Source: Gemmatimonadetes bacterium SCN 70-22 (GTDB taxonomy: Bacteria > Gemmatimonadota > Gemmatimonadetes > Gemmatimonadales > Gemmatimonadaceae). Taken from it: DNA of 64,000 nt. The stretch lies in assembly GCA_001724275.1 (NCBI GenBank), contig MEDZ01000017.1, positions 1 to 64,000 on the forward strand. The letters are read 5' to 3'. Both the position numbers and the translations under genes were made by a program. The notes below the pieces were generated by a model. That model was not told the origin of the DNA. It ran no database searches and saw only the letters and a program-made list of their open reading frames with translations. Shown piece by piece: positions 1 to 64,000 of this stretch (the first letter of the stretch is position 1; the number at the start of each line of letters is the position of its first letter).

Positions 1-52
1 ATGCGGGGGTGGGCATGCGGGGGTGGGCATGCGGGGGTGGGCATGCGGGGGT
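1..52. repeat. 14-bp G-rich tandem repeat
   Basis: The unit ATGCGGGGGTGGGC is repeated 3.7 times with no mismatch, starting at the window edge, so the array may extend further left. Each unit carries a G5 and a G3 run, so the + strand could fold as a G-quadruplex. It lies about 90 bp upstream of the coxG-like gene. A function is not evident. Confidence 0.9.
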
Positions 53-141
53 AAGTTCGAGTCTCGTGACCTCGTCCCTCCCTGAGGCGAATCGCTTCGC
101 GCCGCGTACACCCGTCTCCCCACTCCCGTCTCCCGCCTCCC

Positions 142-888
142 ATGTCCCTCACCATCAACGAGACCTTTCGAGTCGACGCCGCGCCCGATCGGGTCTGGCA
201 GTTCCTCAAGAACCCGGCGGAAGTGGTCACCTGCCTCCCGGGAGCAGAGCTCACCGAGACGATCGACGCGCAGACCTACGGCGGGCGGGTGAAGGTGAAG
301 GTGGGGCCGATCACGGCCGCCTATGCGGGGAAGGCGACGCTGACCCTGGTGGACGATGCGGCCCGGCGGATGCAGATCGTCGGCGAAGGAAAGGAGAGTG
401 GGGGCTCCGGGTCGGCGCGCATGACGATGACGGGGGTGGTGACCCCGCTCCCCGACGGCGGGAGTGAAGTGAGCGTCGACGCCGTGGTCGATGTCGCCGG
501 CCGGGTGATGCAGTTCGGGCGCGGGCTCATCGAGTCGGTCAACAAGCAGCTCTTCCGGCAGTTCGCCGAGTCGGTGCAGGCCAAGCTCGCGACGCCGGGC
601 GGCGCGGTGCCCGCACCCGCGGACTCGGCGGGGGAGGCGCCCACCGTTCCCCCGCCACCCGGGGGAGGCGGGGCCGCGCCCCCCTCCATCGAACCGACAG
701 CTGCAAGCCTGTCCGCGTCCGCAGGGGAGGCGCCTGCGCCCCCGCCGGCGGGAAGGACGAGCGCCGCCCCGGCCACGACGCCCCGAGCCGACGGGGCGAT
801 CGCCAAGGGCGAGGAACTGCGCGCGCTCCCGCTGCTCTGGAAGGTGTTCGTCTCGTGGCTGCGGCGCGTGTTCGGCGGGAAGCGTTAG
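142..888 (+). CDS. coxG: CoxG-like SRPBCC protein with C-terminal membrane anchor
   Basis: A 248-residue protein whose residues 1-150 match the CoxG (CO dehydrogenase subunit G) branch of the SRPBCC fold, beginning MSLTINETFRVDAAPDRVWQ and containing the typical CLPGAEL and VKVKVGPI segments. A Pro/Ala-rich linker (about 155-220) leads to a short amphipathic end (LLWKVFVSWLRRVFGG). In Oligotropha CoxG recruits the dehydrogenase to the membrane; the tail here fits that role. It is convergent with the coxSLM genes rather than in their operon. The ATG follows a pyrimidine-rich stretch (CTCCC repeats) with no Shine-Dalgarno. The stop codon lies inside a CGTTAGGC octamer. Confidence 0.88.
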   Translation: MSLTINETFRVDAAPDRVWQFLKNPAEVVTCLPGAELTETIDAQTYGGRVKVKVGPITAAYAGKATLTLVDDAARRMQIVGEGKESGGSGSARMTMTGVVTPLPDGGSEVSVDAVVDVAGRVMQFGRGLIESVNKQLFRQFAESVQAKLATPGGAVPAPADSAGEAPTVPPPPGGGGAAPPSIEPTAASLSASAGEAPAPPPAGRTSAAPATTPRADGAIAKGEELRALPLLWKVFVSWLRRVFGGKR

Positions 889-905
889 GCAACCCCCAGG
901 CGCAA

Positions 906-943
906 CGAACCCGGGCGGTGCCGTGCGGCATCGCCCGGGTTCG
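906..943. terminator. bidirectional hairpin between coxG and coxM
   Basis: An 18-bp stem (arms 906-923 and 926-943, one G-T pair, 2-nt loop) sits between the convergent stops of coxG and coxM. There is no U-tract, so it is a terminator-like or mRNA-end structure by position. Confidence 0.7.
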
Positions 944-979
944 CGTCGGCGCCGCCCCGCCGGTCAGCCGGTCAGCCGG

Positions 980-1846
980 TCAGCCGGCCGCCGCGGCGAG
1001 CGCGCGCGTGAGGGCGCGGCGGGTGTGCACCCGCGCCAGGTTCCCCTTGTAGGCGGCGCTCCCCTTGGCGTCGTCGACGAAGACGATCCCGTCGGCCGCG
1101 TGCGACGCGGCGGCCGCCACCGTGGCCGCGGTCGCCGGCTTGCCGACGAGCGCCCCTTCCACCGCCGCCAGCCGCATCGCCTTGGGGCCAAGCCCGGTCA
1201 TGCCGATGCGGGCCGCGGCGATCTTCCCGCCGCTCACCTGCAGCTCGGCCGCGATGCCGACGATGGCGTAGCCCGACGCCGGGTCAGGGTCCTTCTCGTA
1301 CGCCCCGCCGCCCCCCGCCCCCCGGGCGGGGACGCGGATCTCGGTGAGCATCTCCCCCGGCTGCAACGCCGTGGTGAAGACGTCGGTGAAGAAGTCGTCC
1401 GCGGCGATGGCGCGCGTGCCGCCGGGGCCGGTGGCCACCAGCGTTGCCCCCAAGGCGAGCATCGCGGCGGGGAGGTCGGCGGCGGGGTCGGCGTGCGCCA
1501 GCGACCCCCCGATCGTTCCCATGTTGCGGATGAGCGGGTCGCCGATGTGGCTCGCCACCTCCGCCAGGAGCGGCGCCTTCTGCCGCACGACGGGTGACGA
1601 GACGACGCTCGCATGGCGCGCCGTGGCCCCGATGTGCACCGCCGAGCCGCCGTCGGTGATGGCCGACAGGGCCGGAATGCGCCCGATGTCGATGAGGTGG
1701 GCCGGGGTGGCGAAGCGGAGCTTCATCACCGGGATCAGCGAGTGCCCCCCGGCGAGCAGCTTGGCGTCGTCGCCGTACCTGGCCAGGAGCGCCAGCGCAT
1801 CGGGGACGCTGGTGGCCGCGTGGTATTCGAAGGATGCGGGATACAT
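980..1846 (-). CDS. coxM: FAD-binding medium subunit of a CODH/xanthine-dehydrogenase-type enzyme
   Basis: A 288-residue protein starting MYPASFEYHAATSVPDALAL. It carries the FAD-binding motifs AGGHSLIPVMKLR (about residues 32-44) and TIGGSLAHADPAADLP (about 110-125), typical of CoxM/CutM. It transfers electrons from the FeS subunit to FAD. It is the last gene of coxS-coxL-coxM, with only 2 bp between the CoxL stop and this ATG. Its 3' end has three CCGGTCAG copies and faces coxG. Substrate is not determined by this subunit. Confidence 0.93.
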   Translation of the reverse strand: MYPASFEYHAATSVPDALALLARYGDDAKLLAGGHSLIPVMKLRFATPAHLIDIGRIPALSAITDGGSAVHIGATARHASVVSSPVVRQKAPLLAEVASHIGDPLIRNMGTIGGSLAHADPAADLPAAMLALGATLVATGPGGTRAIAADDFFTDVFTTALQPGEMLTEIRVPARGAGGGGAYEKDPDPASGYAIVGIAAELQVSGGKIAAARIGMTGLGPKAMRLAAVEGALVGKPATAATVAAAASHAADGIVFVDDAKGSAAYKGNLARVHTRRALTRALAAAAG

Positions 1847-1848
1847 GG

Positions 1849-4224
1849 TCAGTTCCCCCCCTTGGCGTCCTGGATCGCCGACCAGATGCGGCCCGCGGTC
1901 AGGGGCATGTCGAGGTGGGTGATGCCGAAGGGTGAGAGGGCGTCGATCACGGCGTTGGCCACGGCGGCGGTGGAGGCGATGGTCCCGGCCTCGCCCGCCC
2001 CCTTCACGCCTAACGGGTTGACCGGCGAGGGGGTCACCGTGCGGTCGGTCTCGAAGTTGGGGAGGAACTCGGCCTTCGGGATGGCGTAGTTCATCAGCGA
2101 CCCGGTCAGCAGCTGCCCGTTGGAGTCGTACTGGGCCCCTTCCCACAGCGCCTGGGCGGTCCCCTGCGCAATGCCGCCGTGCAGCTGGCCGTCGACGATC
2201 ATCGGGTTGATCACGTTGCCGAAGTCATCGACCGCGACGTAGCGCCGCACCGTCACGTGCCCGGTCTCGCCATCCACCTCGACGACCGCGATGTGCGTCC
2301 CGAAGGGGAAGACGAAGTTTCCCGGGTTGAAGAACGTGGTCGCCTCGAGCCCGGGCTCCATCCCCTCGGGGATGTTGTGCGCCAGGTAGGCGGCGAGCGC
2401 CACCTCGCCGAATCCCTTCGTGCGCTGCGGCGACCCCTTCACGAAGTAGTTGCCGCCGGCAAAGTCGACGTCCTCGGGGGCGGCCTCCAGGAGGTGCGCC
2501 GCGATCCGGCGCCCCTTCTCCTTCACCTTCTGCAGCGAGTTGAAGAGGGCGGCGCCCCCCACCGCGCCCGAGCGCGACCCGTAGGTCCCCATCCCGAACG
2601 GCACGCGCCCGGTGTCGCCGTGCACGATCTCCACGTCGTCCATGGAGCACCCGAGCTCGCTGGCGACCACCTGCGCGAACGTCGTCTCGTGCCCCTGCCC
2701 GTGCGAATGCGAGCCGGTGAACACGGTGACCTTGCCGGTGGGATGGATGCGCACCACCCCGGACTCGTAGAGCCCGGCCTGCGCGCCTAACGCCCCGACG
2801 ATGTGCGAGGGGGCCAGCCCGCACGCCTCGATGTACGACGACAGGCCGATCCCCAGGTACTTCCCCTTGGCGCGCGCCGCCGCCTGCTCGGCGCGAAGGC
2901 CCTGGTAATCGACCATCGCCAGCGCCTTGTCGAGCGCGGGCTCGTAGTTCCCGCTGTCGTACTGCAGCGCCACCGCCGTCTGGAACGGGAAGGCGTCGGG
3001 GGCGACGAGGTTGCGCCGGCGCAGCTCGGCCGGGTCGATCCCGAGCTGGTGCGCCGCGACGTCGAGCGTCCGCTCGAGCACGTACGTCGCCTCGGGGCGT
3101 CCGGCGCCGCGATACGCGTCGACGGGCGTGGTGTGCGTGTACGCGGCGGTCACCTCGACGTGAATCGCCGGGATGTTGTATTGCCCCGAGAGCAGCGTGC
3201 CGTACAGGTAGGTCGGGACGGCAGGGGCGAACAACGTCAGGTAGGCGCCGAGGTTCGCGACCGTCTTGACCCGCAGGGCGACGATCTTCCCCTGCGCGTC
3301 GAACGCCATCTCCACGTTGGTGTCGTGGTCGCGCCCGTGCGCATCGGTCAGGTACGCCTCGCTGCGCGTCGCCGTCCACTTGACCGGGCGTCCCAGCGTC
3401 TTCGACGCCCACGCCACCACGCACTCCTCAGGATAGATGAAGATCTTGGAACCGAAGCCCCCACCGACATCCGGCGCGATGACGCGGAACTTGTGCTCCG
3501 GGATCCCGAGGACGAAGGCCCCCATGATGAGGCGGTGCACGTGCGGGTTCTGCGACGTCACGTACAGCGTCAGCTCGTCCGCCGCCGGATCGTAACTGGC
3601 GAGCGACGCGCGGGGCTCCATCGCGTTGGCGATGAGGCGCTGGTTCACCAGGTGCTGCCGGACGACGTGCTTGGCGCCGGCGACGGCCGCGTCGGTCGCG
3701 GCGGCATCACCCAGCTGCCAGGTGAAGGCGACGTTGCCCGGCGCGTCGGCGTGCACCTGCGGCGCCCCCGGCGCGAGGGCGGCCACCGCATCGGCCACCG
3801 CGGGATGGTCCGCGTAGTCGACCAGCACCGCGTCGGCGGCGTCGCGGGCGAGCATCGGGGTGTCGGCGATCACCACCGCCACCGCATTCCCCACGTGCGC
3901 CACCTTCCCGACCGCCAGGGGGCGGAACTCGGCGATCCTGATCCCCGGGTGCAGCCACCCCGGCGGGATCGGGTTCACCCCCGCGCGCTTCATGTCCTCG
4001 CCCGTGAGGACGGCATGCACCCCCGGCATCGCCCGCGCCGCGCTCGCGTCGATCGCGTTGATCGTCGCATTGGCGTGCGGCGACCGCACGAACGCCGCGT
4101 ACAGCTGCCCCGTGAGCTTGAGGTCGTCGGTATAGCGCCCCGCCCCGGTGATGAAGCGCTGGTCCTCCTTGCGTCTGACGGACTCCCCGATGAGGGACGT
4201 CCCCGGCACTGCGGTCGTGGCCAT
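1849..4224 (-). CDS. coxL: molybdopterin-binding large subunit, form II CoxL family
   Basis: A 791-residue molybdenum hydroxylase large subunit. The active-site loop reads AYRGAGR (near residue 367), the signature of form II CoxL-like enzymes; true form I CO dehydrogenases have AYxCSFR. The Mo-pterin motifs PDVGGGFGSK and GQGHETTFAQ and the late VKGAGEAGTI segment are present. It should oxidise an unknown small substrate using Mo-cytosine dinucleotide in a complex with CoxM and CoxS. The gene lies 9 bp after coxS. Two CGTTAGGC octamers fall in Leu-Gly codons. No coxD/E/F maturation genes are in the window. Aerobic CO oxidation should not be assumed. Confidence 0.95.
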   Translation of the reverse strand: MATTAVPGTSLIGESVRRKEDQRFITGAGRYTDDLKLTGQLYAAFVRSPHANATINAIDASAARAMPGVHAVLTGEDMKRAGVNPIPPGWLHPGIRIAEFRPLAVGKVAHVGNAVAVVIADTPMLARDAADAVLVDYADHPAVADAVAALAPGAPQVHADAPGNVAFTWQLGDAAATDAAVAGAKHVVRQHLVNQRLIANAMEPRASLASYDPAADELTLYVTSQNPHVHRLIMGAFVLGIPEHKFRVIAPDVGGGFGSKIFIYPEECVVAWASKTLGRPVKWTATRSEAYLTDAHGRDHDTNVEMAFDAQGKIVALRVKTVANLGAYLTLFAPAVPTYLYGTLLSGQYNIPAIHVEVTAAYTHTTPVDAYRGAGRPEATYVLERTLDVAAHQLGIDPAELRRRNLVAPDAFPFQTAVALQYDSGNYEPALDKALAMVDYQGLRAEQAAARAKGKYLGIGLSSYIEACGLAPSHIVGALGAQAGLYESGVVRIHPTGKVTVFTGSHSHGQGHETTFAQVVASELGCSMDDVEIVHGDTGRVPFGMGTYGSRSGAVGGAALFNSLQKVKEKGRRIAAHLLEAAPEDVDFAGGNYFVKGSPQRTKGFGEVALAAYLAHNIPEGMEPGLEATTFFNPGNFVFPFGTHIAVVEVDGETGHVTVRRYVAVDDFGNVINPMIVDGQLHGGIAQGTAQALWEGAQYDSNGQLLTGSLMNYAIPKAEFLPNFETDRTVTPSPVNPLGVKGAGEAGTIASTAAVANAVIDALSPFGITHLDMPLTAGRIWSAIQDAKGGN

Positions 4225-4233
4225 GCGCCCTCC

Positions 4234-4725
4234 TCAGTCGGCGGCGACGGCGGAGCCACCGTCGGCCATGGTGTTGGCGGCCAGCTGCACCGCCTTCACG
4301 ATGTTCTGGTAGCCGGTGCACCGGCACAGGTTCCCCTCCAGCGCGTGCCGGATCTCGTCCTCGGTCGGCGCCGGGTTGTGCGTCAGCAGGTCGAGGCTCG
4401 ACATGATCATCCCGGGGGTGCAGAACCCGCACTGCAGCCCGTGCGCCTCGCGGAATGCCGCCTGCAGCGGGTGCAGTTCGCCGTTTGTCCCGATCCCCTC
4501 GATCGTCGTGACCTGCGCGCCGTCGGCCTGGACGGCGAGCACCGTGCACGACTTCACGCCGCGGCCATCCAGCAGGACGGTGCACGCCCCGCACTGGCTC
4601 GTGTCGCACCCGACGTGCGTCCCGGTCAAGCCGAGCACGTCACGCAGGAAGTGAACGAGCAGCGTGCGCGGCTCGACGTCGCGCGTGTAGGCACGCCCGT
4701 TCACCGAGACGTTGATCTCTGCCAT
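4234..4725 (-). CDS. coxS: [2Fe-2S] small subunit of CODH-type enzyme
   Basis: A 163-residue protein from [20 protein letters not shown]. The plant-type [2Fe-2S] site [15 protein letters not shown] plus SC is followed by the second cluster motif CGFCTPGM...[10 protein letters not shown]; both cysteine sets are complete. It passes electrons from the Mo site in CoxL to FAD in CoxM. The frame is open further upstream to 4854, but the family begins at this ATG. It is the first gene of coxS-coxL-coxM. Confidence 0.95.
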
Positions 4726-4783
4726 GCTGACGCTCCGGAAGGAAGTTGGGTCCCCGCCCCCGGATGACCGAGGCGGGGTCGCT

Positions 4784-4812
4784 AGCATGGCGCACGGTCC
4801 CTGACGCGTCAA
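4784..4812 (-). promoter_or_regulatory. candidate sigma70 promoter for coxSLM
   Basis: On the minus strand TTGACG (4812-4807) is separated by 17 bp from CATGCT (4789-4784), about 60 bp upstream of the coxS start. The -35 is strong and the -10 is weak. Confidence 0.4.
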
Positions 4813-4832
4813 GCAACCGCCGGCACGCACCG

Positions 4833-4892
4833 ACGGCGCGGCTACCGCGCCCACGGCGCGGCTACCGCGCCCATGGCGCGGCTACCGCGCCA
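4833..4892. repeat. 20-bp tandem repeat at gene end
   Basis: Three copies of ACGGCGCGGCTACCGCGCCC (last copy two mismatches) run through the stop codon of the amidohydrolase gene. Each unit contains GGCGCGGCTACCGCGCC, an inverted repeat, so transcripts from either side end in small hairpins. Confidence 0.85.
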
Positions 4893-6525
4893 CCCCCTTC
4901 CGCAGGACCCGCCCCGGCCGCGCCGACGTCATCGCGCCGTTGGCCACCACCCGCACGCCGTTCACCAGCACCTCGTCGATCCCCACCGGGTACTGGTGCG
5001 GAGCGGTGAACGTCGCCTGGTCCGCCACGGTCGCCGCGTCGAAGACCACCAGGTTGGCGGTCGCCCCCTCGCGCACCTCCCCATGATCCGGGAGCCCCAA
5101 CCGCGCCGCCGGCATCCCGGTCATCTTGTGTACCGCCTGCTCCAGCGACAGAACGCCGAGCTCGCGCACGTATCGCCCCAATACCCGCGGGAAGGTCCCG
5201 TAGGCGCGCGGGTGCGGTTGCCCCTCCCCCGGCCTCGTCAGGCGGCCGTCGGACGCGATCATCGTCTGCGGATGCCCCATGATCCGCCGCACGTCCCCCT
5301 CGTCGATCACGTGGTAGATCATCGACGCCCCGCCGTTGAGCTCGCCTTCGACCACCAGCGGCGCGGCAGCCGCGGGCGTCGGCTCGACCCCGCGCTCCAC
5401 CGCCCAATCGTACAGCGTCCGCCCCTCGAGGTCGTGCTTCCACGACACCCGACCGAACTGCACCCGCTTGATGTCGCCGCCGCCGCGGTCGTTCAGGAGG
5501 TACTCGATCACGCCACGAACGATGCTGTCGCGAAGCACCGGGTCCTTCATCCTGCGGGCCAGCGCGGTATCCCCATTGGCCAGTGCCCAGGGCGGAATCA
5601 GCACCGACAGGCTGGTCTGGCTCGCCGTGTACGGGTACTGGTCGATCATCACGTCGATCCCCGCGCTCCGCGCCGAATCCACCATCGCCAGCGTGCGCAC
5701 GGACTGTCCCCACATCTGCCGGCCAATGGCCTTGTGGTGCGTCAGGACCACCGGGATGCGAGCCTCCCGGCCGATGGTGATCGCCTCCGCGACCCCCTCG
5801 AACAACCCCAACCCCTCCTCGCGCAGGTGCGAGGTGTAGATCCCGCCGCGCGCCGCGGCGACCCGGGCCAGCGCCACCACCTCGTCGGTCTTCGAGTAGA
5901 ACCCCGGGATGTAGCGCAACCCGGTGCTCAGCCCGAAGGCACCGTCATCCATCCCGTCCGCCACCAGCGCCTGCATTCGCGCGAGCTCTGCCGCGGTTGG
6001 GGCGCGGTCGTCCAGCCCCATCACGCGCTCGCGGATGGAGTTGTGTCCGACGAGGAAGGCGACGTTCATCCCGAGCCCGGCGCGCTGCGCCGAGTCCATG
6101 TACGGCGCGAGCGGAAGGGGGCCGCCGCCGTCGGGCCCTCCCAGCGCCAGCGTGACCCCCTGCCGCACGTGGCTCTCCGCATCCGGGAGGCGCAGCAGCG
6201 GATCGAGGTGGGCATGCAGGTCGATGAAGCCCGGGGCCACGATGCGCCCCTCCGCTTCAATGACGGTGCCGGCCGATTGCGGATCGAGGCCCGAGCGCGA
6301 GACGCGCACGATGCGATCGCCCCGCAGCGCCACATCGGCCCGGAAGCGCGCGCTCCCCGTTCCGTCCACCACCGTCCCGCCCCGAATCAGGACGTCGTAG
6401 CGCTCGGCGAGCTGCGACCACGCGGGAGCGGCCGACACGGCGAGCAGGGGCGCGCTCAGGGAGATTCGGAGCATGAGCGCGAGGGCGCCGCGCAGCGGCG
6501 GCCTCGGGCGAAGCAGGCGCGACAT
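4882..6525 (-). CDS. secreted N-acyl-D-amino-acid deacylase family amidohydrolase
   Basis: A 547-residue protein starting MSRLLRPRPPLRGALALML with a signal peptide ending near AWSQ. The N-terminal metal motif GFIDLHAHLDP, a central HHKAIG segment and the late MIASDGRLTRPGEGQPHPRA segment match the D-aminoacylase/D-glutamate deacylase branch of the amidohydrolase superfamily. It likely hydrolyses N-acylated D-amino acids or related dipeptides in the periplasm. The stop codon lies in the third copy of a 20-bp tandem repeat. The open frame extends upstream to 6678 but the signal peptide decides the start. Substrate is inferred only from family. Confidence 0.85.
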   Translation of the reverse strand: MSRLLRPRPPLRGALALMLRISLSAPLLAVSAAPAWSQLAERYDVLIRGGTVVDGTGSARFRADVALRGDRIVRVSRSGLDPQSAGTVIEAEGRIVAPGFIDLHAHLDPLLRLPDAESHVRQGVTLALGGPDGGGPLPLAPYMDSAQRAGLGMNVAFLVGHNSIRERVMGLDDRAPTAAELARMQALVADGMDDGAFGLSTGLRYIPGFYSKTDEVVALARVAAARGGIYTSHLREEGLGLFEGVAEAITIGREARIPVVLTHHKAIGRQMWGQSVRTLAMVDSARSAGIDVMIDQYPYTASQTSLSVLIPPWALANGDTALARRMKDPVLRDSIVRGVIEYLLNDRGGGDIKRVQFGRVSWKHDLEGRTLYDWAVERGVEPTPAAAAPLVVEGELNGGASMIYHVIDEGDVRRIMGHPQTMIASDGRLTRPGEGQPHPRAYGTFPRVLGRYVRELGVLSLEQAVHKMTGMPAARLGLPDHGEVREGATANLVVFDAATVADQATFTAPHQYPVGIDEVLVNGVRVVANGAMTSARPGRVLRKGVAR

Positions 6526-6590
6526 CACGTTCAATCCTCTCGAAGTGGCTCTCGCCGGAAACGTGGCGAGCTGCACGCCACCGGGCAAAC

Positions 6591-7607
6591 TCAATGCGAG
6601 TTGCCGCTCTCCTCCGGCACCGCCGGGCGCGCCGTCCAGGTCACCGACCAGCTGCGCTCCCCGCCGGGATCGACCCACGCCGCGCTCTTCCAGTCACCCA
6701 GCGCGTCGCTGAGCGAATCGGGGGCGCCGATGCAGGGGGAGAAGGCGAGGTTGAGGTACGGCGCCTCACGCCGGAACGGCGTCCACCCGCGCTTGTTGAT
6801 CCACAGGCCGAAGTGCGTGACGATCCCGGGATCGAAGGTGGCGGTCAGCTCGGCGTCTCCCTCGCGCAGGGTGGCCCACCCCTGTGGCATGTCGAGAAAG
6901 AGCTTGCACGCGTACCGCTTGGCGACGTCGTGGGGGGCGACGAACTCGTGCACCTTCCCCCCACCGCGGACGAACGGCCAGCGGTGCTCGGAGCGTGCCT
7001 CGCCGAGGTCGATCTCGTGCCGCGCGAAGACGCGCAGCCGCGCGCCGCCGGGGAGGAGGACCCGCGTCGACGGGGTGAGCGGAAAGGTCGGGTGCGCCGA
7101 CCAGATGAAGGGGATGCGCTCGGCGCCGTCGTTGACGAGCGCGTAGTCCATGCGCACCGAGCCGTCGGGGGTGACGCACACGGCACGTTGCAGCCGGTAG
7201 GGGAAGCGCGCCCCACGCCAGGTGAAGACCGCGCATTGCCCCTCGGCGGCGGTGCGCACGCCGAGCACCGGCTCCTGCGACCACAGCTCGCCGTGGTCGG
7301 GGAGCTCGATGCCCCCGAAGGTGCGCACCCACCCCGGGACGCGGCACGACGCGACCGTCGGGAAGCACTCGTCGAAGCCGCCACTGTCGCCGGTCTCGAG
7401 ATACGAGGTCCCGTCGATGCCGCGGGCGAGGGGGACGACGTCGCTCGTCCAGAGCCACTCCCGCCCGCCCATGAACAGCTCGGTGATCTTCCCGCCTAAC
7501 GACGGGACGAGGACCACCCGGGTCCCGCCACCGCGCAGCTCGAGGTAGCCGAAGTCGGCGGCGGTCGGGAAGTGCTTGCGGGGCTTGGCGCGGAAGGGGA
7601 GCTTCAC
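6591..7607 (-). CDS. aldose 1-epimerase-like (galactose mutarotase fold) protein
   Basis: A 338-residue protein. Segments such as VLVPSLGGKITELFMGGREWLW, GGFDECFPTV and IWSAHPTFPLTPST resemble the galactose mutarotase-like superfamily, including a conserved His after SA. The GTG start (7607) overlaps the ispH stop in a GTGA, so it is translationally coupled and last in the yjjX-thioesterase-ispH run. A CGTTAGGC octamer encodes Leu-Gly in VPSLGG. Its substrate is unknown; a sugar-related role is inferred from fold. Confidence 0.7.
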   Translation of the reverse strand: MKLPFRAKPRKHFPTAADFGYLELRGGGTRVVLVPSLGGKITELFMGGREWLWTSDVVPLARGIDGTSYLETGDSGGFDECFPTVASCRVPGWVRTFGGIELPDHGELWSQEPVLGVRTAAEGQCAVFTWRGARFPYRLQRAVCVTPDGSVRMDYALVNDGAERIPFIWSAHPTFPLTPSTRVLLPGGARLRVFARHEIDLGEARSEHRWPFVRGGGKVHEFVAPHDVAKRYACKLFLDMPQGWATLREGDAELTATFDPGIVTHFGLWINKRGWTPFRREAPYLNLAFSPCIGAPDSLSDALGDWKSAAWVDPGGERSWSVTWTARPAVPEESGNSH

Positions 7608-8866
7608 CCGACCGACTCTACCGAGATGCCGCGCGTGGCGAGGATGCGTGCCACGGCCTCGCCGATCTTGTTGTTGGGCGTGCTGGCCCCTGCCGTGATC
7701 CCCACGCGCACCGCCCCGCGTGCCGGAAGCCATCCGGCCGCGTCCGCCTCGACGTGCCGGACGCCCGCCACCCGATAGTGCAGCGTCCCGCGTTCCGGAT
7801 CGATCGACTCGGCATCCTCGACATGGTAGGTGGGAACCCGCTCCGCACAGAGCGCGGCGAGGGAAATTGTATTGCTCGAGTTGAAGCCGCCTATGACGAT
7901 CATCACGTCGAGCGGCTCCTGCAGGAGCTCGTTCACGGCGTCCTGCCGGTCCTGCGTCGCCGAGCAGATCGTGTCGAAGGTCCGGTGGTGGGCCACCCGG
8001 TACTCCTCGCCGAAGGCACGGGCCATCGCCTTCCCCACCGCCTCGCCGATCGCCAGCGACTCGCGCGCCAGCATCGTCGTCTGGTTGGCCACCCCGATCT
8101 TGCGGAGGTGCTCGTCCGGGTCGAAGCCGGGCGAGGCCGCCTTGGCGAAGCGGTCCAGGAAGGCCGCGCGCCGTTCCGGGGTCACCTGAGCGCTCCCCAT
8201 CGCCTCGATGTACGCGCAGACCTCCCGCGCCTCGTCCATGTCCCGCACGACCAGGTAGCGCCCCTCGGGATACTTGAGCACCTGCGATGCGGTGGCCCGC
8301 GTCTCCTCATGGTAGTACTTGCCGTGGATGAGCGCCGTGAAGCCGTCACGTGCATACCCCTCCACCCGCTTCCACACGTTGAGCACGCTCCCGCACGTGG
8401 TGTCGACCAGGACGCAGCCGCGCGCGCGCAACGCGTGGAAGTCGGCCACGGTCACCCCGAAGGCCGGAAGGATCACCACGTCGTCCTGCCCCGCCACCGA
8501 GAAGTCGAAGCGGGGCTCCCCATCGGTGGTGCCGGGCAGGGGTTCGAGGATCTCGATCCCCATGCGGCGCAGGTTGGCGTTGACGTGCGGGTTGTGGATG
8601 ATCTCTCCCAGCAGGAAGAGCTTCCGGTCGGGGAACTTGCGGCGCGTCTGGTAGGCGTAGTCCACCGCACGGTCCACGCCGTAGCAGAAGCCGAACTCGC
8701 GGGCCAGCCGGATGGTGACGTCGCCCGCGGTCAGCGTGTAGTCATGCGAGCGCAGGTAGTCGACCAGTCGCCCCGTGTAGTCGGCAGTGAGCTCGTCCCG
8801 GACCTCGGCGCCAAGGCCGAACCCCTTGCGGAAGTAGCTGTCGGGCGGGGTGGCGGGAGTCGTCAT
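7604..8866 (-). CDS. ispH: 4-hydroxy-3-methylbut-2-enyl diphosphate reductase
   Basis: A 420-residue IspH (LytB), the last enzyme of the MEP isoprenoid pathway, reducing HMBPP to IPP and DMAPP with a [4Fe-4S] cluster. The three cluster cysteines lie in FGFCYGVDRAV, DTTCGSVLNVW and TICSATQDRQ. It is about 100 residues longer than E. coli IspH and has the N-terminal extension and internal insert of the cyanobacterial/plant long form. The ATG overlaps the preceding thioesterase stop (ATGA), and its own stop overlaps the following GTG. Confidence 0.96.
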   Translation of the reverse strand: MTTPATPPDSYFRKGFGLGAEVRDELTADYTGRLVDYLRSHDYTLTAGDVTIRLAREFGFCYGVDRAVDYAYQTRRKFPDRKLFLLGEIIHNPHVNANLRRMGIEILEPLPGTTDGEPRFDFSVAGQDDVVILPAFGVTVADFHALRARGCVLVDTTCGSVLNVWKRVEGYARDGFTALIHGKYYHEETRATASQVLKYPEGRYLVVRDMDEAREVCAYIEAMGSAQVTPERRAAFLDRFAKAASPGFDPDEHLRKIGVANQTTMLARESLAIGEAVGKAMARAFGEEYRVAHHRTFDTICSATQDRQDAVNELLQEPLDVMIVIGGFNSSNTISLAALCAERVPTYHVEDAESIDPERGTLHYRVAGVRHVEADAAGWLPARGAVRVGITAGASTPNNKIGEAVARILATRGISVESVG

Positions 8867-9336
8867 GCGCCCCCCGTCACGCGCGCCGCGCGCGCCTCGT
8901 CCACCGTGAGCCGGTACGGTGCCAGCGCCTCGATGAAGGCGCCCGGCCAGGCGATCCGTCGGATCGCATCCCCGCGATCCGGCCCATCGTATACGCAGAC
9001 CAGCACCAGGTATCCGGCCATCCGGAGCGCCCCCCCATCGCCATAGGCGTCGAAGTTCAGTCGCAGCGAGGTCTCGCCGACCTCGGAGATATACACCGCC
9101 ACCTCGAGCAGTTCGTCGAGCCGCGGAGGGGACGGATACTCGAGGTGCATGACCCGCCGTGGCAGGGAGATGCCGAAGTGGTCGGCAAACTCTCGATAGC
9201 CGATCCCGACGGAGCGGAAGAGCTCCCCCTCTCCGATCTCCATGAAGCGCGTGTAGGCGTCGAAGCGGATGATCCCCATCGGGTCGCAGTCGGACCACCG
9301 GACGCGCTCGCGAATGACGAAGGGCGCCGGGGACAT
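8863..9336 (-). CDS. hotdog-fold acyl-CoA thioesterase (4HBT type)
   Basis: A 157-residue protein with the 4-hydroxybenzoyl-CoA thioesterase signature near the N-terminus: RVRWSDCDPMGIIRFDAYTR, where the Asp of CDPMG is the usual catalytic residue. It likely hydrolyses an acyl-CoA. The ATG shares one base with the yjjX stop and its own stop overlaps the ispH start by 4 bp, so the genes are probably co-translated. No link between the thioesterase and isoprenoid chemistry is evident. Confidence 0.87.
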   Translation of the reverse strand: MSPAPFVIRERVRWSDCDPMGIIRFDAYTRFMEIGEGELFRSVGIGYREFADHFGISLPRRVMHLEYPSPPRLDELLEVAVYISEVGETSLRLNFDAYGDGGALRMAGYLVLVCVYDGPDRGDAIRRIAWPGAFIEALAPYRLTVDEARAARVTGGA

Positions 9337-9914
9337 CAGCGTCCCCCCTTGCCCGCCGCCGCCGTCCAGAACGACGCGGCGATGACCGGGGAGAGCGCGT
9401 AGGTGACCAGGACCTCGTAGGCGCGCTGCCGGTCGATCATCCCATTCGTGAGGATCCCGACGGCGCCGGCGCCGTGCTTGGTGTCGGACTCCCCCGTCAG
9501 CGCATCCATGGCGTGACCGAGCTCCGTGCCGCCGCGCACGAGTTCGGCGACGGCCGGCGGGAGGGGCATGGCGAGGGAGCCGCCGAAGAACTCGCGCCCG
9601 TCGCGCAGCGCGACCGCGGCCCAGGCGCAGGTGCGCATCCCGAGGTGGCCGTCCTCGACGATGCCCCCCTCGAGCCCGACGCCGATGTCCGCATCCAGGG
9701 CGGCGCGGGCCGCCCGGGCGCGCGCCGCCGCGCCGCGCCGCGTCTCGTCATCGCCGACCGGCTGGTCGGGGACGCCCGAGGGCACCTGGATCCCTTCCAC
9801 GATGGCCGACGCATGCAGCCGCCTAACGACGTGCGCCACCGCCGCGACCTTCACCGGATTGCGCGACCCCACGGCGACCCGGGGGACGTGCACAGGCTCC
9901 TGCATCGACTCCAT
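9336..9914 (-). CDS. yjjX: inosine/xanthosine triphosphatase (YjjX/DUF84)
   Basis: A 192-residue protein. It opens with VAVGSRNPVKVAAV and contains the VPSGVPDQPVGDDETRRGAA block and GVGLEGGI, all typical of YjjX (non-canonical NTPase, NTPase_I-T). It should hydrolyse ITP/XTP to sanitise the nucleotide pool. An ATG at 9914 was chosen over the adjoining GTG at 9917; an ATG at 9905 is also possible. It is first gene of the run yjjX-thioesterase-ispH-epimerase. Confidence 0.88.
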   Translation of the reverse strand: MESMQEPVHVPRVAVGSRNPVKVAAVAHVVRRLHASAIVEGIQVPSGVPDQPVGDDETRRGAAARARAARAALDADIGVGLEGGIVEDGHLGMRTCAWAAVALRDGREFFGGSLAMPLPPAVAELVRGGTELGHAMDALTGESDTKHGAGAVGILTNGMIDRQRAYEVLVTYALSPVIAASFWTAAAGKGGR

Positions 9915-10042
9915 CACCTCTCCGTGGGATCCTGGTCCTCACCCCCGGCCGTGCGGGCCGGGTCCTCGAAATCTAAGCGGCCGCGACGGGGGCGACGGCG
10001 CGCCTTGCTCCCCCCGCAGGCGGGGGATAAGCTAGGGCGCCC

Positions 10043-10762
10043 ATGGGTCTCCTATCCACGCACGTACCGCTGCACGCCGTGCTGCCGCCCGCGCGCCCGC
10101 GCCACGAGCCGTCGCCGTTCACCCTCATCGCGGAGCGACTCTGGCTCGACTTCGTCAACACCGACGACGTCCGCCGCGGCATGCGGGTCGACCTGCTGCG
10201 TGACTTCGACTCGCTCGTGCGCTTCCTCGAGTCGTCCGGTGTCCTCGACCAGGAGCGTGCGGCAGGGATGCGGCGGCGCGCGCAGCAGCAGCCGGCCGGC
10301 GCCGCCGCGGCGCTGGTCGACGCGCGGCGGATGCGCGCCGCCCTGCGCGCGCTCGCCGAGCGGGGGGCGAACTCGGAGAAGATCCGCTGGGATGCGCTGG
10401 CGGAGATCAACCGCGTCCTCGGCCGCAGCGCCGGGACGCGGCGCCTGGAGACGCGCGCCGACGGCTCGTTCACCCGCGCCTTCGTCCCGACCGGCGACGC
10501 CTTTGCCGGCCTCATCATCCCGGTGGTGGAGTCGGCCGCCGACTCGCTCATCGCCGGCGAGCTGTCACGGGTCCGGCGCTGCGGCGACCACCGCTGCCCG
10601 CGCGTCTTCTACGATGCCACCCGCAACGGCCGCCGCCGCTGGTGCGACATGGCGACGTGCGGGAACCGGGCCAAGGCGGCGCGATTTCGCGAGCGCGAGC
10701 GCTCGGTCGACGACCACTCCCCGGCGACCGGCCCCGCCGGCCCCCCACGCCGGGCTCGTTAG
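10043..10762 (+). CDS. ABATE-domain CGNR zinc-finger regulator
   Basis: A 239-residue protein. The N-terminal ABATE-type region includes WLDFVNTDD. The C-terminal CGNR zinc finger is RRCGDHRCPRVFYDA followed by RRRWCDMATCGNRAKAARF (about residues 175-215), with four cysteines and the CGNR motif. This family is thought to act as DNA-binding transcription regulators. The stop TAG overlaps the stop TAA of the convergent sigma gene; four bases TTAG (10759-10762) serve both. Target genes are unknown. Confidence 0.88.
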   Translation: MGLLSTHVPLHAVLPPARPRHEPSPFTLIAERLWLDFVNTDDVRRGMRVDLLRDFDSLVRFLESSGVLDQERAAGMRRRAQQQPAGAAAALVDARRMRAALRALAERGANSEKIRWDALAEINRVLGRSAGTRRLETRADGSFTRAFVPTGDAFAGLIIPVVESAADSLIAGELSRVRRCGDHRCPRVFYDATRNGRRRWCDMATCGNRAKAARFRERERSVDDHSPATGPAGPPRRAR

Positions 10763-11331
10763 GCCTCGCTGGGCACCACGCGGATGTACCCCATCTCCGC
10801 GGCGTAGGCGCGAAGCTTCCGCTGCAGGATCCGCCGCCCGCGGAAGAGGCGCGACTTGACCGTCCCCTCGGGGACGCCAAGCACCGAGGCGATCTCGGAG
10901 TAGCGCATCCCCTGCACGTCGCTCAGCATGACCGACGTCCGGTATTCGTCGGGGAGCGCCTCGATGGCTTCCACGACCTTCTCGTCGATGAACGAGTCGT
11001 AGAACGCCCCCTCGGGGTCGGTCTCGCCCACCGCCTCGAAGGCGGGATTCCCCTCCGCATCGTCCGGCGCCAGCACCTCGCGCGCGTCGATGCGGCGCTT
11101 GCGGCTGACGAAGATGTGGTAGAGGATCGTGAACAGCCACGCCCGGATGTTGGACCCGAGATGGTACTGCTCCCAGCGCTCCAGCGCGCGCAGGATCGTG
11201 TCGGACACCAGGTCCTGCGCATCGTCGCGCGAGCGCGAGAGCTTGAATGCGAAGTTGTACAGCGCATCCAGGTGCACCAGCGCCTCGCGCTCGAACGCCG
11301 CGCGACGCTTCGCATCGGACTGGCTCGTCAT
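10759..11331 (-). CDS. ECF-family RNA polymerase sigma factor
   Basis: A 190-residue sigma70-family protein with region 2 (FAFKLSRSRDDAQDLVSDTI...RAWLFTILYHIF) and region 4 (ALPDEYRTSVMLSDVQGMRYSEIASVLGVPEGTVKSRLFRGRR, as two adjoining blocks). It should direct RNA polymerase to a stress or envelope regulon. The ATG overlaps the TetR stop by 4 bp, so the pair is co-translated; no anti-sigma gene is adjacent. Its stop is shared with the convergent CGNR gene. Confidence 0.93.
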   Translation of the reverse strand: MTSQSDAKRRAAFEREALVHLDALYNFAFKLSRSRDDAQDLVSDTILRALERWEQYHLGSNIRAWLFTILYHIFVSRKRRIDAREVLAPDDAEGNPAFEAVGETDPEGAFYDSFIDEKVVEAIEALPDEYRTSVMLSDVQGMRYSEIASVLGVPEGTVKSRLFRGRRILQRKLRAYAAEMGYIRVVPSEA

Positions 11332-11924
11332 GCCGTACCCCCCTCACGAACGTGCATGGCAAGGAATCGCTTCAATTCCGTCTCCACCTCGCGCAGCACC
11401 CCCGCATCTCGGCTCACCTTCGACAACATGAGTGCCCCCTCGAGCGTGGCGACGATGAACCGCGACAGGCGCCGTGTGTCCGTCCCCGGCTTCAGGAACG
11501 CACGCGCCTCCCACAGCATCGATTCAATTTGGGCGACCCACCGGTCGAAGGCCAGTGCCAGCCGCACGCGAAAACCCTCGCCTAGAACAAATATCTCAGC
11601 AGAAAGGTTTCCAGCCGCTCCCCCTCCCTCAACCCCGCCCGCGCCGTGCAGCATTACCAGCGCCTCGACGAAGCGCTGCAGGCGATCCGCCGGCCCCAGC
11701 GTCGTGTCCCGCAGGATCGCCCCCCCCTGCTCGGCGAGCCGGTCGAACTGGCGATCCACCACCGCCATCGCCAGCTCCTCCTTGGACCGGAAATAGTGAT
11801 AGAAGTGGCTCTTCCCGCTCAGCGAGGCCCGATCGATCACGTCGTCGATCGACGTGCGCCGATAGCCCCGCTCGGCCATCAACCCTGCGGCAGCCTCGAT
11901 GATGCGCCCCTTCGTCTCGCTCAT
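11328..11924 (-). CDS. TetR/AcrR family transcriptional regulator
   Basis: A 198-residue protein with an N-terminal TetR helix-turn-helix (IIEAAAGLMAERGYRRTSID, then SLSGKSHFYHYFRSKEEL) and a TetR_C-type ligand domain. It precedes the ECF sigma gene with an ATGA overlap, suggesting that a small-molecule-sensing repressor and a sigma factor are produced together and that the repressor may autoregulate both. Ligand unknown. Confidence 0.93.
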   Translation of the reverse strand: MSETKGRIIEAAAGLMAERGYRRTSIDDVIDRASLSGKSHFYHYFRSKEELAMAVVDRQFDRLAEQGGAILRDTTLGPADRLQRFVEALVMLHGAGGVEGGGAAGNLSAEIFVLGEGFRVRLALAFDRWVAQIESMLWEARAFLKPGTDTRRLSRFIVATLEGALMLSKVSRDAGVLREVETELKRFLAMHVREGGTA

Positions 11925-11968
11925 GGCGACTACGATCGGCCCCTCGGCACCGCCGCCGCAAGGCGCGC

Positions 11969-14752
11969 TCAGCGCCCGCGTCGTCGGTCACTCCCGCGCC
12001 CTTGACTCCCCCCACGGCGGTCGTCCCGCCCACGGCGATCGTCGGGTCCGCGGCGCTCGTCCCGCCCCGCACGCCCCTCGCGGGCATCGCGCTCGCGCCC
12101 CCGGCCACGCCGGTCACGCGCGAACTGGGCCCGCACCTCGGCCACGTCGCGCTCGCGCCGGCGACGGTGCCGCTCCTCGAAGCGCTCCCGTCGATCCACC
12201 AGGTGCTCCTCGGGCGACCAGGGGCGGTCGAGCAGTTCCTGCAGCTCATCCAGCGTGGCCGCGCGCACGCTCCCGCGCTGGCCGCGATGCACGACGAAGC
12301 GCAGCGGACGATCCAGCCGCGGCAGTTCCTCCGCCACCAGCGATCGCGCCAGCTTCTCCGGAAGCACCAGGCGCGCGACGCCGACCGTGGCATCTCCCCC
12401 CTCGAGCGCCGCCCTCTCCTCCACGTCGTAGTCGATACCCACCGGATGCCCCCGCACCTCGACGTGCTCCGGGAGCGCCAGCAGGCGCTCGCGCTCCTCG
12501 GCCGGGACCCAGTCGGCGAGCGGGAGCCGGAGCGGCGCGGCCCGGTACTCCCGCATCGAGCCCACGTCGCCTAACGCGGATTCGTACAGCGCCGCCAGCT
12601 CCGGCATCCCCAGGCGCCGCGTCGTCCCGCCCGAGCGCCGGTACAGCTCGCGTGCCTCCTCGATCATGGGGCGGTTGCGCTTGACGGCCACGTGACGCGG
12701 CTCGCCCCGTGCCAGCGCCTCCGCCAGCACGCGCCGCGCAACCCCCTCCTCCCCGGACGGGAACGCATCGAGGAGCTCCTCGTCCCGCTCCAGGTCGAAG
12801 CCGAAGTACGTGAGCCGCGACTCGCGCACCAGCGCCTCGCGCTTGCCGCGCCCGTCGTACGCCAGTCGCGACTCGCCGGGCACGGCGTACCTGCGCACCA
12901 GGGCCATCGGCAGCTGTGTCCCCTCGATCGAGGCGCGCGGGATCCCCATCCGATCGGCGAAGTAGCGCAGCGAGCCGGCCACCGCCCCCCAGGACCCGCA
13001 TACGCTGCTCTTGCCGACCCGCGCCTCCTGCCCGTCGGCGGTCTCCTCGTCGATCACGAGGTCGAAGGGCATGATGCGCGCGACCAGGTCGCAGTACGCG
13101 CGCCTCACCTCCTCGGTCACCAGCGGCATCGTGTCGGGAAGCGGGAGTCCCACGCCACGGTACACCGACGCCATGGCCAGCGCCGTGTCCTCGATCGCCT
13201 TCACCAGCACCCCTCGCCGGTCGGCCCAGCGTGCCACCGCCTCCTCGTCGAACAGCTGGCGTGCCAGGCCGTACACCTCGCCCATGTAGCCGGCCTTCGC
13301 GTAGGCCTCGGCATACACGTTGTAGGCCGTGAGGTGATCGCTCCCGGCGACCACCAGCCCCTCCAGGTCGCGCTCGTCCCGCGTCATCCGGTGCAGCGAT
13401 TCCACGCTGGCCATCACCGCAAGGTACGGCATCAGCGTGTCCTCGCCGTGCACGATGAGCTCGGCCCACTCCCGCTCCACCGGGAGCTTCTCGACGAGCC
13501 GGCCGTAGCGCGACAGCCGCCCGTTCTCGATGACGCCACGCGCCTCCAGGTGCTGCACGGCGCGCCGATAGGCGCCGCGGTCGAGCGCCACGGGGAGGTC
13601 GAGCTCGTCGGCGCGCACCCCGAGGTCGGCGCAGGTGAGCGCCACCCGCTCCGAGTCGCCCGCCAGCTGGAAGTCGGGCTCGGTGGGACGGAGCGAGGGC
13701 CAGTGCAGGTCGCGATCGCTCAGGATGAAGACCTTCCCCCCATCCACGCGCCCGTGCACGCGCCCCGCCATCTGCAGGATCTCGTTGTTCCCCAGGTGCG
13801 TGCGCGTCAGGACGTTCTTGCCGCGCTCCACGACGTTCGTGAATCGCGTGTCGTCGATGACGACGGTGTCGAGCCCCTTGATGTTCAGCGCACTTTGTCC
13901 CGCCGCCGTCATCGCCAGGAAGAAGGGCTTCTCCACCCCCTCCTCGAGGAAGGGACGGATGACGCGAATCGGCTCGCCGCCGTGGTAGAACGCCGTGGTG
14001 ATGCGGCGGAAGCGATCGCCCACCAGCGCCGCCACCTGCTCCACGGCCGCCCGGGTGGGGAGGAACATCCCCACCCCCCGCCGCTGCTTCATCACCTGCT
14101 GCAGGAACCGGTCGTCGAGGAAGTTCGCCGGGTCCTTCCGCACGACGCGCACGTCGGCCGCCTTGCGCGGGTCGAAGGCGGTCGACTCGATCACCGCCGA
14201 CGACCCCAGGTATTCGGCGTAGAAGCGCGGGTCCACCGTGGCCGAGAGCCAGATGAAGCGGCACCCGACCCGCTTGCCTAACGCCAGGCAGAGCTCCAGC
14301 TCCGCCGACGTCTGGTGGATCTCGTCGATCACCAGCGTGTCGCGCGCCTGGATGTCACCGTCCTGGAACCAGCGGCGCGCGATCCCCGTCGTCACCACGA
14401 TCACGTTCCAGGTCGGGGTCTCGGGAGTCGCCTCCCGCTCGCGATTCACGACGCCGACCCGCAGCGCCTGGGTGCGGAGGATCGCCTGGGCGATCGGGCG
14501 GACGGCGAGCGTCTTCCCCGTCCCCGTCCCGGCGACGATCCCGAACCCCGCCCCCGATGCCGCGAGCGCCCGCACCTCGGCGCCATGCTCGCGCTCGATG
14601 ACGGTCTCGATCTGGAGGGCGAGCGCGAGCTCGATCGTCTCGCACGCGGCGCGCGTGGGGGCGATGACGATCACGCGCCCCGTCGGCGGCTCGGCCGCTA
14701 CGAAGGCGTCGTGGTCTGGCGGGAGTGAATGGTCATGGACGGCGCGGAGCAC
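11969..14752 (-). CDS. DExH-box ATP-dependent helicase with Arg/Gly-rich tail
   Basis: A 927-residue protein from a GTG at 14752. Walker A is GTGTGKT (near residue 73), motif II is DEIH (near 141), motif III SATVD, and motif VI lies in LGNNEILQMAGRVHGRVDGG. The helicase core is followed by a long middle region and a C-terminal tail (about 860-927) almost entirely Arg, Gly, Asp and Glu, as in RNA-binding RGG tails. It resembles the DEAH/RHA (HrpA/HrpB-like) group but I cannot assign it to a named subfamily. It starts 8 bp after the secreted repeat protein. The open frame upstream of the GTG is only a shadow of the 9-bp repeat. Confidence 0.8.
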   Translation of the reverse strand: MLRAVHDHSLPPDHDAFVAAEPPTGRVIVIAPTRAACETIELALALQIETVIEREHGAEVRALAASGAGFGIVAGTGTGKTLAVRPIAQAILRTQALRVGVVNREREATPETPTWNVIVVTTGIARRWFQDGDIQARDTLVIDEIHQTSAELELCLALGKRVGCRFIWLSATVDPRFYAEYLGSSAVIESTAFDPRKAADVRVVRKDPANFLDDRFLQQVMKQRRGVGMFLPTRAAVEQVAALVGDRFRRITTAFYHGGEPIRVIRPFLEEGVEKPFFLAMTAAGQSALNIKGLDTVVIDDTRFTNVVERGKNVLTRTHLGNNEILQMAGRVHGRVDGGKVFILSDRDLHWPSLRPTEPDFQLAGDSERVALTCADLGVRADELDLPVALDRGAYRRAVQHLEARGVIENGRLSRYGRLVEKLPVEREWAELIVHGEDTLMPYLAVMASVESLHRMTRDERDLEGLVVAGSDHLTAYNVYAEAYAKAGYMGEVYGLARQLFDEEAVARWADRRGVLVKAIEDTALAMASVYRGVGLPLPDTMPLVTEEVRRAYCDLVARIMPFDLVIDEETADGQEARVGKSSVCGSWGAVAGSLRYFADRMGIPRASIEGTQLPMALVRRYAVPGESRLAYDGRGKREALVRESRLTYFGFDLERDEELLDAFPSGEEGVARRVLAEALARGEPRHVAVKRNRPMIEEARELYRRSGGTTRRLGMPELAALYESALGDVGSMREYRAAPLRLPLADWVPAEERERLLALPEHVEVRGHPVGIDYDVEERAALEGGDATVGVARLVLPEKLARSLVAEELPRLDRPLRFVVHRGQRGSVRAATLDELQELLDRPWSPEEHLVDRRERFEERHRRRRERDVAEVRAQFARDRRGRGRERDAREGRAGRDERRGPDDRRGRDDRRGGSQGRGSDRRRGR

Positions 14753-14760
14753 GCCGTAAT

Positions 14761-15171
14761 CTAGTCGATCGGCTTGCCGCGCTTGCGCCCCTTCGCTTCG
14801 CGCTCGCCCTTCCCGTCCTTCCCGTCCTTCCCGTCCTTCACGTCCTTCACGTCCTTCACGTCCTTCGGATCGCGCCGGCTGCGCGCCCCGTCCTCGGGAA
14901 AGATCACCCGCCCATTCGGCGGCCGGTTCCGGATTGCCGTCGCGCAATCGGTGGGGGCCGGCTGCTGCGCCGGCGGCACGTTGTCGATCCAGATGCGGCA
15001 CATCCCGGCGGGTGGCAGGTGGCTCTCCGGAATCGACTCCCGGGCAGCCCCCTTCTTGCCGGCCGGCACGAGCGACCGGACCGGGAGAGGGTTCTGCCCC
15101 TCCGCCCGATTCGGCGCCATCGCCAGCGCCGCCATCGCCACGAGTGAGATCCAGCCGATTCGAGAGACCAC
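14761..15171 (-). CDS. secreted protein with Lys/Asp/Gly repeat tail
   Basis: A 136-residue protein. A signal peptide (SRIGWISLVAMAALAMAPNRA, ending near AEG) is followed by a region with two cysteines (GMCRIW and DCATAI) that could form one disulfide. The C-terminus is a repeat of KDV then KDG triplets and a basic end. Three GTG codons occur in a row at 15177, 15174 and 15171; AGGGAG best fits the last. It ends 8 bp before the helicase start. Function not recognised. Confidence 0.6.
   Translation of the reverse strand: MVSRIGWISLVAMAALAMAPNRAEGQNPLPVRSLVPAGKKGAARESIPESHLPPAGMCRIWIDNVPPAQQPAPTDCATAIRNRPPNGRVIFPEDGARSRRDPKDVKDVKDVKDGKDGKDGKGEREAKGRKRGKPID
14819..14874. repeat. 9-bp coding tandem repeat
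   Basis: Six near-perfect copies of a 9-bp unit: three of TCCTTCCCG then three of TCCTTCACG. They encode the (KDG)3 and (KDV)3 tail of the small secreted protein. A clean unit of three codons allows copy-number change without frameshift. Confidence 0.85.
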
Positions 15172-15362
15172 CACCACTCCCTGCTCGAGAAGTGTCGCGC
15201 TTCGGGGGCGCAGACGTGCACAGAAGGTGCCGATGCCGCCCGGATGCGCTCGAGCTGCTCTAACCCACATCAGTTCAACGTCTTACCCGGTACGTCGCCA
15301 TCGGTGCCGCTCCCCGCACCGTCCCTCAGGGCAGACGATCGGGGAGGACAGGGGGACACCCC

Positions 15363-16442
15363 CTAGTCGCCGAAGGAGATCCCGGTCGCGCGCGCCGTCC
15401 GCACGATGTCGTGGTTGACATCCACTCGCTTCGGCTGCCTCAGCGCCTCGGTGAACGGGACCGTCACGATGTGCGGCGACTGCAGGGCGACCATGTGCCC
15501 CCACTTCCCCTGCTCCACCGCCTCGATCACCGCCCCCCCGAATCGCGTCGCGAGGAGCCGGTCGTACCCCGTGGGCCCGCCACCACGCTGCAAGTGGCCG
15601 AGGACGAGCGAGCGCGACTCCTTCCCCGTCCGCGTCTGGATCTCCCAGGCCAGCCGGCCCGCAATCCCCCCGACGCGCTTGTCCTGGCCCGGGAGCGAAT
15701 CGCCGAGGATCGACTCCTGCCCCCCGACCGGAAAGGCCCCCTCGGCGACCACCACGATCGAGAAGTGCCGCCCGGCGCGGTCGCGCGCGCGCACCTTGGC
15801 GCAGACCTTCTCGATGTCGAACGGGATTTCCGGGATGAGGATCACGTCGGCCGTCCCCGCCACGCCGGCATGGAGCGCGATGAACCCGGCGTGACGCCCC
15901 ATCACCTCCATCACGATGACGCGATCGTGGCTCTCGGCGGTGGTGTGGAGCTTGTCGATCGCCTCGATGGCCGTGTTCACGGCGGTGTCGAAGCCGAAGG
16001 TCGTGATGGTGCCGCTCACGTCGTTGTCGATGGTCTTGGGGACGCCCACGATCCTCATCCCCCGCTCGAACAGCCGTTGCGCGATACTCAACGAACCGTC
16101 GCCGCCGATCGTCACGATCGCGTCGATCCCCATCCGCCGGGCATTCTCGAAGATCTCGTCGGAGCGGTCGACCTCGATGAACGACCCGTCCGCCTGGCGT
16201 ACGGGGAACTCGAAGGGGTTTCCCCGGTTCGTCGTGCGCAGGATCGTCCCGCCCAGGTGAGCGATGCCGCGCACGGCGTCGCGAGTGAGCGGGATGATGT
16301 CATCCTCGCCTAACAATCCGTAGTAGCCGCGACAGATGCCCAGCACGTCCCAGCCGCGGCTGGTGGCAGAGAGGACGGCGGCACGAATGACGGCATTGAG
16401 CCCCGGTGCGTCGCCGCCACCGGTTGAGAGTGCGATGCGCAT
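15363..16442 (-). CDS. pfkA: 6-phosphofructokinase
   Basis: A 359-residue phosphofructokinase phosphorylating fructose 6-phosphate. Motifs: STGGGDAPGLNAVIR at the start, TIGGDGS (near residue 110), PKTIDNDVSGT, MEVMGRHAGF and GHLQRGGGPTGYDR. Gly in GGDGS favours ATP as phosphoryl donor, while Lys in PKTIDND is seen in the mixed ATP/PPi group III enzymes, so donor use is best called probable ATP. The start MRIALSTGGG matches the family; the frame runs further upstream without similarity. Confidence 0.94.
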   Translation of the reverse strand: MRIALSTGGGDAPGLNAVIRAAVLSATSRGWDVLGICRGYYGLLGEDDIIPLTRDAVRGIAHLGGTILRTTNRGNPFEFPVRQADGSFIEVDRSDEIFENARRMGIDAIVTIGGDGSLSIAQRLFERGMRIVGVPKTIDNDVSGTITTFGFDTAVNTAIEAIDKLHTTAESHDRVIVMEVMGRHAGFIALHAGVAGTADVILIPEIPFDIEKVCAKVRARDRAGRHFSIVVVAEGAFPVGGQESILGDSLPGQDKRVGGIAGRLAWEIQTRTGKESRSLVLGHLQRGGGPTGYDRLLATRFGGAVIEAVEQGKWGHMVALQSPHIVTVPFTEALRQPKRVDVNHDIVRTARATGISFGD

Positions 16443-16617
16443 CTCGGACAGAGGGGGTGAGGAACGGGCGAGGGAAGCGCGGACCTCCCCGGGCGATGGC
16501 ATCCCTCCACCCCCGGGCGCCCTCGCGTCCCTGCCCGGATGCTGCGAGTGCTGCGTCAAAGGTAAACGATTCCCGTGCGGTCACGCCGCGCAGCGGTGCC
16601 CGGCGGCGGCGCCCCGC

Positions 16618-16878
16618 TCACCGCGGAACCTGCACCCCGGCCAGGTTGGCCAGCATCCGGATGATGGAGTCCTGCCTGACGGCCACGGTCCGCAGCGAGT
16701 CGATCTGGTCCTGCAGCTCCTGCTGCGCAAGCCGGATGTCGTTGAACGACTCGCCGAGCTCGGAGATGGCCTGCGCCGTCTGCAGGTCCTGCTGCGAGGG
16801 AGGGGCACACGCCGCCACTCCGAGGAGCGCGCTCGCCACCCCGGCCCCGAGTCGCCGTCGCATGGGATTGTGCGTCAT
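16618..16878 (-). CDS. small coiled-coil lipoprotein
   Basis: An 86-residue protein with a lipoprotein signal (LGAGVASALLGVAAC, lipobox GVAAC) followed by a Gln/Glu/Leu-rich heptad region (about 28-75) predicted to be a coiled coil. The build resembles Lpp-type or YbgF N-terminal oligomerisation segments, but no family is recognised. It probably sits in the outer-membrane inner leaflet. Confidence 0.65.
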   Translation of the reverse strand: MTHNPMRRRLGAGVASALLGVAACAPPSQQDLQTAQAISELGESFNDIRLAQQELQDQIDSLRTVAVRQDSIIRMLANLAGVQVPR

Positions 16879-17059
16879 GGAGGCGGATTATGGCCTCACG
16901 CGGGGAGGCGCGTAAGCTCCCCGGGGCTCGCGACGTCCGGACGACGTGCGCTGAGGGCCGTCCAGCGGCCCGGCAACGGATTGGGGGGTGCGGCAACGCC
17001 ATGATGACGCGGACTGCTCGCGGGGGCGCCATCCTCGAGGCGTTCCCCAAGGAGCCCCC

Positions 17060-17479
17060 ATGCGCGCCGGATACACGCTGGTCGAGAGCACCGTCGTCCT
17101 CGCCGTCATCGGCATCATCTCGTCGATGGCCATCCCCGCAATCGCCCGCCTGCGGGACCGCGCCGCCGTGCATGGCGCAACCTCGGCGCTCACCTCCACC
17201 CTGGCCGATGCCCGGCACCACGCATCGCGATGGCAGCGCCACACCGCGGTTCGCTTCGACACCGCCGCGGGGCGCGTCGTGGTCCACGCCGGGAGCGATA
17301 CGCTCGCGCGCGCCATGCTGCACGACGTCTTCGGCGTCACCCTCGCGACCACGCGTGACTCCATCGCCTTCTACCCCAGCGGACTCGGATTCGGCGCCGC
17401 CAACACCCGCCTCATCGTCGGGCGCGGGGCGGCGGCGGAGACCGTCACCGTCTCCCGGGCGGGGCGGGTCAAGCGGTGA
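17060..17479 (+). CDS. orphan GspH/FimT-type pseudopilin
   Basis: A 139-residue protein with a type IV pilin N-terminus: MRAGYTLVESTVVLAVIGII, where cleavage by prepilin peptidase after Gly4 leaves the expected Glu at position 5 of the mature chain. The rest resembles the GspH/FimT soluble domain. AAGGAG (17049-17054) precedes the ATG. No other pilus or secretion gene is nearby, so it must work with a machine encoded elsewhere. Confidence 0.8.
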   Translation: MRAGYTLVESTVVLAVIGIISSMAIPAIARLRDRAAVHGATSALTSTLADARHHASRWQRHTAVRFDTAAGRVVVHAGSDTLARAMLHDVFGVTLATTRDSIAFYPSGLGFGAANTRLIVGRGAAAETVTVSRAGRVKR

Positions 17480-17504
17480 GTGACCGTGCCGCGCTCGCGT
17501 CCCG

Positions 17505-18845
17505 TCAGGACTCCACCGCGACCGTCCCGAAATCGTAACCCGGGATCGAGATCCGTTCGATGGGCTGTCCCAGGACCCGCTCGATCGTGCGCACCATGGC
17601 GATCTCGTCAGCCGCCATGAAGGTGAAGGCGTCGCCGGAGGATGCGGCGCGCCCGGTGCGTCCGATCCGGTGGACGTAGTCCTCGGCTTGCGAGGGAACG
17701 TCGTAGTTGATGACGTGCGTGATCCCCGAGATGTCCAGGCCGCGCTGGGCGATGTCGGTGGCCACCAGGACGCGGATCTCTCCGCGCTTGAACTGCTCGA
17801 TCGCCTGCGTGCGTTGCGCCTGCGACTTGTCGGCATGCATCGCCGTCGCCTCGATCCCCGCGTCACGCAGGTCGTGCACGACGCGGTCCGCGCCGCTCTT
17901 GGTTCGCGTGAAGACCAGCACCGAGTCCATCTCCGGCTGGCGGAGGAGCTCCACGAGCAGGTCGTTCTTGCGCCCGCGTGGCACCGGGTAGACGGCGTGG
18001 CGCACCGTGCTCGCCGCCGACGAGCGCCGCCCCACCTGCACCACCACCGGGCGGCGCAGGTACTTGCGCGCCAGGGCCTCGACCTCGGGCGGCATGGTGG
18101 CGCTGAAGAGGAGCGTTTGGCGATAGGGGGGGACGCCGGAGACGATCCGGCTGATTTGCGGGGCGAACCCCATGTCCAGCATGCGGTCGGCCTCGTCGAG
18201 CACGAGGATCTCGAGCGACTCGAGCGACGCGTTGCGCTTCTCCATGTGGTCGATGAAGCGCCCGGGGGTGGCGACGATGACGTCGACGCCGCGCTGGAGC
18301 GCCTTCTCCTGCGGCTCGTACGGGACCCCGCCGTAGATCGGCGCGACCTCGACGCTGGTGAACTGCCCGTACTTGCGGAAGCTCTCGTCCACCTGCTGGC
18401 ACAGCTCGCGCGTGGGCGTGAGGATGAGGCAGCGGAGCCGCCTGGGCCCGCCCAGCAGCCGATGCAGGATCGGGAGGGTGAAGGCCGCGGTCTTCCCCGT
18501 CCCCGTCTGCGCCAGCCCCATCACGTCGCGCCCCTGCATGGCGATGGGAATCGCATCGCGCTGGATCGGGGTCGGGGCGCGGTAGCCGGCAGCCGCAACG
18601 GCGCGGACCACCTCGGGCGCCAGGCCTAACGAGGCGAACGCCTCCCCGGCTTCGGCGGGAGCGACGTCGTCCGCGGGTCGGCCGTCGTCCGGGCCATCCG
18701 GCACGGCCGGTGCGGCGGCGCCGGCCACGTCGGGCGGCGCTGCGTCGGGGGCCGAAGGCGCCGCCGATGGAACGAGTGCGTCGGGGGGCGAGGGTCGCTT
18801 GGTCGTGCGTTTGCGCTGGCGCGTGGCAGGTCGCGTGGTCGTCAT
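17505..18845 (-). CDS. DEAD-box ATP-dependent RNA helicase
   Basis: A 446-residue RNA helicase. Motifs in order: Q-motif FASLGLAPEVVRAV...PTPIQRDAIP, Walker A AQTGTGKT, PTREL, TPGRFIDH, DEAD, SAT and HRIGRTGRA. The basic, Pro/Ala-rich N-terminal 70 residues are a low-complexity extension and the core ends soon after motif VI with a short tail, most like RhlE. It likely unwinds structured RNA in ribosome assembly or decay. MTTTRPATRQRKR was taken as start; upstream codons are repeat-derived. Confidence 0.93.
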   Translation of the reverse strand: MTTTRPATRQRKRTTKRPSPPDALVPSAAPSAPDAAPPDVAGAAAPAVPDGPDDGRPADDVAPAEAGEAFASLGLAPEVVRAVAAAGYRAPTPIQRDAIPIAMQGRDVMGLAQTGTGKTAAFTLPILHRLLGGPRRLRCLILTPTRELCQQVDESFRKYGQFTSVEVAPIYGGVPYEPQEKALQRGVDVIVATPGRFIDHMEKRNASLESLEILVLDEADRMLDMGFAPQISRIVSGVPPYRQTLLFSATMPPEVEALARKYLRRPVVVQVGRRSSAASTVRHAVYPVPRGRKNDLLVELLRQPEMDSVLVFTRTKSGADRVVHDLRDAGIEATAMHADKSQAQRTQAIEQFKRGEIRVLVATDIAQRGLDISGITHVINYDVPSQAEDYVHRIGRTGRAASSGDAFTFMAADEIAMVRTIERVLGQPIERISIPGYDFGTVAVES

Positions 18846-18929
18846 TCCGCGTGTCGTTGTCTGTTCCTCGGAAGCTAAGTGCCGGACGCAGGGCGACGCC
18901 ACCGCCGCGGCCAACCGCCTGCGCCCACT

Positions 18930-18989
18930 GCCGCCGCGACTCACTGCCGCCGCGGCGTACAGCCGCCGCGACTCACTGCCGTCGCGGCG
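18930..18989. repeat. direct repeat upstream of DEAD-box gene
   Basis: Two copies of a roughly 27-bp element containing GCCGCCGCGACTCACTGCCG, 32 bp apart, lie between the DEAD-box gene start and the downstream end of the hydrolase gene. Each copy has internal CCGCCGCGG-type dyads. No coding role. Confidence 0.75.
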
Positions 18990-19016
18990 CACGACCCGGT
19001 GGGCGCGCAGCCCCGG

Positions 19017-19913
19017 CTAGGGGTGCGCCGCCAGGTGGGGGAGCAGCTCGTCGAGCACCCGCAGCGGCACTTCCTCGGCCAGGACGTGCCCCGCGCGGGC
19101 GATGACGCGCGCACGCCAGCGCGGCCGCCCAGCGGTGCGCGCCACGGACTCGGCGCCCCGTATCAACAGGTCTTGCCCCCCGAGGAGGACGAGGACCGGG
19201 GCGGTGATCGCGTCCAGCTCGGGGTCGGTGCGCGGCTCCAGGCGGTACCGATGGAGGAGCGCCCGCAGTGCCCAGCTGAAGGCGGGGTCGCGGGAGGGGG
19301 CCCAGTACTCGTCGGCGTCGCGCACCGCGAAATCGCCTAACGTCCCGTTGATGGCGCGAATCGCCAGGGGAATCGTCCACGGGGGAACGGCGTACTGCAC
19401 GAGCGGCGCGGCAAACCCCGGCGTCGCCAGCCGGGCCAGCGCGAGGAAGCGCACGGGAGCCAGCCCCACCGGGGCCAGGAGGGTGAGCGACGACAGGCGC
19501 TCCGGCTGGCGCCGCGCCACGTCCAGCGCCACGCCGCCGCCTAACGAATGGGCGACGAGGGCGAGGCGTGCGCAGCCGAGGGCGTCGAGCACGCACGCCA
19601 CGTGGTCGGCCATCGCCTCGCCCGAGTACAGCGCCGCGTCGCGCGGCTTGTCCGATCCGCCATGTCCGCGCAGGTCCATCGCGATCACGCGCCGCCCCAG
19701 CCCCATCACCGAGGGGAGGAGCTTGCGGTAGAAGTAGGCCGACGCGCCCCATCCGTGCACGAACAGCACCGGCGGGGCCGCGGCGTCGCCCCCCTCGACG
19801 AGGCGCACCCGCTCCCCGTTGCCGAGCCTGAGCTGCCGGGTTTCGAGCCCGGCCTCGTGGGCGGGGTAGCACTCGTCAGGCGAGAGCCGCCCGCGAAGGA
19901 CGCTGACCAGCAC
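19017..19913 (-). CDS. alpha/beta-hydrolase
   Basis: A 298-residue alpha/beta-hydrolase from GTG 19913. LFVHGWGASAYFYRKLLP carries the oxyanion region, the nucleophile elbow is AHSLGG (Ser), and VLLGGQDLL and a late GHVLAEE supply the expected acid and His. It likely hydrolyses an ester or related substrate. Two CGTTAGGC octamers occur, one exactly encoding Leu-Gly of the nucleophile elbow. Substrate unknown. Confidence 0.85.
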   Translation of the reverse strand: MLVSVLRGRLSPDECYPAHEAGLETRQLRLGNGERVRLVEGGDAAAPPVLFVHGWGASAYFYRKLLPSVMGLGRRVIAMDLRGHGGSDKPRDAALYSGEAMADHVACVLDALGCARLALVAHSLGGGVALDVARRQPERLSSLTLLAPVGLAPVRFLALARLATPGFAAPLVQYAVPPWTIPLAIRAINGTLGDFAVRDADEYWAPSRDPAFSWALRALLHRYRLEPRTDPELDAITAPVLVLLGGQDLLIRGAESVARTAGRPRWRARVIARAGHVLAEEVPLRVLDELLPHLAAHP

Positions 19914-20071
19914 GTGGACCTGTGGAAGGAGGGAGCGGTTCCTCCCAAAGTTGCCGCGCCCGCGCGTGGAATTGAAGCACGACGAACGACGGCGAGCCCT
20001 CGCACGACGCACGTGCCTGGACTCGCCGCCTACGCCGCACCCTCCTGCGATGCGACGCGTTCATGTCGCGG

Positions 20072-20563
20072 CTACTTCCCCGCCTTGACCTCGATCTTCC
20101 GCCCCTTGGCGACATCGTCCGACGCCTTGGGCATCGTCACCACCAGGACGCCATTCCGGAACTCGGCCGTGATCCTGGCCGGGTCGATCCGGCGTGGCAG
20201 GGTGAACGAGCGGGAGAAGCTTCCATAGTAGCGCTCGAACATGTGGAACTTCGGCTCCTCCTTCTCCTCGCGCTTCTCCTCGAGCTTCTCGCCCCGGATC
20301 GTCAGGATGTCGGCCTCGAACGAGACGTCGAGGTCCTTGCCATCCAGCCCGGGAAGCTCGGCGGTCAGGACCAGCGCATCGGGTTTCTCGACGATCTCGA
20401 CCGGCGGCATCCACCCCACGGTCTCCATCGGAAACCGTTCCATCATCGGCGGCTGGTTGAACATGCGCAGCAGGCGATTCTGCATCTCGTCCATCTCCCG
20501 GAGCGCACTGGAAAAGATGGGCGTGGTGCGCGGCAGCAACTGTCTGGTCATACGGCCCTCCAT
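20072..20563 (-). CDS. Hsp20/alpha-crystallin small heat-shock protein
   Basis: A 163-residue small heat-shock protein. The alpha-crystallin domain (about 50-155) starts PPVEIVEKPDALVLTAELPG and has SFTLPRRIDPARITAEFRNGVL. It should hold unfolded proteins in soluble complexes. A Lys/Glu-rich stretch (EKLEEKREEKEE) lies in the loop between strands. Starts at 20563 (MEGR) and 20551 (MTRQ) are both possible. An inverted repeat GTCGATG-N7-CATCGAC (20579-20599) lies just upstream and could regulate it; no CIRCE element is seen. Confidence 0.93.
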   Translation of the reverse strand: MEGRMTRQLLPRTTPIFSSALREMDEMQNRLLRMFNQPPMMERFPMETVGWMPPVEIVEKPDALVLTAELPGLDGKDLDVSFEADILTIRGEKLEEKREEKEEPKFHMFERYYGSFSRSFTLPRRIDPARITAEFRNGVLVVTMPKASDDVAKGRKIEVKAGK

Positions 20564-20716
20564 GCTCGGACATCACGCGTCGATGCATCCACCATCGACA
20601 CACGCAAGGTGGCGTGTTGCCGCCCTTCCGTCTGTAGGGCGCGTCGCGGATCGACTGCCAGTGTTCGGCCTACGTATCGGCGCGGGCCGGGACCCGACCC
20701 AGGTGGGGCGCGACGG

Positions 20717-21877
20717 TCAGGCGAGCTCCACCTCGCGCCCCGCCGCGCGCGCGATGATCCCGAGTCGCGTCGTCACCTCGGCCGAAACGGCGTCCGCATC
20801 CCGGCGCGCGTCGAGCGGGTACATCGCCCACGCCTCACACAGCGACGGCGCCCTCGGAGGCCCCCCGCGCGACGCCCGCCAGATCCCGTCGCGGTCGCAC
20901 CCCCGCACGACCAGCTCGTACGCCTGTCCCCACGCCTCATGCGTCTGCATGAGGCCAAGGCGGGCAAGCGTCTCGAGCCAGAACAGCGTCGTCGCGACAT
21001 CACCGGTGGGAGCGCTCCGCCCGGTCAGCGGGTCTCCCAGCACGAGCTGCGGCTGCGGGAGGAGGGCGTCGCCCACCTGCTGTTGCACTTCCTTCTGCCC
21101 GACCGGCCGGATGAGGTACTCGCGCAGTTCCTTGAGGAACTCGTGGTTCTCGTGCCGGTACAGCGGCATGTGGGCGAGCATCACCAGGAGCGAGACGGAG
21201 GGCGGCGTCGCATCGGGCGAGATGGCATGCTTGTTCCCGATGCGAACCCAGGGATCCTCGGCCAGCGGCGACTGCAGGAAGTCGCGGACGCGCTGCACCA
21301 TGCGGTTGGCGCACCCGCGCAGCCTGGGATCGCTCTCGTAGCCGAGGCGGGCCAATACCGCCGCCGCCGCCTCCCGCAGCCGCCGCCGACCGTAGCGCCG
21401 ATAGTCCGCCCCCGTCCCCCGCGCCCCCAGCTCGAAGAGGTAAGCCGGGTCGTTGTCTTCGGCGAGCAGGCGGAAGAGCGTTCTGCGCGCCACGAGGAAT
21501 GGGGGAAAATCGGGGTCGTACCCCAGCTCGAGGAGCCGATGCACCGCGGGGATCGTCCCGATCGCGTCATCCAGCTTCCGCGCACCGTCGCTCGGGATCT
21601 CGAGCATCGATCCGTTCCAGGTGCCATCGATCCGCTGGGAGACGGCGAGGCGCAGCCCCGGGAAGTACGCCAAGGGGATGGAGGGGAGCCGCTCCGCTGC
21701 ATCCGCAAGCATGGCAACGGACTTGATGGCGCGATACTGTACCGGAGGCGACCCGTTGGTGATAATCCATTCCAAGGGGAAGCGCAGCGGTTCGGGGCCG
21801 GAAACGTCGGCTGCAACGATCTCGGGGAGATTCTGCGGCAGGGTCACGGGACCAATCCACCTCGCAAGTTGTTGCAC
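20717..21877 (-). CDS. hypothetical alpha-helical repeat protein
   Basis: A protein of about 386 residues. Regularly spaced amphipathic helices and segments such as GTWNGSMLEIPSD, AVHRLLELGYD and DPRLRGCANRMVQRVRDFL suggest an alpha/alpha toroid like that of prenyltransferase or terpene-cyclase repeat domains, but catalytic motifs are not recognisable. A GTG at 21877 was preferred; a TTG at 21886 is in frame. It is divergent from the hydrolase at 22077, with an 8-bp inverted repeat between them. Function unknown. Confidence 0.6.
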   Translation of the reverse strand: MQQLARWIGPVTLPQNLPEIVAADVSGPEPLRFPLEWIITNGSPPVQYRAIKSVAMLADAAERLPSIPLAYFPGLRLAVSQRIDGTWNGSMLEIPSDGARKLDDAIGTIPAVHRLLELGYDPDFPPFLVARRTLFRLLAEDNDPAYLFELGARGTGADYRRYGRRRLREAAAAVLARLGYESDPRLRGCANRMVQRVRDFLQSPLAEDPWVRIGNKHAISPDATPPSVSLLVMLAHMPLYRHENHEFLKELREYLIRPVGQKEVQQQVGDALLPQPQLVLGDPLTGRSAPTGDVATTLFWLETLARLGLMQTHEAWGQAYELVVRGCDRDGIWRASRGGPPRAPSLCEAWAMYPLDARRDADAVSAEVTTRLGIIARAAGREVELA

Positions 21878-21886
21878 GACATACAA

Positions 21887-21942
21887 CTAAACTGCGACGC
21901 CGGCGGCGCGCGGACCCGCCGCCCCATACGTTATCAGTTTAG
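21887..21942. promoter_or_regulatory. two-tier inverted repeat between divergent genes
   Basis: CTAAACTG (21887-21894) and CAGTTTAG (21935-21942) form a perfect 8-bp inverted repeat. Nested inside is a second GC-rich dyad (GGCGG...CCGCC). It lies in the only AT-richer stretch between divergent genes, so a shared operator is possible. Confidence 0.45.
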
Positions 21943-22076
21943 AGAAACGGCGCTAGAGGTCCCGCGCCCTGCGCTTGTCCGGGGAGCGGGTGCTCTCCAA
22001 TTTGCCCTTTCTGACGTTCACCGTACCGACATGCCACCAGACGCCTCCTCGCCCCCCTTGCCACACCGGCGCCGCC

Positions 22077-22898
22077 GTGCGCGGTGAATTCGTCGATGTG
22101 GGCGGTGCGCGCCTCTACTACTATGCCGCTGGCACGCGCGGCGTAGGGGAGCCGGTCGTCTTCATTCACGGCTTCCCCACCTCATCGCATCTCTGGGGCG
22201 AGGTCGTCCCGCTGGTCCCCAAGGGGCACCGCGTGGTGGTCCTCGACCTCCTCGGCTACGGGCGGAGCGACCCTCCTGGCGGGGCGGAGCTCTCACTGCG
22301 GGCGCATGCCGATCGCGTCATCGCGCTCCTCGACGCGCTCGGGATCAACTACGCCACCATCGTCGGGCACGACATCGGCGGTGGGATCGCGCAATCCCTG
22401 GCCATCCGCTATCCCACGCGGGTTTCGCGATTGTGCCTCATCAACTCGGTGGCCTTCGACGCCTGGCCGGGACGGGAGGTGAAGCTGGTACGGGCAACGA
22501 TGCCGCTGACGCGCCACCTCCCCGCCACGTGGATTCTCTCCGTCCTCCGCGCCGACCTGCTGCGCGGCTATGTCGTCTCGGAACGGGGGGCCCACTCCAT
22601 CGAGCAGTTCGTGCGCCCCTTTGCGACCGATGCCGGGCGCGACGTCCTCATCGCGCACCTGGCGGCGCTGGACCCCGCGGAAACAAAGGCGTTCGCCCCG
22701 CGGTTGAAGGATATCGTGGCACCGACGGCGATCGTGTGGGGCGCCGAGGATCCCTTCCTGCCGCGCGACATTCCGCAGCGGCTGGCGGAGGCGATTCCTG
22801 GCGCCACGCTCGACGTGGTGTCCGACATGCGACACTTCACCCCGGAAGAGGCGCCCGAACGGGTGGCCTCGGCCCTCACCGCGCTCCTCGCCCGATGA
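22077..22898 (+). CDS. alpha/beta-hydrolase with Asp nucleophile (epoxide hydrolase/dehalogenase type)
   Basis: A 273-residue protein from GTG 22077; the open frame extends upstream only through a TTG at 21975. VFIHGFPTSSHLW and LLGYGRSDPP are typical of the fold, and the elbow GHDIGGG has Asp as in epoxide hydrolases and haloalkane dehalogenases rather than Ser. The acid lies in WGAEDPFLP and the His in MRHFTPEEAPE. It is first of three coupled genes with the TPR protein and a secreted protein. Confidence 0.85.
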   Translation: MRGEFVDVGGARLYYYAAGTRGVGEPVVFIHGFPTSSHLWGEVVPLVPKGHRVVVLDLLGYGRSDPPGGAELSLRAHADRVIALLDALGINYATIVGHDIGGGIAQSLAIRYPTRVSRLCLINSVAFDAWPGREVKLVRATMPLTRHLPATWILSVLRADLLRGYVVSERGAHSIEQFVRPFATDAGRDVLIAHLAALDPAETKAFAPRLKDIVAPTAIVWGAEDPFLPRDIPQRLAEAIPGATLDVVSDMRHFTPEEAPERVASALTALLAR

Positions 22899-23218
22899 CC
22901 GCGCCGCGACTCGACACCTTCCGTGCCATGGTGGCGCGAAACCCGGCAAACCCGCTGGCGCGCTTCGGGCTGGCCAACGAGCTGTTGAAGGCGGAGTTGT
23001 GGGAGGAAGCCCGCGAGCACCTTGTCGCCTACCTCGCCGCGTTCGACGACGAAGGCAATGGCTACGGGCGCCTCGCGCAGGCCTGTGAAGCGTTAGGCAG
23101 GACCGAGGAGGCCCGCGAGGCATTGCGGCGCGGCATCGCCGCGGCGAACCGCTTCGGGCACCCCGGGCTGGCCGGCGAGCTCGCCGGCCGACTCGACGAC
23201 CTGGAGGAATCCGCGTGA
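22895..23218 (+). CDS. small TPR protein
   Basis: A 107-residue all-helical protein with about two tetratricopeptide-like repeats (NPANPLARFGLANELLKAEL, then EGNGYGRLAQACEALGRTEE). It starts with an ATG overlapping the hydrolase stop (ATGA) and ends overlapping the next GTG. It is probably a scaffold or interaction module; partner unknown. A CGTTAGGC encodes Leu-Gly. Confidence 0.75.
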   Translation: MTAPRLDTFRAMVARNPANPLARFGLANELLKAELWEEAREHLVAYLAAFDDEGNGYGRLAQACEALGRTEEAREALRRGIAAANRFGHPGLAGELAGRLDDLEESA

Positions 23219-23748
23219 CTCGTCTCGTCCTGGGCGCGCTCGCCGCCCTTGCCTTCTGCACCCTCGACATCCCGGCGCTGGCGGCCCAGCAGCCGGCCCC
23301 GGTCGCCGCCCGCCCCGTCGGCATCGGCACGCGCGTGCGGATCTCCGCCCCCACGATGCGGCGCGACCGCTTCGTGGGACGCGTCGACTCGCTCGACGCC
23401 GAGGCCGTCACCCTCGACACCGCGGGGGTGCGCCGCCGTCTCGGCTTCGAGATGGGACCGGTCCTCGTCGAATCCTATCGCCGCGTCACGATCCGGACCT
23501 CGGCGATCGAGCGCATCGAGGTCAGTTCCGGCCGTACGACGCGCGGCGCGACCGTGAAGGGGATCGTCATCGGCGGCTTGACCGGCGCCCTCCTCATCGG
23601 GTTCGGGCAGCTGCCGGAGGTGAACCCGCGGGCGAAGGACTTCCTCAAGGGGGCCCCGGTGGGGCTCGCGCTGGGCGCGGTGGTCGGCGGGCTCGTGGGC
23701 TACGCGTTAGGCGGCGAGCGCTGGGTCCCGGGCGAGCTCCCCCGCTAG
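23215..23748 (+). CDS. secreted protein with glycine-rich membrane hairpin
   Basis: A 177-residue protein with a signal peptide (LVLGALAALAFCTLDIPALA, ending near AAQQ). A beta-rich middle (GTRVRISAPTMRRDRFVGRV) is followed by two Gly/Ala-rich hydrophobic segments (about 118-133 and 148-168) resembling glycine-zipper membrane spans. It is GTGA-coupled to the TPR gene. Family not recognised; an envelope role is likely. Confidence 0.6.
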   Translation: MTRLVLGALAALAFCTLDIPALAAQQPAPVAARPVGIGTRVRISAPTMRRDRFVGRVDSLDAEAVTLDTAGVRRRLGFEMGPVLVESYRRVTIRTSAIERIEVSSGRTTRGATVKGIVIGGLTGALLIGFGQLPEVNPRAKDFLKGAPVGLALGAVVGGLVGYALGGERWVPGELPR

Positions 23749-23767
23749 CTGCCGCCCCGCCGGCGGC

Positions 23768-23830
23768 GCCCCGCAACACGCCCCGCAACACGCCGCGCCG
23801 CACCACGCCGTACCACGCCGCGCCGCGGCG
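23768..23830. repeat. degenerate short tandem repeats between convergent genes
   Basis: Repeated CACGCCGYACCACGCCGCGCC-like units fill the gap between the secreted protein and the kinase gene stop. The stretch is nearly pure G/C with periodic CACGCC. Confidence 0.6.
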
Positions 23831-23840
23831 TCCCGCCGCC

Positions 23841-25931
23841 TTACCGGACTTCTCGCGCCGCGTCGAGGACGTGGGCGATGTCGCGCGAGAGCGCCCTCGC
23901 CTCCTGCGTCGCCGAGGAGACGTCGTCGAGGGCCGACTGCACCCCCGCCGAGCGCAGGGCGATCATGTCGAGGCGCATGTTCTGCAGCACCAGCGATGCG
24001 CTGTCGAGCTGCGAGCGCAGCGTCTCGTGCCGCGACAGGAGGTCGGCCATCGTCGTGCGCTGGCGCTCGAGGAGCTGGATGCGCTGGTCGCGCTCCCGCG
24101 ACTCCGGCTGCGCCCGTGCCGCTTGCAGCCGCTGCTCGAGTTCGGCCACCGCGGCGGGGCGCACATCCTCCTCGAGGCGATGCAGCGCCTGGGCCAGCGC
24201 GGCCACGCGCTCGGCGAGGGCGTCGACCGTCGGCGCCACGTCGGGGATGAGGTCGCGATCTGCTTTCGATAGTTTGGCGAGCACGTCCTGCACGGCCAGG
24301 CGATCGGACGCCGCGCGCCGCACCTGGTCGCCATACGGCCCGGCCAGGACGTCGTCGGGCACCATCCGGCGCGCCAGCTGCGCGGGTGACGGGAGTCCCG
24401 CCCCGGCCCCGGCCGCGGCCCCGCCGGCGAACGCCCCCGCCTGCAGGGCGCGCCGTGCCTCCCTCCCGAAGATGTCCTTGAACCGCACGCCGTCGGCCCA
24501 GAGCGCCGCGAGCCGCTGCGCCAGCGGGATCGCCATCCCGGCCGCCGGGAAGAGGAACCAGAGGAAGTCGGGGGAGAAGACCAGGTTGATCGCCGCGAGA
24601 AACCCCACCGTCACCGCCGAACTGGCGGTGCGACGTCGGAAGGCGCGGATCCGGTCGACGACGCTCATCTGGCCGAACGATTCCAGGCTCTCCTTCCCGC
24701 GGAGCGCGGCGCGTTCACGGCGCAGCTCGTGGCGCGAGAGCCTCCCGCGCTCGCGCACGTCGCGCCACGATTCGGGCATCCAGGGGGGGACGGGCGGAAG
24801 GGGGAGCAATTCCTGGTTTGGGCGCCTTGCGTCCGCCCCCCCCCATCCGGCATTGGCGGCGTCGATGGCGTCGCGCCCCGCCTCGGACGCGGCGCGCACC
24901 GCGTCGCGGCCGAGCGCCCGGGCGTCGTCGTGTGCTCCCCGCACGATGTCGCGCACGCTCGCGGCGATGCCCTGCTCCTGCGGGGCGCGATGCTTCCACG
25001 CGGACGAGAGACGGTCGGACTGCGGATCCGGCCGGCGTCCCGATTCGGCCGGCGGGAGCGGCGCACTGGCGGGGCGTGCCGCGAGCCCGTCCTCGATGGC
25101 GGCGATGGCATCGCGAAAGGCCGCGGCATGCTCCCACCGATCCTCGGGACGCTTCGCCATGGCGCGGTCGATGGCGGCGACGAGGGGCGGCGGGAGGTCG
25201 GCCCGGCGCTCGCGCAGCGGACGGGGGGTATCGCTGATGTGCTTCATCAGCATCGCGGGGGTGTTGGACGCCTGGAACGGGAGTTCGCCCGAGAGCATCT
25301 GGTAGCCCACGATTGCCAGCGAGTAGAGGTCGGCGCGCCCATCCACCTCCCGCTCGCCCATCGCCTGCTCCGGGGACATGTAGGCCGGGGTGCCGACGGC
25401 GATCCCCGTCACGGTGAGCCGGGCATCGCCCTCGGCGGCCCGGGCAATGCCGAAGTCCGTGACGAGGGGGCGCCCGGTGACGCGATCGATGAGGATGTTG
25501 TCGGGCTTGATGTCGCGATGGACGATCCCGTGCGCGTGGGCATAGGCCAGCGCGTCGGCGACGCCGCGGAGGATGCGGCAGACTTCGGCGAGGGGGGGGC
25601 GCCGCACCGTCGCCAGGCGCAACGCCAGCGGTTCTCCCTCCACCAGCGCCATCACGAAGCAGACCAGCCCGTCGCGTTCCTCGACCGCGTAGATGGGGAC
25701 GATGTTGGGGTGGTTCAGCTGGGCCGCGGTCTGCGCCTCGCGCAGGAAGCGCTGCCGCACGTCCTCGCGGTACGCCAGCTCGGGGGGGAGGACCTTGATG
25801 GCGACGGCGCGGCGCAGCTTGCGGTCGAGGGCGCGATACACCACGCCCATCCCCCCGCGTCCGAGCTCGCCCTCGATCTCGTAGGCGCTCCCCAGCGCTG
25901 CGTCGACGCGTTCGCGAAGGATATCGGTCAT
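23841..25931 (-). CDS. Ser/Thr protein kinase with 2TM and coiled-coil C-terminus (copy A)
   Basis: A 696-residue Hanks-type kinase. Residues 1-275: glycine loop GRGGMGVV, VAIK lysine, HRDIKPDN catalytic loop, DFG and SPEQ. Then a Pro/Arg-rich linker, a membrane hairpin (VTVGFLAAINLVF and FLWFLFPAAGMAIPL, about 435-475) and a Gln/Arg-rich coiled coil (about 560-690). No extracellular sensor domain is visible; the kinase probably signals from the membrane face. It is paralogous to the gene 54 bp upstream. Confidence 0.9.
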   Translation of the reverse strand: MTDILRERVDAALGSAYEIEGELGRGGMGVVYRALDRKLRRAVAIKVLPPELAYREDVRQRFLREAQTAAQLNHPNIVPIYAVEERDGLVCFVMALVEGEPLALRLATVRRPPLAEVCRILRGVADALAYAHAHGIVHRDIKPDNILIDRVTGRPLVTDFGIARAAEGDARLTVTGIAVGTPAYMSPEQAMGEREVDGRADLYSLAIVGYQMLSGELPFQASNTPAMLMKHISDTPRPLRERRADLPPPLVAAIDRAMAKRPEDRWEHAAAFRDAIAAIEDGLAARPASAPLPPAESGRRPDPQSDRLSSAWKHRAPQEQGIAASVRDIVRGAHDDARALGRDAVRAASEAGRDAIDAANAGWGGADARRPNQELLPLPPVPPWMPESWRDVRERGRLSRHELRRERAALRGKESLESFGQMSVVDRIRAFRRRTASSAVTVGFLAAINLVFSPDFLWFLFPAAGMAIPLAQRLAALWADGVRFKDIFGREARRALQAGAFAGGAAAGAGAGLPSPAQLARRMVPDDVLAGPYGDQVRRAASDRLAVQDVLAKLSKADRDLIPDVAPTVDALAERVAALAQALHRLEEDVRPAAVAELEQRLQAARAQPESRERDQRIQLLERQRTTMADLLSRHETLRSQLDSASLVLQNMRLDMIALRSAGVQSALDDVSSATQEARALSRDIAHVLDAAREVR

Positions 25932-25985
25932 CGGCTGCCGGAGGCGCTGGGCGCGGGTGACGGACGGACCGTCGCCGCGCGGGCG

Positions 25986-27959
25986 CTAGCCCCGTCCTCC
26001 CAGCTTCAGCTTGGCCATCTCGTCGCGCGCGTACACGGCGGCGTCCACCTCGCGCCCCAGCGCGATCGCCTTCTCGGCGACCGAGGTGATGGTCTGGTAG
26101 TCCTGCGGCCCGCTGCGCAGGCGGACCACCTCGAGGCGCATGTTCTGGAGGGCCAGGACACAGCTCTCGAGCGTTTCGCGCGCATGCGACAGGCGACCGC
26201 CGAGATCGGCCACCGACCGACGTTGCCGCTTGAGGTACGCCAGGCGCCGCACGCGTTCCTCGCTCCCGCGGGCGTCGAGCGGATTGGCTTCGCCCTCGAG
26301 GCGGGTGATCTCCGCATCGAGTTGCGCCCCGGACTCGGGGCCGATGTTCCGTTCCAGCTCCGCCACCTGCAACGCGAGCCCCTCGACCCGCTGGTAGAGC
26401 GCCATCGCCGACGAGGGGACGTCGCCCAGCAGCGAGCGCTCCTTCTTGGGCAGCCCCTCGATGAGGCGGAGGATCTCGTCGCGGTTGCGCCGGGCGTCGT
26501 GCACCGACCGGGCGGCCGTCCCCGCGAGCGCCCCGAGCTGGGCGGCCGAGGCACCCGCACCGAGCGCCCCCGGCGTCCCCGCGCGGTCGAACAGCTCCGC
26601 CCCACGGCTCCCGCGCAGGCGGGCCCGATCGCGCACCTCGGTCCGCTTGGCCGGATCCCAGAGGGCGCGCACGTTGTCCACCCATTCGGCGACGACGTCG
26701 AAGAAGAGGCGGTCCTTCGGCTCCTTGAGGACGTCGCGCCAGTCGTAGCCGTCGGTCCAGAGCTTGGCGTATTTCCAGGCGATGTAGATCGAGTACATCC
26801 CCCACAGCCCGGCGAAATCGGGGCCGCCGAATGCGGCCACGACCACGCTGACCCCGCCGGCGAACATCCACGGGGCGAGCTTCTTCCGGAAGGCCACCAC
26901 CTCGGCGGCATTCCAGCGGGCGAGTTCCTCGCCGGTGGGCGGGGCCATTCCGCCAGCCGCAACGCCGGGGCGCAACGCCGCCGCCTCGATCGCCGAGCGC
27001 TGGGGCATCGTTCCGAGCGACAGCGGCCCCCCGTAGGCCGGCTCCGGCACGTCCCCCGATTCGAGCGCGGTCGCGAGGGCGGCTGCGCTCGGGAAGCGGT
27101 TGGTCGGGTCCTTCTCCAGCATCATCATCACCGCCCGCCCGAGGTCGGGGGGGACGCCGGGGCAGCGCTGGTGCACCGGGGTGGGCGTCTCGGAAATGTG
27201 CTTGACGAGGAGCGCCGGGGTGCTCGACGCGTTGAACGGGAGCTCGCCCGTCAGCATCTGGTAGCCGACCACGCCTAACGAATAGAGGTCGGTGCGCCCG
27301 TCCACCTCGCGCTCCCCCATGGACTGCTCGGGCGACATGTACGCCGGCGTCCCGATCGCCATCCCGGTGGCGGTGAGCCGCGCGTCCGCGCCGTCGCTCA
27401 CCGCCCGCGCGATGCCGAAGTCGGTGACCATCACCCGCCCGTCCTCACGGTTGATGAGGATGTTGTCGGGCTTGATGTCGCGGTGCACCACCCCGCGTTC
27501 GTGGGCGAAGGCCAGGGCGCGGGCCACCTCGAGGAGGCACCGCCGGGTGTCCTCGAACGAGAGCGCCCCGTCGCGGTAGAGGCGCACCGCGAGGTTCTCG
27601 CCATCCACGAACGCCATCACGAAGAACACCAGCCCCTCCCGCTCGTCGACGGAATAGATCGGGACGATGTTCGGGTGGCTGAGCTGGGCGGCGGTCTCGG
27701 CCTCGCGCAGGAAGCGCGTGCGGATCTCCCCGCGGAAGGCGAGCTCCGGCGGGAGGATCTTGATGGCGACCTGACGCTTGAGTCGCCGGTCCCGCGCCAG
27801 GTACACGATCCCCATCCCCCCGCGCCCGATCTCGCGGTCCAACTCGTAGCTGCCACTGAGCACGCGTTCCACGTGTGCGCGAAGCTCGGAGTCGGACGAC
27901 GAAGCGAAGGGTGCTGACACTCGAGGGGGGGAGGTTGGAGCCTGAAGGACGGACAGCAT
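25986..27959 (-). CDS. Ser/Thr protein kinase with 2TM and coiled-coil C-terminus (copy B)
   Basis: A 657-residue paralogue of the following gene. Glycine loop GRGGMGIV, VAIKILPPEL, HRDIKPDN, DFG and SPEQ are all intact, so it should be active. A hydrophobic hairpin (APWMFAGGVSVVVAAFGG and FAGLWGMYSIYIAW, about 355-395) is followed by a coiled coil (about 490-640) ending near the C-terminus. The two kinases share order, spacing and long identical blocks, indicating tandem duplication. They probably form one transcript. Confidence 0.9.
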   Translation of the reverse strand: MLSVLQAPTSPPRVSAPFASSSDSELRAHVERVLSGSYELDREIGRGGMGIVYLARDRRLKRQVAIKILPPELAFRGEIRTRFLREAETAAQLSHPNIVPIYSVDEREGLVFFVMAFVDGENLAVRLYRDGALSFEDTRRCLLEVARALAFAHERGVVHRDIKPDNILINREDGRVMVTDFGIARAVSDGADARLTATGMAIGTPAYMSPEQSMGEREVDGRTDLYSLGVVGYQMLTGELPFNASSTPALLVKHISETPTPVHQRCPGVPPDLGRAVMMMLEKDPTNRFPSAAALATALESGDVPEPAYGGPLSLGTMPQRSAIEAAALRPGVAAGGMAPPTGEELARWNAAEVVAFRKKLAPWMFAGGVSVVVAAFGGPDFAGLWGMYSIYIAWKYAKLWTDGYDWRDVLKEPKDRLFFDVVAEWVDNVRALWDPAKRTEVRDRARLRGSRGAELFDRAGTPGALGAGASAAQLGALAGTAARSVHDARRNRDEILRLIEGLPKKERSLLGDVPSSAMALYQRVEGLALQVAELERNIGPESGAQLDAEITRLEGEANPLDARGSEERVRRLAYLKRQRRSVADLGGRLSHARETLESCVLALQNMRLEVVRLRSGPQDYQTITSVAEKAIALGREVDAAVYARDEMAKLKLGGRG

Positions 27960-28212
27960 CGTAGTGTAGCATTCGGCCGAGAGAGCGTCTAGCGCATGGT
28001 GCCGCCGCTACGGCGCAGTCGTCCGCACACTACGTCAGAATGGCCCGGGAAAGTTGCAAAGCCCGTCATCATGGCCGAAATCGGGAGCCCGCAACGTGCA
28101 GGAAGCGGTACCAGGGAAGACGGACCCACGAGATCCCGCGCTGTGCCTGCGGAACGCAGGGCCAAGGCGGAGTCGTTCACCCTTCGTCTCCCGTTCCCGA
28201 ACGCGCACGTCC

Positions 28213-28244
28213 TCGCCTTCTCGTCTTCTCGTCCTCTCGTCCTC
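28213..28244 (+). promoter_or_regulatory. four-copy pyrimidine octamer array in lon leader
   Basis: Four units TCGCCTTC, TCGTCTTC, TCGTCCTC, TCGTCCTC run without gap and end exactly 9 nt before the lon ATG (spacer CGGTAGAAC). There is no Shine-Dalgarno. The same arrangement precedes htpX. The leader may bind ribosomal protein S1 or a regulator. Confidence 0.8.
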
Positions 28245-28253
28245 CGGTAGAAC

Positions 28254-30797
28254 ATGGGCCAACGACAGACCCTCCCCGTCCTCCCCCTTCGCGGGATGGT
28301 GACATTCCCGGGCCTCACCTCTCCCATCGCGGCGGGGCGCCCCGGGACCTTGCGCGCCATCGAGGCCGCGCTCAAGGCGGACCGCCTCGTCTTCGCCGTG
28401 GCGCAGCGCGACAATACGGACGAGCCCTCCCCGGAAATCCTCTACTCCATGGGCGTCATCGCGCGGATCGGCCAGATCCAGCGCGGCCTGGGCGGCGTGC
28501 AGCTCCTCCTCCAGGGAGAGCAGCGGGCCACCTCGCTCCAGTACACGATGGGTGACGGCTATCTCAACGCCATCGTGATGCCCACCGAGGAGATGGCGCC
28601 GCTCGACGAGCATGACCCGGCGTTCGAGGCGCTCCACAAGGAGGCACGCGAGCGCGCCCAGGAACTGGGGGAAAAGCGCGGCCTTCCCGAGGAAGTCGTA
28701 CACCAGGTCCTCGACTCGGTCGACGAGCCGGGGCGCTTCACCGACCTGGTGGCCGGCTACATCGAGCTCCCGGTGGCGGAAAAGCAGGGGCTCCTGGAGA
28801 CGCTCAGCGTCGAGGAGCGGCTGCGTCGCGTCCTGGTGCACGTCCAGCGCCAGATCGGCATGCTCGAGGCCCAGGAGGAGATCAAGTCCCAGGTGCAAGA
28901 GGAGCTGGGAGAGCGCCAGCGCGAGATGTTCCTGCGGGAGCAGCTCAAGGCGATCCAGAAGGAGCTGGGGGAGGACGACCAGTCCAAGGAAGTCGCCGAG
29001 CTTCGCGAGAAGCTCGCCAAGCTCGACCTCAAGAAGGAGGCGAGAGCCGAGGTCGAGCGCGAGCTGGGACGCCTCGAGCGGTCGGGGCGCGAGTCCATGG
29101 AGGCCCAGGTGATCCGCACCTACCTCGAATGGATCGCCGAGCTCCCCTGGAACCAGCGCTCCGACGACCTCCTCGACCTCAAGCGCGCGACCGAGATCCT
29201 CGATGAGGACCACTACGGGCTCAAGGATGTGAAGGATCGCGTCCTGGAGTTCCTCGCCGTGCGCCAGTTGCGCGCCCAGCAGGTGGCCGACGAGGTCAGC
29301 AAGACGGGCGAGTTCTCGGCCATGCCGGCCGCCGGCGACGGCGGGGCGGCGGCGGCGCCCGAGGGGAACGGCGAGGGCGACGAGCATGTCATGCCCGACG
29401 CACGCGAGGCGAAGGCCCGCGCGATGGCCCGGGGGCCGATCCTCCTCTTCTCCGGCCCGCCGGGGGTGGGGAAGACGTCGATCGCCAAGTCGATCGCCCG
29501 CTCGCTGGGGCGCGAGTACGTGCGCGTCGCGTTAGGCGGCGCCCGCGACGAGGCGGACATTCGCGGCCACCGGCGTACCTACGTCGGCGCCATGCCGGGA
29601 CGCATCATCCAGGGGATGAAGCAGGCGGGGACCAAGAACCCGGTCTTCCTGCTCGATGAGGTGGACAAGCTGGGGCAGTCGTTCCAGGGCGACCCGTCGA
29701 GCGCCCTCCTCGAGGTCCTCGACCCGGCGCAGAACGATTCGTTCACCGACCACTATCTCGGGGTCCCGTTCGACCTCAGCGAAGTGCTGTTCATCGCCAC
29801 GGCCAACTTCATCCAGAACATCCCGGGCCCGCTCCTGGACCGCATGGAGGTGGTGGAGTTCGCCGGCTACACCGAACGCGAGAAGGCAGAGATCGCCAAG
29901 AAATACCTGATCCCCCGCCAGCTCGAGGAGTCGGGACTGCAGGACAAGAACGTCGCCTTCGACGATGACGCGGTGATGTCGGTCGTGTCGCACTACACGC
30001 GTGAGAGCGGCGTCCGCCAGCTCGAGCGCGAGATCGGACGCGTCTGCCGCAAGGTGGCGCGGCAGCTGGCCACCGGCGATGCCTCCACCATCGCCGACAA
30101 CCGTATCGACGCCGACGAGGTGCGCGCGCTCCTCGGACGCCCCAAGGTCCACCCCGAGCGTGCGCAGGAGCACCACGAGATCGGGATCGCCACCGGGATG
30201 TACTACACCCCGATGGGCGGCGACATCATGTTCGTCGAGGCCTCGATTCGCGGCGGGGATGGGCGCGGGGCGCTGGGCGAGGAAGGGGGGGCGCGTCCGG
30301 GCCCCATCTCCCTGATCCTCACCGGCCAGCTGGGCGACGTCATGAAGGAGAGCGCGCGGGCCGCGCTCACCTACGCCACCAACAATGCCGCCGCGCTCGG
30401 CATCCCCGCGGAGCGGATCAACGCCGCCACCGAGGCACACATCCACGTCCCGGCCGGCGCCATCCCCAAGGACGGCCCCTCGGCCGGCCTCGCGATCGCG
30501 ACCGCGCTCGTCTCGGAGCTGTCGGGGCACCCGGTCCGGCGCGACGTGGCGATGACCGGCGAGATCACGCTGCGGGGACGCGCCCTCCCCATCGGCGGGC
30601 TGAAGGAGAAGGTCCTCGGCGCACACCGAGCCGGGATCAAGCACATCATCCTCCCCAAGCAGAACGCCGACGACGTCGAGGACATCCCCGACGAGGTGCG
30701 GAAGGAGCTCACCTTCCACCCGGTCGAGACGCTCGCCGAGGTACTGGCGATCGCCCTGACGGGCGACGGCAGCCGGCACGACGTCAAGGCGGCCTAG
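28254..30797 (+). CDS. lon: ATP-dependent Lon protease
   Basis: An 847-residue Lon. N-terminal substrate domain (1-200), coiled coil, AAA+ with GPPGVGKTS (near 402) and LLDEVDK, and a C-terminal protease with KDGPSAGLA (Ser near 743) and GGLKEKVLGAHRAG (Lys near 786). It degrades misfolded and regulatory proteins. Just before Walker A there is an acidic, Ala/Gly-rich insert (about 348-393) that makes the protein about 45 residues longer to this point than E. coli Lon. It has an unusual octamer-repeat leader without Shine-Dalgarno. The gap upstream (27960-28253) holds no gene. Confidence 0.97.
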   Translation: MGQRQTLPVLPLRGMVTFPGLTSPIAAGRPGTLRAIEAALKADRLVFAVAQRDNTDEPSPEILYSMGVIARIGQIQRGLGGVQLLLQGEQRATSLQYTMGDGYLNAIVMPTEEMAPLDEHDPAFEALHKEARERAQELGEKRGLPEEVVHQVLDSVDEPGRFTDLVAGYIELPVAEKQGLLETLSVEERLRRVLVHVQRQIGMLEAQEEIKSQVQEELGERQREMFLREQLKAIQKELGEDDQSKEVAELREKLAKLDLKKEARAEVERELGRLERSGRESMEAQVIRTYLEWIAELPWNQRSDDLLDLKRATEILDEDHYGLKDVKDRVLEFLAVRQLRAQQVADEVSKTGEFSAMPAAGDGGAAAAPEGNGEGDEHVMPDAREAKARAMARGPILLFSGPPGVGKTSIAKSIARSLGREYVRVALGGARDEADIRGHRRTYVGAMPGRIIQGMKQAGTKNPVFLLDEVDKLGQSFQGDPSSALLEVLDPAQNDSFTDHYLGVPFDLSEVLFIATANFIQNIPGPLLDRMEVVEFAGYTEREKAEIAKKYLIPRQLEESGLQDKNVAFDDDAVMSVVSHYTRESGVRQLEREIGRVCRKVARQLATGDASTIADNRIDADEVRALLGRPKVHPERAQEHHEIGIATGMYYTPMGGDIMFVEASIRGGDGRGALGEEGGARPGPISLILTGQLGDVMKESARAALTYATNNAAALGIPAERINAATEAHIHVPAGAIPKDGPSAGLAIATALVSELSGHPVRRDVAMTGEITLRGRALPIGGLKEKVLGAHRAGIKHIILPKQNADDVEDIPDEVRKELTFHPVETLAEVLAIALTGDGSRHDVKAA

Positions 30798-30821
30798 GCA
30801 CCGGGGAACCCCTGACCCACG

Positions 30822-30846
30822 CGCGGGCGCCGACGAGGCGCCCGCG
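30822..30846 (+). terminator. hairpin after lon
   Basis: A perfect 10-bp stem CGCGGGCGCC / GGCGCCCGCG with loop GACGA lies 24 bp after the lon stop. No U-tract follows. Confidence 0.65.
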
Positions 30847-30916
30847 TCGCATTGCGGGGGAGGCGGAACCAGCGCGAGCTTCGACACGTAGGGCCCGCCG
30901 ACTCCCACCTCGCGCC

Positions 30917-32167
30917 ATGTTCACGTCCTTCGCCACCGCCTTCGCCGTCGCCTTCGACCAGCTGCGGGTCAACACGCTCCGGACCCTCCTCTCGACCCTC
31001 GGCGTCATCATCGGGGTCGGGTCGCTGGTGGCGGTCCTCTCGTTAGGCGACGGCCTCGAGCGGTTCACGCGCAACGAGGTGGAACGCACCACCGACGTGC
31101 AGTCGGTGTCGCTCTCCTCGCGCACCATGGAGCGCATCGACGGGGAGTGGGTCCCCGTGCGCGACTATCCCGTCTTCACCCGCGACGACGCGACCGCGAT
31201 CACCCGCGAGGTGGACTTCGTCAAGGATGTGTCGCTCTCGGTGGGCTCGACCGTGCCGGTCGAATCGCCACGGAGCGGGAGGCGGAGGGAAACCTCGGTG
31301 ACCGCCGCGATGGCCGGCGTCGACCAGTATTCGCATGCGGAGCTCGCGGCCGGACGCTTCTTCACCCGGGTCGAGGACGAGCGCAATTCGGCGGTCGTGG
31401 TGCTCTCGCACAAGCTCGCCTCCGACCTCGCCCTCCCCCGTTCCCCGGAGCGCCTCCTGGGCGAGTCGGTGCGCGTCAATGGCGCCCCGCGCATGGTCAT
31501 CGGGATCCTCGCACCCTACAAGGGTGAGCGCGGCTGGGCCGCGATCGTCCCATATGCGTCGGCCCCCCTCCTCGCCACGGCAGGCGGGCGGCGCCTCCTC
31601 CCCACCATCGCCGTCCGGGCCACCCGCATCGAGGACGTCAACGCGCTCAAGGCCTCGGTCGAGGACTGGCTGGGGCGGCGCTACGGCTCGCGGTGGGAAC
31701 GACGGGTGGAGCTGGGAACGATGGAGAAGCGCCTCGAGCAGGCGACCCAGGGCGTGCGCGTCTTCAAGTGGTTCATGGGCGCGATCGCCGCCATCTCGCT
31801 CCTCGTCGGGGGGATCGGCATCATGAACGTCATGCTCGCCTCGGTCACCGAGCGCACGCGCGAGATCGGGGTGCGCAAGGCCATCGGCGCTCGCCCGCGC
31901 GACGTCCTCCTGCAATTCCTGTCCGAGTCGGTCGCGATCTCGAGCGTGGGGAGCGCGATCGGCGTGCTGCTCGGGGCGTTCATTGCCGCGCTGGCGATCC
32001 TGGTGATCCGGCAGCAGACGGGGGTCGCGGGCCTTGCGCCGAGCCTCTCGGCGTCGTCGGTCTTCGTGGCGGCCGGGTCGGCCGTCGCGATCGGGCTGGT
32101 CTTCGGCACCTATCCGGCGCGCCGCGCCGCGCGCCTCTCGCCCATCGACGCCATCCGGCACGAATAG
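30917..32167 (+). CDS. MacB-type ABC transporter permease
   Basis: A 416-residue permease. One N-terminal transmembrane helix (TLRTLLSTLGVIIGVGSLVA), a large periplasmic MacB_PCD-type domain (about 45-265), then three helices within the FtsX-like domain, with the typical ASVTERTREIGVRKAIGARP. It should work with an ATPase encoded elsewhere, because none is adjacent; such tripartite pumps export lipoproteins, peptides or drugs. A CGTTAGGC encodes Leu-Gly near the first helix. Confidence 0.9.
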   Translation: MFTSFATAFAVAFDQLRVNTLRTLLSTLGVIIGVGSLVAVLSLGDGLERFTRNEVERTTDVQSVSLSSRTMERIDGEWVPVRDYPVFTRDDATAITREVDFVKDVSLSVGSTVPVESPRSGRRRETSVTAAMAGVDQYSHAELAAGRFFTRVEDERNSAVVVLSHKLASDLALPRSPERLLGESVRVNGAPRMVIGILAPYKGERGWAAIVPYASAPLLATAGGRRLLPTIAVRATRIEDVNALKASVEDWLGRRYGSRWERRVELGTMEKRLEQATQGVRVFKWFMGAIAAISLLVGGIGIMNVMLASVTERTREIGVRKAIGARPRDVLLQFLSESVAISSVGSAIGVLLGAFIAALAILVIRQQTGVAGLAPSLSASSVFVAAGSAVAIGLVFGTYPARRAARLSPIDAIRHE

Positions 32168-32188
32168 GCGTCGGCGCGGCAGGCGGTG

Positions 32189-32216
32189 CGACGCCGTCAG
32201 GTACAATGCGGCGTCG
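32189..32216. terminator. hairpin between convergent ABC permease and PBP genes
   Basis: An 8-bp stem CGACGCCG / CGGCGTCG with a 12-nt loop sits between the two stops. It has no U-tract, so this is a modest candidate. Confidence 0.4.
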
Positions 32217-32262
32217 GGTGGCGCGAGGCGTGTCCGGCGCGACGGCCGCCGCCCGCGGTCGC

Positions 32263-34338
32263 TCAGCGCACGATCGGCCCGACTCGCAGGATGCGCCAGG
32301 CGTCCATGCGCAGGATGGGGGGCTCGGTGGACGGGAGGAAGTACTCGGTGTAGCGCCGCTCGGGCGGGGTCGCGTCGGACGCCACCTGCCCCGTCGCGCG
32401 GTCCAACTCGGCGGAAACGATCCCTTCGGGGGGGAGCCAGGCGGCGACACCGCGTCCCGCGCCGGCCTTCTGCACGAGGCGCCCGAAGATCGGCGCCGCG
32501 AGCGAGCCCCCGGCCGCCCCGGGGGTGATCGTCTTCGGCGTATCGAAGCCAAGCCAGACCCCGGCCACGAGGTCGGGCGTCATCCCGACGAACCAGACGT
32601 CGGCGTTGTCGTTGGTCGTCCCGGTCTTGCCGGCGACGGGGATGGATGGCGGGACATAGCGGCGCACCGCGGTCGCAGTCCCGCGATCGACGGCATCGCG
32701 CATCATGTCGCGCACGATGAAGGCCACCTTCGGGTCGATCATCGGGGTCGGGGCCAGGGGGCGCATCTGCCACACCACCTTTCCCGCCTGGTCCTCGATC
32801 GTACTGATGAAGCGCGGCTCGACCCGGCTCCCGAGGTTGGCGAAGGTGGCGAACGCGCTGACCAGGTCGAGCGGCTGCACCACCGACGCCCCGATGGCGC
32901 TCGACGGATACGGGGCGATGAACGAGGCGATGCCTAACGACCGGGCCATGGCGGTCACCGAGTCCATTCCCAGGCGCAACGCGAGCTGGACGGCCACGGG
33001 GTTGCGCGAGAGGACGAGCCCTTCCCGCATCGTCACGGGGCCCAGGAACTTGCCGTCGGCATTCTCCGGGCGGTACGTCGTGCGATTGGGGAGGGGGATG
33101 GCGAGCGCCGTGTCGGGAACGATGGTGTTGGGGGGGAGGCTGTCGGCGATGGCGGCGGCGTACACCACCGGCTTGAACGCCGATCCCGGCTGGCGCATCG
33201 CGCTGACGGCGCGGTTGTACGGCGACTCCGCGTAGTCGCGCCCCCCGACGAGGGCGCGCACGTCGCCGGACGAGGGATCGAGCGCGACCACCGCCCCCTG
33301 AAGGTAGTCGGTGCTCCCCTTCGGCTTGCGGGCGTACGTCGGGTGGCGGTATCCGGGCCGGGCCTCGACTTCGGCCGTCCCTTCGCGCAATGCCTCGTTG
33401 GCCGCCAGCTGGATCACGGGGTCGAGCGTCGTCTGGATCCGGTATCCCCCCTCGGCGACCTTGATCCCGGCCCGCTCGGCCTGGACGCGCACGACGTCGA
33501 CGAAGTAGGGGGCGGGCGCCGAAAGGCCGGCGTTAGGCGCCACCACCACCGGCTCGCGCTGCGCCGCGGCCGCCTGGGCGGCCGTGATGTAGCGCTGCTC
33601 GGCCATCAGCGAGAGGACGAGGTTGCGGCGCGTCCGGGCCCGGTCGGGGTGGCGCGCCGGATCATAGATTGCCGGCCCCTTGGGGAGGGCGGCCAGCGTC
33701 GCCGCCTCGGCGAGGGTGAGCCGCGCCGCCGGCTTGCCGAAGTAGTGCCGCGCCGCCGACTCGATGCCGTAGTAGCGCGACCCGAAGTGAATGAAGTTGA
33801 GGTAGGCCTCGAGGATCTGCTCCTTGGTGTAGTGCTTCTCCATCTCGCGCGCCGCCGCCTGCTCGCGGAGCTTGCGCATCGGGCTGCGATCGGTCCGGTC
33901 GATGATGTCGGGATGCATGTTCCCGACGAGCTGCTGCGTGATGGTGCTCGCCCCGCGCAGGCGCCCCCCCAGCGCATCCTTGATCGCGCCGGCGACGCCG
34001 ACGATGTCGACGCCGTCGTGCTGGTAGAAGCGCTGGTCCTCCACGGCGACGAACGCCTGCGGCACGTAGCGCGGGAGCGACCGGAGCGAAACCAGGGTCC
34101 GCCACTGGCGCCCGATCTCGCCGATGAGCGAGCCGTCGCGCGCATACACCTGCGATGACTGCGGCATCGCGACGATGCGCCACGGCTCGCCTGACGAGGG
34201 AGGGGGCGTCTCCTGTGCCGCCATCGGCGACGCCGCGACGAGCAGGGCCGCCGTCGCCGCGAGCCACCACCCTGCCCCCGGCCGGCGACGCGGCCTGGTG
34301 GCGTGGCAAGGTGGAGGCGCGGCGTGGCGGGCGGTCAC
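32263..34338 (-). CDS. class A penicillin-binding protein (transglycosylase/transpeptidase)
   Basis: A 691-residue peptidoglycan synthase. The glycosyltransferase domain has VAVEDQRFYQHDGVD, ASTITQQL and KHYTKEQILEAYLN. The transpeptidase has SAFK (catalytic Ser), SRN and KTGTTNDNADVWFVG. The N-terminus from GTG 34338 is basic and followed by one hydrophobic segment ending SPMAAQ, which looks more like a cleavable signal than the usual uncleaved anchor. Divergent from nadE; the 235 bp between them hold no gene. Confidence 0.93.
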   Translation of the reverse strand: MTARHAAPPPCHATRPRRRPGAGWWLAATAALLVAASPMAAQETPPPSSGEPWRIVAMPQSSQVYARDGSLIGEIGRQWRTLVSLRSLPRYVPQAFVAVEDQRFYQHDGVDIVGVAGAIKDALGGRLRGASTITQQLVGNMHPDIIDRTDRSPMRKLREQAAAREMEKHYTKEQILEAYLNFIHFGSRYYGIESAARHYFGKPAARLTLAEAATLAALPKGPAIYDPARHPDRARTRRNLVLSLMAEQRYITAAQAAAAQREPVVVAPNAGLSAPAPYFVDVVRVQAERAGIKVAEGGYRIQTTLDPVIQLAANEALREGTAEVEARPGYRHPTYARKPKGSTDYLQGAVVALDPSSGDVRALVGGRDYAESPYNRAVSAMRQPGSAFKPVVYAAAIADSLPPNTIVPDTALAIPLPNRTTYRPENADGKFLGPVTMREGLVLSRNPVAVQLALRLGMDSVTAMARSLGIASFIAPYPSSAIGASVVQPLDLVSAFATFANLGSRVEPRFISTIEDQAGKVVWQMRPLAPTPMIDPKVAFIVRDMMRDAVDRGTATAVRRYVPPSIPVAGKTGTTNDNADVWFVGMTPDLVAGVWLGFDTPKTITPGAAGGSLAAPIFGRLVQKAGAGRGVAAWLPPEGIVSAELDRATGQVASDATPPERRYTEYFLPSTEPPILRMDAWRILRVGPIVR

Positions 34339-34573
34339 GTACGGAGCGGCGATGCGAGGGGGAAGGAGGGGGGCGGTGTACGTCGCCCGCGGCGCGTCAT
34401 GCGACACGGGGCGACGGCATTCCACGCCTGAAGGTAATACCCGGCTGCGTCTCCCAGTTTCGTGCGCTCGACGCTCGAGGCGCGGCGACGTGCCCCACCG
34501 ATGGGACGCGACGCGGCGCACGGACGACGGTCGCCACGTTGCTGTCCGGCGGCGCCCGCACCAGCTTTCCGCC

Positions 34574-36520
34574 ATGCCGAGAACCCTGACGATCGCCACC
34601 ACCCAATTGCACCCGCGAAAGGGCGACTACGCGGCGAATCTCTCGCGCCTGGGAGGCGTCATCGCCCAGCTCACCCAGGGGGAGACCCCCCCGCAGGTGA
34701 TCCACCTCCCCGAAGCGGCCCTGTCGGGTTACTTCGTCGAGGGCGGGGTGCGTGAAGTCGCGGTGACGGCCGGGACGCTGGCCTCGGACCTGGACCGGGC
34801 GTATCGGGACGCTGCGCGCGAGGGTTCGCTCCGTCCGGTCGATGTGATCGCCGGGTTCTACGAACGCTGGCGGGAGACGCTCTACAACTCGGCAGCCTAC
34901 GTGCGACTCGGGGAGGGGGCTCCACGCGTCTTGCACGTGCATCGCAAGGCGTTCCTGCCGACGTACGGACTGTTCGACGAGGAGCGATTCGTCGAGCGCG
35001 GACACGACATCCGGGCGTTCGACACCCCCTGGGGACGCGCGGCGCTCCTGATCTGCGAGGACGCCTGGCATTCGCTGTCGGGGACGATCGCCGCCCTCGA
35101 TGATGCGGAGGTGATCTTCGTCTCGTCGGCGGCACCCGCCCGCGGCATTCACCCGCGCGACACCGGACCGTCGGGCCCCGCGACGGTGGCGCGCTGGGAG
35201 CGCCTCATCCGCGAGATCGCCGAGGAGCATGGGATCTTCGTCTCGCTGTCCAACCTCGTCGGGAGCGAAGGAGGAAAGGTCTTCGCGGGGTGCTCGGCGG
35301 TGATGGGGCCGCACGGTGACGTGCGCGTGCGCGGGCCGGCGTGGGAGGAGGCGGCGCTGGTGACGCGACTGGACCTCCGCGACATCGGGCGTGCACGCTC
35401 GGACACGCCGTTGCTGGCCGACCTGCGGACCGCGATCCCGCACCTGCAGCGCTCGCTCGAACGCGCCGAGCGCGGAGAGCGCGCGGGAGCGGCGACGTAT
35501 GACGCGGAGGAGCGCGCGAGCCACGGCACCGCGACGGGCGGCGGCGCGCCGGGAGCTGCCCAAGCGGAGACCGAGGTCGGCGTCGGCGGGGGGGCGCGGG
35601 GGGCCCCCCCCGATACGAATACTGCCGCCGATTCCTCCCGCGAGCGTCATCATTCCCTTGCCATCCAGGTCCTTTCCACCGCCGACGGCGCCGATGACAC
35701 GGGAGGGCCGCCCCCCCTCGACATCGACGCCACGCTGGTCGAAGCCTGGCTCACGAAGTTCATCCGCGACGAGATGACACGCCGCGGCTTCCAGCGCGCG
35801 GTCGTCGGGGTGTCGGGGGGAGTCGACTCTGCCGTGACCGCCTTTCTCGCCGCGCGCGCGCTCGGCAAGGAGAACGTGCTGGGGCTGCGGCTCCCCTATC
35901 GCACCTCGAGCCGGGAATCGCTCGAGCACGCGCAGCTCGTCATCGACTCCCTCGGCATCCCCTCGCGCACCCTCGACATCTCCGGCGCCGTCGACGGCTA
36001 CCTGGCGCACGAGCCCGACGCCGATCCGACGCGTCGCGGCAACGTCATGGCGCGCGTGCGCATGATCGCCCTCTTCGACCAGTCGGCACGCCTTCGCGGC
36101 GTCCCGTTAGGCACGGGCAACAAGACCGAGCGGCTCTTCGGGTACTTCACCTGGCATGCCGACGACTCGCCACCGATCAACCCGCTGGGCGACCTCTTCA
36201 AGACGCAGGTCTGGGCCCTGGCCCGGCACCTGGGCGTTCCCGAGGTGATCGTCGGCAAGCCCGCCTCGGCCGACCTCGTCCCCGGCCAGACCGACGAGGG
36301 CGATTTCGGGATCAGCTTCGCGCACGCCGACGTGATCCTGAACTGGCTGGTATCGGGATACTCGGCAGCCGACCTCGTGGCCCGTGGCTTCGACGCCGAG
36401 CAGGTCGCGCTCGTGCGCCGCCGCGTGGACGGGACGCACTGGAAGCGGAAGCTCCCCACCGTGGCGATGCTGACCCAGACCGCGATCGGCGAGTCGTACC
36501 TGCGCCCGGTCGACTACTAG
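34574..36520 (+). CDS. nadE: glutamine-dependent NAD synthetase with long linker
   Basis: A 648-residue fusion. The N-terminal nitrilase-fold glutaminase (about 1-290) has the Glu-Lys-Cys triad in HLPEAALSGY, HRKAFLPTYGLFDE and LLICEDAWH. The C-terminal synthetase (about 385-648) has the PP-loop SGGVDSAV and TGNKTERLFGYFTWHADD. It makes NAD from deamido-NAD, ATP and glutamine-derived ammonia. An unusual Gly/Ala/Thr-rich low-complexity linker of about 80 residues separates the domains. The start MPRTLTIATTQ fits the family. Confidence 0.95.
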   Translation: MPRTLTIATTQLHPRKGDYAANLSRLGGVIAQLTQGETPPQVIHLPEAALSGYFVEGGVREVAVTAGTLASDLDRAYRDAAREGSLRPVDVIAGFYERWRETLYNSAAYVRLGEGAPRVLHVHRKAFLPTYGLFDEERFVERGHDIRAFDTPWGRAALLICEDAWHSLSGTIAALDDAEVIFVSSAAPARGIHPRDTGPSGPATVARWERLIREIAEEHGIFVSLSNLVGSEGGKVFAGCSAVMGPHGDVRVRGPAWEEAALVTRLDLRDIGRARSDTPLLADLRTAIPHLQRSLERAERGERAGAATYDAEERASHGTATGGGAPGAAQAETEVGVGGGARGAPPDTNTAADSSRERHHSLAIQVLSTADGADDTGGPPPLDIDATLVEAWLTKFIRDEMTRRGFQRAVVGVSGGVDSAVTAFLAARALGKENVLGLRLPYRTSSRESLEHAQLVIDSLGIPSRTLDISGAVDGYLAHEPDADPTRRGNVMARVRMIALFDQSARLRGVPLGTGNKTERLFGYFTWHADDSPPINPLGDLFKTQVWALARHLGVPEVIVGKPASADLVPGQTDEGDFGISFAHADVILNWLVSGYSAADLVARGFDAEQVALVRRRVDGTHWKRKLPTVAMLTQTAIGESYLRPVDY

Positions 36521-36533
36521 CGGGACGGCGCCG

Positions 36534-36872
36534 ATGTCATACGTCCTCAGGCTCCGCGACGTCATCGTCGGGCGATCGGACCTGGCCGAGCGCGACGCGG
36601 AGCGGCGCACGGCGCGCGGCGCGTTCCGGCCCGGCCTGGGATGGGAGCTGGTGGAGCCGATCTTCGCACTCCTCCCGGTTGGCGACATGGCGGCGTCGGA
36701 CGAGCAGCGCGAACGCTATCGCCGCGCCCGCGACACCCTGGCCCTGGCGCTGTACGGGCCCGACGCCGCGCTCGTCGACACGGCACGCATCGACATCGTC
36801 CCCGACCCCACGTCGCCGACAGGGCTGGCGCTCGAGGTGGGCGTGGTGGATGATGCCTTCTGGCAGCGCTGA
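36534..36872 (+). CDS. hypothetical protein
   Basis: A 112-residue soluble protein beginning MSYVLRLRDVIVGRSDLAER, 13 bp after nadE and probably co-transcribed. It has mixed charge, no signal peptide, cysteines or membrane helix; an N-terminal beta-strand and two helices are suggested. The family is not recognised. Confidence 0.6.
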   Translation: MSYVLRLRDVIVGRSDLAERDAERRTARGAFRPGLGWELVEPIFALLPVGDMAASDEQRERYRRARDTLALALYGPDAALVDTARIDIVPDPTSPTGLALEVGVVDDAFWQR

Positions 36873-36917
36873 CGCCCCGTCGCGCGCGCGGGGCCTGCGT
36901 CGGGCCGCTGGCGCGGG

Positions 36918-37325
36918 CTACGCCGCGTAGGCGAGGCTCACGGCGCGCCGCGCCCCGCGCTTGAGTGCGCGATGCACGGCGCGCGCATACCGAACGAAGT
37001 TCGCGCCGGCCCACGGATGCCGCGCGAAGAACTCGTGCGGCAGCATGTCGCCCTTGAGTCGATTGCAGCGAGCGCAGGCGGTCACGAGGTTTCCGGGGGC
37101 GTGCGTCCCCCCGCGGGCGAGGGGATAGACGTGGTCGAGGGTGGCCTCCTCGAGCGCGAGCCGCTCGGCGCAGTACACGCAGCGCCGGCCGCAGTCACGC
37201 ATGGCGGCGTGCTTCAGCGCGCGTTTCAGGTCTCGGTACTGCAGGTGACGGTCGCGGTCATCAGGGGCGCGACGCGCGCGCGGCGAACGAGGAAGGACCA
37301 CCCGAAGCATCCCACGTCGAGACAT
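36918..37325 (-). CDS. HNH endonuclease domain protein
   Basis: A 135-residue protein. The HNH domain (about 40-100) has zinc cysteines CVYC and CARC around EATLDHVYPLARGGTHAPGN, with the central DH and downstream N of an HNH fold. The tail is basic and ends at residue 135. Such free-standing HNH proteins may be nucleases of restriction, repair or unknown systems. No intron or phage genes are near. A terminator-ended structured RNA lies immediately upstream on the same strand. Confidence 0.85.
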   Translation of the reverse strand: MSRRGMLRVVLPRSPRARRAPDDRDRHLQYRDLKRALKHAAMRDCGRRCVYCAERLALEEATLDHVYPLARGGTHAPGNLVTACARCNRLKGDMLPHEFFARHPWAGANFVRYARAVHRALKRGARRAVSLAYAA

Positions 37326-37338
37326 TGCACCTCGCCGG

Positions 37339-37502
37339 AAAAGACGACACCCCGCCCCGGCAAGCCGGGGCGGGGTGTCGCGAGTGGAGGAGAGCCGATG
37401 CCCGGTGCCGCGAGTCGTCGCGGCACCTGGGGTTCGCCGGTCGAGAATCTGCGAACTCGGGGCATCTCCCTCCTGTCATGCGGGGACCGATGGCCCCGCG
37501 CC
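37339..37502 (-). ncRNA. candidate structured small RNA or leader with intrinsic terminator
   Basis: In the 333 bp between the HIT and HNH genes the minus strand can form a GGAGGGAGATGCCC / GGGCATCGGCTCTCCTCC closing helix, two internal hairpins (one is 37404-37427) and then a 17-bp perfect terminator followed by TCTTTT. The closing helix contains AGGAGGGAG 5' of an ATG (a short frame starting MPRVRRF), so folding would hide that ribosome site. A promoter-like pair lies just upstream. It matches no riboswitch I know. Rest of this gap holds the HIT terminator. Confidence 0.5.
37345..37380 (-). terminator. intrinsic terminator upstream of HNH gene
   Basis: A perfect 17-bp stem with a 2-nt loop, followed on the minus strand by TCTTTTCC. 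It should end transcripts before the HNH gene unless antitermination occurs. Confidence 0.8.
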
Positions 37503-37508
37503 GGGATA

Positions 37509-37537
37509 CTTATGTTGCATAACGATTGATCGCGCAA
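37509..37537 (-). promoter_or_regulatory. promoter-like sequence for the candidate small RNA
   Basis: On the minus strand TTGCGC (37537-37532), 17 bp, then CATAAG (37514-37509) in a locally AT-rich stretch; transcription would begin near 37502. Matches to the consensus are partial. Confidence 0.35.
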
Positions 37538-37592
37538 GACCCCTCGGGCCGCGAGTGGGCCGTCCGTCGGCCGCGAACACGCCGCGAAAACG

Positions 37593-37622
37593 CCGCGAGG
37601 CCGCCGTGAGGCGGCCTCGCGG
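37593..37622 (-). terminator. intrinsic terminator after HIT gene
   Basis: A perfect 13-bp stem CCGCGAGGCCGCC / GGCGGCCTCGCGG with a 4-nt loop, followed on the minus strand by CGTTTTCG, 37 bp after the HIT stop. Confidence 0.8.
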
Positions 37623-37658
37623 TCGGACGAAGGCGGCGTCGTTATGCGCCGAGCGCCG

Positions 37659-38141
37659 TCAGGCGCTCATCACCGACAGGCGACGCGCGATGTGCTGGCG
37701 TACCGGGTCGCGCAGCTCGGCGATGATCCGCGCCGCCATCGCGTCGAGCAGCGTCCGGTCCGGCATCGTCGACCCGGCGAAGGGGAGCGGGATGTCGAAC
37801 CCGTCGCCCGCGCGGCGGGGAATGAGGTGCACGTGGTAGTGGAAGACGTCCTGTCCCGCGGCCTCCCCCGAGTTCACCACCAGGTTCATGTCCTCCGCCC
37901 CGTTCAGGCGCCGGACCACCGGCGACAGGCGCAGCGCCACGTCGAACAGGTGCATGGCCAGCTCGGGCGGAATGTCGGTGAGATTCTCGTGATGCTCGCG
38001 CGGGACGACCAGGACGTGCCCGAGGTTCACCGGCTGGATGTCCATGAACGCGATCGCGCTGGAATCCTCGTAGCACATGGATACCTCTCCGGCCCCATTG
38101 ATGAGGTCGCAGAAGATGCAGTGGCGGCCCGGCGCGGTCAT
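37659..38141 (-). CDS. HIT family nucleotide hydrolase
   Basis: A 160-residue protein with an N-terminal CIFCDLI zinc-type motif and the histidine triad HYHVHLIPR (near residues 106-114). Such HINT/Fhit-like enzymes hydrolyse nucleoside phosphoramidates or AMP adducts. MTAPGRHCIFC is the natural start; the frame upstream is not conserved-looking. It has its own intrinsic terminator. Confidence 0.92.
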   Translation of the reverse strand: MTAPGRHCIFCDLINGAGEVSMCYEDSSAIAFMDIQPVNLGHVLVVPREHHENLTDIPPELAMHLFDVALRLSPVVRRLNGAEDMNLVVNSGEAAGQDVFHYHVHLIPRRAGDGFDIPLPFAGSTMPDRTLLDAMAARIIAELRDPVRQHIARRLSVMSA

Positions 38142-38227
38142 GTCTCGTCTCCTCGGGTGACGAGGAGGGGAAGTGCATGAGCGGTGCCAGCGCCCCGGCC
38201 GTGGCGTAAGCGGCGACACCGCCCCCC

Positions 38228-38259
38228 GCAGGGAGGAATCGTGGAATTCCCTCCCTGCA
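38228..38259 (-). terminator. hairpin after OmpA-like gene
   Basis: GCAGGGAGGAAT and AATTCCCTCCCTGC pair with one bulge around the loop CGTGG, 35 bp beyond the gene's stop. Confidence 0.55.
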
Positions 38260-38294
38260 GGCGAGGCGCGCACGCCACAACCCGGGTGCGCGTC

Positions 38295-39518
38295 CTACAT
38301 CCTGACGAGCTCGACCCGTCGGTTGTTCTGGCGCCCTTCGGGGGTGTCGTTCGAGTCGGTGGGCTTGGTCGCCCCGAGGCCCTTCGCGCTCAGGCGCGCG
38401 GCATCGATGCCCTGCGCCGTCAGGTAGGCCACCACCGCGGCCGCTCTCTTCTCCGAGAGCGTCTGGTTGGACGCCGCGTTCCCGACGTTGTCCGTGTGCC
38501 CTTCGATGGTGAGCTTGAGGTCGGCGTGATCGTTCAGCATCGCCGCAATCTCCTTCAACGTCGGGGTCGACTCGGGGCGGATGCGATCCGACCCGGTGTC
38601 GAAGTAGATCCCCTGAGTGGCCACGCGCCCCTTCTCGGCCAGGGCGTCATAGAGCTTCTTCCCACCCGCCGCGAGGCGGAAGGCGCCGAACAGCGCGGGA
38701 TTGTCCGGGCTGCCATCGACGTAGAACAGGATCTTGCTCCCCCGCGCCGCGCTCGCGTTCGGGATGTTCGCCAGGCGCTTCTCGTTGATGTAGAGCTTGA
38801 CGTAACGCCCGTCGGCCATCACCCGGGCCCGGAACATCTTGCCCCGGTACGACTCGACCCAGTCGGTCCCCGTGTAGGGGCGGCCGTCCTCGTGGTAACC
38901 GACCCTCCCGCCGTCGGCAAACTCGATGCGCTGCTTGTACTCCTCGTCGACCGGGGAAATCCAGAGCGCACCGGCGGGGACCGCAAGATCGAACTCCAGC
39001 GTGTAGCGCTCGGCCAGCGGCTGCGGGAGCACGATCTGGAACTTGGCGTCGCTCTGCGCACGCAGGTAGCGCGCCCCCTTCCACTCCACGATCTCCAGCG
39101 AGCCGCTTACAAACTCGAGTGACCGGGGGAAGTCGCCGACCTCGTCCTTCATGAAGTCGTCGGCGTACAGGACCTTCTCCCCCGGCTTGAAGTCGTAATT
39201 GGCCCACGCACCCTCCCCGGGCTTGAGCGCGTCGGTTCCCGCGGCGTCCCCACCCGCCTGTTCACCCGCGGCGGGCGTTTCCTTCTTCGAGTCGGCGTCC
39301 TTGCCCGGCACGACGTTCACCGTCTTCCCTTCGGCCTTCGCCTTCTCGATGCACTTGGCGTCGCCCATCGCGCAGTCGACGGCCTTGTCGACCTTTCGGC
39401 CGACCGACTCCTCGGCCCGGCGCTTGATCCGGTCCTTCAGGCTCTGGCCCGAGGCCGGCGCCGCCAAGGCAACCGCGGCGAGGACGCTGAACGAAACGAG
39501 CTTGTGGAACCGCCACAT
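38295..39518 (-). CDS. OmpA-family protein with concanavalin-like middle domain
   Basis: A 407-residue exported protein: signal peptide (SVLAAVALAAPASGQ), a Lys-rich linker, a beta-rich domain (about 105-280; FEFVSGSLEIVEWKG-like and YTLEFDLAVP segments) resembling LamG/jelly-roll modules, and an OmpA C-terminal peptidoglycan-binding domain (about 290-405; IYFDTGSDRIRPES, IEGHTDNVGNAASNQTLSEKRA, NRRVEL). It probably links the outer membrane to the wall. Confidence 0.88.
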   Translation of the reverse strand: MWRFHKLVSFSVLAAVALAAPASGQSLKDRIKRRAEESVGRKVDKAVDCAMGDAKCIEKAKAEGKTVNVVPGKDADSKKETPAAGEQAGGDAAGTDALKPGEGAWANYDFKPGEKVLYADDFMKDEVGDFPRSLEFVSGSLEIVEWKGARYLRAQSDAKFQIVLPQPLAERYTLEFDLAVPAGALWISPVDEEYKQRIEFADGGRVGYHEDGRPYTGTDWVESYRGKMFRARVMADGRYVKLYINEKRLANIPNASAARGSKILFYVDGSPDNPALFGAFRLAAGGKKLYDALAEKGRVATQGIYFDTGSDRIRPESTPTLKEIAAMLNDHADLKLTIEGHTDNVGNAASNQTLSEKRAAAVVAYLTAQGIDAARLSAKGLGATKPTDSNDTPEGRQNNRRVELVRM

Positions 39519-39697
39519 ATGAGCCTCGAAGCTGGGGAAAGCGGGATGTGCACGCGGGATGCCTGGGCGCCGGCGCGCCCTGAATCCTGCCGGCCGCCGA
39601 GTCGCGGCGAAAGGGTGAAACTACCCAGTCCTCACCGGCCAGTCATCCGACGTAGATTACGAGGATCGCTGCCTCCTCCCTCTTCACGCGACACCCC

Positions 39698-41806
39698 ATG
39701 GCTACGACGACCAGAACGGAGCGGAAGCGCGCCGCCGGCCTCTCGCGCGAGCAGCTCCAGCAGGCATACCGAACCATGCTCCTGTCGCGCCGCATCGACG
39801 ACAAGGAGATCCAGCTCAAGCGGCAGAACAAGATCTTCTTCCAGATCTCGGGAGCGGGACACGAAGCGGTGCTCGCCGCGGCGGGGCTCCACTTCCGCCC
39901 CTCGTACGACTGGTTCTACACGTACTATCGCGACCGCGCCCTGTGCCTCGCGCTCGGGATGACCCCGGAGGAGATGCTGTACGAGGCCGTCGGCGCCGCC
40001 ATCGACCCCAACTCGGGCGGCCGCCAGATGCCCTCGCACTTCGGGCACAAGGCGCTCAACATCGTGAGCGCCTCCTCGCCCACCGGGACGCAGTTCCTCC
40101 AGGCCGTGGGGTGTGCCGAGGGGATCCAGCGCGCCGCCGCGCTCGGGATCAGCGAGGGGTTCAAGGCCGACGAAGTCGTCTATGTCTCGTCGGGCGATGG
40201 CACCACGAGCGAAGGCGAGTTCTGGGAGAGCCTCAACACCGCCTGCAACCTCAAGCTCCCGATCGTCTACGTCATCCAGGACAACCAGTACGCGATCTCG
40301 GTCCCGGTGGAGGTGAACACCGCCGGCGGCTCGATCTCGAAGCTGGTCGCGTCGTTCCCCGGGCTCTACATCCAGGAGGTCGACGGCTGCGACTTCATGG
40401 CGAGCTACGAGGTGATGCAGCGCGCCGTGCAGCACGCCCGCGAGCGCAAGGGGCCGGCCTTCGTGCACGCCCACGTGATCCGCCCGTACTCGCACTCCCT
40501 GTCGGACGACGAGGTGCTGTACCGTCCCCCCGAGGAGCGGGCAGCCGACGCCGCGCGCGACCCGATCACCACCTTCCCCCGTTGGCTGGTGGAGAACGGT
40601 CACGCCACCGAGGCGGAAATCGCGAAGATCCAGGAAGAGGTGGATGCGCAGGTCCTGGCGGCGACCGACGATGCGCTGGGCCAGCCGCAGCCCGATGCCA
40701 GCACCATCTACTTCGGCGTCTACTCCCCCGACGTCGACCCGACGAGCGAGTCGTTCGACACCGAGGACGACCCGCAGTTCTCGGGGAACGAGACGACGAT
40801 GGTCGACCTCTTGAACGCCTGCATGCGCGACGAGATGCGGCGCGACCCGCGCATCGTCGTCTTCGGCGAGGACGTGGCCGACGTCTCGCGCGAAGCGTAC
40901 ATGGGGAAGGTCAAGGGGAAGGGGGGGGTCTTCAAGGTCACGCACGGGCTGCAAAAGGAGTTCGGCTCCACGCGCGTCTACAACTCGCCGCTCGCCGAGG
41001 CGAACATCGTCGGCCGGGCCATCGGGTTGGCGGCGCGCGGCTTCAAGCCGGTCGTCGAGATCCAGTTCTTCGACTACATCTGGCCGGCGTTCATGCAGAT
41101 CCGCGACGAACTGGCCACGATGCGGTGGCGGTCCAACAACGCGTTCTCGGCGCCGGTCGTCATCCGCACCACGTATGGCGGCTACATCCGCGGCGCCATC
41201 TACCACTCGCAGACCGGGGCGTCGCTCTTCACGCACAACCCGGGGCTGCGGGTCGTCTGCCCGGCGACCGCGCTCGATGCCAACGGGCTCCTTCGCACCG
41301 CCATCCGCTGCGACGACCCGGTGATCTTCCTCGAGCACAAGCACCTGTACCGGCAGACCTACAACAAGGCGGCGTATCCCGGCCCCAACTTCATGATCCC
41401 CTTCGGCAAGGCGAAGGTCGTGCGCGAGGGGAGCGACGTGACGGTGGTGACGTACGGCGCCACGGTCCAGCGCGCCTTCGCTGCGGCCAACCAGATCGCC
41501 GACGAGGGAGTCTCGGTCGAGGTCATCGACCTCCGCACGCTCTCGCCGTGGGACCAGGAGACGGTCTACGCGTCGGTCAAGAAGACCAACCGCGTGATCG
41601 TGGCGCATGAGGACTCGCTCTCGTGGGGGTACGGCGCCGAGATCGCGGCCCGCATCTCCGACGACTGCTTCGCCTGGCTCGACGCCCCGGTGAAGCGGGT
41701 GGCGAGCACCGACACGTTCGTCGGCTACGCCCCACAGCTCGAGGACGCGATCCTCCCGCAGATCGACGACTTCGCGCGGGCCTACCGGGAAATCGCGAAC
41801 TTCTAG
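39698..41806 (+). CDS. fused E1 alpha-beta subunit of 2-oxoacid dehydrogenase
   Basis: A 702-residue thiamine-diphosphate enzyme joining both E1 chains. Alpha half (1-350): ThDP motif [15 protein letters not shown] (near 166) ending in QDNQYAIS. Beta half (about 365-702): [53 protein letters not shown]. It decarboxylates pyruvate or branched-chain 2-oxoacids and acylates the E2 lipoyl group; the sequence is closest to the branched-chain/acetoin type, but substrate is uncertain. E2 and E3 are not adjacent. No Shine-Dalgarno; leader is pyrimidine-rich. Confidence 0.92.
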
Positions 41807-42144
41807 CGGCGGCCGGGGCTAAAGGGTTCGAGGGGCCGGGCGACCGTGGCGGGTCGGCCGGCCCCTTCGCATTCGACCGGCGAGTGACCTCGAAGCCTTC
41901 GCGAAAGTCAGAGGCAGTCGGCGGCGCGGCACGAATTGCCGCATCGAAGAGACGAGGGTGCACGGTCATTCGCGACGGCCCGCGCCTTGCACGGCAGTCG
42001 CGCACCGGTCCCGACTCGGGGTTCCCCGAGTGTACAGCCGGATCGGCAGGGCGTTGTATTCAACTTGCGACGTCCGCGTCAGCAGCCCGTGACCACGTGG
42101 GGTGACCGTGCCGCTGACGCCCACGGATCCTCAGGGAGGGATCG
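41807..42144 (+). other. non-coding gap after E1 gene
   Basis: This 338-bp stretch contains a hairpin at 41832-41865 (GGGGCCGG...CCGGCCCC) that likely ends the E1 transcript, and then unremarkable sequence leading to a small gene. I see no RNA family, promoter of quality, or repeat. Confidence 0.6.
41832..41865 (+). terminator. hairpin after E1 gene
   Basis: GGGGCCGGGCGACC pairs with GGGTCGGCCGGCCCC with a single bulge on each side of a 5-nt loop, 25 bp after the stop. TTCGCATTC follows, no clear U-tract. Confidence 0.65.
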
Positions 42145-42318
42145 ATGCAGATCTCCCACATCGAAGTTCGACGGCACCCCATCTGGCAACGCGAGGTTCA
42201 TCACGAGCGGCTCGTGGCGGGCCCGGCCGGTGGGGGATCCTCATCGCGGCGGAAGCTTGCGGTGGTGATCCTGGTCGGAGTGGCCGCCGTCGCCGCACTC
42301 CTCATCGCGACCGCCTAG
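42145..42318 (+). CDS. 57-residue single-span membrane peptide
   Basis: An ATG at 42145 preceded by GGGAGG (4 nt away) opens a 57-residue frame ending TAG. The N-terminus MQISHIEVRRHPIWQREVHH is polar and His/Arg-rich; a Gly/Ser linker and RRK lead into one hydrophobic span (LAVVILVGVAAVAALLIATA) ending the chain, giving an N-in tail-anchored topology. Good ribosome site and clear domain structure support it. Function unknown. Confidence 0.65.
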   Translation: MQISHIEVRRHPIWQREVHHERLVAGPAGGGSSSRRKLAVVILVGVAAVAALLIATA

Positions 42319-42391
42319 CGCGGCTGCGTGGCGCGGCCGAGTGGTGCGGCTGCGTGGTGCGGCTGCGTGGTGCGGCTGCGTGGCGCGGCCG
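42319..42391. repeat. 13-bp tandem repeats between convergent genes
   Basis: GTGCGGCTGCGTG occurs three times in a row (within 42341-42382), flanked by related GCGCGGCTGCGTG and GCGCGGCCGA copies. It sits between the membrane peptide stop and the amidohydrolase stop, much as other short tandem arrays in this window sit at gene ends. Confidence 0.8.
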
Positions 42392-42393
42392 AC

Positions 42394-44058
42394 TCACCGC
42401 CGCTCGTGGACCGTCTTTCCGCCGATCACCGTGCGCATCACGCGCGCGTCGCGGATCGTCTCCGGGGCGATGGTGGTCAGGTCGCGATCGATGATGACGA
42501 AGTCGGCGAGCTTGCCGGGCTGCAGGGCCCCGAGGTCCTGCTCGTCGAAGCCGGCGAACGCGCTCCCGGCGGTGTAGGCGCGGAGCGCCTCGTCCACCGT
42601 GATCTTCTGCTCCGGCACCCAGCCAAGCGGCTGCTTGTCGTCGATCGTGCGCCTCGTGACCGCGGCGTAGATCCCCTCGATCGGGGTCGGGGGGGCGACG
42701 AACCAGTCGGAGCCGAAGGCGAGCGTCGCCTTGGCATCGAGGAACGAGCGGAAGGCATAGGTCCCCTTGGCGCGCTCGGGGCCGATCACCTTGTCCGCCC
42801 ATCGCCCGTCGTCGATGGCGTGATACGGCTGCATCGACGCGATGACCCCCAGCTCGGCGAAGCGGGCGAAGTCGCCGGGGGCGACGTGCTGGGCGTGTTC
42901 GATGCGGAACCGGCGGTCGCGCGCGCCGTTCTCCTTCGCCACCCGCGCGTAGATGTCGAGCTGCGTGGCGATGGCCCGGTCGCCGATGGCGTGCACCGCC
43001 ACGTGCAATCCGGCCTTGTCGGCGCCAGACACCCAGGCGTACAGGTCCTCGGGCGAGTTGACGAAGAATCCCGAGTCGTGCGGCGCGTCGGTGAACGGTG
43101 CCTTCATGGCGGCCGTGTGCGAGCCCAGCGATCCGTCCACGAAGCCCTTGAGCCCGCCCAGCTTGAGCCAGGCGTCGCCGCGCCCGCGGGCCGCCACGGT
43201 GTCGCGCAGGCGCTCCCAGGTGTTGAGCGGGACGAAGGCATAGATGCGGGTCCTGAGCCGCCCCGCCCGCTGCGCGCGGGTGGCGATCGCGAGGTCGTTC
43301 CAGGATCCCATCATGTGCACCGTGGTGACCCCGTACGACGCGACGTACGCCATCGCCGAGTCGAGGGCGCGATCCTCCACCGCCGGCGGGGGCTGCGGGA
43401 CGACGCGGTCCACGAGCGACATCGCGTTGTCCTTCAAGACGCCGGCGGGCTCTCCCCCCGCCAGGCGCACGATGGTCCCGCCGCTCACCTCCGGCGTGGC
43501 CCGGGTGACACCGGCCGCCTCGAGCGCCGCCGAGTTGGCGAGCGCCATGTGCCCGTCGAGGCGGTTCACCCAGACGGGGTGATCGGGGGTGACGGAGTCG
43601 ATCCACGCCCGCGTCGGAAGCGTCCCCCCCCACAGCTCGTGGTCCCAGTCGCCGCCGGTGATCCACGTCCCCTTGGGGACGGTCGCGGCGAAGGCCTCGA
43701 TGCGCGCCACGAAGTCCTCCGGCGTCTTCGCGTCTCGCAGCTGCACCGAGGAGAGCCGGAACCCTCCGTCGACGAAGTGCACGTGCGAATCGATGAATCC
43801 GGGGACGACCATCTGCCCCTGGGCATCGATCACCTCGGCATCCCGGGCCAGCTTGCGGATCTCGGCGCTGGATCCCACAGCTGCAATCCGCTCGCCGCGC
43901 ACGGCGATACCGTCGGCCCACGGGCGCCGCGCGTCACCCGTCCAGACGCGGGCATTGACCACCGCGAGGGTGACGGGGCCGGAGCCGGCATCGGGCGACT
44001 TCATGGTGCAACCGGCGAGGGTGGCAAGGGCGAGGAAGGTGACGAGCGGGGAGCGCAT
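42394..44058 (-). CDS. YtcJ-like amidohydrolase lipoprotein
   Basis: A 554-residue protein with a lipobox (LATLAGC) at the N-terminus. Amidohydrolase_3 features: VVPGFIDSHVHFVDGGF, GGDWDHELWGG, VHAIGDRA, IEHAQHVAPGDFARF and ALGSDWF-like FGSDWFVAPP. Members hydrolyse amide bonds of varied substrates. Anchored in the envelope. The substrate cannot be told. A small hypothetical gene lies 8 bp upstream and may be co-transcribed. Confidence 0.88.
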   Translation of the reverse strand: MRSPLVTFLALATLAGCTMKSPDAGSGPVTLAVVNARVWTGDARRPWADGIAVRGERIAAVGSSAEIRKLARDAEVIDAQGQMVVPGFIDSHVHFVDGGFRLSSVQLRDAKTPEDFVARIEAFAATVPKGTWITGGDWDHELWGGTLPTRAWIDSVTPDHPVWVNRLDGHMALANSAALEAAGVTRATPEVSGGTIVRLAGGEPAGVLKDNAMSLVDRVVPQPPPAVEDRALDSAMAYVASYGVTTVHMMGSWNDLAIATRAQRAGRLRTRIYAFVPLNTWERLRDTVAARGRGDAWLKLGGLKGFVDGSLGSHTAAMKAPFTDAPHDSGFFVNSPEDLYAWVSGADKAGLHVAVHAIGDRAIATQLDIYARVAKENGARDRRFRIEHAQHVAPGDFARFAELGVIASMQPYHAIDDGRWADKVIGPERAKGTYAFRSFLDAKATLAFGSDWFVAPPTPIEGIYAAVTRRTIDDKQPLGWVPEQKITVDEALRAYTAGSAFAGFDEQDLGALQPGKLADFVIIDRDLTTIAPETIRDARVMRTVIGGKTVHERR

Positions 44059-44066
44059 CGGGGCCC

Positions 44067-44396
44067 CTATCGCCGTTCGAGCGCGTCGCGCACGTCGAGC
44101 AGGATCTCGAAGTAGAGCTGCTCGCGGCGGTAGGCGAAGTCGAGCGACGCCATCTGCGACTCGTCGCCCGTGGCCTTGGCGCGCTCGAAGGCTTCGCGGT
44201 ACATGTCGTCGAGATTGGCGAGGATGCGGTCGCGGGTACGGGACATACGGGTTCTCTGGATGGCGTGGGGGGTGAGGCGGGGCGCCTCGTCGACGGCGGG
44301 GGGGCGGGCCTCGGCGCTCGGCGACTCGATGGCGTCGAAGAGGTACTTCCTCGCGGCTCCCATGAAGAGTCGGCGCGGATTGAGCGAGTCGGGCAT
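44067..44396 (-). CDS. hypothetical helical protein
   Basis: A 109-residue protein. The last 60 residues (from MSRTRDRILANLDDMYREAF) look like two amphipathic helices; an internal ATG near residue 51 could be the true start, since the N-terminal half is Pro/Arg-rich. It lies 8 bp before the amidohydrolase. No family recognised. Confidence 0.5.
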   Translation of the reverse strand: MPDSLNPRRLFMGAARKYLFDAIESPSAEARPPAVDEAPRLTPHAIQRTRMSRTRDRILANLDDMYREAFERAKATGDESQMASLDFAYRREQLYFEILLDVRDALERR

Positions 44397-44502
44397 GCGG
44401 GGGCGCGAGGCGAGCAGAGGGCACGTCGAGGTGCGGCCGGGAACTTAGCCCCCCGTCGCCCCCGTCGGGAACCTCTCCCCCCATTCGCGGGTTCTTAGCA
44501 AC

Positions 44503-44613
44503 TGAAGGGGAGTAGCTACGCGGAACCGACAATCCGCGCGGCCGAATCGTCAAGACTGCCCGGTTTCCGGGCACGGTTCGGCCGGGTCCTCCGGATCAGG
44601 CGAGACTTTCGAG
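44503..44613 (+). promoter_or_regulatory. yybP-ykoY (manganese) riboswitch aptamer
   Basis: The RNA has the family's landmarks in order: GAAGGGGAGTAGC (44504-44516); a hairpin GCGGA/TCCGC; helix CGGCCGAA (44538-44545) enclosing TCGTCAAGAC, an apical hairpin TGCCCGG/CCGGGCA and CGG, closed by TTCGGCCG; and GGCGAGACTTTC (44599-44610), whose CTTTC pairs back to GAAGG. This copies the L1/L3 layout of the E. coli alx and mntP leaders, where Mn2+ binds between the two loops. An intrinsic terminator follows, then htpX. The gap 44397-44502 holds nothing else recognised. Confidence 0.85.
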
Positions 44614-44631
44614 CGACACCGGCAGATTGTC

Positions 44632-44660
44632 CGGGCGCTTGGAACGTCCGCCTTTTTTTT
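44632..44660 (+). terminator. intrinsic terminator in htpX leader
   Basis: A 6-bp stem CGGGCG / CGTCCG (one G-T) with a 7-nt loop is followed by CC and eight T residues. It lies between the riboswitch and the htpX start and is the likely expression platform. Confidence 0.75.
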
Positions 44661-44669
44661 GCCCGTATC

Positions 44670-44701
44670 TCGTCTTCTCGTCTTCTCGTCTTCTCGTCCT
44701 C
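44670..44701 (+). promoter_or_regulatory. four-copy TCGTCTTC octamer array in htpX leader
   Basis: Three perfect TCGTCTTC units and one TCGTCCTC run without gap and end exactly 9 nt before the htpX ATG (spacer TGGTGAACA). No Shine-Dalgarno is present. It is the exact counterpart of the lon leader array and is complementary to the array after htpX. Confidence 0.85.
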
Positions 44702-44710
44702 TGGTGAACA

Positions 44711-45550
44711 ATGAACAACGTCAAGGTCTTCACCCTCATGGCCGCCATGACCGCCCTCTTCGTCGCCATCGGCGGAGGAGTGGGAGGGCAGTCCGGGGCA
44801 CTCCTCGCGCTGATCTTCGCCGCGGGGATGAACCTGTTCATGTACTGGAACTCGTCGTCGATGGTCCTGCGCGCCTACGGGGCCCAGGTCGTCTCGCCGC
44901 ACGAGGCACCGGAGCTCCATGAGATGGTGGATCGCCTGCGCCAGCGCGCGGGGCTCCCGATGCCGACCGTGGCGATCGCGCCGCACGCGCAGCCGAATGC
45001 CTTCGCCACGGGGCGCAACCCCGAGCATGCCGTGGTCTGCGTGACGCAAGGGATCATGCAGCTGGTGAACCGTGACGAGCTGGAGGGGGTCATCGCGCAC
45101 GAGCTGGCGCACATCAAGAACCGCGACATGCTCCTGCAGACGGTGACCGCCTCGCTGGCGGGGGCCATCTCCAACCTGGCGATGATCGCGCAGTGGGGGG
45201 CGCTCCTCGGCGGGCGCGACGAAGAGGGGGAGTCGCCGTTCGCCGCCCTGGCGATGGCGATCGTCGCCCCGATCGCCGCAGGGCTGATCCAGTTTGCCAT
45301 CTCGCGCCAGCGCGAGTTCAAGGCCGACGCGGTAGGGGCCCAGATCTCCGGGCGTCCGCTGGCGCTGGCGAGCGCGCTCCGCAAGCTGGACATGGCGGCG
45401 CACCGGATCCCGATGCAGGTGGCCCCCGCCGTGGCCCCGTTGGCACAGGTGAATCCGCTCTCCGCCTTTGGCGGCCGCGGCATGATGTCGCTCTTCTCGA
45501 CGCACCCGTCGACGGAGCAGCGCGTGGCCCGGCTCGAGGCGATGGCTTAG
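44711..45550 (+). CDS. htpX: M48 zinc metalloprotease HtpX
   Basis: A 279-residue integral membrane protease. Two N-terminal helices (VFTLMAAMTALFVAIGGGVG and LLALIFAAGMNLFMYW), the zinc motif HELAHIKNRD (HELAH at about 130-134), and further hydrophobic segments (about 147-165, 180-198) before REFKADAVGA, whose Glu is the third zinc ligand, and THPSTEQRVARL at the end. It degrades damaged membrane proteins. Expression probably depends on the manganese riboswitch and terminator upstream. Confidence 0.95.
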   Translation: MNNVKVFTLMAAMTALFVAIGGGVGGQSGALLALIFAAGMNLFMYWNSSSMVLRAYGAQVVSPHEAPELHEMVDRLRQRAGLPMPTVAIAPHAQPNAFATGRNPEHAVVCVTQGIMQLVNRDELEGVIAHELAHIKNRDMLLQTVTASLAGAISNLAMIAQWGALLGGRDEEGESPFAALAMAIVAPIAAGLIQFAISRQREFKADAVGAQISGRPLALASALRKLDMAAHRIPMQVAPAVAPLAQVNPLSAFGGRGMMSLFSTHPSTEQRVARLEAMA

Positions 45551-45555
45551 GGGCA

Positions 45556-45595
45556 GAAGACGAGAAGACGAGAAGACGAGAAGACGAGAAGACGA
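45556..45595. repeat. five-copy GAAGACGA array after htpX
   Basis: Five perfect GAAGACGA octamers start 5 bp after the htpX stop. The unit is the exact reverse complement of TCGTCTTC in the htpX leader, so the gene is bracketed by inverted octamer arrays. Confidence 0.92.
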
Positions 45596-45693
45596 GGGCG
45601 CGCGGCGACACTCGTTCCCTCCCCACTCTCGTCTTCTCCCCTTCCTCATCTCCTTGCGTCCCCTACTCCGCGCCCTCTCCCTCGACTGCTCCC

Positions 45694-46053
45694 CTACTCG
45701 GTCGCCCCCGTATCTTCACGGAGGTCGTGAAAGACGGCCTCGCGGATCACGCGCCCTTCCTTGAGGTGCTCCATCACGATCCGCTCGAGGCGCTCGTCGG
45801 TGACGTGATGGTACCAGGTTCCCTCGGGGTAGACCGCGACGATGGGGCCGCCCGCGCAGACGCCCAGACATGGCGCCTCGCTTCGCTTGACTCGAGAGGG
45901 GCCGAAGAGGAGCTCCTCGCGCTGGAGCAGCGACGCCAGGCGTGCGTACACGGCACGTCCTCGCCGTCCTGCCGAGCAGAACTCCCCGGTGCAGACCAGG
46001 ACATGGCGGCTGTATCCCTCCATGAACGGAGGCTCGTCGTGCGGCGTCCCCAT
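45694..46053 (-). CDS. thioredoxin-like [2Fe-2S] ferredoxin (copy 1)
   Basis: A 119-residue protein. Cysteines in VLVCTGEFCSAGRRG and APCLGVCAGGPIVAVYPEGTWYHHVT give the C-x5-C and C-x3-C pattern of thioredoxin-like [2Fe-2S] proteins (Aquifex Fd4 / NuoE C-terminal type). It shares a base with the DUF155 stop and ends the operon. It probably carries electrons for an unknown partner, perhaps linked to DUF155. Confidence 0.88.
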   Translation of the reverse strand: MGTPHDEPPFMEGYSRHVLVCTGEFCSAGRRGRAVYARLASLLQREELLFGPSRVKRSEAPCLGVCAGGPIVAVYPEGTWYHHVTDERLERIVMEHLKEGRVIREAVFHDLREDTGATE

Positions 46054-47159
46054 CAGCGTACCATGGCCATGATGATCTCCCCGACGATCAGGATGACGAT
46101 CGCCCACTCCAGCACCTCGGCGCGGGTGGCCTGCGCCTCGGCGTTGAGCATCTCGTAGGTCTCGCGGACCAGGGTGAGCTTGCGGTCCACCCCGGCGCGC
46201 CACTCACGCCCGCGAAAGATCTCGAGCGCCGCCGAATAGACGCGTGCGAGGAAGACGTCGTCGGTGACCTTGAGCGCGTTCTCGGCGCGCTCCACCAGCT
46301 CGGTGGACTCGGCGTAGAGGCGCTGCATGTCGCCCAACAAGTTCGAGAAGCGGCGTGAAAAGTGGCGCATCGACGCGCCACGCGCCGCCTCGATGCGGCC
46401 GTACAACTTGGGGAGCTCGCCGTCGAGCACCGCATCGTAGTAGCGGAGCTCGAGGAGCTGGGCGTTGGCGAACTCCAGGATGTACTCGACATCGCTGGCC
46501 CCCTCCACCGGGTCGAGCACGAGGGCATTGTCCCAGGTCAGGACGGCGAGGTCGTCGGTGTAGTAGGAATAGCGGTGCTGCAGCAGGTCGTCGCGGGCCC
46601 GGGTGGCCAGGACGCGGCGCTCGTTGAGAAGGAGCGGGGCGAGGTCGACCGTGCGCGGGAGCGACTCGCTCGTGAGCGTCCCGCCGTCGTCGCCGCGCAC
46701 CATGCGCATGCGGAAGACGACGTACTCCTCGCGCACCGGCGCAATGTTGGGGCGCTCGATGGCCGGGGCAATGCGCTCGACGAGGAGCTGCGCGTGGTGC
46801 TCCAGGAGGGCGGGGATCGCGGTCGCGTCGTCGACGGCGTTCCCGAAGGCGGCGAAGTCGTCCCAGGCGACGTCTTCCCCGGCGGGGATGCGCACGCACA
46901 GCGAGGCGACGCCGAAGTCGAAGACGCGCGCCAGGACCTCCGCGTCGTACGAGCGACCGCCGATCGCGACGCGCTCTCCCCCGAGAAGGACCGAGACAGG
47001 CGGGTTGGGGATCTGCAACGCGGCGGCTTCGCTGCGCACGGGGCGGACGCGAGCCGGCGCGCTGGAGGCGAGGACGCCGAGCGCCCCGTCGAGCGAGATG
47101 GAATAGCCCACGTCGAGCAGGCGGTACGCATGAGCCGCCCCACGGATGACGCGCGTCAT
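46053..47159 (-). CDS. DUF155 (RMD1/RMND1-like) membrane-anchored protein
   Basis: A 368-residue protein with the DUF155 core (about 90-330; YYTDDLAVLTWDNALVLDP and QLLELRYYDAVLD segments) and a C-terminal membrane helix (EWAIVILIVGEIIMAMV). Homologues include yeast Rmd1 and human RMND1, needed for mitochondrial translation; bacterial roles are unknown. The GTG at 47177 is an alternative start. Flanked on both sides by related ferredoxins. Confidence 0.85.
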   Translation of the reverse strand: MTRVIRGAAHAYRLLDVGYSISLDGALGVLASSAPARVRPVRSEAAALQIPNPPVSVLLGGERVAIGGRSYDAEVLARVFDFGVASLCVRIPAGEDVAWDDFAAFGNAVDDATAIPALLEHHAQLLVERIAPAIERPNIAPVREEYVVFRMRMVRGDDGGTLTSESLPRTVDLAPLLLNERRVLATRARDDLLQHRYSYYTDDLAVLTWDNALVLDPVEGASDVEYILEFANAQLLELRYYDAVLDGELPKLYGRIEAARGASMRHFSRRFSNLLGDMQRLYAESTELVERAENALKVTDDVFLARVYSAALEIFRGREWRAGVDRKLTLVRETYEMLNAEAQATRAEVLEWAIVILIVGEIIMAMVR

Positions 47160-47177
47160 TCCTCTCGCTCCGGGCAC

Positions 47178-47504
47178 TCAGTCATCGTCGACGAGCTTGT
47201 TGTCTCCCGGCGGGGCCACGTAGCGGAGCGTCTCGACCACCGTGCCGCCCACCAGGTGCTCGCTCACGATGCGGCGCCCCCCCGCCTCGTCGACGTCGCA
47301 GTACCAGACGTCCTGGGGGTAGACGACGACCATGGGGCCGTGCCCACACTGGTTCATGCACCCCGACTTGTTGACGCGCACGGTATCGCCGAGCCCGGCC
47401 TCGCGGGCGGCGGACTTCATCGCCTTGAAGACGTCGATGCCCCCGGCCTTCTCGCACGTCTTGCCGAAGGAGCAGACGAAGACATGGTGCTTGTACTGTC
47501 CCAT
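47178..47504 (-). CDS. thioredoxin-like [2Fe-2S] ferredoxin (copy 2)
   Basis: A 108-residue protein with CSFGKTC (C-x5-C) and GCMNQCGHGPMVVVYPQDVWYCDV (C-x3-C split across the motif). It is related to the ferredoxin downstream of DUF155. First gene of the three-gene leftward operon and divergent from the sulfurtransferase. Confidence 0.9.
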   Translation of the reverse strand: MGQYKHHVFVCSFGKTCEKAGGIDVFKAMKSAAREAGLGDTVRVNKSGCMNQCGHGPMVVVYPQDVWYCDVDEAGGRRIVSEHLVGGTVVETLRYVAPPGDNKLVDDD

Positions 47505-47670
47505 GGGTTGAAGCTAGGGCCACACCTCGCGCGTCCCAAGGGGACCGCGACGTTCCCCAGTAGGGGGGTACCTGGCGGAACGTGCCGGCGTCCTGCGGAC
47601 TTCAAGGGTTGTGAGGCACCGCCTCTCCACTCCCGTTATCTATCCCGGGTACCGGCAACCAGGCTTCCTC

Positions 47671-48561
47671 ATGACCACCATCAGCACTACCCCGACCATC
47701 GCCGCGAAGGGCTACGCCCACCCCGACGCCCTGGTGAGCACCGAATGGCTCGCCGAGCACCTCGATGACCCCTCCATCCGGATCCTCGAGAGCGACGAGG
47801 ACGTCCTGCTCTACGCGATGGGACACATCCCGAACGCGCAACGGATCGACTGGCACACCGACCTGAACGACGGCGTGGTGCGCGACTACGTGTCGCGCGA
47901 GGCGTTCCAGGCGCTGGTGCGTGCGCGCGGCATCGACGAGCAGACGACCGTGATCTTCTACGGGGACAAGAACAACTGGTGGGCCTGTTATGCGTTCTGG
48001 GTCTTCCAGCTCTTCGGCTTCCGGAACGCGCGCATCCTCGACGGCGGGCGTTCGAAGTGGGAGCTCGAAGGTAGGCCGATGACGACCGAGGTCCCTTCCT
48101 TTCCACCGACCAGCTACGTCGCCCCCGAACGCGACGACGCCCGGATCCGCGCCTACATGCACGAGGTGCGCGCGCACATGGAGGCGGGGAAGGCGCTGGT
48201 GGACGTCCGGTCGACGCCGGAGTACACCGGCGAGCGCACACACATGCCGGAGTACCCGCAGGAGGGGACGCTGCGCGGCGGCCACATCCCGGGGGCGAAG
48301 TCGGTCCCGTGGGCGAGGGCGGCCAACCCCGACGGCTCGTTCAAGTCGGCGGCCGACCTGCGTGCCATCTACGAGGGGGAGCAGGGATTGCGCCCGGACG
48401 ACGACGTCATCGCCTACTGCCGCATCGGCGAGCGCTCGTCGCACACCTGGTTCGTCCTCACGTACTTGTTAGGTTACCGGCACGTGCGCAACTACGACGG
48501 CAGCTGGACCGAATGGGGGAATGCCGTGCGCGCGCCCATCCGCCTGGGGAGCCAACCGTGA
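47671..48561 (+). CDS. thiosulfate/3-mercaptopyruvate sulfurtransferase
   Basis: A 296-residue two-domain rhodanese. N-terminal domain without Cys includes [18 protein letters not shown]-terminal active-site loop is [13 protein letters not shown] with the catalytic Cys (near residue 250). It transfers sulfane sulfur from thiosulfate or mercaptopyruvate to a thiol acceptor, with possible links to FeS assembly. GTGA overlap with the OsmC-like gene. Divergent from ferredoxin-DUF155 genes. Confidence 0.93.
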
Positions 48562-49001
48562 GCACGTTGGAGACGATTCCGGGGATCGAGATCAAGATGG
48601 TGAACCGGGTGCACCTGACGTGGGACGGTGAGCACCGGTTCGATGCGGGACGCCCGGGCGGGGTCACGCACCGCATCGACGCGAGCGCCAGGACCGGTCC
48701 CTCGCCGGTGGACACGTTGCTGAACGCCCTTGCCGCCTGCACGTCGGTGGACGTGGTGGACATCCTCGCCAAGCGGCGTACCCCGGTGCGGTCGCTGGAA
48801 GTCGACGTCGAGGGGGCTCGCGCGGCGGAAACGCCGGCTCGCCTGGTCGGGATCCTCCTGACGTTCCGGATCGCGGGGGCCGGGATCGAGCGGGTGCACG
48901 CGGAACGTGCGATCGAACTGGCGGTGACGAAGTACTGCTCGGTTCGCGACTCGCTCGATCCCAACCTTCCCGTGCGCTGGGCGCTGGAGCTGGAAGCATA
49001 G
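48558..49001 (+). CDS. OsmC family thiol peroxidase-like protein
   Basis: A 147-residue OsmC/Ohr-fold protein: [40 protein letters not shown] (with Cys in AAC) and a late [11 protein letters not shown] with a second Cys. The pair of cysteines fits thiol-dependent peroxide reduction. The GTG overlaps the rhodanese stop, so sulfur transfer and thiol peroxide chemistry are probably coupled. Confidence 0.88.
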
Positions 49002-49098
49002 GCGACCGCGCCGACCTCGGACTCGTATCGGAGCCAGCGGCCCGGCGAGGCGGGTGAAGTCCGCACTTCCAATCGGTGGGGTTGTGCCGCAGCTTTTT

Positions 49099-49116
49099 AT
49101 GGGTCGGGCGACCCAT
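49099..49116. promoter_or_regulatory. 18-bp perfect palindrome upstream of copper-island genes
   Basis: ATGGGTCGGGCGACCCAT is a perfect palindrome (9-bp arms), preceded by TTTTT and 48 bp before the Cys/His-rich gene. T-residues come before rather than after it on the coding strand, so it is more like an operator than a terminator. Confidence 0.5.
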
Positions 49117-49163
49117 GCTCCCCACACCGGAATGTCGCACGATACGGTGCCCTCGGTGGACGG

Positions 49164-49673
49164 GTGAAGGTCAAGCCGCCCGTCTCGACCCGCTCCGTCG
49201 GTTTCCCGCTTCGGTTGCCCCTCGTGCGACTGCTTCGCCGCCCGATTGCCGCGCTGCTCGCGTTGTGGATGGCCCTGTATCTCGGGGCACCGCAGCTGGT
49301 GCATCCGTGCCCGGCACATTCGGCATTGCGTGCGTCGCATGCGGCGAGCGCCTCCAGCGCGGCACGCCACGGCGGACATCACCAGGCCGCACCCAGCGGC
49401 GCGCGCGGCGAGTCCGGCGCGCACGACCTGGTTTCCGCCGCGGGTGACCACGGGGAGCACCACCGCGGTGATCGGGCAGGCGACAGCTGCTGCTGTCCGG
49501 GCCCGCAGTGTGGGAGCGGGAGTGCGCTGCTCGAGGGCGCAGTCGCGTGGCATTTCGCCGGCGTCATCCGCGCCACGGACGCGAGGGCATTCGGGCCTCG
49601 CACCCCTGGCCGGCCGCGCGCCGCGCATTCCCTCCCCTTCGCCACCGCTCCTCCCGCCGCGCTGATCGCCTGA
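49164..49673 (+). CDS. His/Cys-rich exported protein, probably metal-related
   Basis: A 169-residue protein from GTG 49164. One hydrophobic segment (IAALLALWMALYLGAPQLV) followed by HPCPAHS, a His-rich region (RHGGHHQ, GDHGEHHRGD) and a Cys cluster SCCCPGPQCG. The layout resembles DUF2946-type small proteins found next to copper receptors. Located just before a TonB receptor. A metal-binding role is inferred from composition. Confidence 0.6.
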   Translation: MKVKPPVSTRSVGFPLRLPLVRLLRRPIAALLALWMALYLGAPQLVHPCPAHSALRASHAASASSAARHGGHHQAAPSGARGESGAHDLVSAAGDHGEHHRGDRAGDSCCCPGPQCGSGSALLEGAVAWHFAGVIRATDARAFGPRTPGRPRAAHSLPFATAPPAALIA

Positions 49674-49798
49674 CGCGCGCCGCCCGCGGCCGTTCGCGTT
49701 AGGCACCCCGCCGTCGACTCCCGACGCGCCAGCACCCGGGCCGGTTGGCCCCGTGCTGCGTGTTCGCCCGGGTACCCCTCCAACGCGGACGCACCCTC

Positions 49799-52263
49799 GT
49801 GTCACTTCGAATCTTCTCGCGCCCCTATGCGGCGCGCGTCACAGCCCTGCGTTCCCCAAGGGGACGCGTGTCACGCGATCGCCATCGCGTGGCGCTCACC
49901 CCCCGCCTGGTCATCACGTTGGGCATGGCACTCGTCACCCCCGCCACGCCCGCGCATGCGCAGGGCGGCGCCACCATCACGGGCATCGTGCGCGACGCCG
50001 GTACCCGTGCACCGATCCCCGACGCCGTCGTGCTCGTCCGCATGACGGTCCGCGCCGCGACCAACGGCTCGGGAACCAGAATCGCCGTAGGCACCGGCGC
50101 CCCGCGCGGAGCACAGACGGACGAGGCCGGCCGTTACACCCTTGCTGCCCTCCCCTCAGGAGAGGCCATGCTGACCGTGCAGCGCCTCGGCTACGCTCCG
50201 GTCGTCGACTCGATCTCGCTGGCCGACGGTCGCACCGCCACGCTGGACGTGGCGCTGTCGCCGGCGGCCCAGGTCATCGCGCCGATGGTCGTCTCCGCCA
50301 CCCGTGAGGCACAAACGCGCACGGAAAACTCCGCCACCATCGACGCCATCGACGGCACGGCGATCCGCGAGGCGCGCGCGGCGCACCCGGCAGCGATCGC
50401 CCAGCGCATCCCCGGCGTGCACATCTCTCAACTGTCGGGGGAGGGGCACTCAACGGCGATCCGCCAGCCCATCTCCACCAAGCCGCTCTACCTGTATCTG
50501 GAGGATGGCGTTCCCACGCGCTCCACCGGCTTCTTCAACCACAACGCACTCTATGAGGTGAACCTGCCGCAGGCGGGGGGGATGGAGGTGCTGAAGGGGC
50601 CGGGGACCGCGCTGTACGGGAGCGACGCCATCGGCGGGGTGGTCAACGTCCTCACGCGCCCAGCCCCGGCCACGCCGTCGATCGACGTGTCGGTCGAGGG
50701 AGGGAGCTACGGCTATCACCGTGCCCTCCTCACCGGTGGGCTCACGCATGGCGCGCACGGCCTGCGTGTCGACGTCAATCGCACCACCGCTGACGGCTTC
50801 AAGGATGACGCACCCTACAAGCGCCTCAGCGCCACCGTGCGCCATGACCTCTCCACCAGCAGCGGCTGGAGCTTCCGAACGGTCGTGACGGGGACATCGG
50901 TCGAGCAGCGAGATGTCTTCGCCCTCGACGCCACCCAGTTCGACCGCCGTCCGGCGCTCAACCGGTCGCCCATCGCCTATCGCGACGTGTCGGCGCTCCG
51001 CTGGCACACCGCCGCCGAGTTCGAGCGTGGGACCACCCTCGTGAGCGTGACCCCCTTCGCCAGGCGCAACGTCCTCGACCTCCTCCCCAACTGGCAGCTG
51101 GGCTACAACCCCGAGATCTGGGACACGCGCAACAGCTCATGGGGGGCGTTGGTGAAGCTCCGTCGCGACTTCGCCCCGTGGCGCACGCGCGTCATCGCCG
51201 GCGCCGACCTCGAGGTCTCGCCGGGCTCAGCCAGGAACACCGGGATCGTCACCGGACGGACGGGACCCGACAGCGCGTGGACGAGCTATACCTTGGGCGC
51301 CGTGCACTATGACTACGACGTCACCTTCCGCCAGGCGTCGCCCTACCTCCACACCGAGTTCTCGCCGTTGCCGCGGACGCGCTTCGATGTCGGGCTCCGC
51401 TACGACCACAGCGGCTACCGCTACGCATCGCACCTGGCCGCCGTGCAGACGGGGCGCTTCCGGGTCCCGGCCGACACCTCGCCCACGTATGCGCGGTGGA
51501 GCCCCAAGGCCGGCGTGACCGTGGACCTGCGCCGTGACCTCAACCTGTATGCTTCCTATCGCGAGGGGTTCCGCGCCCCGGCGCAGAGCCAGCTCTTCCA
51601 GCAGGGCGCGAATCTGAACACGGTCGGGCTCGAACCCGTCACCGCCAGCAGCAAGGAGGTCGGGGCGCGCGGCAACCTGACGGCGCGCGCCACCTGGCAG
51701 GTCGCCGCATACGAGATGCGCGTCCGCAACAACTCCTCAGCGTCCTGGATGCCCAGGGGATCCAGACCACCTCGAACGCGGGCGCCACACGGCACCGGGG
51801 GCTGGAGGTGTCGCTCAGCGCGGCGCTCCTCGCGGACCTGCGACTGGACGTGGCGCACAGTCGCGCCAGCCACCAATACGAGCGCTGGGTGATCCCGGTG
51901 GGCGGGCAGAATCGCGACTATGCGGGCAAGACGATGGAGCAGGCGCCCGACGCACTCACCAATGTGCTCCTGAGCTGGAGCCCGGGCGCGCTGCATGGCG
52001 GTCGCCTCGCGGCGGAGTGGTCGGGCACCGGGCGGTACTACATGGATCCGGAGAACTCGCACAGCTACGCGGGCTTCGCGCTCTGGACACTGCATGCCAA
52101 CTACATGCTGCGCGGGGTCGGCGAACTCTTCGCCCGCGTCACCAACCTTGCCAACCGGCGCTACGCCGAGCTGGTGTCCTACAACGCGTTCAGCCGTGAG
52201 CAGTTCACGCCCGGCAATCCGCGCATGGTCTTTGCGGGGGTACGGTTCACATGGGAGCGCTGA
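49799..52263 (+). pseudogene. TonB-dependent receptor, frameshifted
   Basis: Signal peptide ending AHAQ, a carboxypeptidase-like N-domain (GATITGIVRDAG), plug (STKPLYLYLEDGVP, LKGPGTALYGSDAIGGVVNV) and a 22-strand-type barrel. The frame breaks near 51733: after VRNN the correct continuation (LSVLDAQGIQTTSNAGATR, GLEVSLSA) is in the +1-shifted frame, consistent with loss of one base. The barrel then continues to a normal FTWER terminus at 52263. Starts at GTG 49799 or 49868. Copper-complex uptake is suggested by neighbours. A sequencing error is possible. Confidence 0.82.
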
Positions 52264-53564
52264 CTGCGATGCGCCGCGCCCTCCAGGCCGCCGTTGTCGC
52301 ACTCGCGCTCGCGAGCGCGCTGGGGTGCGCTCGCGCGCCCGAGATCATCCTTGACCGGCCGGCCACGCTCCGCGCCGCGACCGACGGCGGCGCCACGCCG
52401 ATGTTCGCCATCGCCCCGAGTGGCGCGCGCACCCTGGCGTGGGTCTCCGCGCCCGGCGGCGGAAGCGATGGGCGCCTCTACACGTCCACCGACGGCGCGC
52501 CAGCCTCGGAGCTGCGCGACCCGTTGGGCGGCATCGAGCCGCACGGCGAGGCGCCGCCGAAGATCGGCTACGCGCCGGACGGCGCGCTCTATGCGCTGTA
52601 CGCCGTCGCCCGACTGGAGGCGGCGCGCCGCTTTCCCTTCACGACCTTGCGCCTTGCCCGATCACCGGACGGCGGCCGTACCTGGGGCGCGCCGCACACG
52701 GTGCTGGGCGACGCCGTGCCGGGGTCACGCAACTTCCACGCGTTGCACGTGGCGGCAGACGGTTCGCTCTACGTCTCCTGGCTCGAGGCGCGGGGCGGCG
52801 CCCGGTCGGCGACCTACCTCACCCGCTCCACCGACGGAGGGATCACCTGGCGCCCCACCGTTCGCGTGGCCGAGGGAGAATCGTGTCCCTGCTGCCGCAC
52901 CGCCATCGCGACCGCCCCCGACGGGACCCTGTTCCTGTCGTGGCGCACCGTCCTGGCCGGCAACGTGCGGGACATCGTCGTCGCCTCGTCGGCCGACCTG
53001 GGGGTCACCTGGAGTCCCGCCGTGCGCGTGCACGCCGACGACTTCGTCTTCGACGGGTGCCCGCACGCCGGTCCCTCGCTGCAGGTGGATGCCGCCGGGC
53101 GGCTCCACGTGGCCTGGTGGACGGGACGCGAAGGTCACGCGGGCGTGTACTACGCCCGCTCCGACGACGGGGGCCGCACGTTCGGGCCGCCCGTCGCGTT
53201 AGGCGTGGCTCCCTTCGCCCGCCCGGCGCACGCCCAGGTCGCGCTCCAGGGCGACGGCTCGGTCGTGGTGGCGTGGGACGACGCGCGCACCTCGCCCCCG
53301 CGCGTCCTCCTCCGGCGCTCGCGCGACGGCGGCGCGACCTTCGGCCCGGCGGTCATCGCCTCCGACACCACCGCAGCCGCGACCTTCCCGGTGCTCGCGC
53401 TCCACGGCGATGCGATCACCGTCGCCTGGGCGCAGCAATCCCGCGCGGCGCTGGAACACGCCGATCACGTCCGCCCCGACATGAAGGACCCCAACGCGGT
53501 GATGCCGCTGCCCGCCGTTGGGGCCCAAGTGGTCGTCGTGCGTCAGGGGTTCCTGCCGCCCTGA
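52251..53564 (+). CDS. sialidase-like (BNR/Asp-box) lipoprotein
   Basis: A 437-residue protein with a lipobox (ALASALGC) and at least four Asp-box blades (SPDGGRTWG, STDGGITW, SDDGGRTFG, SRDGGATFG), predicting a six-bladed propeller on the periplasmic or surface side. No sialidase catalytic set is seen. A CPCC motif within EGESCPCCRTAIA could bind copper. The start overlaps the receptor's stop by 13 bp, so the two are coupled. It probably helps the receptor bind substrate. Confidence 0.8.
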   Translation: MGALTAMRRALQAAVVALALASALGCARAPEIILDRPATLRAATDGGATPMFAIAPSGARTLAWVSAPGGGSDGRLYTSTDGAPASELRDPLGGIEPHGEAPPKIGYAPDGALYALYAVARLEAARRFPFTTLRLARSPDGGRTWGAPHTVLGDAVPGSRNFHALHVAADGSLYVSWLEARGGARSATYLTRSTDGGITWRPTVRVAEGESCPCCRTAIATAPDGTLFLSWRTVLAGNVRDIVVASSADLGVTWSPAVRVHADDFVFDGCPHAGPSLQVDAAGRLHVAWWTGREGHAGVYYARSDDGGRTFGPPVALGVAPFARPAHAQVALQGDGSVVVAWDDARTSPPRVLLRRSRDGGATFGPAVIASDTTAAATFPVLALHGDAITVAWAQQSRAALEHADHVRPDMKDPNAVMPLPAVGAQVVVVRQGFLPP

Positions 53565-53828
53565 CGTCCCCGCGGACGGAGAGGCGTGTCGTGGTGGCAC
53601 CGGTTGGCGAAGGGCCTGTGTGCCGTGCGCGCCCGAACGGGCGGGCGTGCCCGGCGTCCCAGGCGCCTCGGGCACCCCGGGCGCTGCCGCCTGCCCCACG
53701 CGCAACGCGCCCGACACCACGGAATGCGCCGCGGCACTCCCGGGCATCAGGCACCACTGCCCCCCCGCCAGGATCATCACGATCCAGAGCGGCAGGGCAG
53801 CGGCCAGGGTGAGCGAACGGCGGAGCAT
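53199..53828 (-). CDS. possible small exported protein, end uncertain
   Basis: From ATG 53828 the frame gives MLRRSLTLAAALPLWIVMIL then AGGQWCLMPGSAAAHS, a plausible signal peptide plus Cys segment like the DUF2946-type proteins, then Ala/Pro/Gly-rich sequence. It lies 64 bp after csoR on the same strand, so could end the copper operon. The frame runs 366 bp into the opposite-strand sialidase-like gene, so the true end may be nearer (another frame stops at 53543). Apart from this, 53565-53892 holds nothing recognised. Confidence 0.35.
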   Translation of the reverse strand: MLRRSLTLAAALPLWIVMILAGGQWCLMPGSAAAHSVVSGALRVGQAAAPGVPEAPGTPGTPARSGAHGTQALRQPVPPRHASPSAGTSGRQEPLTHDDHLGPNGGQRHHRVGVLHVGADVIGVFQRRAGLLRPGDGDRIAVEREHREGRGCGGVGGDDRRAEGRAAVARAPEEDARGRGARVVPRHHDRAVALERDLGVRRAGEGSHA

Positions 53829-53892
53829 GCGGATCAAGGCGTGAGCTGGTCGCGAGCGTGTCGCGAATCGGGACCGGAGCGAAGCCCCGGGG

Positions 53893-54276
53893 TCAACGCG
53901 CGTGACGGTACATGAGTTCGATCAACTCGTCGTAGACGGCCTCGGCGGCCTCCGGACCCGACTGCACCGCCGCCGCAACACAGTGGCGCAGGTGGTTGCG
54001 CATCAGTTCGCGCCCGGTGGCGCGGAGCGCCTCGTGCACCGACGAGATCTGCGTGAGGATGTCCGCACAGTAGCGGTCCTCCTCGACCATCCGCTGCAGC
54101 CCGCGCACCTGTCCCTCGATGCGCCGCAAGCGCTTGAGGTTGCGCTCCTTGATGGCGGGATCCACCGCCACCGCCTTGCGCCCCCCTTCCTGGTCGATGG
54201 CGCAGCCGCAGCCGCACGTCGTGGCCAGCGCTCCCTCGTCGCCCGGCAGGGCCCCCTTCTCGTGCGTGTCATGCAT
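53893..54276 (-). CDS. csoR: CsoR-family copper-sensing repressor
   Basis: A 127-residue protein with an N-terminal Cys/Gly segment ([10 protein letters not shown]) and the DUF156 helix bundle: [20 protein letters not shown] (Cys ligand) and NHLRHCV (His, Cys ligands). Copper binding releases it from GC-rich operators. The last clear gene in copZ-cupredoxin-copA-csoR; its ATG overlaps the end of copA by 8 bp, making a feedback loop. Two matching operators sit in the operon promoter. Confidence 0.92.
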
Positions 54277-56674
54277 GGCGCTGACCCCTGGTGGGAGGAC
54301 GCCAGGAGCGGAGACGCAGCGAGTTGCCCACGACCGAGACGGAGCTCATCGCCATCGCCGCACTGGCCAGGATGGGACTGAGGAGGAGGCGGAAGACCGG
54401 ATAGAGCGCCCCCGCCGCCACCGGGATCCCGATGGAGTTGTAGATGAAGGCCCAGAACAGGTTCTGCTTCATGATGCGCAGGCTGGACCGGGCCAGCGCC
54501 AGGGCGTCGACCACGGAGGTCGGGTCGCCCCGCATCAGGGTGATGTCGCTCGCCTCGATCGCGATGTCGGTCCCGGTGCCGAGGGCGATGCCGACGTCGG
54601 CCTGGGCCAGCGACGGCGCGTCGTTGATGCCGTCACCGACCATCGCCACGACCCGCCCCTCGCGTTGCAGCCGGCGGATCTCCTCCACCTTGCCGTCGGG
54701 GCGCACGTCGGCCACCACGCGGGCAATCCCCGCCTGGCGGGCGATGGCCTCGGCGGTGCGGTGCGTGTCGCCCGTCAGCATCACCACCTCCATCCCCTGC
54801 GCCTTCAACGCCTCCACCGCCTGCGCGGCCGTCGGCTTGAGCGGGTCGGCGATGGCCAGCGCCCCCGTCAGGGTGCCGTTGACGGCGACATAGACGGGCG
54901 TGTAGCCGAGCGACGACCACGCACCCGCCTGCTCGCTGAGCGGGGCGACGTCGATCGCATTGTCGGCCATGAGGGCGGCGTTCCCCACCGCCAGCCCCTG
55001 TCCGTCGACGACCCCCACCACCCCCTTCCCGGTCACCGAGTCGAACGCCTCGGCCCGCACGAGGGCGGCGCCCATGGCCGTCGCCCGCGCCGCGATCGCC
55101 TCGCCTAACGGGTGCTCCGAGGACTGCTCGAGCGACGCGACCAGGCGCAGCATCTCGCCCTCGCTCACCTCGGCGCCACGTTGCACGACCGCCATCACTT
55201 CCGGGCGCCCTGCGGTGATCGTCCCCGTCTTGTCGAAGACGACCGTGTCCACCCGCGACGCCCGTTCCAGCGCCTCGCCCCCCTTGATCAGGACACCCAG
55301 CTGCGCCCCGCGCCCCGTGGCCACCATCACGGCCGTCGGGACCGCCAGTCCCATCGCGCACGGACAGGCGATGATCAGGACCGCCACGGCCGCCGCGAAG
55401 CCGCGCACGAACGGCGCCGAGTCGCTGGCCACGAACCAGGTCACGAACGTCGCCACGGCGATCGACAGGACGATGGGGACGAAGATCCCGCTGATCCGGT
55501 CGGCTTGCCGCTGGATGGGGGCCCGTGTCCCCTGCGCATCCTTCATCAGCGCCACGATCTGGGACAGGACCGAATCGGCGCCCAACGTCGTGGCCCGGAA
55601 GCGGAACGCCCCGGTGCGGTTGACCGAGCCGCCGATCACGCGGTCGTCGACCCGCTTGGCCACGGGCATCGACTCGCCGGTGAGCATCGACTCGTCCACC
55701 GCGCTCTCGCCGGAGACGATCACCCCATCCACCGGAATGCGCTCCCCCGGGCGCACGCCGATCACGTCGCCACTGCGCACCTGCTCCAGCGGGAGCTCCA
55801 CCTCCACCCCGTCACGGTCCACCCGGGCCACCTTGGGCTGCAAGTCGATGAGCTTGCGTAATGCCGACGACGTCTCGCCCTTCGCCCTGGCCTCCATCGC
55901 GTTCCCGACGAGGATGAGGGCGATGATGATGATGACCGCCTCGTAGTAGACGTCGGGGGCCACTCCGCGCGCGATGAAGAAGCCCGGCGCGAGCGTCGCC
56001 GCCGCGGAGAAGAGGAAGGCCGCCCCGGTGCCGATCGCGATGAGCGTGTTCATGTCGGCCGAGCGATGACGGAACGCCTGCCAGGCGCGCGTATAGAAGT
56101 GCCGTCCCGCCCACCCCATGATCACCAGCGTCAGCGCCAGCAGCGCGTAGCCGAGCGTCGTGGCGGGGATGGCGTAGACCCACGGCATCACGCGCCGGAG
56201 GGCCGGGTCGAGCACCATCATCGACCACCGCATGAAGGGATCGGCGGTCTCGCCCATCCCCAGGTGTGCGTTGGCCGACATGAGCGGCATCGAGACGACC
56301 ATCGCGACGACCCCGACCAGCGCGGCGATGATCGCCTTGTGTCGCAGCTCGGCGTATTCCTGTCGACGCGCCGCATCCTGCGCGTCCTGCTCCTCGGCCG
56401 CGGTACGCCCCGGCACGGGGAGCTCGGCGCCATAGCCCGTGTCGCGGATGCGCTCGACCAGGGTGGCGGGGTCGATGCGCGCGGGGTCATAGGCGACCGT
56501 CGCGCTGTTGGTCATCAGGTTCACGGTGGCGTCGAGCACCCCGGGCGTCTTGCCCAGGGTGCGCTGGACGCGCCCCTGGCACGCCGCGCAGGTCATCCCG
56601 CTCACCGGAATCACCACCGTGCTCCGCTCGTCGGCCGCCGCCCCCCGCGGCTCGGCCGAAAGAGATGTCGTCAT
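54269..56674 (-). CDS. copA: copper-translocating P1B-type ATPase
   Basis: An 801-residue copper exporter. N-terminal heavy-metal domain with GMTCAAC, eight transmembrane helices, TGES (actuator), CPC ion site (near 439), DKTGT (near 485), the SEHPLG histidine and GDGINDAP (near 677). CPC and the context predict Cu(I) efflux to the periplasm. It overlaps the cupredoxin by 4 bp and csoR by 8 bp. A CGTTAGGC encodes Leu-Gly in the HPLG motif. Confidence 0.96.
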
Positions 56675-57057
56675 GACCGGTCCTCCACCACGATCGTTCC
56701 CCGCAGCATTCCCATCCCGCACATGAACTCATGGGTCCCCGGCGCCCCCGCGGTCAGTTCCACCGCGGTCTTCTCGTGCGCCGGGAGGAAGCGCCGCACG
56801 CCGAAGTCGGGAATGACCACTTCCTCGGAGCAGCTCGAGTCCTCCTGCCGGTCGAAGACCAGGGTCACGCGGGCGCCGCGCGGCACGCGCACGGTCGAGG
56901 GGGTGTAGCCCCCCCGCACCACGATCGGGACCCGGGCCGCACCGCCAGCCGCAACAGCCGCCGTTGCCCCCTCGCCCTCGGAGAAGAAGAAGTACCAGTT
57001 GATGAGGGCAATCAGGACGAGGCCGCCGGCCACCACTCCCCAGTCCGCGGCGCTCAC
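56671..57057 (-). CDS. membrane-anchored cupredoxin
   Basis: A 128-residue protein from GTG 57057. One N-terminal helix ([20 protein letters not shown]) then a cupredoxin domain with [19 protein letters not shown] and the copper loop [16 protein letters not shown]. It probably accepts Cu from CopA at the outer face of the inner membrane. Both ends overlap neighbours (copZ stop as GTGA, copA start as ATGA). Confidence 0.88.
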
Positions 57058-57263
57058 GTGACCTCCTGCGCGTCGTAACCCGCGTCGCCCACGGCCTCGA
57101 TCAGCGCCCCCACCGTCGTCCGCGAGGGGTCGTATGCGACCGTCGCCGAACCGATGGCCAGCTGCTCGAGCGTCGCCCCCTCGACGGCGGTGATCGCCTT
57201 GCGCACCGCCTGGACGCAGTGTCCGCACGACATGCCCGAAACCTTCAGCGTGATCCGCTCCAT
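57054..57263 (-). CDS. copZ: copper chaperone CopZ
   Basis: A 69-residue HMA protein: MERITLKVSGMSCGHCVQAV has the GMxCxxC copper site, and the rest follows the ferredoxin-like HMA fold. It carries Cu(I) in the cytoplasm to CopA and CsoR. First gene of the operon, 53 bp downstream of the -10 element. Confidence 0.94.
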   Translation of the reverse strand: MERITLKVSGMSCGHCVQAVRKAITAVEGATLEQLAIGSATVAYDPSRTTVGALIEAVGDAGYDAQEVT

Positions 57264-57296
57264 GTGTCCCTCCCGAGGTGTATTCGGGGGAACCAT

Positions 57297-57313
57297 ATAC
57301 CCCCCGATGGTAT
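57297..57313. promoter_or_regulatory. CsoR-type operator, site 2
   Basis: ATACCCCCCGATGGTAT (17 bp) lies just downstream of the copZ -10 element. Its ATACC and GGTAT ends are those of the first site, 26 bp away, and of CsoR operators in other bacteria. Confidence 0.75.
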
Positions 57314-57315
57314 CC

Positions 57316-57344
57316 AGATTAGATACCTCCGGGGGGTATGTCAA
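57316..57344 (-). promoter_or_regulatory. copZ operon promoter
   Basis: On the minus strand TTGACA (57344-57339) and TAATCT (57321-57316) are separated by 17 bp, a near-perfect sigma70 promoter. The spacer is filled by CsoR site 1. Confidence 0.85.
57323..57339. promoter_or_regulatory. CsoR-type operator, site 1
   Basis: ATACCTCCGGGGGGTAT (17 bp, imperfect dyad with ATACC/GGTAT ends) lies exactly between the -35 and -10 elements of the copZ promoter, so bound repressor would block RNA polymerase. Confidence 0.82.
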
Positions 57345-57357
57345 TAGGGGGACCGCC

Positions 57358-57618
57358 TCAGGTGATGTCGAGCCCGGCCTCCCGCAGCTTGGCCACCACG
57401 CGGGCGCGAAGGTCCTGCGAGCAGCAGCGCACCTCGCGCGTCTCGTGGAGGGCGGCAAGGAAGCGCTCGGCGAACTCGGCGTGCGGGACGCAGTGCGAGC
57501 ACTCGGCCAGGTGCCGCCGGACCGCGATCATGCGCTCGGGGGTCAGCTCGGCATCCACGTAGTCCCAGAGCTGTTGCATGGCCGACGTGCAGTCGACCTT
57601 CGGCGAGTTTTCAGTCAT
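57358..57618 (-). CDS. zinc-finger anti-sigma factor (zf-HC2 type)
   Basis: An 86-residue protein with H-x3-C-x2-C in RRHLAECSHC (near residues 36-45), plus CCSQDLRARVVAKL. No membrane helix. This is the short, soluble ZAS type that binds and restrains ECF sigma factors, often redox-sensitive. Its start overlaps the sigma gene by 8 bp. The stop lies 14 bp from the copper operon's -35. Confidence 0.85.
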   Translation of the reverse strand: MTENSPKVDCTSAMQQLWDYVDAELTPERMIAVRRHLAECSHCVPHAEFAERFLAALHETREVRCCSQDLRARVVAKLREAGLDIT

Positions 57619-58213
57619 CGGTCCGCTCCTCCCCCATCGACGCCGCCGAGGCGAAGCCGGCGTCACGGGCGTACTCCCTCAGTTTTTCCTGCAGCTGGCG
57701 CCGCCCCCGAAAGAGACGGGAGCGAACCGTCCCGACGGGGACCCCCAGCACCTCCGATGCGGCGTCGTAGGACTGGTCCTCCACGTCGACGAGCACGACC
57801 GTGGACCGAAATGGTTCCGGCAGCTCATCGATCGCGCGCTGGAGGGCAGGCGCGAGGTCGACTCGGGCGAGCAGCTGGTCGAGCCCATTGCGACGACCGT
57901 CCTCCTGGACCGCGACCGCGGCCAACGCCTCCGCATCGCCATCCTCCACCTCGACCTCGTGCCGGCGCTTCTCGAGCGAGCGCAGGAAGGCGTTGCGACA
58001 GATCGTGAAGAGCCAGCGCCGCGCATCGCTCCCCGGCTGGAAGGTGTGCCAGGAACGGAAGGCGCGCAGGTACGTCTCCTGGACCAGGTCCTCGGCATCT
58101 GCCGGGTTCCGGGTCAGGGAGTAGGCGAACCGGTACACATCGTCCATGTATGGGAGCGCGTCGCGCGCGAACTCCGCATCGCGTGACGCATCCCCTTCGA
58201 CCGCTGGTGCCAT
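57611..58213 (-). CDS. ECF-family RNA polymerase sigma factor with anti-sigma partner
   Basis: A 200-residue sigma factor. Region 2: YRFAYSLTRNPADAEDLVQE, RRWLFTICRNAFL. Region 4: LPEPFRSTVVLVDVEDQSYD, VGTVRSRLFRGRRQLQ. The next gene is its likely anti-sigma. ATG 58213 preferred over GTG 58222. Position next to the copper operon hints at a role in metal or redox stress, but this is inference only. Confidence 0.92.
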   Translation of the reverse strand: MAPAVEGDASRDAEFARDALPYMDDVYRFAYSLTRNPADAEDLVQETYLRAFRSWHTFQPGSDARRWLFTICRNAFLRSLEKRRHEVEVEDGDAEALAAVAVQEDGRRNGLDQLLARVDLAPALQRAIDELPEPFRSTVVLVDVEDQSYDAASEVLGVPVGTVRSRLFRGRRQLQEKLREYARDAGFASAASMGEERTDD

Positions 58214-58402
58214 GTCCCCCACCTAGCCGGGTGATCGCTGCGGGGTTCCCTTCCCCGCGTGATGGACGATAACCACGGCCGCCCGCGGGGGCGAGCGTCG
58301 CGCGCGGCTCGGCAGCACCGATGTAGATTCCCCCGTGGCCGCCCACGCGCCCGACGGGTCGGGGCGCGGCGGCTTCCCGATGACGAGGCTCCCGTCTCCT
58401 CC

Positions 58403-60046
58403 ATGACATCGCCGTACTCGCCGACGCCCGTGCCCATCGCCGCGCGCGGCGGCACCACGGGGCACCCCGCGGACACCTTTCAGGGCTCGGAGGCGTGGAC
58501 ACGCGCCCTGATCGACCGCGCGGGGTTCGGCGTGTTCCGCTGCACGGCCGACGGGACGCTGGTGGACGTGAACGCCGCGTTGGCGACGATGCTCGGCTTC
58601 TCCGACCCCGGGGCGCTCAAGGCGTCCGGGTTGTCCGACACGCTGTGGAGCTCGCGCGAGGAGCGCGAGCGCTGCCTGGCGGAGCTGGAGAGCGGGGCGC
58701 GCGAGACGTCGCACGACGTGCAGGCCCGGCGCCGTGACGGGAGCGTGTTGCACCTGCGGCTGTCGGTGACCGCCGACCGCGACGGGCGGGGACGCGTCCG
58801 GTTCGTCGAGGGGATCGCCGAGAACATCACCGAGCGCGAGCGACGCGAGGAGGTGGTGCGGCGCGGCGAGCGCATGGCCGCGCTCGGCCGCACGCTGGCC
58901 GGCGTGGCGCACGAGATCAACAACCCGCTGGCCGCCATCTCCGGCTTCGCCCAGATCCTCCTGAAGCGGGAGCAGCCCGCCGAGGACCGGCACGCGCTGG
59001 AGACGATGCTGCACGAGGCACGGCGTGCGGCGCGCATCGTGAAGGACCTCCTCGCCATCGCCCGGCGCCAGGAGGGGACGGAGCGGGTCCGCGTCGACGC
59101 GAGCGCCGTCGTCAGCTACATCGTCGACACCCAGCGCTACGCGATGGAAACCCGCGGCATCCGCGCCAGTGTGCAGCTGGCGACGGCGCCGGCCTGGGTC
59201 CTGGTGGACCCGGCGCAGCTGGAGCAGGTGGTGCTCAACCTCGTGGTCAATGCGCGCCAGGCCCTCGAGTCGGGGCTCGAGCGCCGGCACGAGGATGACG
59301 GATGGATTCCCTCGCTCGGCGTGGGGACGCGCGTGGAGGACGAGCAGGTCCTGATCGAGGTCGCGGACAACGGACCCGGCATTCCGGTACGCGACCTTCC
59401 GCGTATCTGGGAGCCATTCTGGACGACACGCGAGGAGGGCGAGGGGTCGGGGCTTGGCCTGTCGGTCGTGCACGGCATCATCGGGGCGCTTGGCGGGACG
59501 ATCGACGTGTCGAGTGCGCCCGGCCAGGCGACGCGCTTCACCGTTTCACTTCCGTACGCCGGGCCGGCACCCTCGTCGGTGCCGGAGCCTGCCGCCAGCG
59601 CCGACGCCGCCGACCTCGCCGACCTCGCCGACCACGCCGCCAGCGCCGACGGCGAGGCGCCGCAGCCGCAGCCGCAGGCGCCGCGCCCCCTCGACATCCT
59701 GGTGGTCGACGACGAAAGCGTCATCCGCGAGCTCCTCTCCCGCTTCCTCGCCCGGCGCGGGCACGCGGTCCTGGCGGCGGTGAACGGCGAGCACGCATTG
59801 CGGCTGGCGGAACAGGGATCGTTCGACGTCGTGATCAGCGACCTGCACATGCCCGGGATGGACGGGCGGGCGCTGATCCGGCGCTTGCGCCTCCTCCCAT
59901 CCACCGCACGCACGCGCTTCTTCCTCTCCACGGGCGACGCGGTCGCCTCGCCGGGCCGTCCCGGCGACGAGGACACCGCCGACGTCGAGGTCGTCACCAA
60001 GCCCTACGACGTCGACGCCCTCGTGGACCTCGTCGAGGGACGATGA
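58403..60046 (+). CDS. hybrid histidine kinase (PAS-HisKA-HATPase-REC)
   Basis: A 547-residue soluble sensor kinase. PAS domain (about 25-150; [20 protein letters not shown]), HisKA with VAHEINNPL (phospho-His near 172), HATPase ([26 protein letters not shown]), then an Ala/Asp linker with LADLAD repeats and a C-terminal receiver ([20 protein letters not shown], phospho-Asp near 492). No membrane helix. Input unknown; output may be phosphotransfer elsewhere. ATG 58403; the frame upstream to 58259 lacks similarity. Confidence 0.9.
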
Positions 60047-60068
60047 CGCCACGTCTCCTGACGCCCCC

Positions 60069-60740
60069 ATGCCCTCGCTGGCGCCCCCTTACGCCCTCGT
60101 GACGATGACCCTTGCCGACCTGCGGCGTGAATACACGCGCGCCTCGCTCGACGTCGCCGACGTCGACGCCAACCCGATCGTCCAGTTCCAGCATTGGTTC
60201 GACGAGGCCTGTCGCGCCGAGATCCTGGAGCCGAACGCGATGACGCTCGCCACGGTGGACGCGGATGGGCGTCCTTCGGCGCGCATCGTCCTGCTCAAGG
60301 ACGTCACCGCGCGGGGGTTCGTCTTCTTCACCGACTATCGCTCGCACAAGGGGCAGGCGCTGGCAGCCCATCCCGTCGCGGCGCTCTGCTTCTTCTGGAA
60401 GGAGATCGAGCGGCAGGTGCGGGTGAGCGGGACGGTGGAGCGCATCTCGCGCGAGGAGTCGGCGGCGTACTACGACAGTCGCCCGCTGGGGAGCCGGATC
60501 GGCGCGTGGGCCTCGGTGCAGAGCGCGGTGATTCCCGGGCGCGAGTGGCTCGAGGAGGCGGTGGCGCGCGTCGCCGACACGTATGCGTCGGGCGACGTCC
60601 CGCTGCCGCCTCACTGGGGCGGGTATCGCGTGACCCCGGACGAGCTCGAGTTCTGGCAGGGGCGCGAGAGCCGCCTGCACGACCGGTTGCGCTATCGTCG
60701 CGCGGACGGGGGGTGGAGCCTGGAGCGGCTGTCGCCCTGA
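60069..60740 (+). CDS. pdxH: pyridoxamine 5'-phosphate oxidase
   Basis: A 223-residue FMN enzyme making pyridoxal 5'-phosphate. Motifs: [36 protein letters not shown], the [24 protein letters not shown] region, and the C-terminal [26 protein letters not shown]. Complete and typical length. Possible co-transcription with the kinase gene 22 bp upstream. Confidence 0.95.
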
Positions 60741-60751
60741 CGCCTGCGTCA

Positions 60752-60800
60752 CGCGCGCAGAGCTCGCGTGCGAACCACGCGCGCCGACCACGCGCGCCGA
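60752..60800. repeat. short direct repeats between convergent genes
   Basis: CCACGCGCGCCGA occurs twice in tandem with a third degenerate copy, in the 70-bp gap between pdxH and rsgA stops. Confidence 0.6.
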
Positions 60801-60810
60801 GCCTTCACGT

Positions 60811-61722
60811 TCACCACGCGCGCTCGGCGGCCTCGAGCTCCTCGCGCAGCTTGACGTAGCTCTCGTAGCGCGAGGGGGAGACGCGTCCGCCCTCGAGCGC
60901 CTCGCGCACGCCGCAGTGGGGCTCGGCCACGTGACGGCAGTCGGCGAAGCGGCACTCGGCGAGGGACGGGACAAACTCCGGGAAGCATTGCGCGAGCGCG
61001 CCGGATGGCAGGCCCCAGAGTCCGACCTCGCGCAGTCCCGGGGTGTCGACCACGTAGCCGCCATCGGGGAGCGGGTGCATGCGCGCGCCGACGGTGGTGT
61101 GGCGCCCCTTGTTGACCGACTCGCTGATGGCCCCCACGCGCAGGTCGAGCCCCGGGTAGAGGGCGTTGAGCAGCGATGACTTGCCCACGCCCGACGGGCC
61201 GCTGAGCACCGACACCCGTCCCCGCAGGGCATCGTGCAGGGCGTCCATCCCCTCGCCGCTCACCGTGCTGGTGAGGTGGAGGGGGTAGCCGAGCGCGGCG
61301 TAGGGGGCGAATCGCGCCGCCGCCTGGCCGGGGGCGGCGAGGTCCACCTTGTTGACCACGATGCGGGCCGCGATCCCGTTGGCCTCGGCGATCACGAGGA
61401 AGCGGTCGAGCATCTTGTCGTTAGGCTCGGGCTTCACCGCCGCGAAGACCACGACGACCTGGTCCACGTTGGCGACGACCACGCGCTCGCCGCGTCCCCC
61501 GCCCGGGGCCCGGCGCGCCAGTTGCGAGCGCCGGGGGAGGATGCCGCCGATCGCCCAGGCGCCGGTGACGTCGTCATGGTCGAGCGTCACCTCGTCGCCG
61601 ACGGCGAGCTTGAGGTGGGCGGCGTGCTTCACGCGCCCGCGCAGCGCGGCGATGCATGTCGTCCCTTCTCCGAGGCGGACTTGCCACTGCCCACCCGTCC
61701 CCTGCAACACCACCCCGCGCAT
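60811..61722 (-). CDS. rsgA: ribosome biogenesis GTPase RsgA
   Basis: A 303-residue circularly permuted GTPase. OB domain (1-80), then NKVD (G4), GPSGVGKSS (G1), GRHTTV (G2), DTPGLRE (G3), and a C-terminal zinc finger CRFADCRHVAEPHC. It assists maturation of the 30S subunit. A GTG at 61737 overlaps the upstream stop (GTGA) and may be the real start, giving five more residues. Confidence 0.95.
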   Translation of the reverse strand: MRGVVLQGTGGQWQVRLGEGTTCIAALRGRVKHAAHLKLAVGDEVTLDHDDVTGAWAIGGILPRRSQLARRAPGGGRGERVVVANVDQVVVVFAAVKPEPNDKMLDRFLVIAEANGIAARIVVNKVDLAAPGQAAARFAPYAALGYPLHLTSTVSGEGMDALHDALRGRVSVLSGPSGVGKSSLLNALYPGLDLRVGAISESVNKGRHTTVGARMHPLPDGGYVVDTPGLREVGLWGLPSGALAQCFPEFVPSLAECRFADCRHVAEPHCGVREALEGGRVSPSRYESYVKLREELEAAERAW

Positions 61723-61733
61723 CTCCCCCTCGC

Positions 61734-62126
61734 TCACCCGTCCTCCCGCATCACGTCCCACCAGCGCCGCTGGTTCGTCCCGCCGGCGGCGTCGGCCAAC
61801 CGGGCTTCGAGCACCGCGCGCACGTCGGCCAGGGGCCAGCGGCCCAGGGCGTCGATCGCCTCGTCGGGGGTTCCGCCCCACGCCAGGAAGTCGCTCTCGA
61901 GGTGTCCCTCGACGCCCTGCGCCCCCACGCGCCGCCACCGCAGGAAGAGGAAGTAGGCGCCGAACGGACGCCCCGCCTCCCCGGTGGCATCGGCCTCGAT
62001 GGCCACGGAGTACGACATGCCGTCGGACCCCTCGAAGGCGGCAGGGCGGGCGTGGACGCGCAGGTAGCCGCCGATGGTGTTGGCATCGCCTTGCGAGTGG
62101 TCGGGGGGGAGCCACTGGCCTGCCAT
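61734..62126 (-). CDS. hypothetical protein
   Basis: A 130-residue soluble protein from MAGQWLPPDH. Contains YSVAIEADATGEAGRPFGAYFLFLRW and ESDFLAWGGTPDEAIDALGR. No family recognised. It lies 2 bp after proline dehydrogenase and overlaps rsgA, so is part of a putA-like/hyp/rsgA run. Confidence 0.6.
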   Translation of the reverse strand: MAGQWLPPDHSQGDANTIGGYLRVHARPAAFEGSDGMSYSVAIEADATGEAGRPFGAYFLFLRWRRVGAQGVEGHLESDFLAWGGTPDEAIDALGRWPLADVRAVLEARLADAAGGTNQRRWWDVMREDG

Positions 62127-62128
62127 CG

Positions 62129-63064
62129 CTACCGTCGCGCCGCCAGGCGCTCCTTGATGATGTTGCCGGTCATGAACGCGACGTTGGCGGGGCGTTCGGC
62201 CAACCGCCGCATCAGGTACGGATACCACTGCGTGCCGTAGGGGACGTACACACGCATGCGGTAGCCCTCGCGCACGAGGCGGTCCTGGAGGTCGCGGCGC
62301 ACGCCGTAGAGCATCTGGAACTCGAAGCGGTCGGGGGCGATGTCCTGCTCCTTCGCAAAGCGCTTGGCTTCCTCGATGATCGCCTCGTCATGCGTGGCGA
62401 GCCCCGGGTACTTCCCTTCCGACATGAGGCGCTTCATGCCGGCCACGTAGCTGGCGTCGACGTCGCGCTTGTCGGGGAAGGCCACCGTCGCCGGCTCCTT
62501 GTAGGCACCCTTGCAGAGGCGCACCCGGCACTGCAGGTCGATGGCGCCGGAGATGTCGGCGGCCGTGCGCCGCAGGTAGCTCTGCAGGACGATCCCCACC
62601 TCGGCGGGGAAGTGCGGGTAGAGCCGTTCCCTGAACAGCTGCAACGTGCGTTCCGTGTAGTCGCTGCTCTCCATGTCGAGCCGCACGAACGAGCCGTGGT
62701 GCCGCGCCCGCTCGAGGACGCGGGAGATGTTCTCGATGCACAGCGCGTCGGAGATGTCCTGGCCCATCGCCGTGAGCTTGCACGAGACGTTGGCGTCCAG
62801 CCCCTCGGCGGCGATGCGGTCGAGGAGCTCCACGTAGTGGTCGGCGGTGGCGCGCGCCTCGGTCGCGGAGGTGACGCTCTCCCCGAGGAGGTCGAGCGTG
62901 GCCGTGATCCCCCTGGCGTTCAGGGCGCGCACCGCGGCCACGGCGTCGTCGATGGTCTCGCCGGCCACGAAGCGATTGGCGAACCGGCGCGCGAGCCGGT
63001 TGTTCCGCACGAAGCGGAAGATCCCTTGCCGATGCGAGAGGAAGAGGAAGGTCTGACGAAGCAT
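62129..63064 (-). CDS. proline dehydrogenase
   Basis: A 311-residue FAD enzyme of the single-domain PRODH type, oxidising proline to pyrroline-5-carboxylate. Motifs: SCKLTAMGQDIS, VRLDMESSDYT, VRLCKGAYKEP, and the C-terminal substrate region RVYVPYGTQWYPYLMRRLAERP. The P5C dehydrogenase is not fused or adjacent. Confidence 0.95.
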   Translation of the reverse strand: MLRQTFLFLSHRQGIFRFVRNNRLARRFANRFVAGETIDDAVAAVRALNARGITATLDLLGESVTSATEARATADHYVELLDRIAAEGLDANVSCKLTAMGQDISDALCIENISRVLERARHHGSFVRLDMESSDYTERTLQLFRERLYPHFPAEVGIVLQSYLRRTAADISGAIDLQCRVRLCKGAYKEPATVAFPDKRDVDASYVAGMKRLMSEGKYPGLATHDEAIIEEAKRFAKEQDIAPDRFEFQMLYGVRRDLQDRLVREGYRMRVYVPYGTQWYPYLMRRLAERPANVAFMTGNIIKERLAARR

Positions 63065-63215
63065 TACCAGGGTGAACGTCCCCGTTGGGAGCGCGGTGCC
63101 CGCCGGGGGTGAGAGGGGCGTGGAACCGACACGCCGGCCGCGCGACGCGCGAAATATACGTGGCGTCGCAGGCGGAGGCGCCTTGCGCCTGCGGGGCTCG
63201 GCGGCACCGCCGCCG

Positions 63216-64000
63216 TCATCGCACGATGACCAGCCCCACGTCGCCGGTGAACTCGTCCTTCACGCGTGCCAGGTTCACCGGGACGTCGAGCTCCTCGCGA
63301 TTGAGGCGGAGGTTGACGCGATGGATGCCCGGCGTGACGTGGTAATAGCCGCGCCATACGCCGTCCGGCTGGCGGATGAGGGGGACCGGAACCCACTCGG
63401 TGAAGTCGGCCAGGAGCTCGACGCGCTGGATCCCCGGCGCCCAGACGCGGATCTCGCGCAGCGAGAGCGAGTCGAGCGAGGGGCCGATGACGAGCGCGAG
63501 GCGCTCGGTGATCGGGAGCGCGGGGCGCTCGGGCGGCGGGGGAAGGACGGGGCGGCGCGCGGCGCGGCGCAGCGCGGGGAACTTCCCGTTCGGGAGGCGC
63601 AGGGCGATGGCGGCATAGCGCGCGCCAGGGAGCCCCTGGATGAGGTCGACCGGGTACTTCCCCACGCTGGCGGTGGCGAGCGTCCCGGCGAGCAGGGGCC
63701 AGGTGGCCGTGAACGAGCCCCAGGCCACGGTGCCGCGCAGCGCCTCGCCCACCCGCACACCTAACGAGGCATCGTAGGTCACGCGCCCGCGCGTCCACGA
63801 GACGGCCGCCTCGTTGTCGCCGAGCACGTCGCCGTACTGCAGCTGCATGGGGGTCGTGGTGAAGGAGACCACGGCCTGGCCGACGCGGGCCCACCCGCCG
63901 GCGTCCCCCAGCACGGTGGTGCGCCAGGCGTAGCCGTCGAAGGTGCGGGTCACGGCGGCGCCACCGCGGACGGCATACTGGTCGTGCTGCAGGTGCAACC
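63216..64000 (-). CDS. glycogen-binding (AMPK/CBM48-like) domain protein, truncated by window edge
   Basis: The C-terminal 260 or so residues of a gene that runs beyond the window. The upstream part is beta-rich (YGDVLGDNEAAVSW, GKYPVDLIQGLPGARYAAI). The last 90 residues match the glycogen-binding fold: VELLADFTEWVPVPLIRQPD, GVWRGYYHVTPGIHRVNLRL. Similar domains occur in outer-membrane beta-barrel or envelope proteins of this kind of bacterium. Start not visible. Confidence 0.72.
   Translation of the reverse strand, partial: LHLQHDQYAVRGGAAVTRTFDGYAWRTTVLGDAGGWARVGQAVVSFTTTPMQLQYGDVLGDNEAAVSWTRGRVTYDASLGVRVGEALRGTVAWGSFTATWPLLAGTLATASVGKYPVDLIQGLPGARYAAIALRLPNGKFPALRRAARRPVLPPPPERPALPITERLALVIGPSLDSLSLREIRVWAPGIQRVELLADFTEWVPVPLIRQPDGVWRGYYHVTPGIHRVNLRLNREELDVPVNLARVKDEFTGDVGLVIVR

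Follow-up and report, generated by a model that had tools for sequence, protein, structure and literature searches.

A putative translation-dependent transcription attenuator ahead of an HNH endonuclease gene in Gemmatimonadaceae

Introduction

Attenuators of the trp type consist of a leader ORF and an intrinsic terminator upstream of the gene, with the leader ORF carrying runs of control codons and stopping before the terminator. In the pil1 locus of Streptococcus gallolyticus, which features an own promoter, a leader ORF with a Shine-Dalgarno (SD) sequence and an intrinsic terminator reached by this ORF, it was demonstrated experimentally that termination is prevented by a ribosome arriving at the terminator, so that transcription of the next gene rises (PMC3894217). 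The frame there changes through slippage at GCAGA repeats, and only some cells therefore read into the terminator (PMC3894217). In the bmrB-bmrCD system of Bacillus subtilis, the coding region of the leader ORF likewise contains the intrinsic terminator, and less read-through occurs when the leader start codon is lost; antiterminator and anti-antiterminator structures were predicted in addition, and the system is induced by ribosome-targeting antibiotics (PMC4191407). In duf1127 of Sinorhizobium meliloti, the ribosome-binding site of the upstream ORF is masked by pairing with C-rich codons inside this ORF, which was proposed as a gauge of ribosome availability, with Rho-dependent termination and the opposite sign, i.e., translation promotes termination (PMC12218461).

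The leader described here, located ahead of a small HNH endonuclease gene, shares the class features of pil1 and bmrB, namely a leader ORF with SD and start codon and an intrinsic terminator overlapped by this ORF (66/66 loci, and also the terminator-bearing loci of Gemmatimonas). The architecture and its conservation agree with a control of transcription by translation of the leader. In contrast to pil1, it has no slipped repeats, its frame is always open and its SD is sequestered by an anti-SD of the leader itself. It differs from bmrB in that no antiterminator was seen and the controlled gene is a nuclease, and from trp-type attenuators in the absence of conserved control codons, of a stop before the terminator and of an antiterminator. 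Judged by its sequence and that of its relatives, the element probably acts in cis as an attenuator of HNH transcription that depends on translation of the leader. A literature search found no work on such a leader in Gemmatimonadota. The element appears to represent a family-wide RNA switch of Gemmatimonadaceae that has not been described before and that, compared with pil1, would add an SD gate to a translated attenuator.

Parts of the element and their surroundings

The element occupies positions 37537-37338 on the minus strand of the window, i.e., the whole stretch of 64,000 nt that was analysed, and is situated between a HIT-family gene (end 37659) and the HNH gene (start 37325). It is composed of a promoter, a 5' hairpin, a three-way junction formed by the hairpins P2 and P3 and the closing helix P1, and a 17-bp terminator, with the HNH gene directly downstream (Table 1). 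A promoter-like pair, a hairpin, a three-way junction and a terminator with U-tract had been named in a first-pass annotation of this DNA, and all of them were located where it had placed them. As the HIT gene is followed by a terminator-like hairpin of its own, the HNH leader looks like a separate transcription unit. The Rfam scan of the whole window gave 0 matches at curated gathering cut-offs, with matches at chance level only in the region of the element, and the earlier impression that the structure does not resemble a known riboswitch holds.

Table 1. Coordinates of the leader element and its neighbours in the window.
Feature	Position	Strand	Remarks
HIT-family gene, upstream neighbour	37659..38141	-	Pfam HIT 4.7e-23
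Terminator-like hairpin 3' of HIT gene	37593-37622	-	Perfect, GC-rich, 13 bp, then CGTTTT; inverted-repeat search
Sigma-A type promoter (predicted)	37508..37537	-	-35 TTGCGC 37537-37532, 18-nt spacer, -10 ATAAGT 37513-37508; from sequence
5' hairpin of leader RNA	37480..37501	-	Predicted fold; kept in G001/G002
SD of leader ORF and 5' strand of P1, AGGAGGGAG	37466..37474	-	Conserved GGAGG, predicted pairing
Leader ORF, 79 aa (MPRVRRF...)	37226..37465	-	Start 140 nt before HNH ATG; spans terminator
Hairpin P2 (GUUCGC...GCGAAC)	37432..37456	-	Predicted fold
Hairpin P3 (GGUGCCGCGA-CGAC-UCGCGGCACC)	37404..37427	-	Predicted fold; counterpart covaries in relatives
3' strand of P1 (anti-SD)	37388..37403	-	Pairs with SD and start codon; predicted fold
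Intrinsic terminator	37338..37381	-	Perfect 17-bp inverted repeat, then UCUUUU; inside leader ORF
Own SD of HNH gene, GAGGTG	37333-37328	-	SD-start context conserved in relatives
HNH endonuclease gene, 135 aa	36918..37325	-	Pfam HNH_5 4.6e-13, HNH 9.9e-12

A perfect 9-nt inverted repeat (TCGTTATGC / GCATAACGA, positions 37517-37525 and 37639-37647, 113 nt between the copies) flanks the HIT terminator and falls in the spacer of the HNH promoter; it may represent an operator or a recombination-site-like box. The motif GCATGAC occurs again just 5' of the leader SD, where G001 carries GCATAACG.

Distribution in Gemmatimonadaceae

A DNA search recovered the whole 200-nt stretch from two congeneric species, at 81% and 75% identity, and its terminator end from another genus. 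HNH orthologs were gathered across the class together with their upstream DNA, the best matches being Gemmatimonadaceae/Gemmatimonadetes MAGs, and yielded 69 non-redundant loci with a canonical HNH start preceded by GAGG. Almost all of these 69 loci feature the same order, i.e., promoter CTTGCG, SD and start codon, terminator and HNH gene. A covariance-model search with the leader normally returned one strong copy per genome. Matches at E <= 0.01 were obtained in up to 26 of the 35 sampled Gemmatimonadaceae genera, some of them being weak and the sequences used to build the model matching by construction; in the class sample outside this family, there were three weak matches only. Wherever the position of HNH is known, the element lies directly ahead of it, as read from the match coordinates against the HNH ortholog table for the genomes covered by that table.

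This distribution bears on the question whether the element is a stand-alone, trans-acting small RNA with own promoter and terminator, next to which the HNH gene is incidental or served by an unseen promoter. The compact promoter-structure-terminator unit of ~165 nt and its strong fold would suit such an RNA. Nevertheless, this explanation is improbable in view of the position directly upstream of HNH and the normally single copy per genome. Moreover, a conserved start codon and a frame kept open across the terminator would have no role in it, and a constant seed is missing, because loop and hairpin sequences are not conserved. The first-pass annotation had left the choice between a small RNA and an attenuator; the former is improbable, and an attenuator of HNH is strongly favoured by the location directly ahead of this gene, normally once per genome.

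Leader ORF and its start site

The leader ATG and the preceding AGGAGGGAG occupy positions 37474-37463. Among 28 diverse aligned sequences GGAGG is invariant, and the arrangement GGAGG-N3-(A/G)TG is conserved, with GTG replacing ATG in most of genus g24. An SD followed by (A/G/T)TG, mostly in this arrangement, was present in 66 of the 69 loci with canonical HNH start. Locus L044 has no good SD and was left out of the 66; judged by eye, its leader frame appears to end 5' of the terminator.

The start codon of the leader was picked by the SD alone, with no use of ORF length, and stops were counted from behind the first two codons up to the distal arm of the terminator. Within these limits, the leader frame contained 0 stops in 2545 codons (66 loci), compared with 21 and 22 in the other two frames and an average of 21.8 (minimum 10) in dinucleotide shuffles. 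The frame was open in 66/66 loci vs. a maximum of 57 after shuffling; as the loci are related, they are not 66 independent trials, and they span ~20 genera. The leader stop is located at least 34 nt beyond the start of the terminator stem in every locus. In the window, the leader ORF ends 100 nt inside HNH in a different frame, and in most loci it extends at least 100 nt into HNH out of frame. As far as sequence comparison reaches, the masked AGGAGGGAG site is a real start site.

Nevertheless, conservation of the start does not extend to the product. The pN/pS ratio is mostly 0.6-1.2 in the leader peptide vs. 0.05-0.17 in the body of HNH, and a value near 1 in most groups indicates that the act of translation and not the peptide is conserved. 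A conserved peptide was rejected for this reason. Of the short peptide (MPRVRRF...) that the earlier reading had considered as a target of control, the start codon and the open frame proved to be conserved, whereas its sequence is not under clear selection, which makes it a leader ORF rather than a product. In addition, common control codons were not found across the leader peptides. A functional small protein co-expressed with HNH, e.g., an inhibitor, could account for the conserved start and open frame as well as for the frame relative to HNH being mostly the same. It is nonetheless very unlikely, given these pN/pS values, the absence of any protein-family match for the leader peptide, its variable length and C-terminus and the fusion to HNH in several Gemmatimonas loci. 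A programmed frameshift from the leader ORF into HNH was rejected as well, since the frame offset differs between close relatives (g1 and g15 each contain offsets 1 and 2).

RNA fold and masking of the Shine-Dalgarno sequence

The predicted folding energy of the leader RNA amounts to -106.3 kcal/mol vs. -76.4 +/- 4.1 kcal/mol in shuffles (z = -7.2), with 0/200 shuffles being as stable, and without the terminator z is still -6.1. In most genera, the 45 nt 5' of the SD are likewise more stably folded than their shuffled versions (mean z -2.0). Pairing of the SD with the segment upstream of the terminator is predicted with a mean probability of 0.91 vs. 0.77 in shuffled sequences, and masking exceeds 0.8 in 51/66 loci vs. 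28/66 after shuffling. This masking is not universal, being weak in L068, L069, L071 and g14, and the GC-rich background is high (0.77).

Family-wide RNAalifold analysis of a MAFFT alignment recovered the terminator alone because P2 and P3 drift, and P1 and P3 were therefore tested within narrower groups. Across 23 sequences of g13, g20, g24 and g33, the named structure pairs in 90.9% of cells; double-change cells numbered 47 compared with 21.6 in shuffles (0/500 shuffles), and 3-11 when slid. Covariation is clearest in P3 (UA/AU/GC and UA/CG), in an SD-flanking pair (CG/GC/AU) and in the terminator (AU/GC). Within the genus of the window, represented by three sequences only, double changes were found at just five pairs. 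The compensatory base changes in relatives on which the first-pass annotation had let its proposal depend do exist.

Among the 28 aligned diverse sequences, the loop and hairpin sequences vary, and no conserved unpaired core other than SD and start codon was detected. This result and the lack of an Rfam match speak against a metabolite riboswitch or a protein-binding leader gating the SD. Even though a three-way junction closing on the SD is a common aptamer layout, this explanation is given very little credence.

Promoter and terminator

Transcription of the leader is expected to start near position 37501. Of 66 orthologous leaders, 61 have TTGCG at the place of the promoter, compared with 5 that have it in a control stretch. 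Simple consensus scans for sigma-70 promoters and terminators detected neither the promoter nor the terminator of the leader; both sites are supported by conservation, and the scans were not relied on. The -35/-10 spacers of the genera g13, g20 and g24 often carry CGTGTTACGNNGCAA or CACGTGACGCTGCA, a possible regulator site.

The terminator hairpin is present in 66/66 loci with a median of -30.8 kcal/mol; several genera have weak U-tracts (3-4 T of 8). Its position within the leader ORF had escaped the first-pass annotation and points to the mechanism. The 5' arm of the terminator pairs upstream with a probability of 0.31 vs. 0.44 in shuffled sequences, i.e., less than by chance, so no antiterminator is evident. 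An antiterminator was therefore rejected, as this arm has no conserved alternative pairing. Likewise, inspection of the region revealed no phase-variable repeats that could change the leader frame.

Proposed mechanism of attenuation

The comparison of related loci demonstrates, at the level of sequence, a promoter, a start site, an ORF open across the terminator, the terminator itself, a covarying SD-masking fold and the position before HNH. On this basis we infer that read-through increases when the leader is translated, and that this translation is in turn set by P1. The own promoter would yield a leader RNA with a short ORF, an SD able to pair with an anti-SD ~70 nt downstream and an intrinsic terminator within the ORF. 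A ribosome that binds the newly made SD ahead of anti-SD synthesis would follow the RNA polymerase into the terminator region and stop the terminator hairpin from closing. Transcription would then continue into HNH, whose translation would start from the SD of that gene (GAGGTG). Should ribosomes load slowly or be kept from loading, P1 would close over SD and start codon and leave the leader untranslated; the terminator could then form, releasing an RNA of ~165 nt.

Besides the weak U-tracts, the non-universal masking of the SD and locus L044, two further points count against this mechanism. Ribosomes elongating on a leader ORF that reaches into HNH out of frame could also hinder initiation of HNH, and bmrB, with its related layout, can respond oppositely to slowed translation owing to its antiterminator. 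An attenuator of opposite sign has to be weighed, in which leader translation represses HNH via an open antiterminator, as in bmrB, or via ribosomes crossing the HNH start out of frame. It could draw on bmrB, where the leader ORF contains a terminator and slowed translation elicits a response (PMC4191407), on the opposite sign of duf1127 in S. meliloti, where C-rich leader codons mask the ribosome-binding site (PMC12218461), and on the out-of-frame overlap of most leader ORFs with HNH. Nevertheless, the 5' arm of the terminator lacks a conserved alternative pairing, frames differ between close relatives, some ORFs stop before or at the HNH start, and removal of the bmrB start lowered read-through, so translation is needed there too (PMC4191407). 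The opposite sign is therefore considered unlikely, if somewhat less so than a small RNA.

An attenuator in which leader translation raises read-through could further serve as a gauge of ribosome loading, where the ribosome races the anti-SD and the nuclease is made only at high translation capacity, or when some factor opens P1. This extension is tentative and, on balance, rather doubtful. If true, it would amount to a family-wide translation-status sensor controlling a DNA-cutting enzyme in Gemmatimonadota. As a search rule, an intrinsic terminator kept within a leader ORF that is always open can be applied to other genomes in order to find similar switches, which structure-only searches can miss because sequence and hairpins drift.

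The HNH gene

The IscB protein of the HEARO (omega RNA) system features RuvC and HNH, and the present locus resembles this system in having a structured RNA beside a gene with an HNH domain. The HNH domain, the only one recognised in the protein, resembles that of IscB and Cas9. However, the protein comprises only 135 aa, matches only the HNH part of the respective models and remains far below the curated cut-offs (36 bits vs. a cut-off of 175 for the IscB model), and the leader has no match in Rfam. A guide RNA for the HNH protein was rejected on these grounds, i.e., no HEARO match and a protein corresponding to the HNH part only. The leader also suggests that this small HNH nuclease, otherwise uncharacterised, is under tight control.

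Dual coding over HNH was also rejected, as synonymous divergence is low only in the first ~24-36 HNH codons and not up to the leader stop. In g13, g20 and g24 (e.g., L046, L041, L161), codons 1-36 of HNH show about half the synonymous divergence of the remaining codons (0.23-0.32 vs. ~0.5). Since the low divergence does not end at the leader stop, it may reflect an RNA-level constraint at the HNH start.

Natural variation in Gemmatimonas and its neighbours

Changes of frame, and terminator loss accompanied by ORF fusion, illustrate how evolution retains and takes apart a translated attenuator. Such cases are found in g23, which probably corresponds to Gemmatimonas proper, judging from the named contigs matched (L075, Gemmatimonas phototrophica), and in its neighbours. 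Several of these loci keep a terminator, which the leader ORF spans, and in several of them the leader stop lies at or next to the HNH start (e.g., L145, L155, L160, L173, L186). In L182 and L184, an intrinsic-terminator-like hairpin is located inside an ORF that is open from the leader start codon and fused in frame to HNH. In these genera, too, a terminator ahead of HNH thus falls in an open frame with an SD. In loci without a strong terminator (e.g., L070, L151, L163, L174), the GGAGGATGATG start opens HNH directly, the ORF being fused to HNH.
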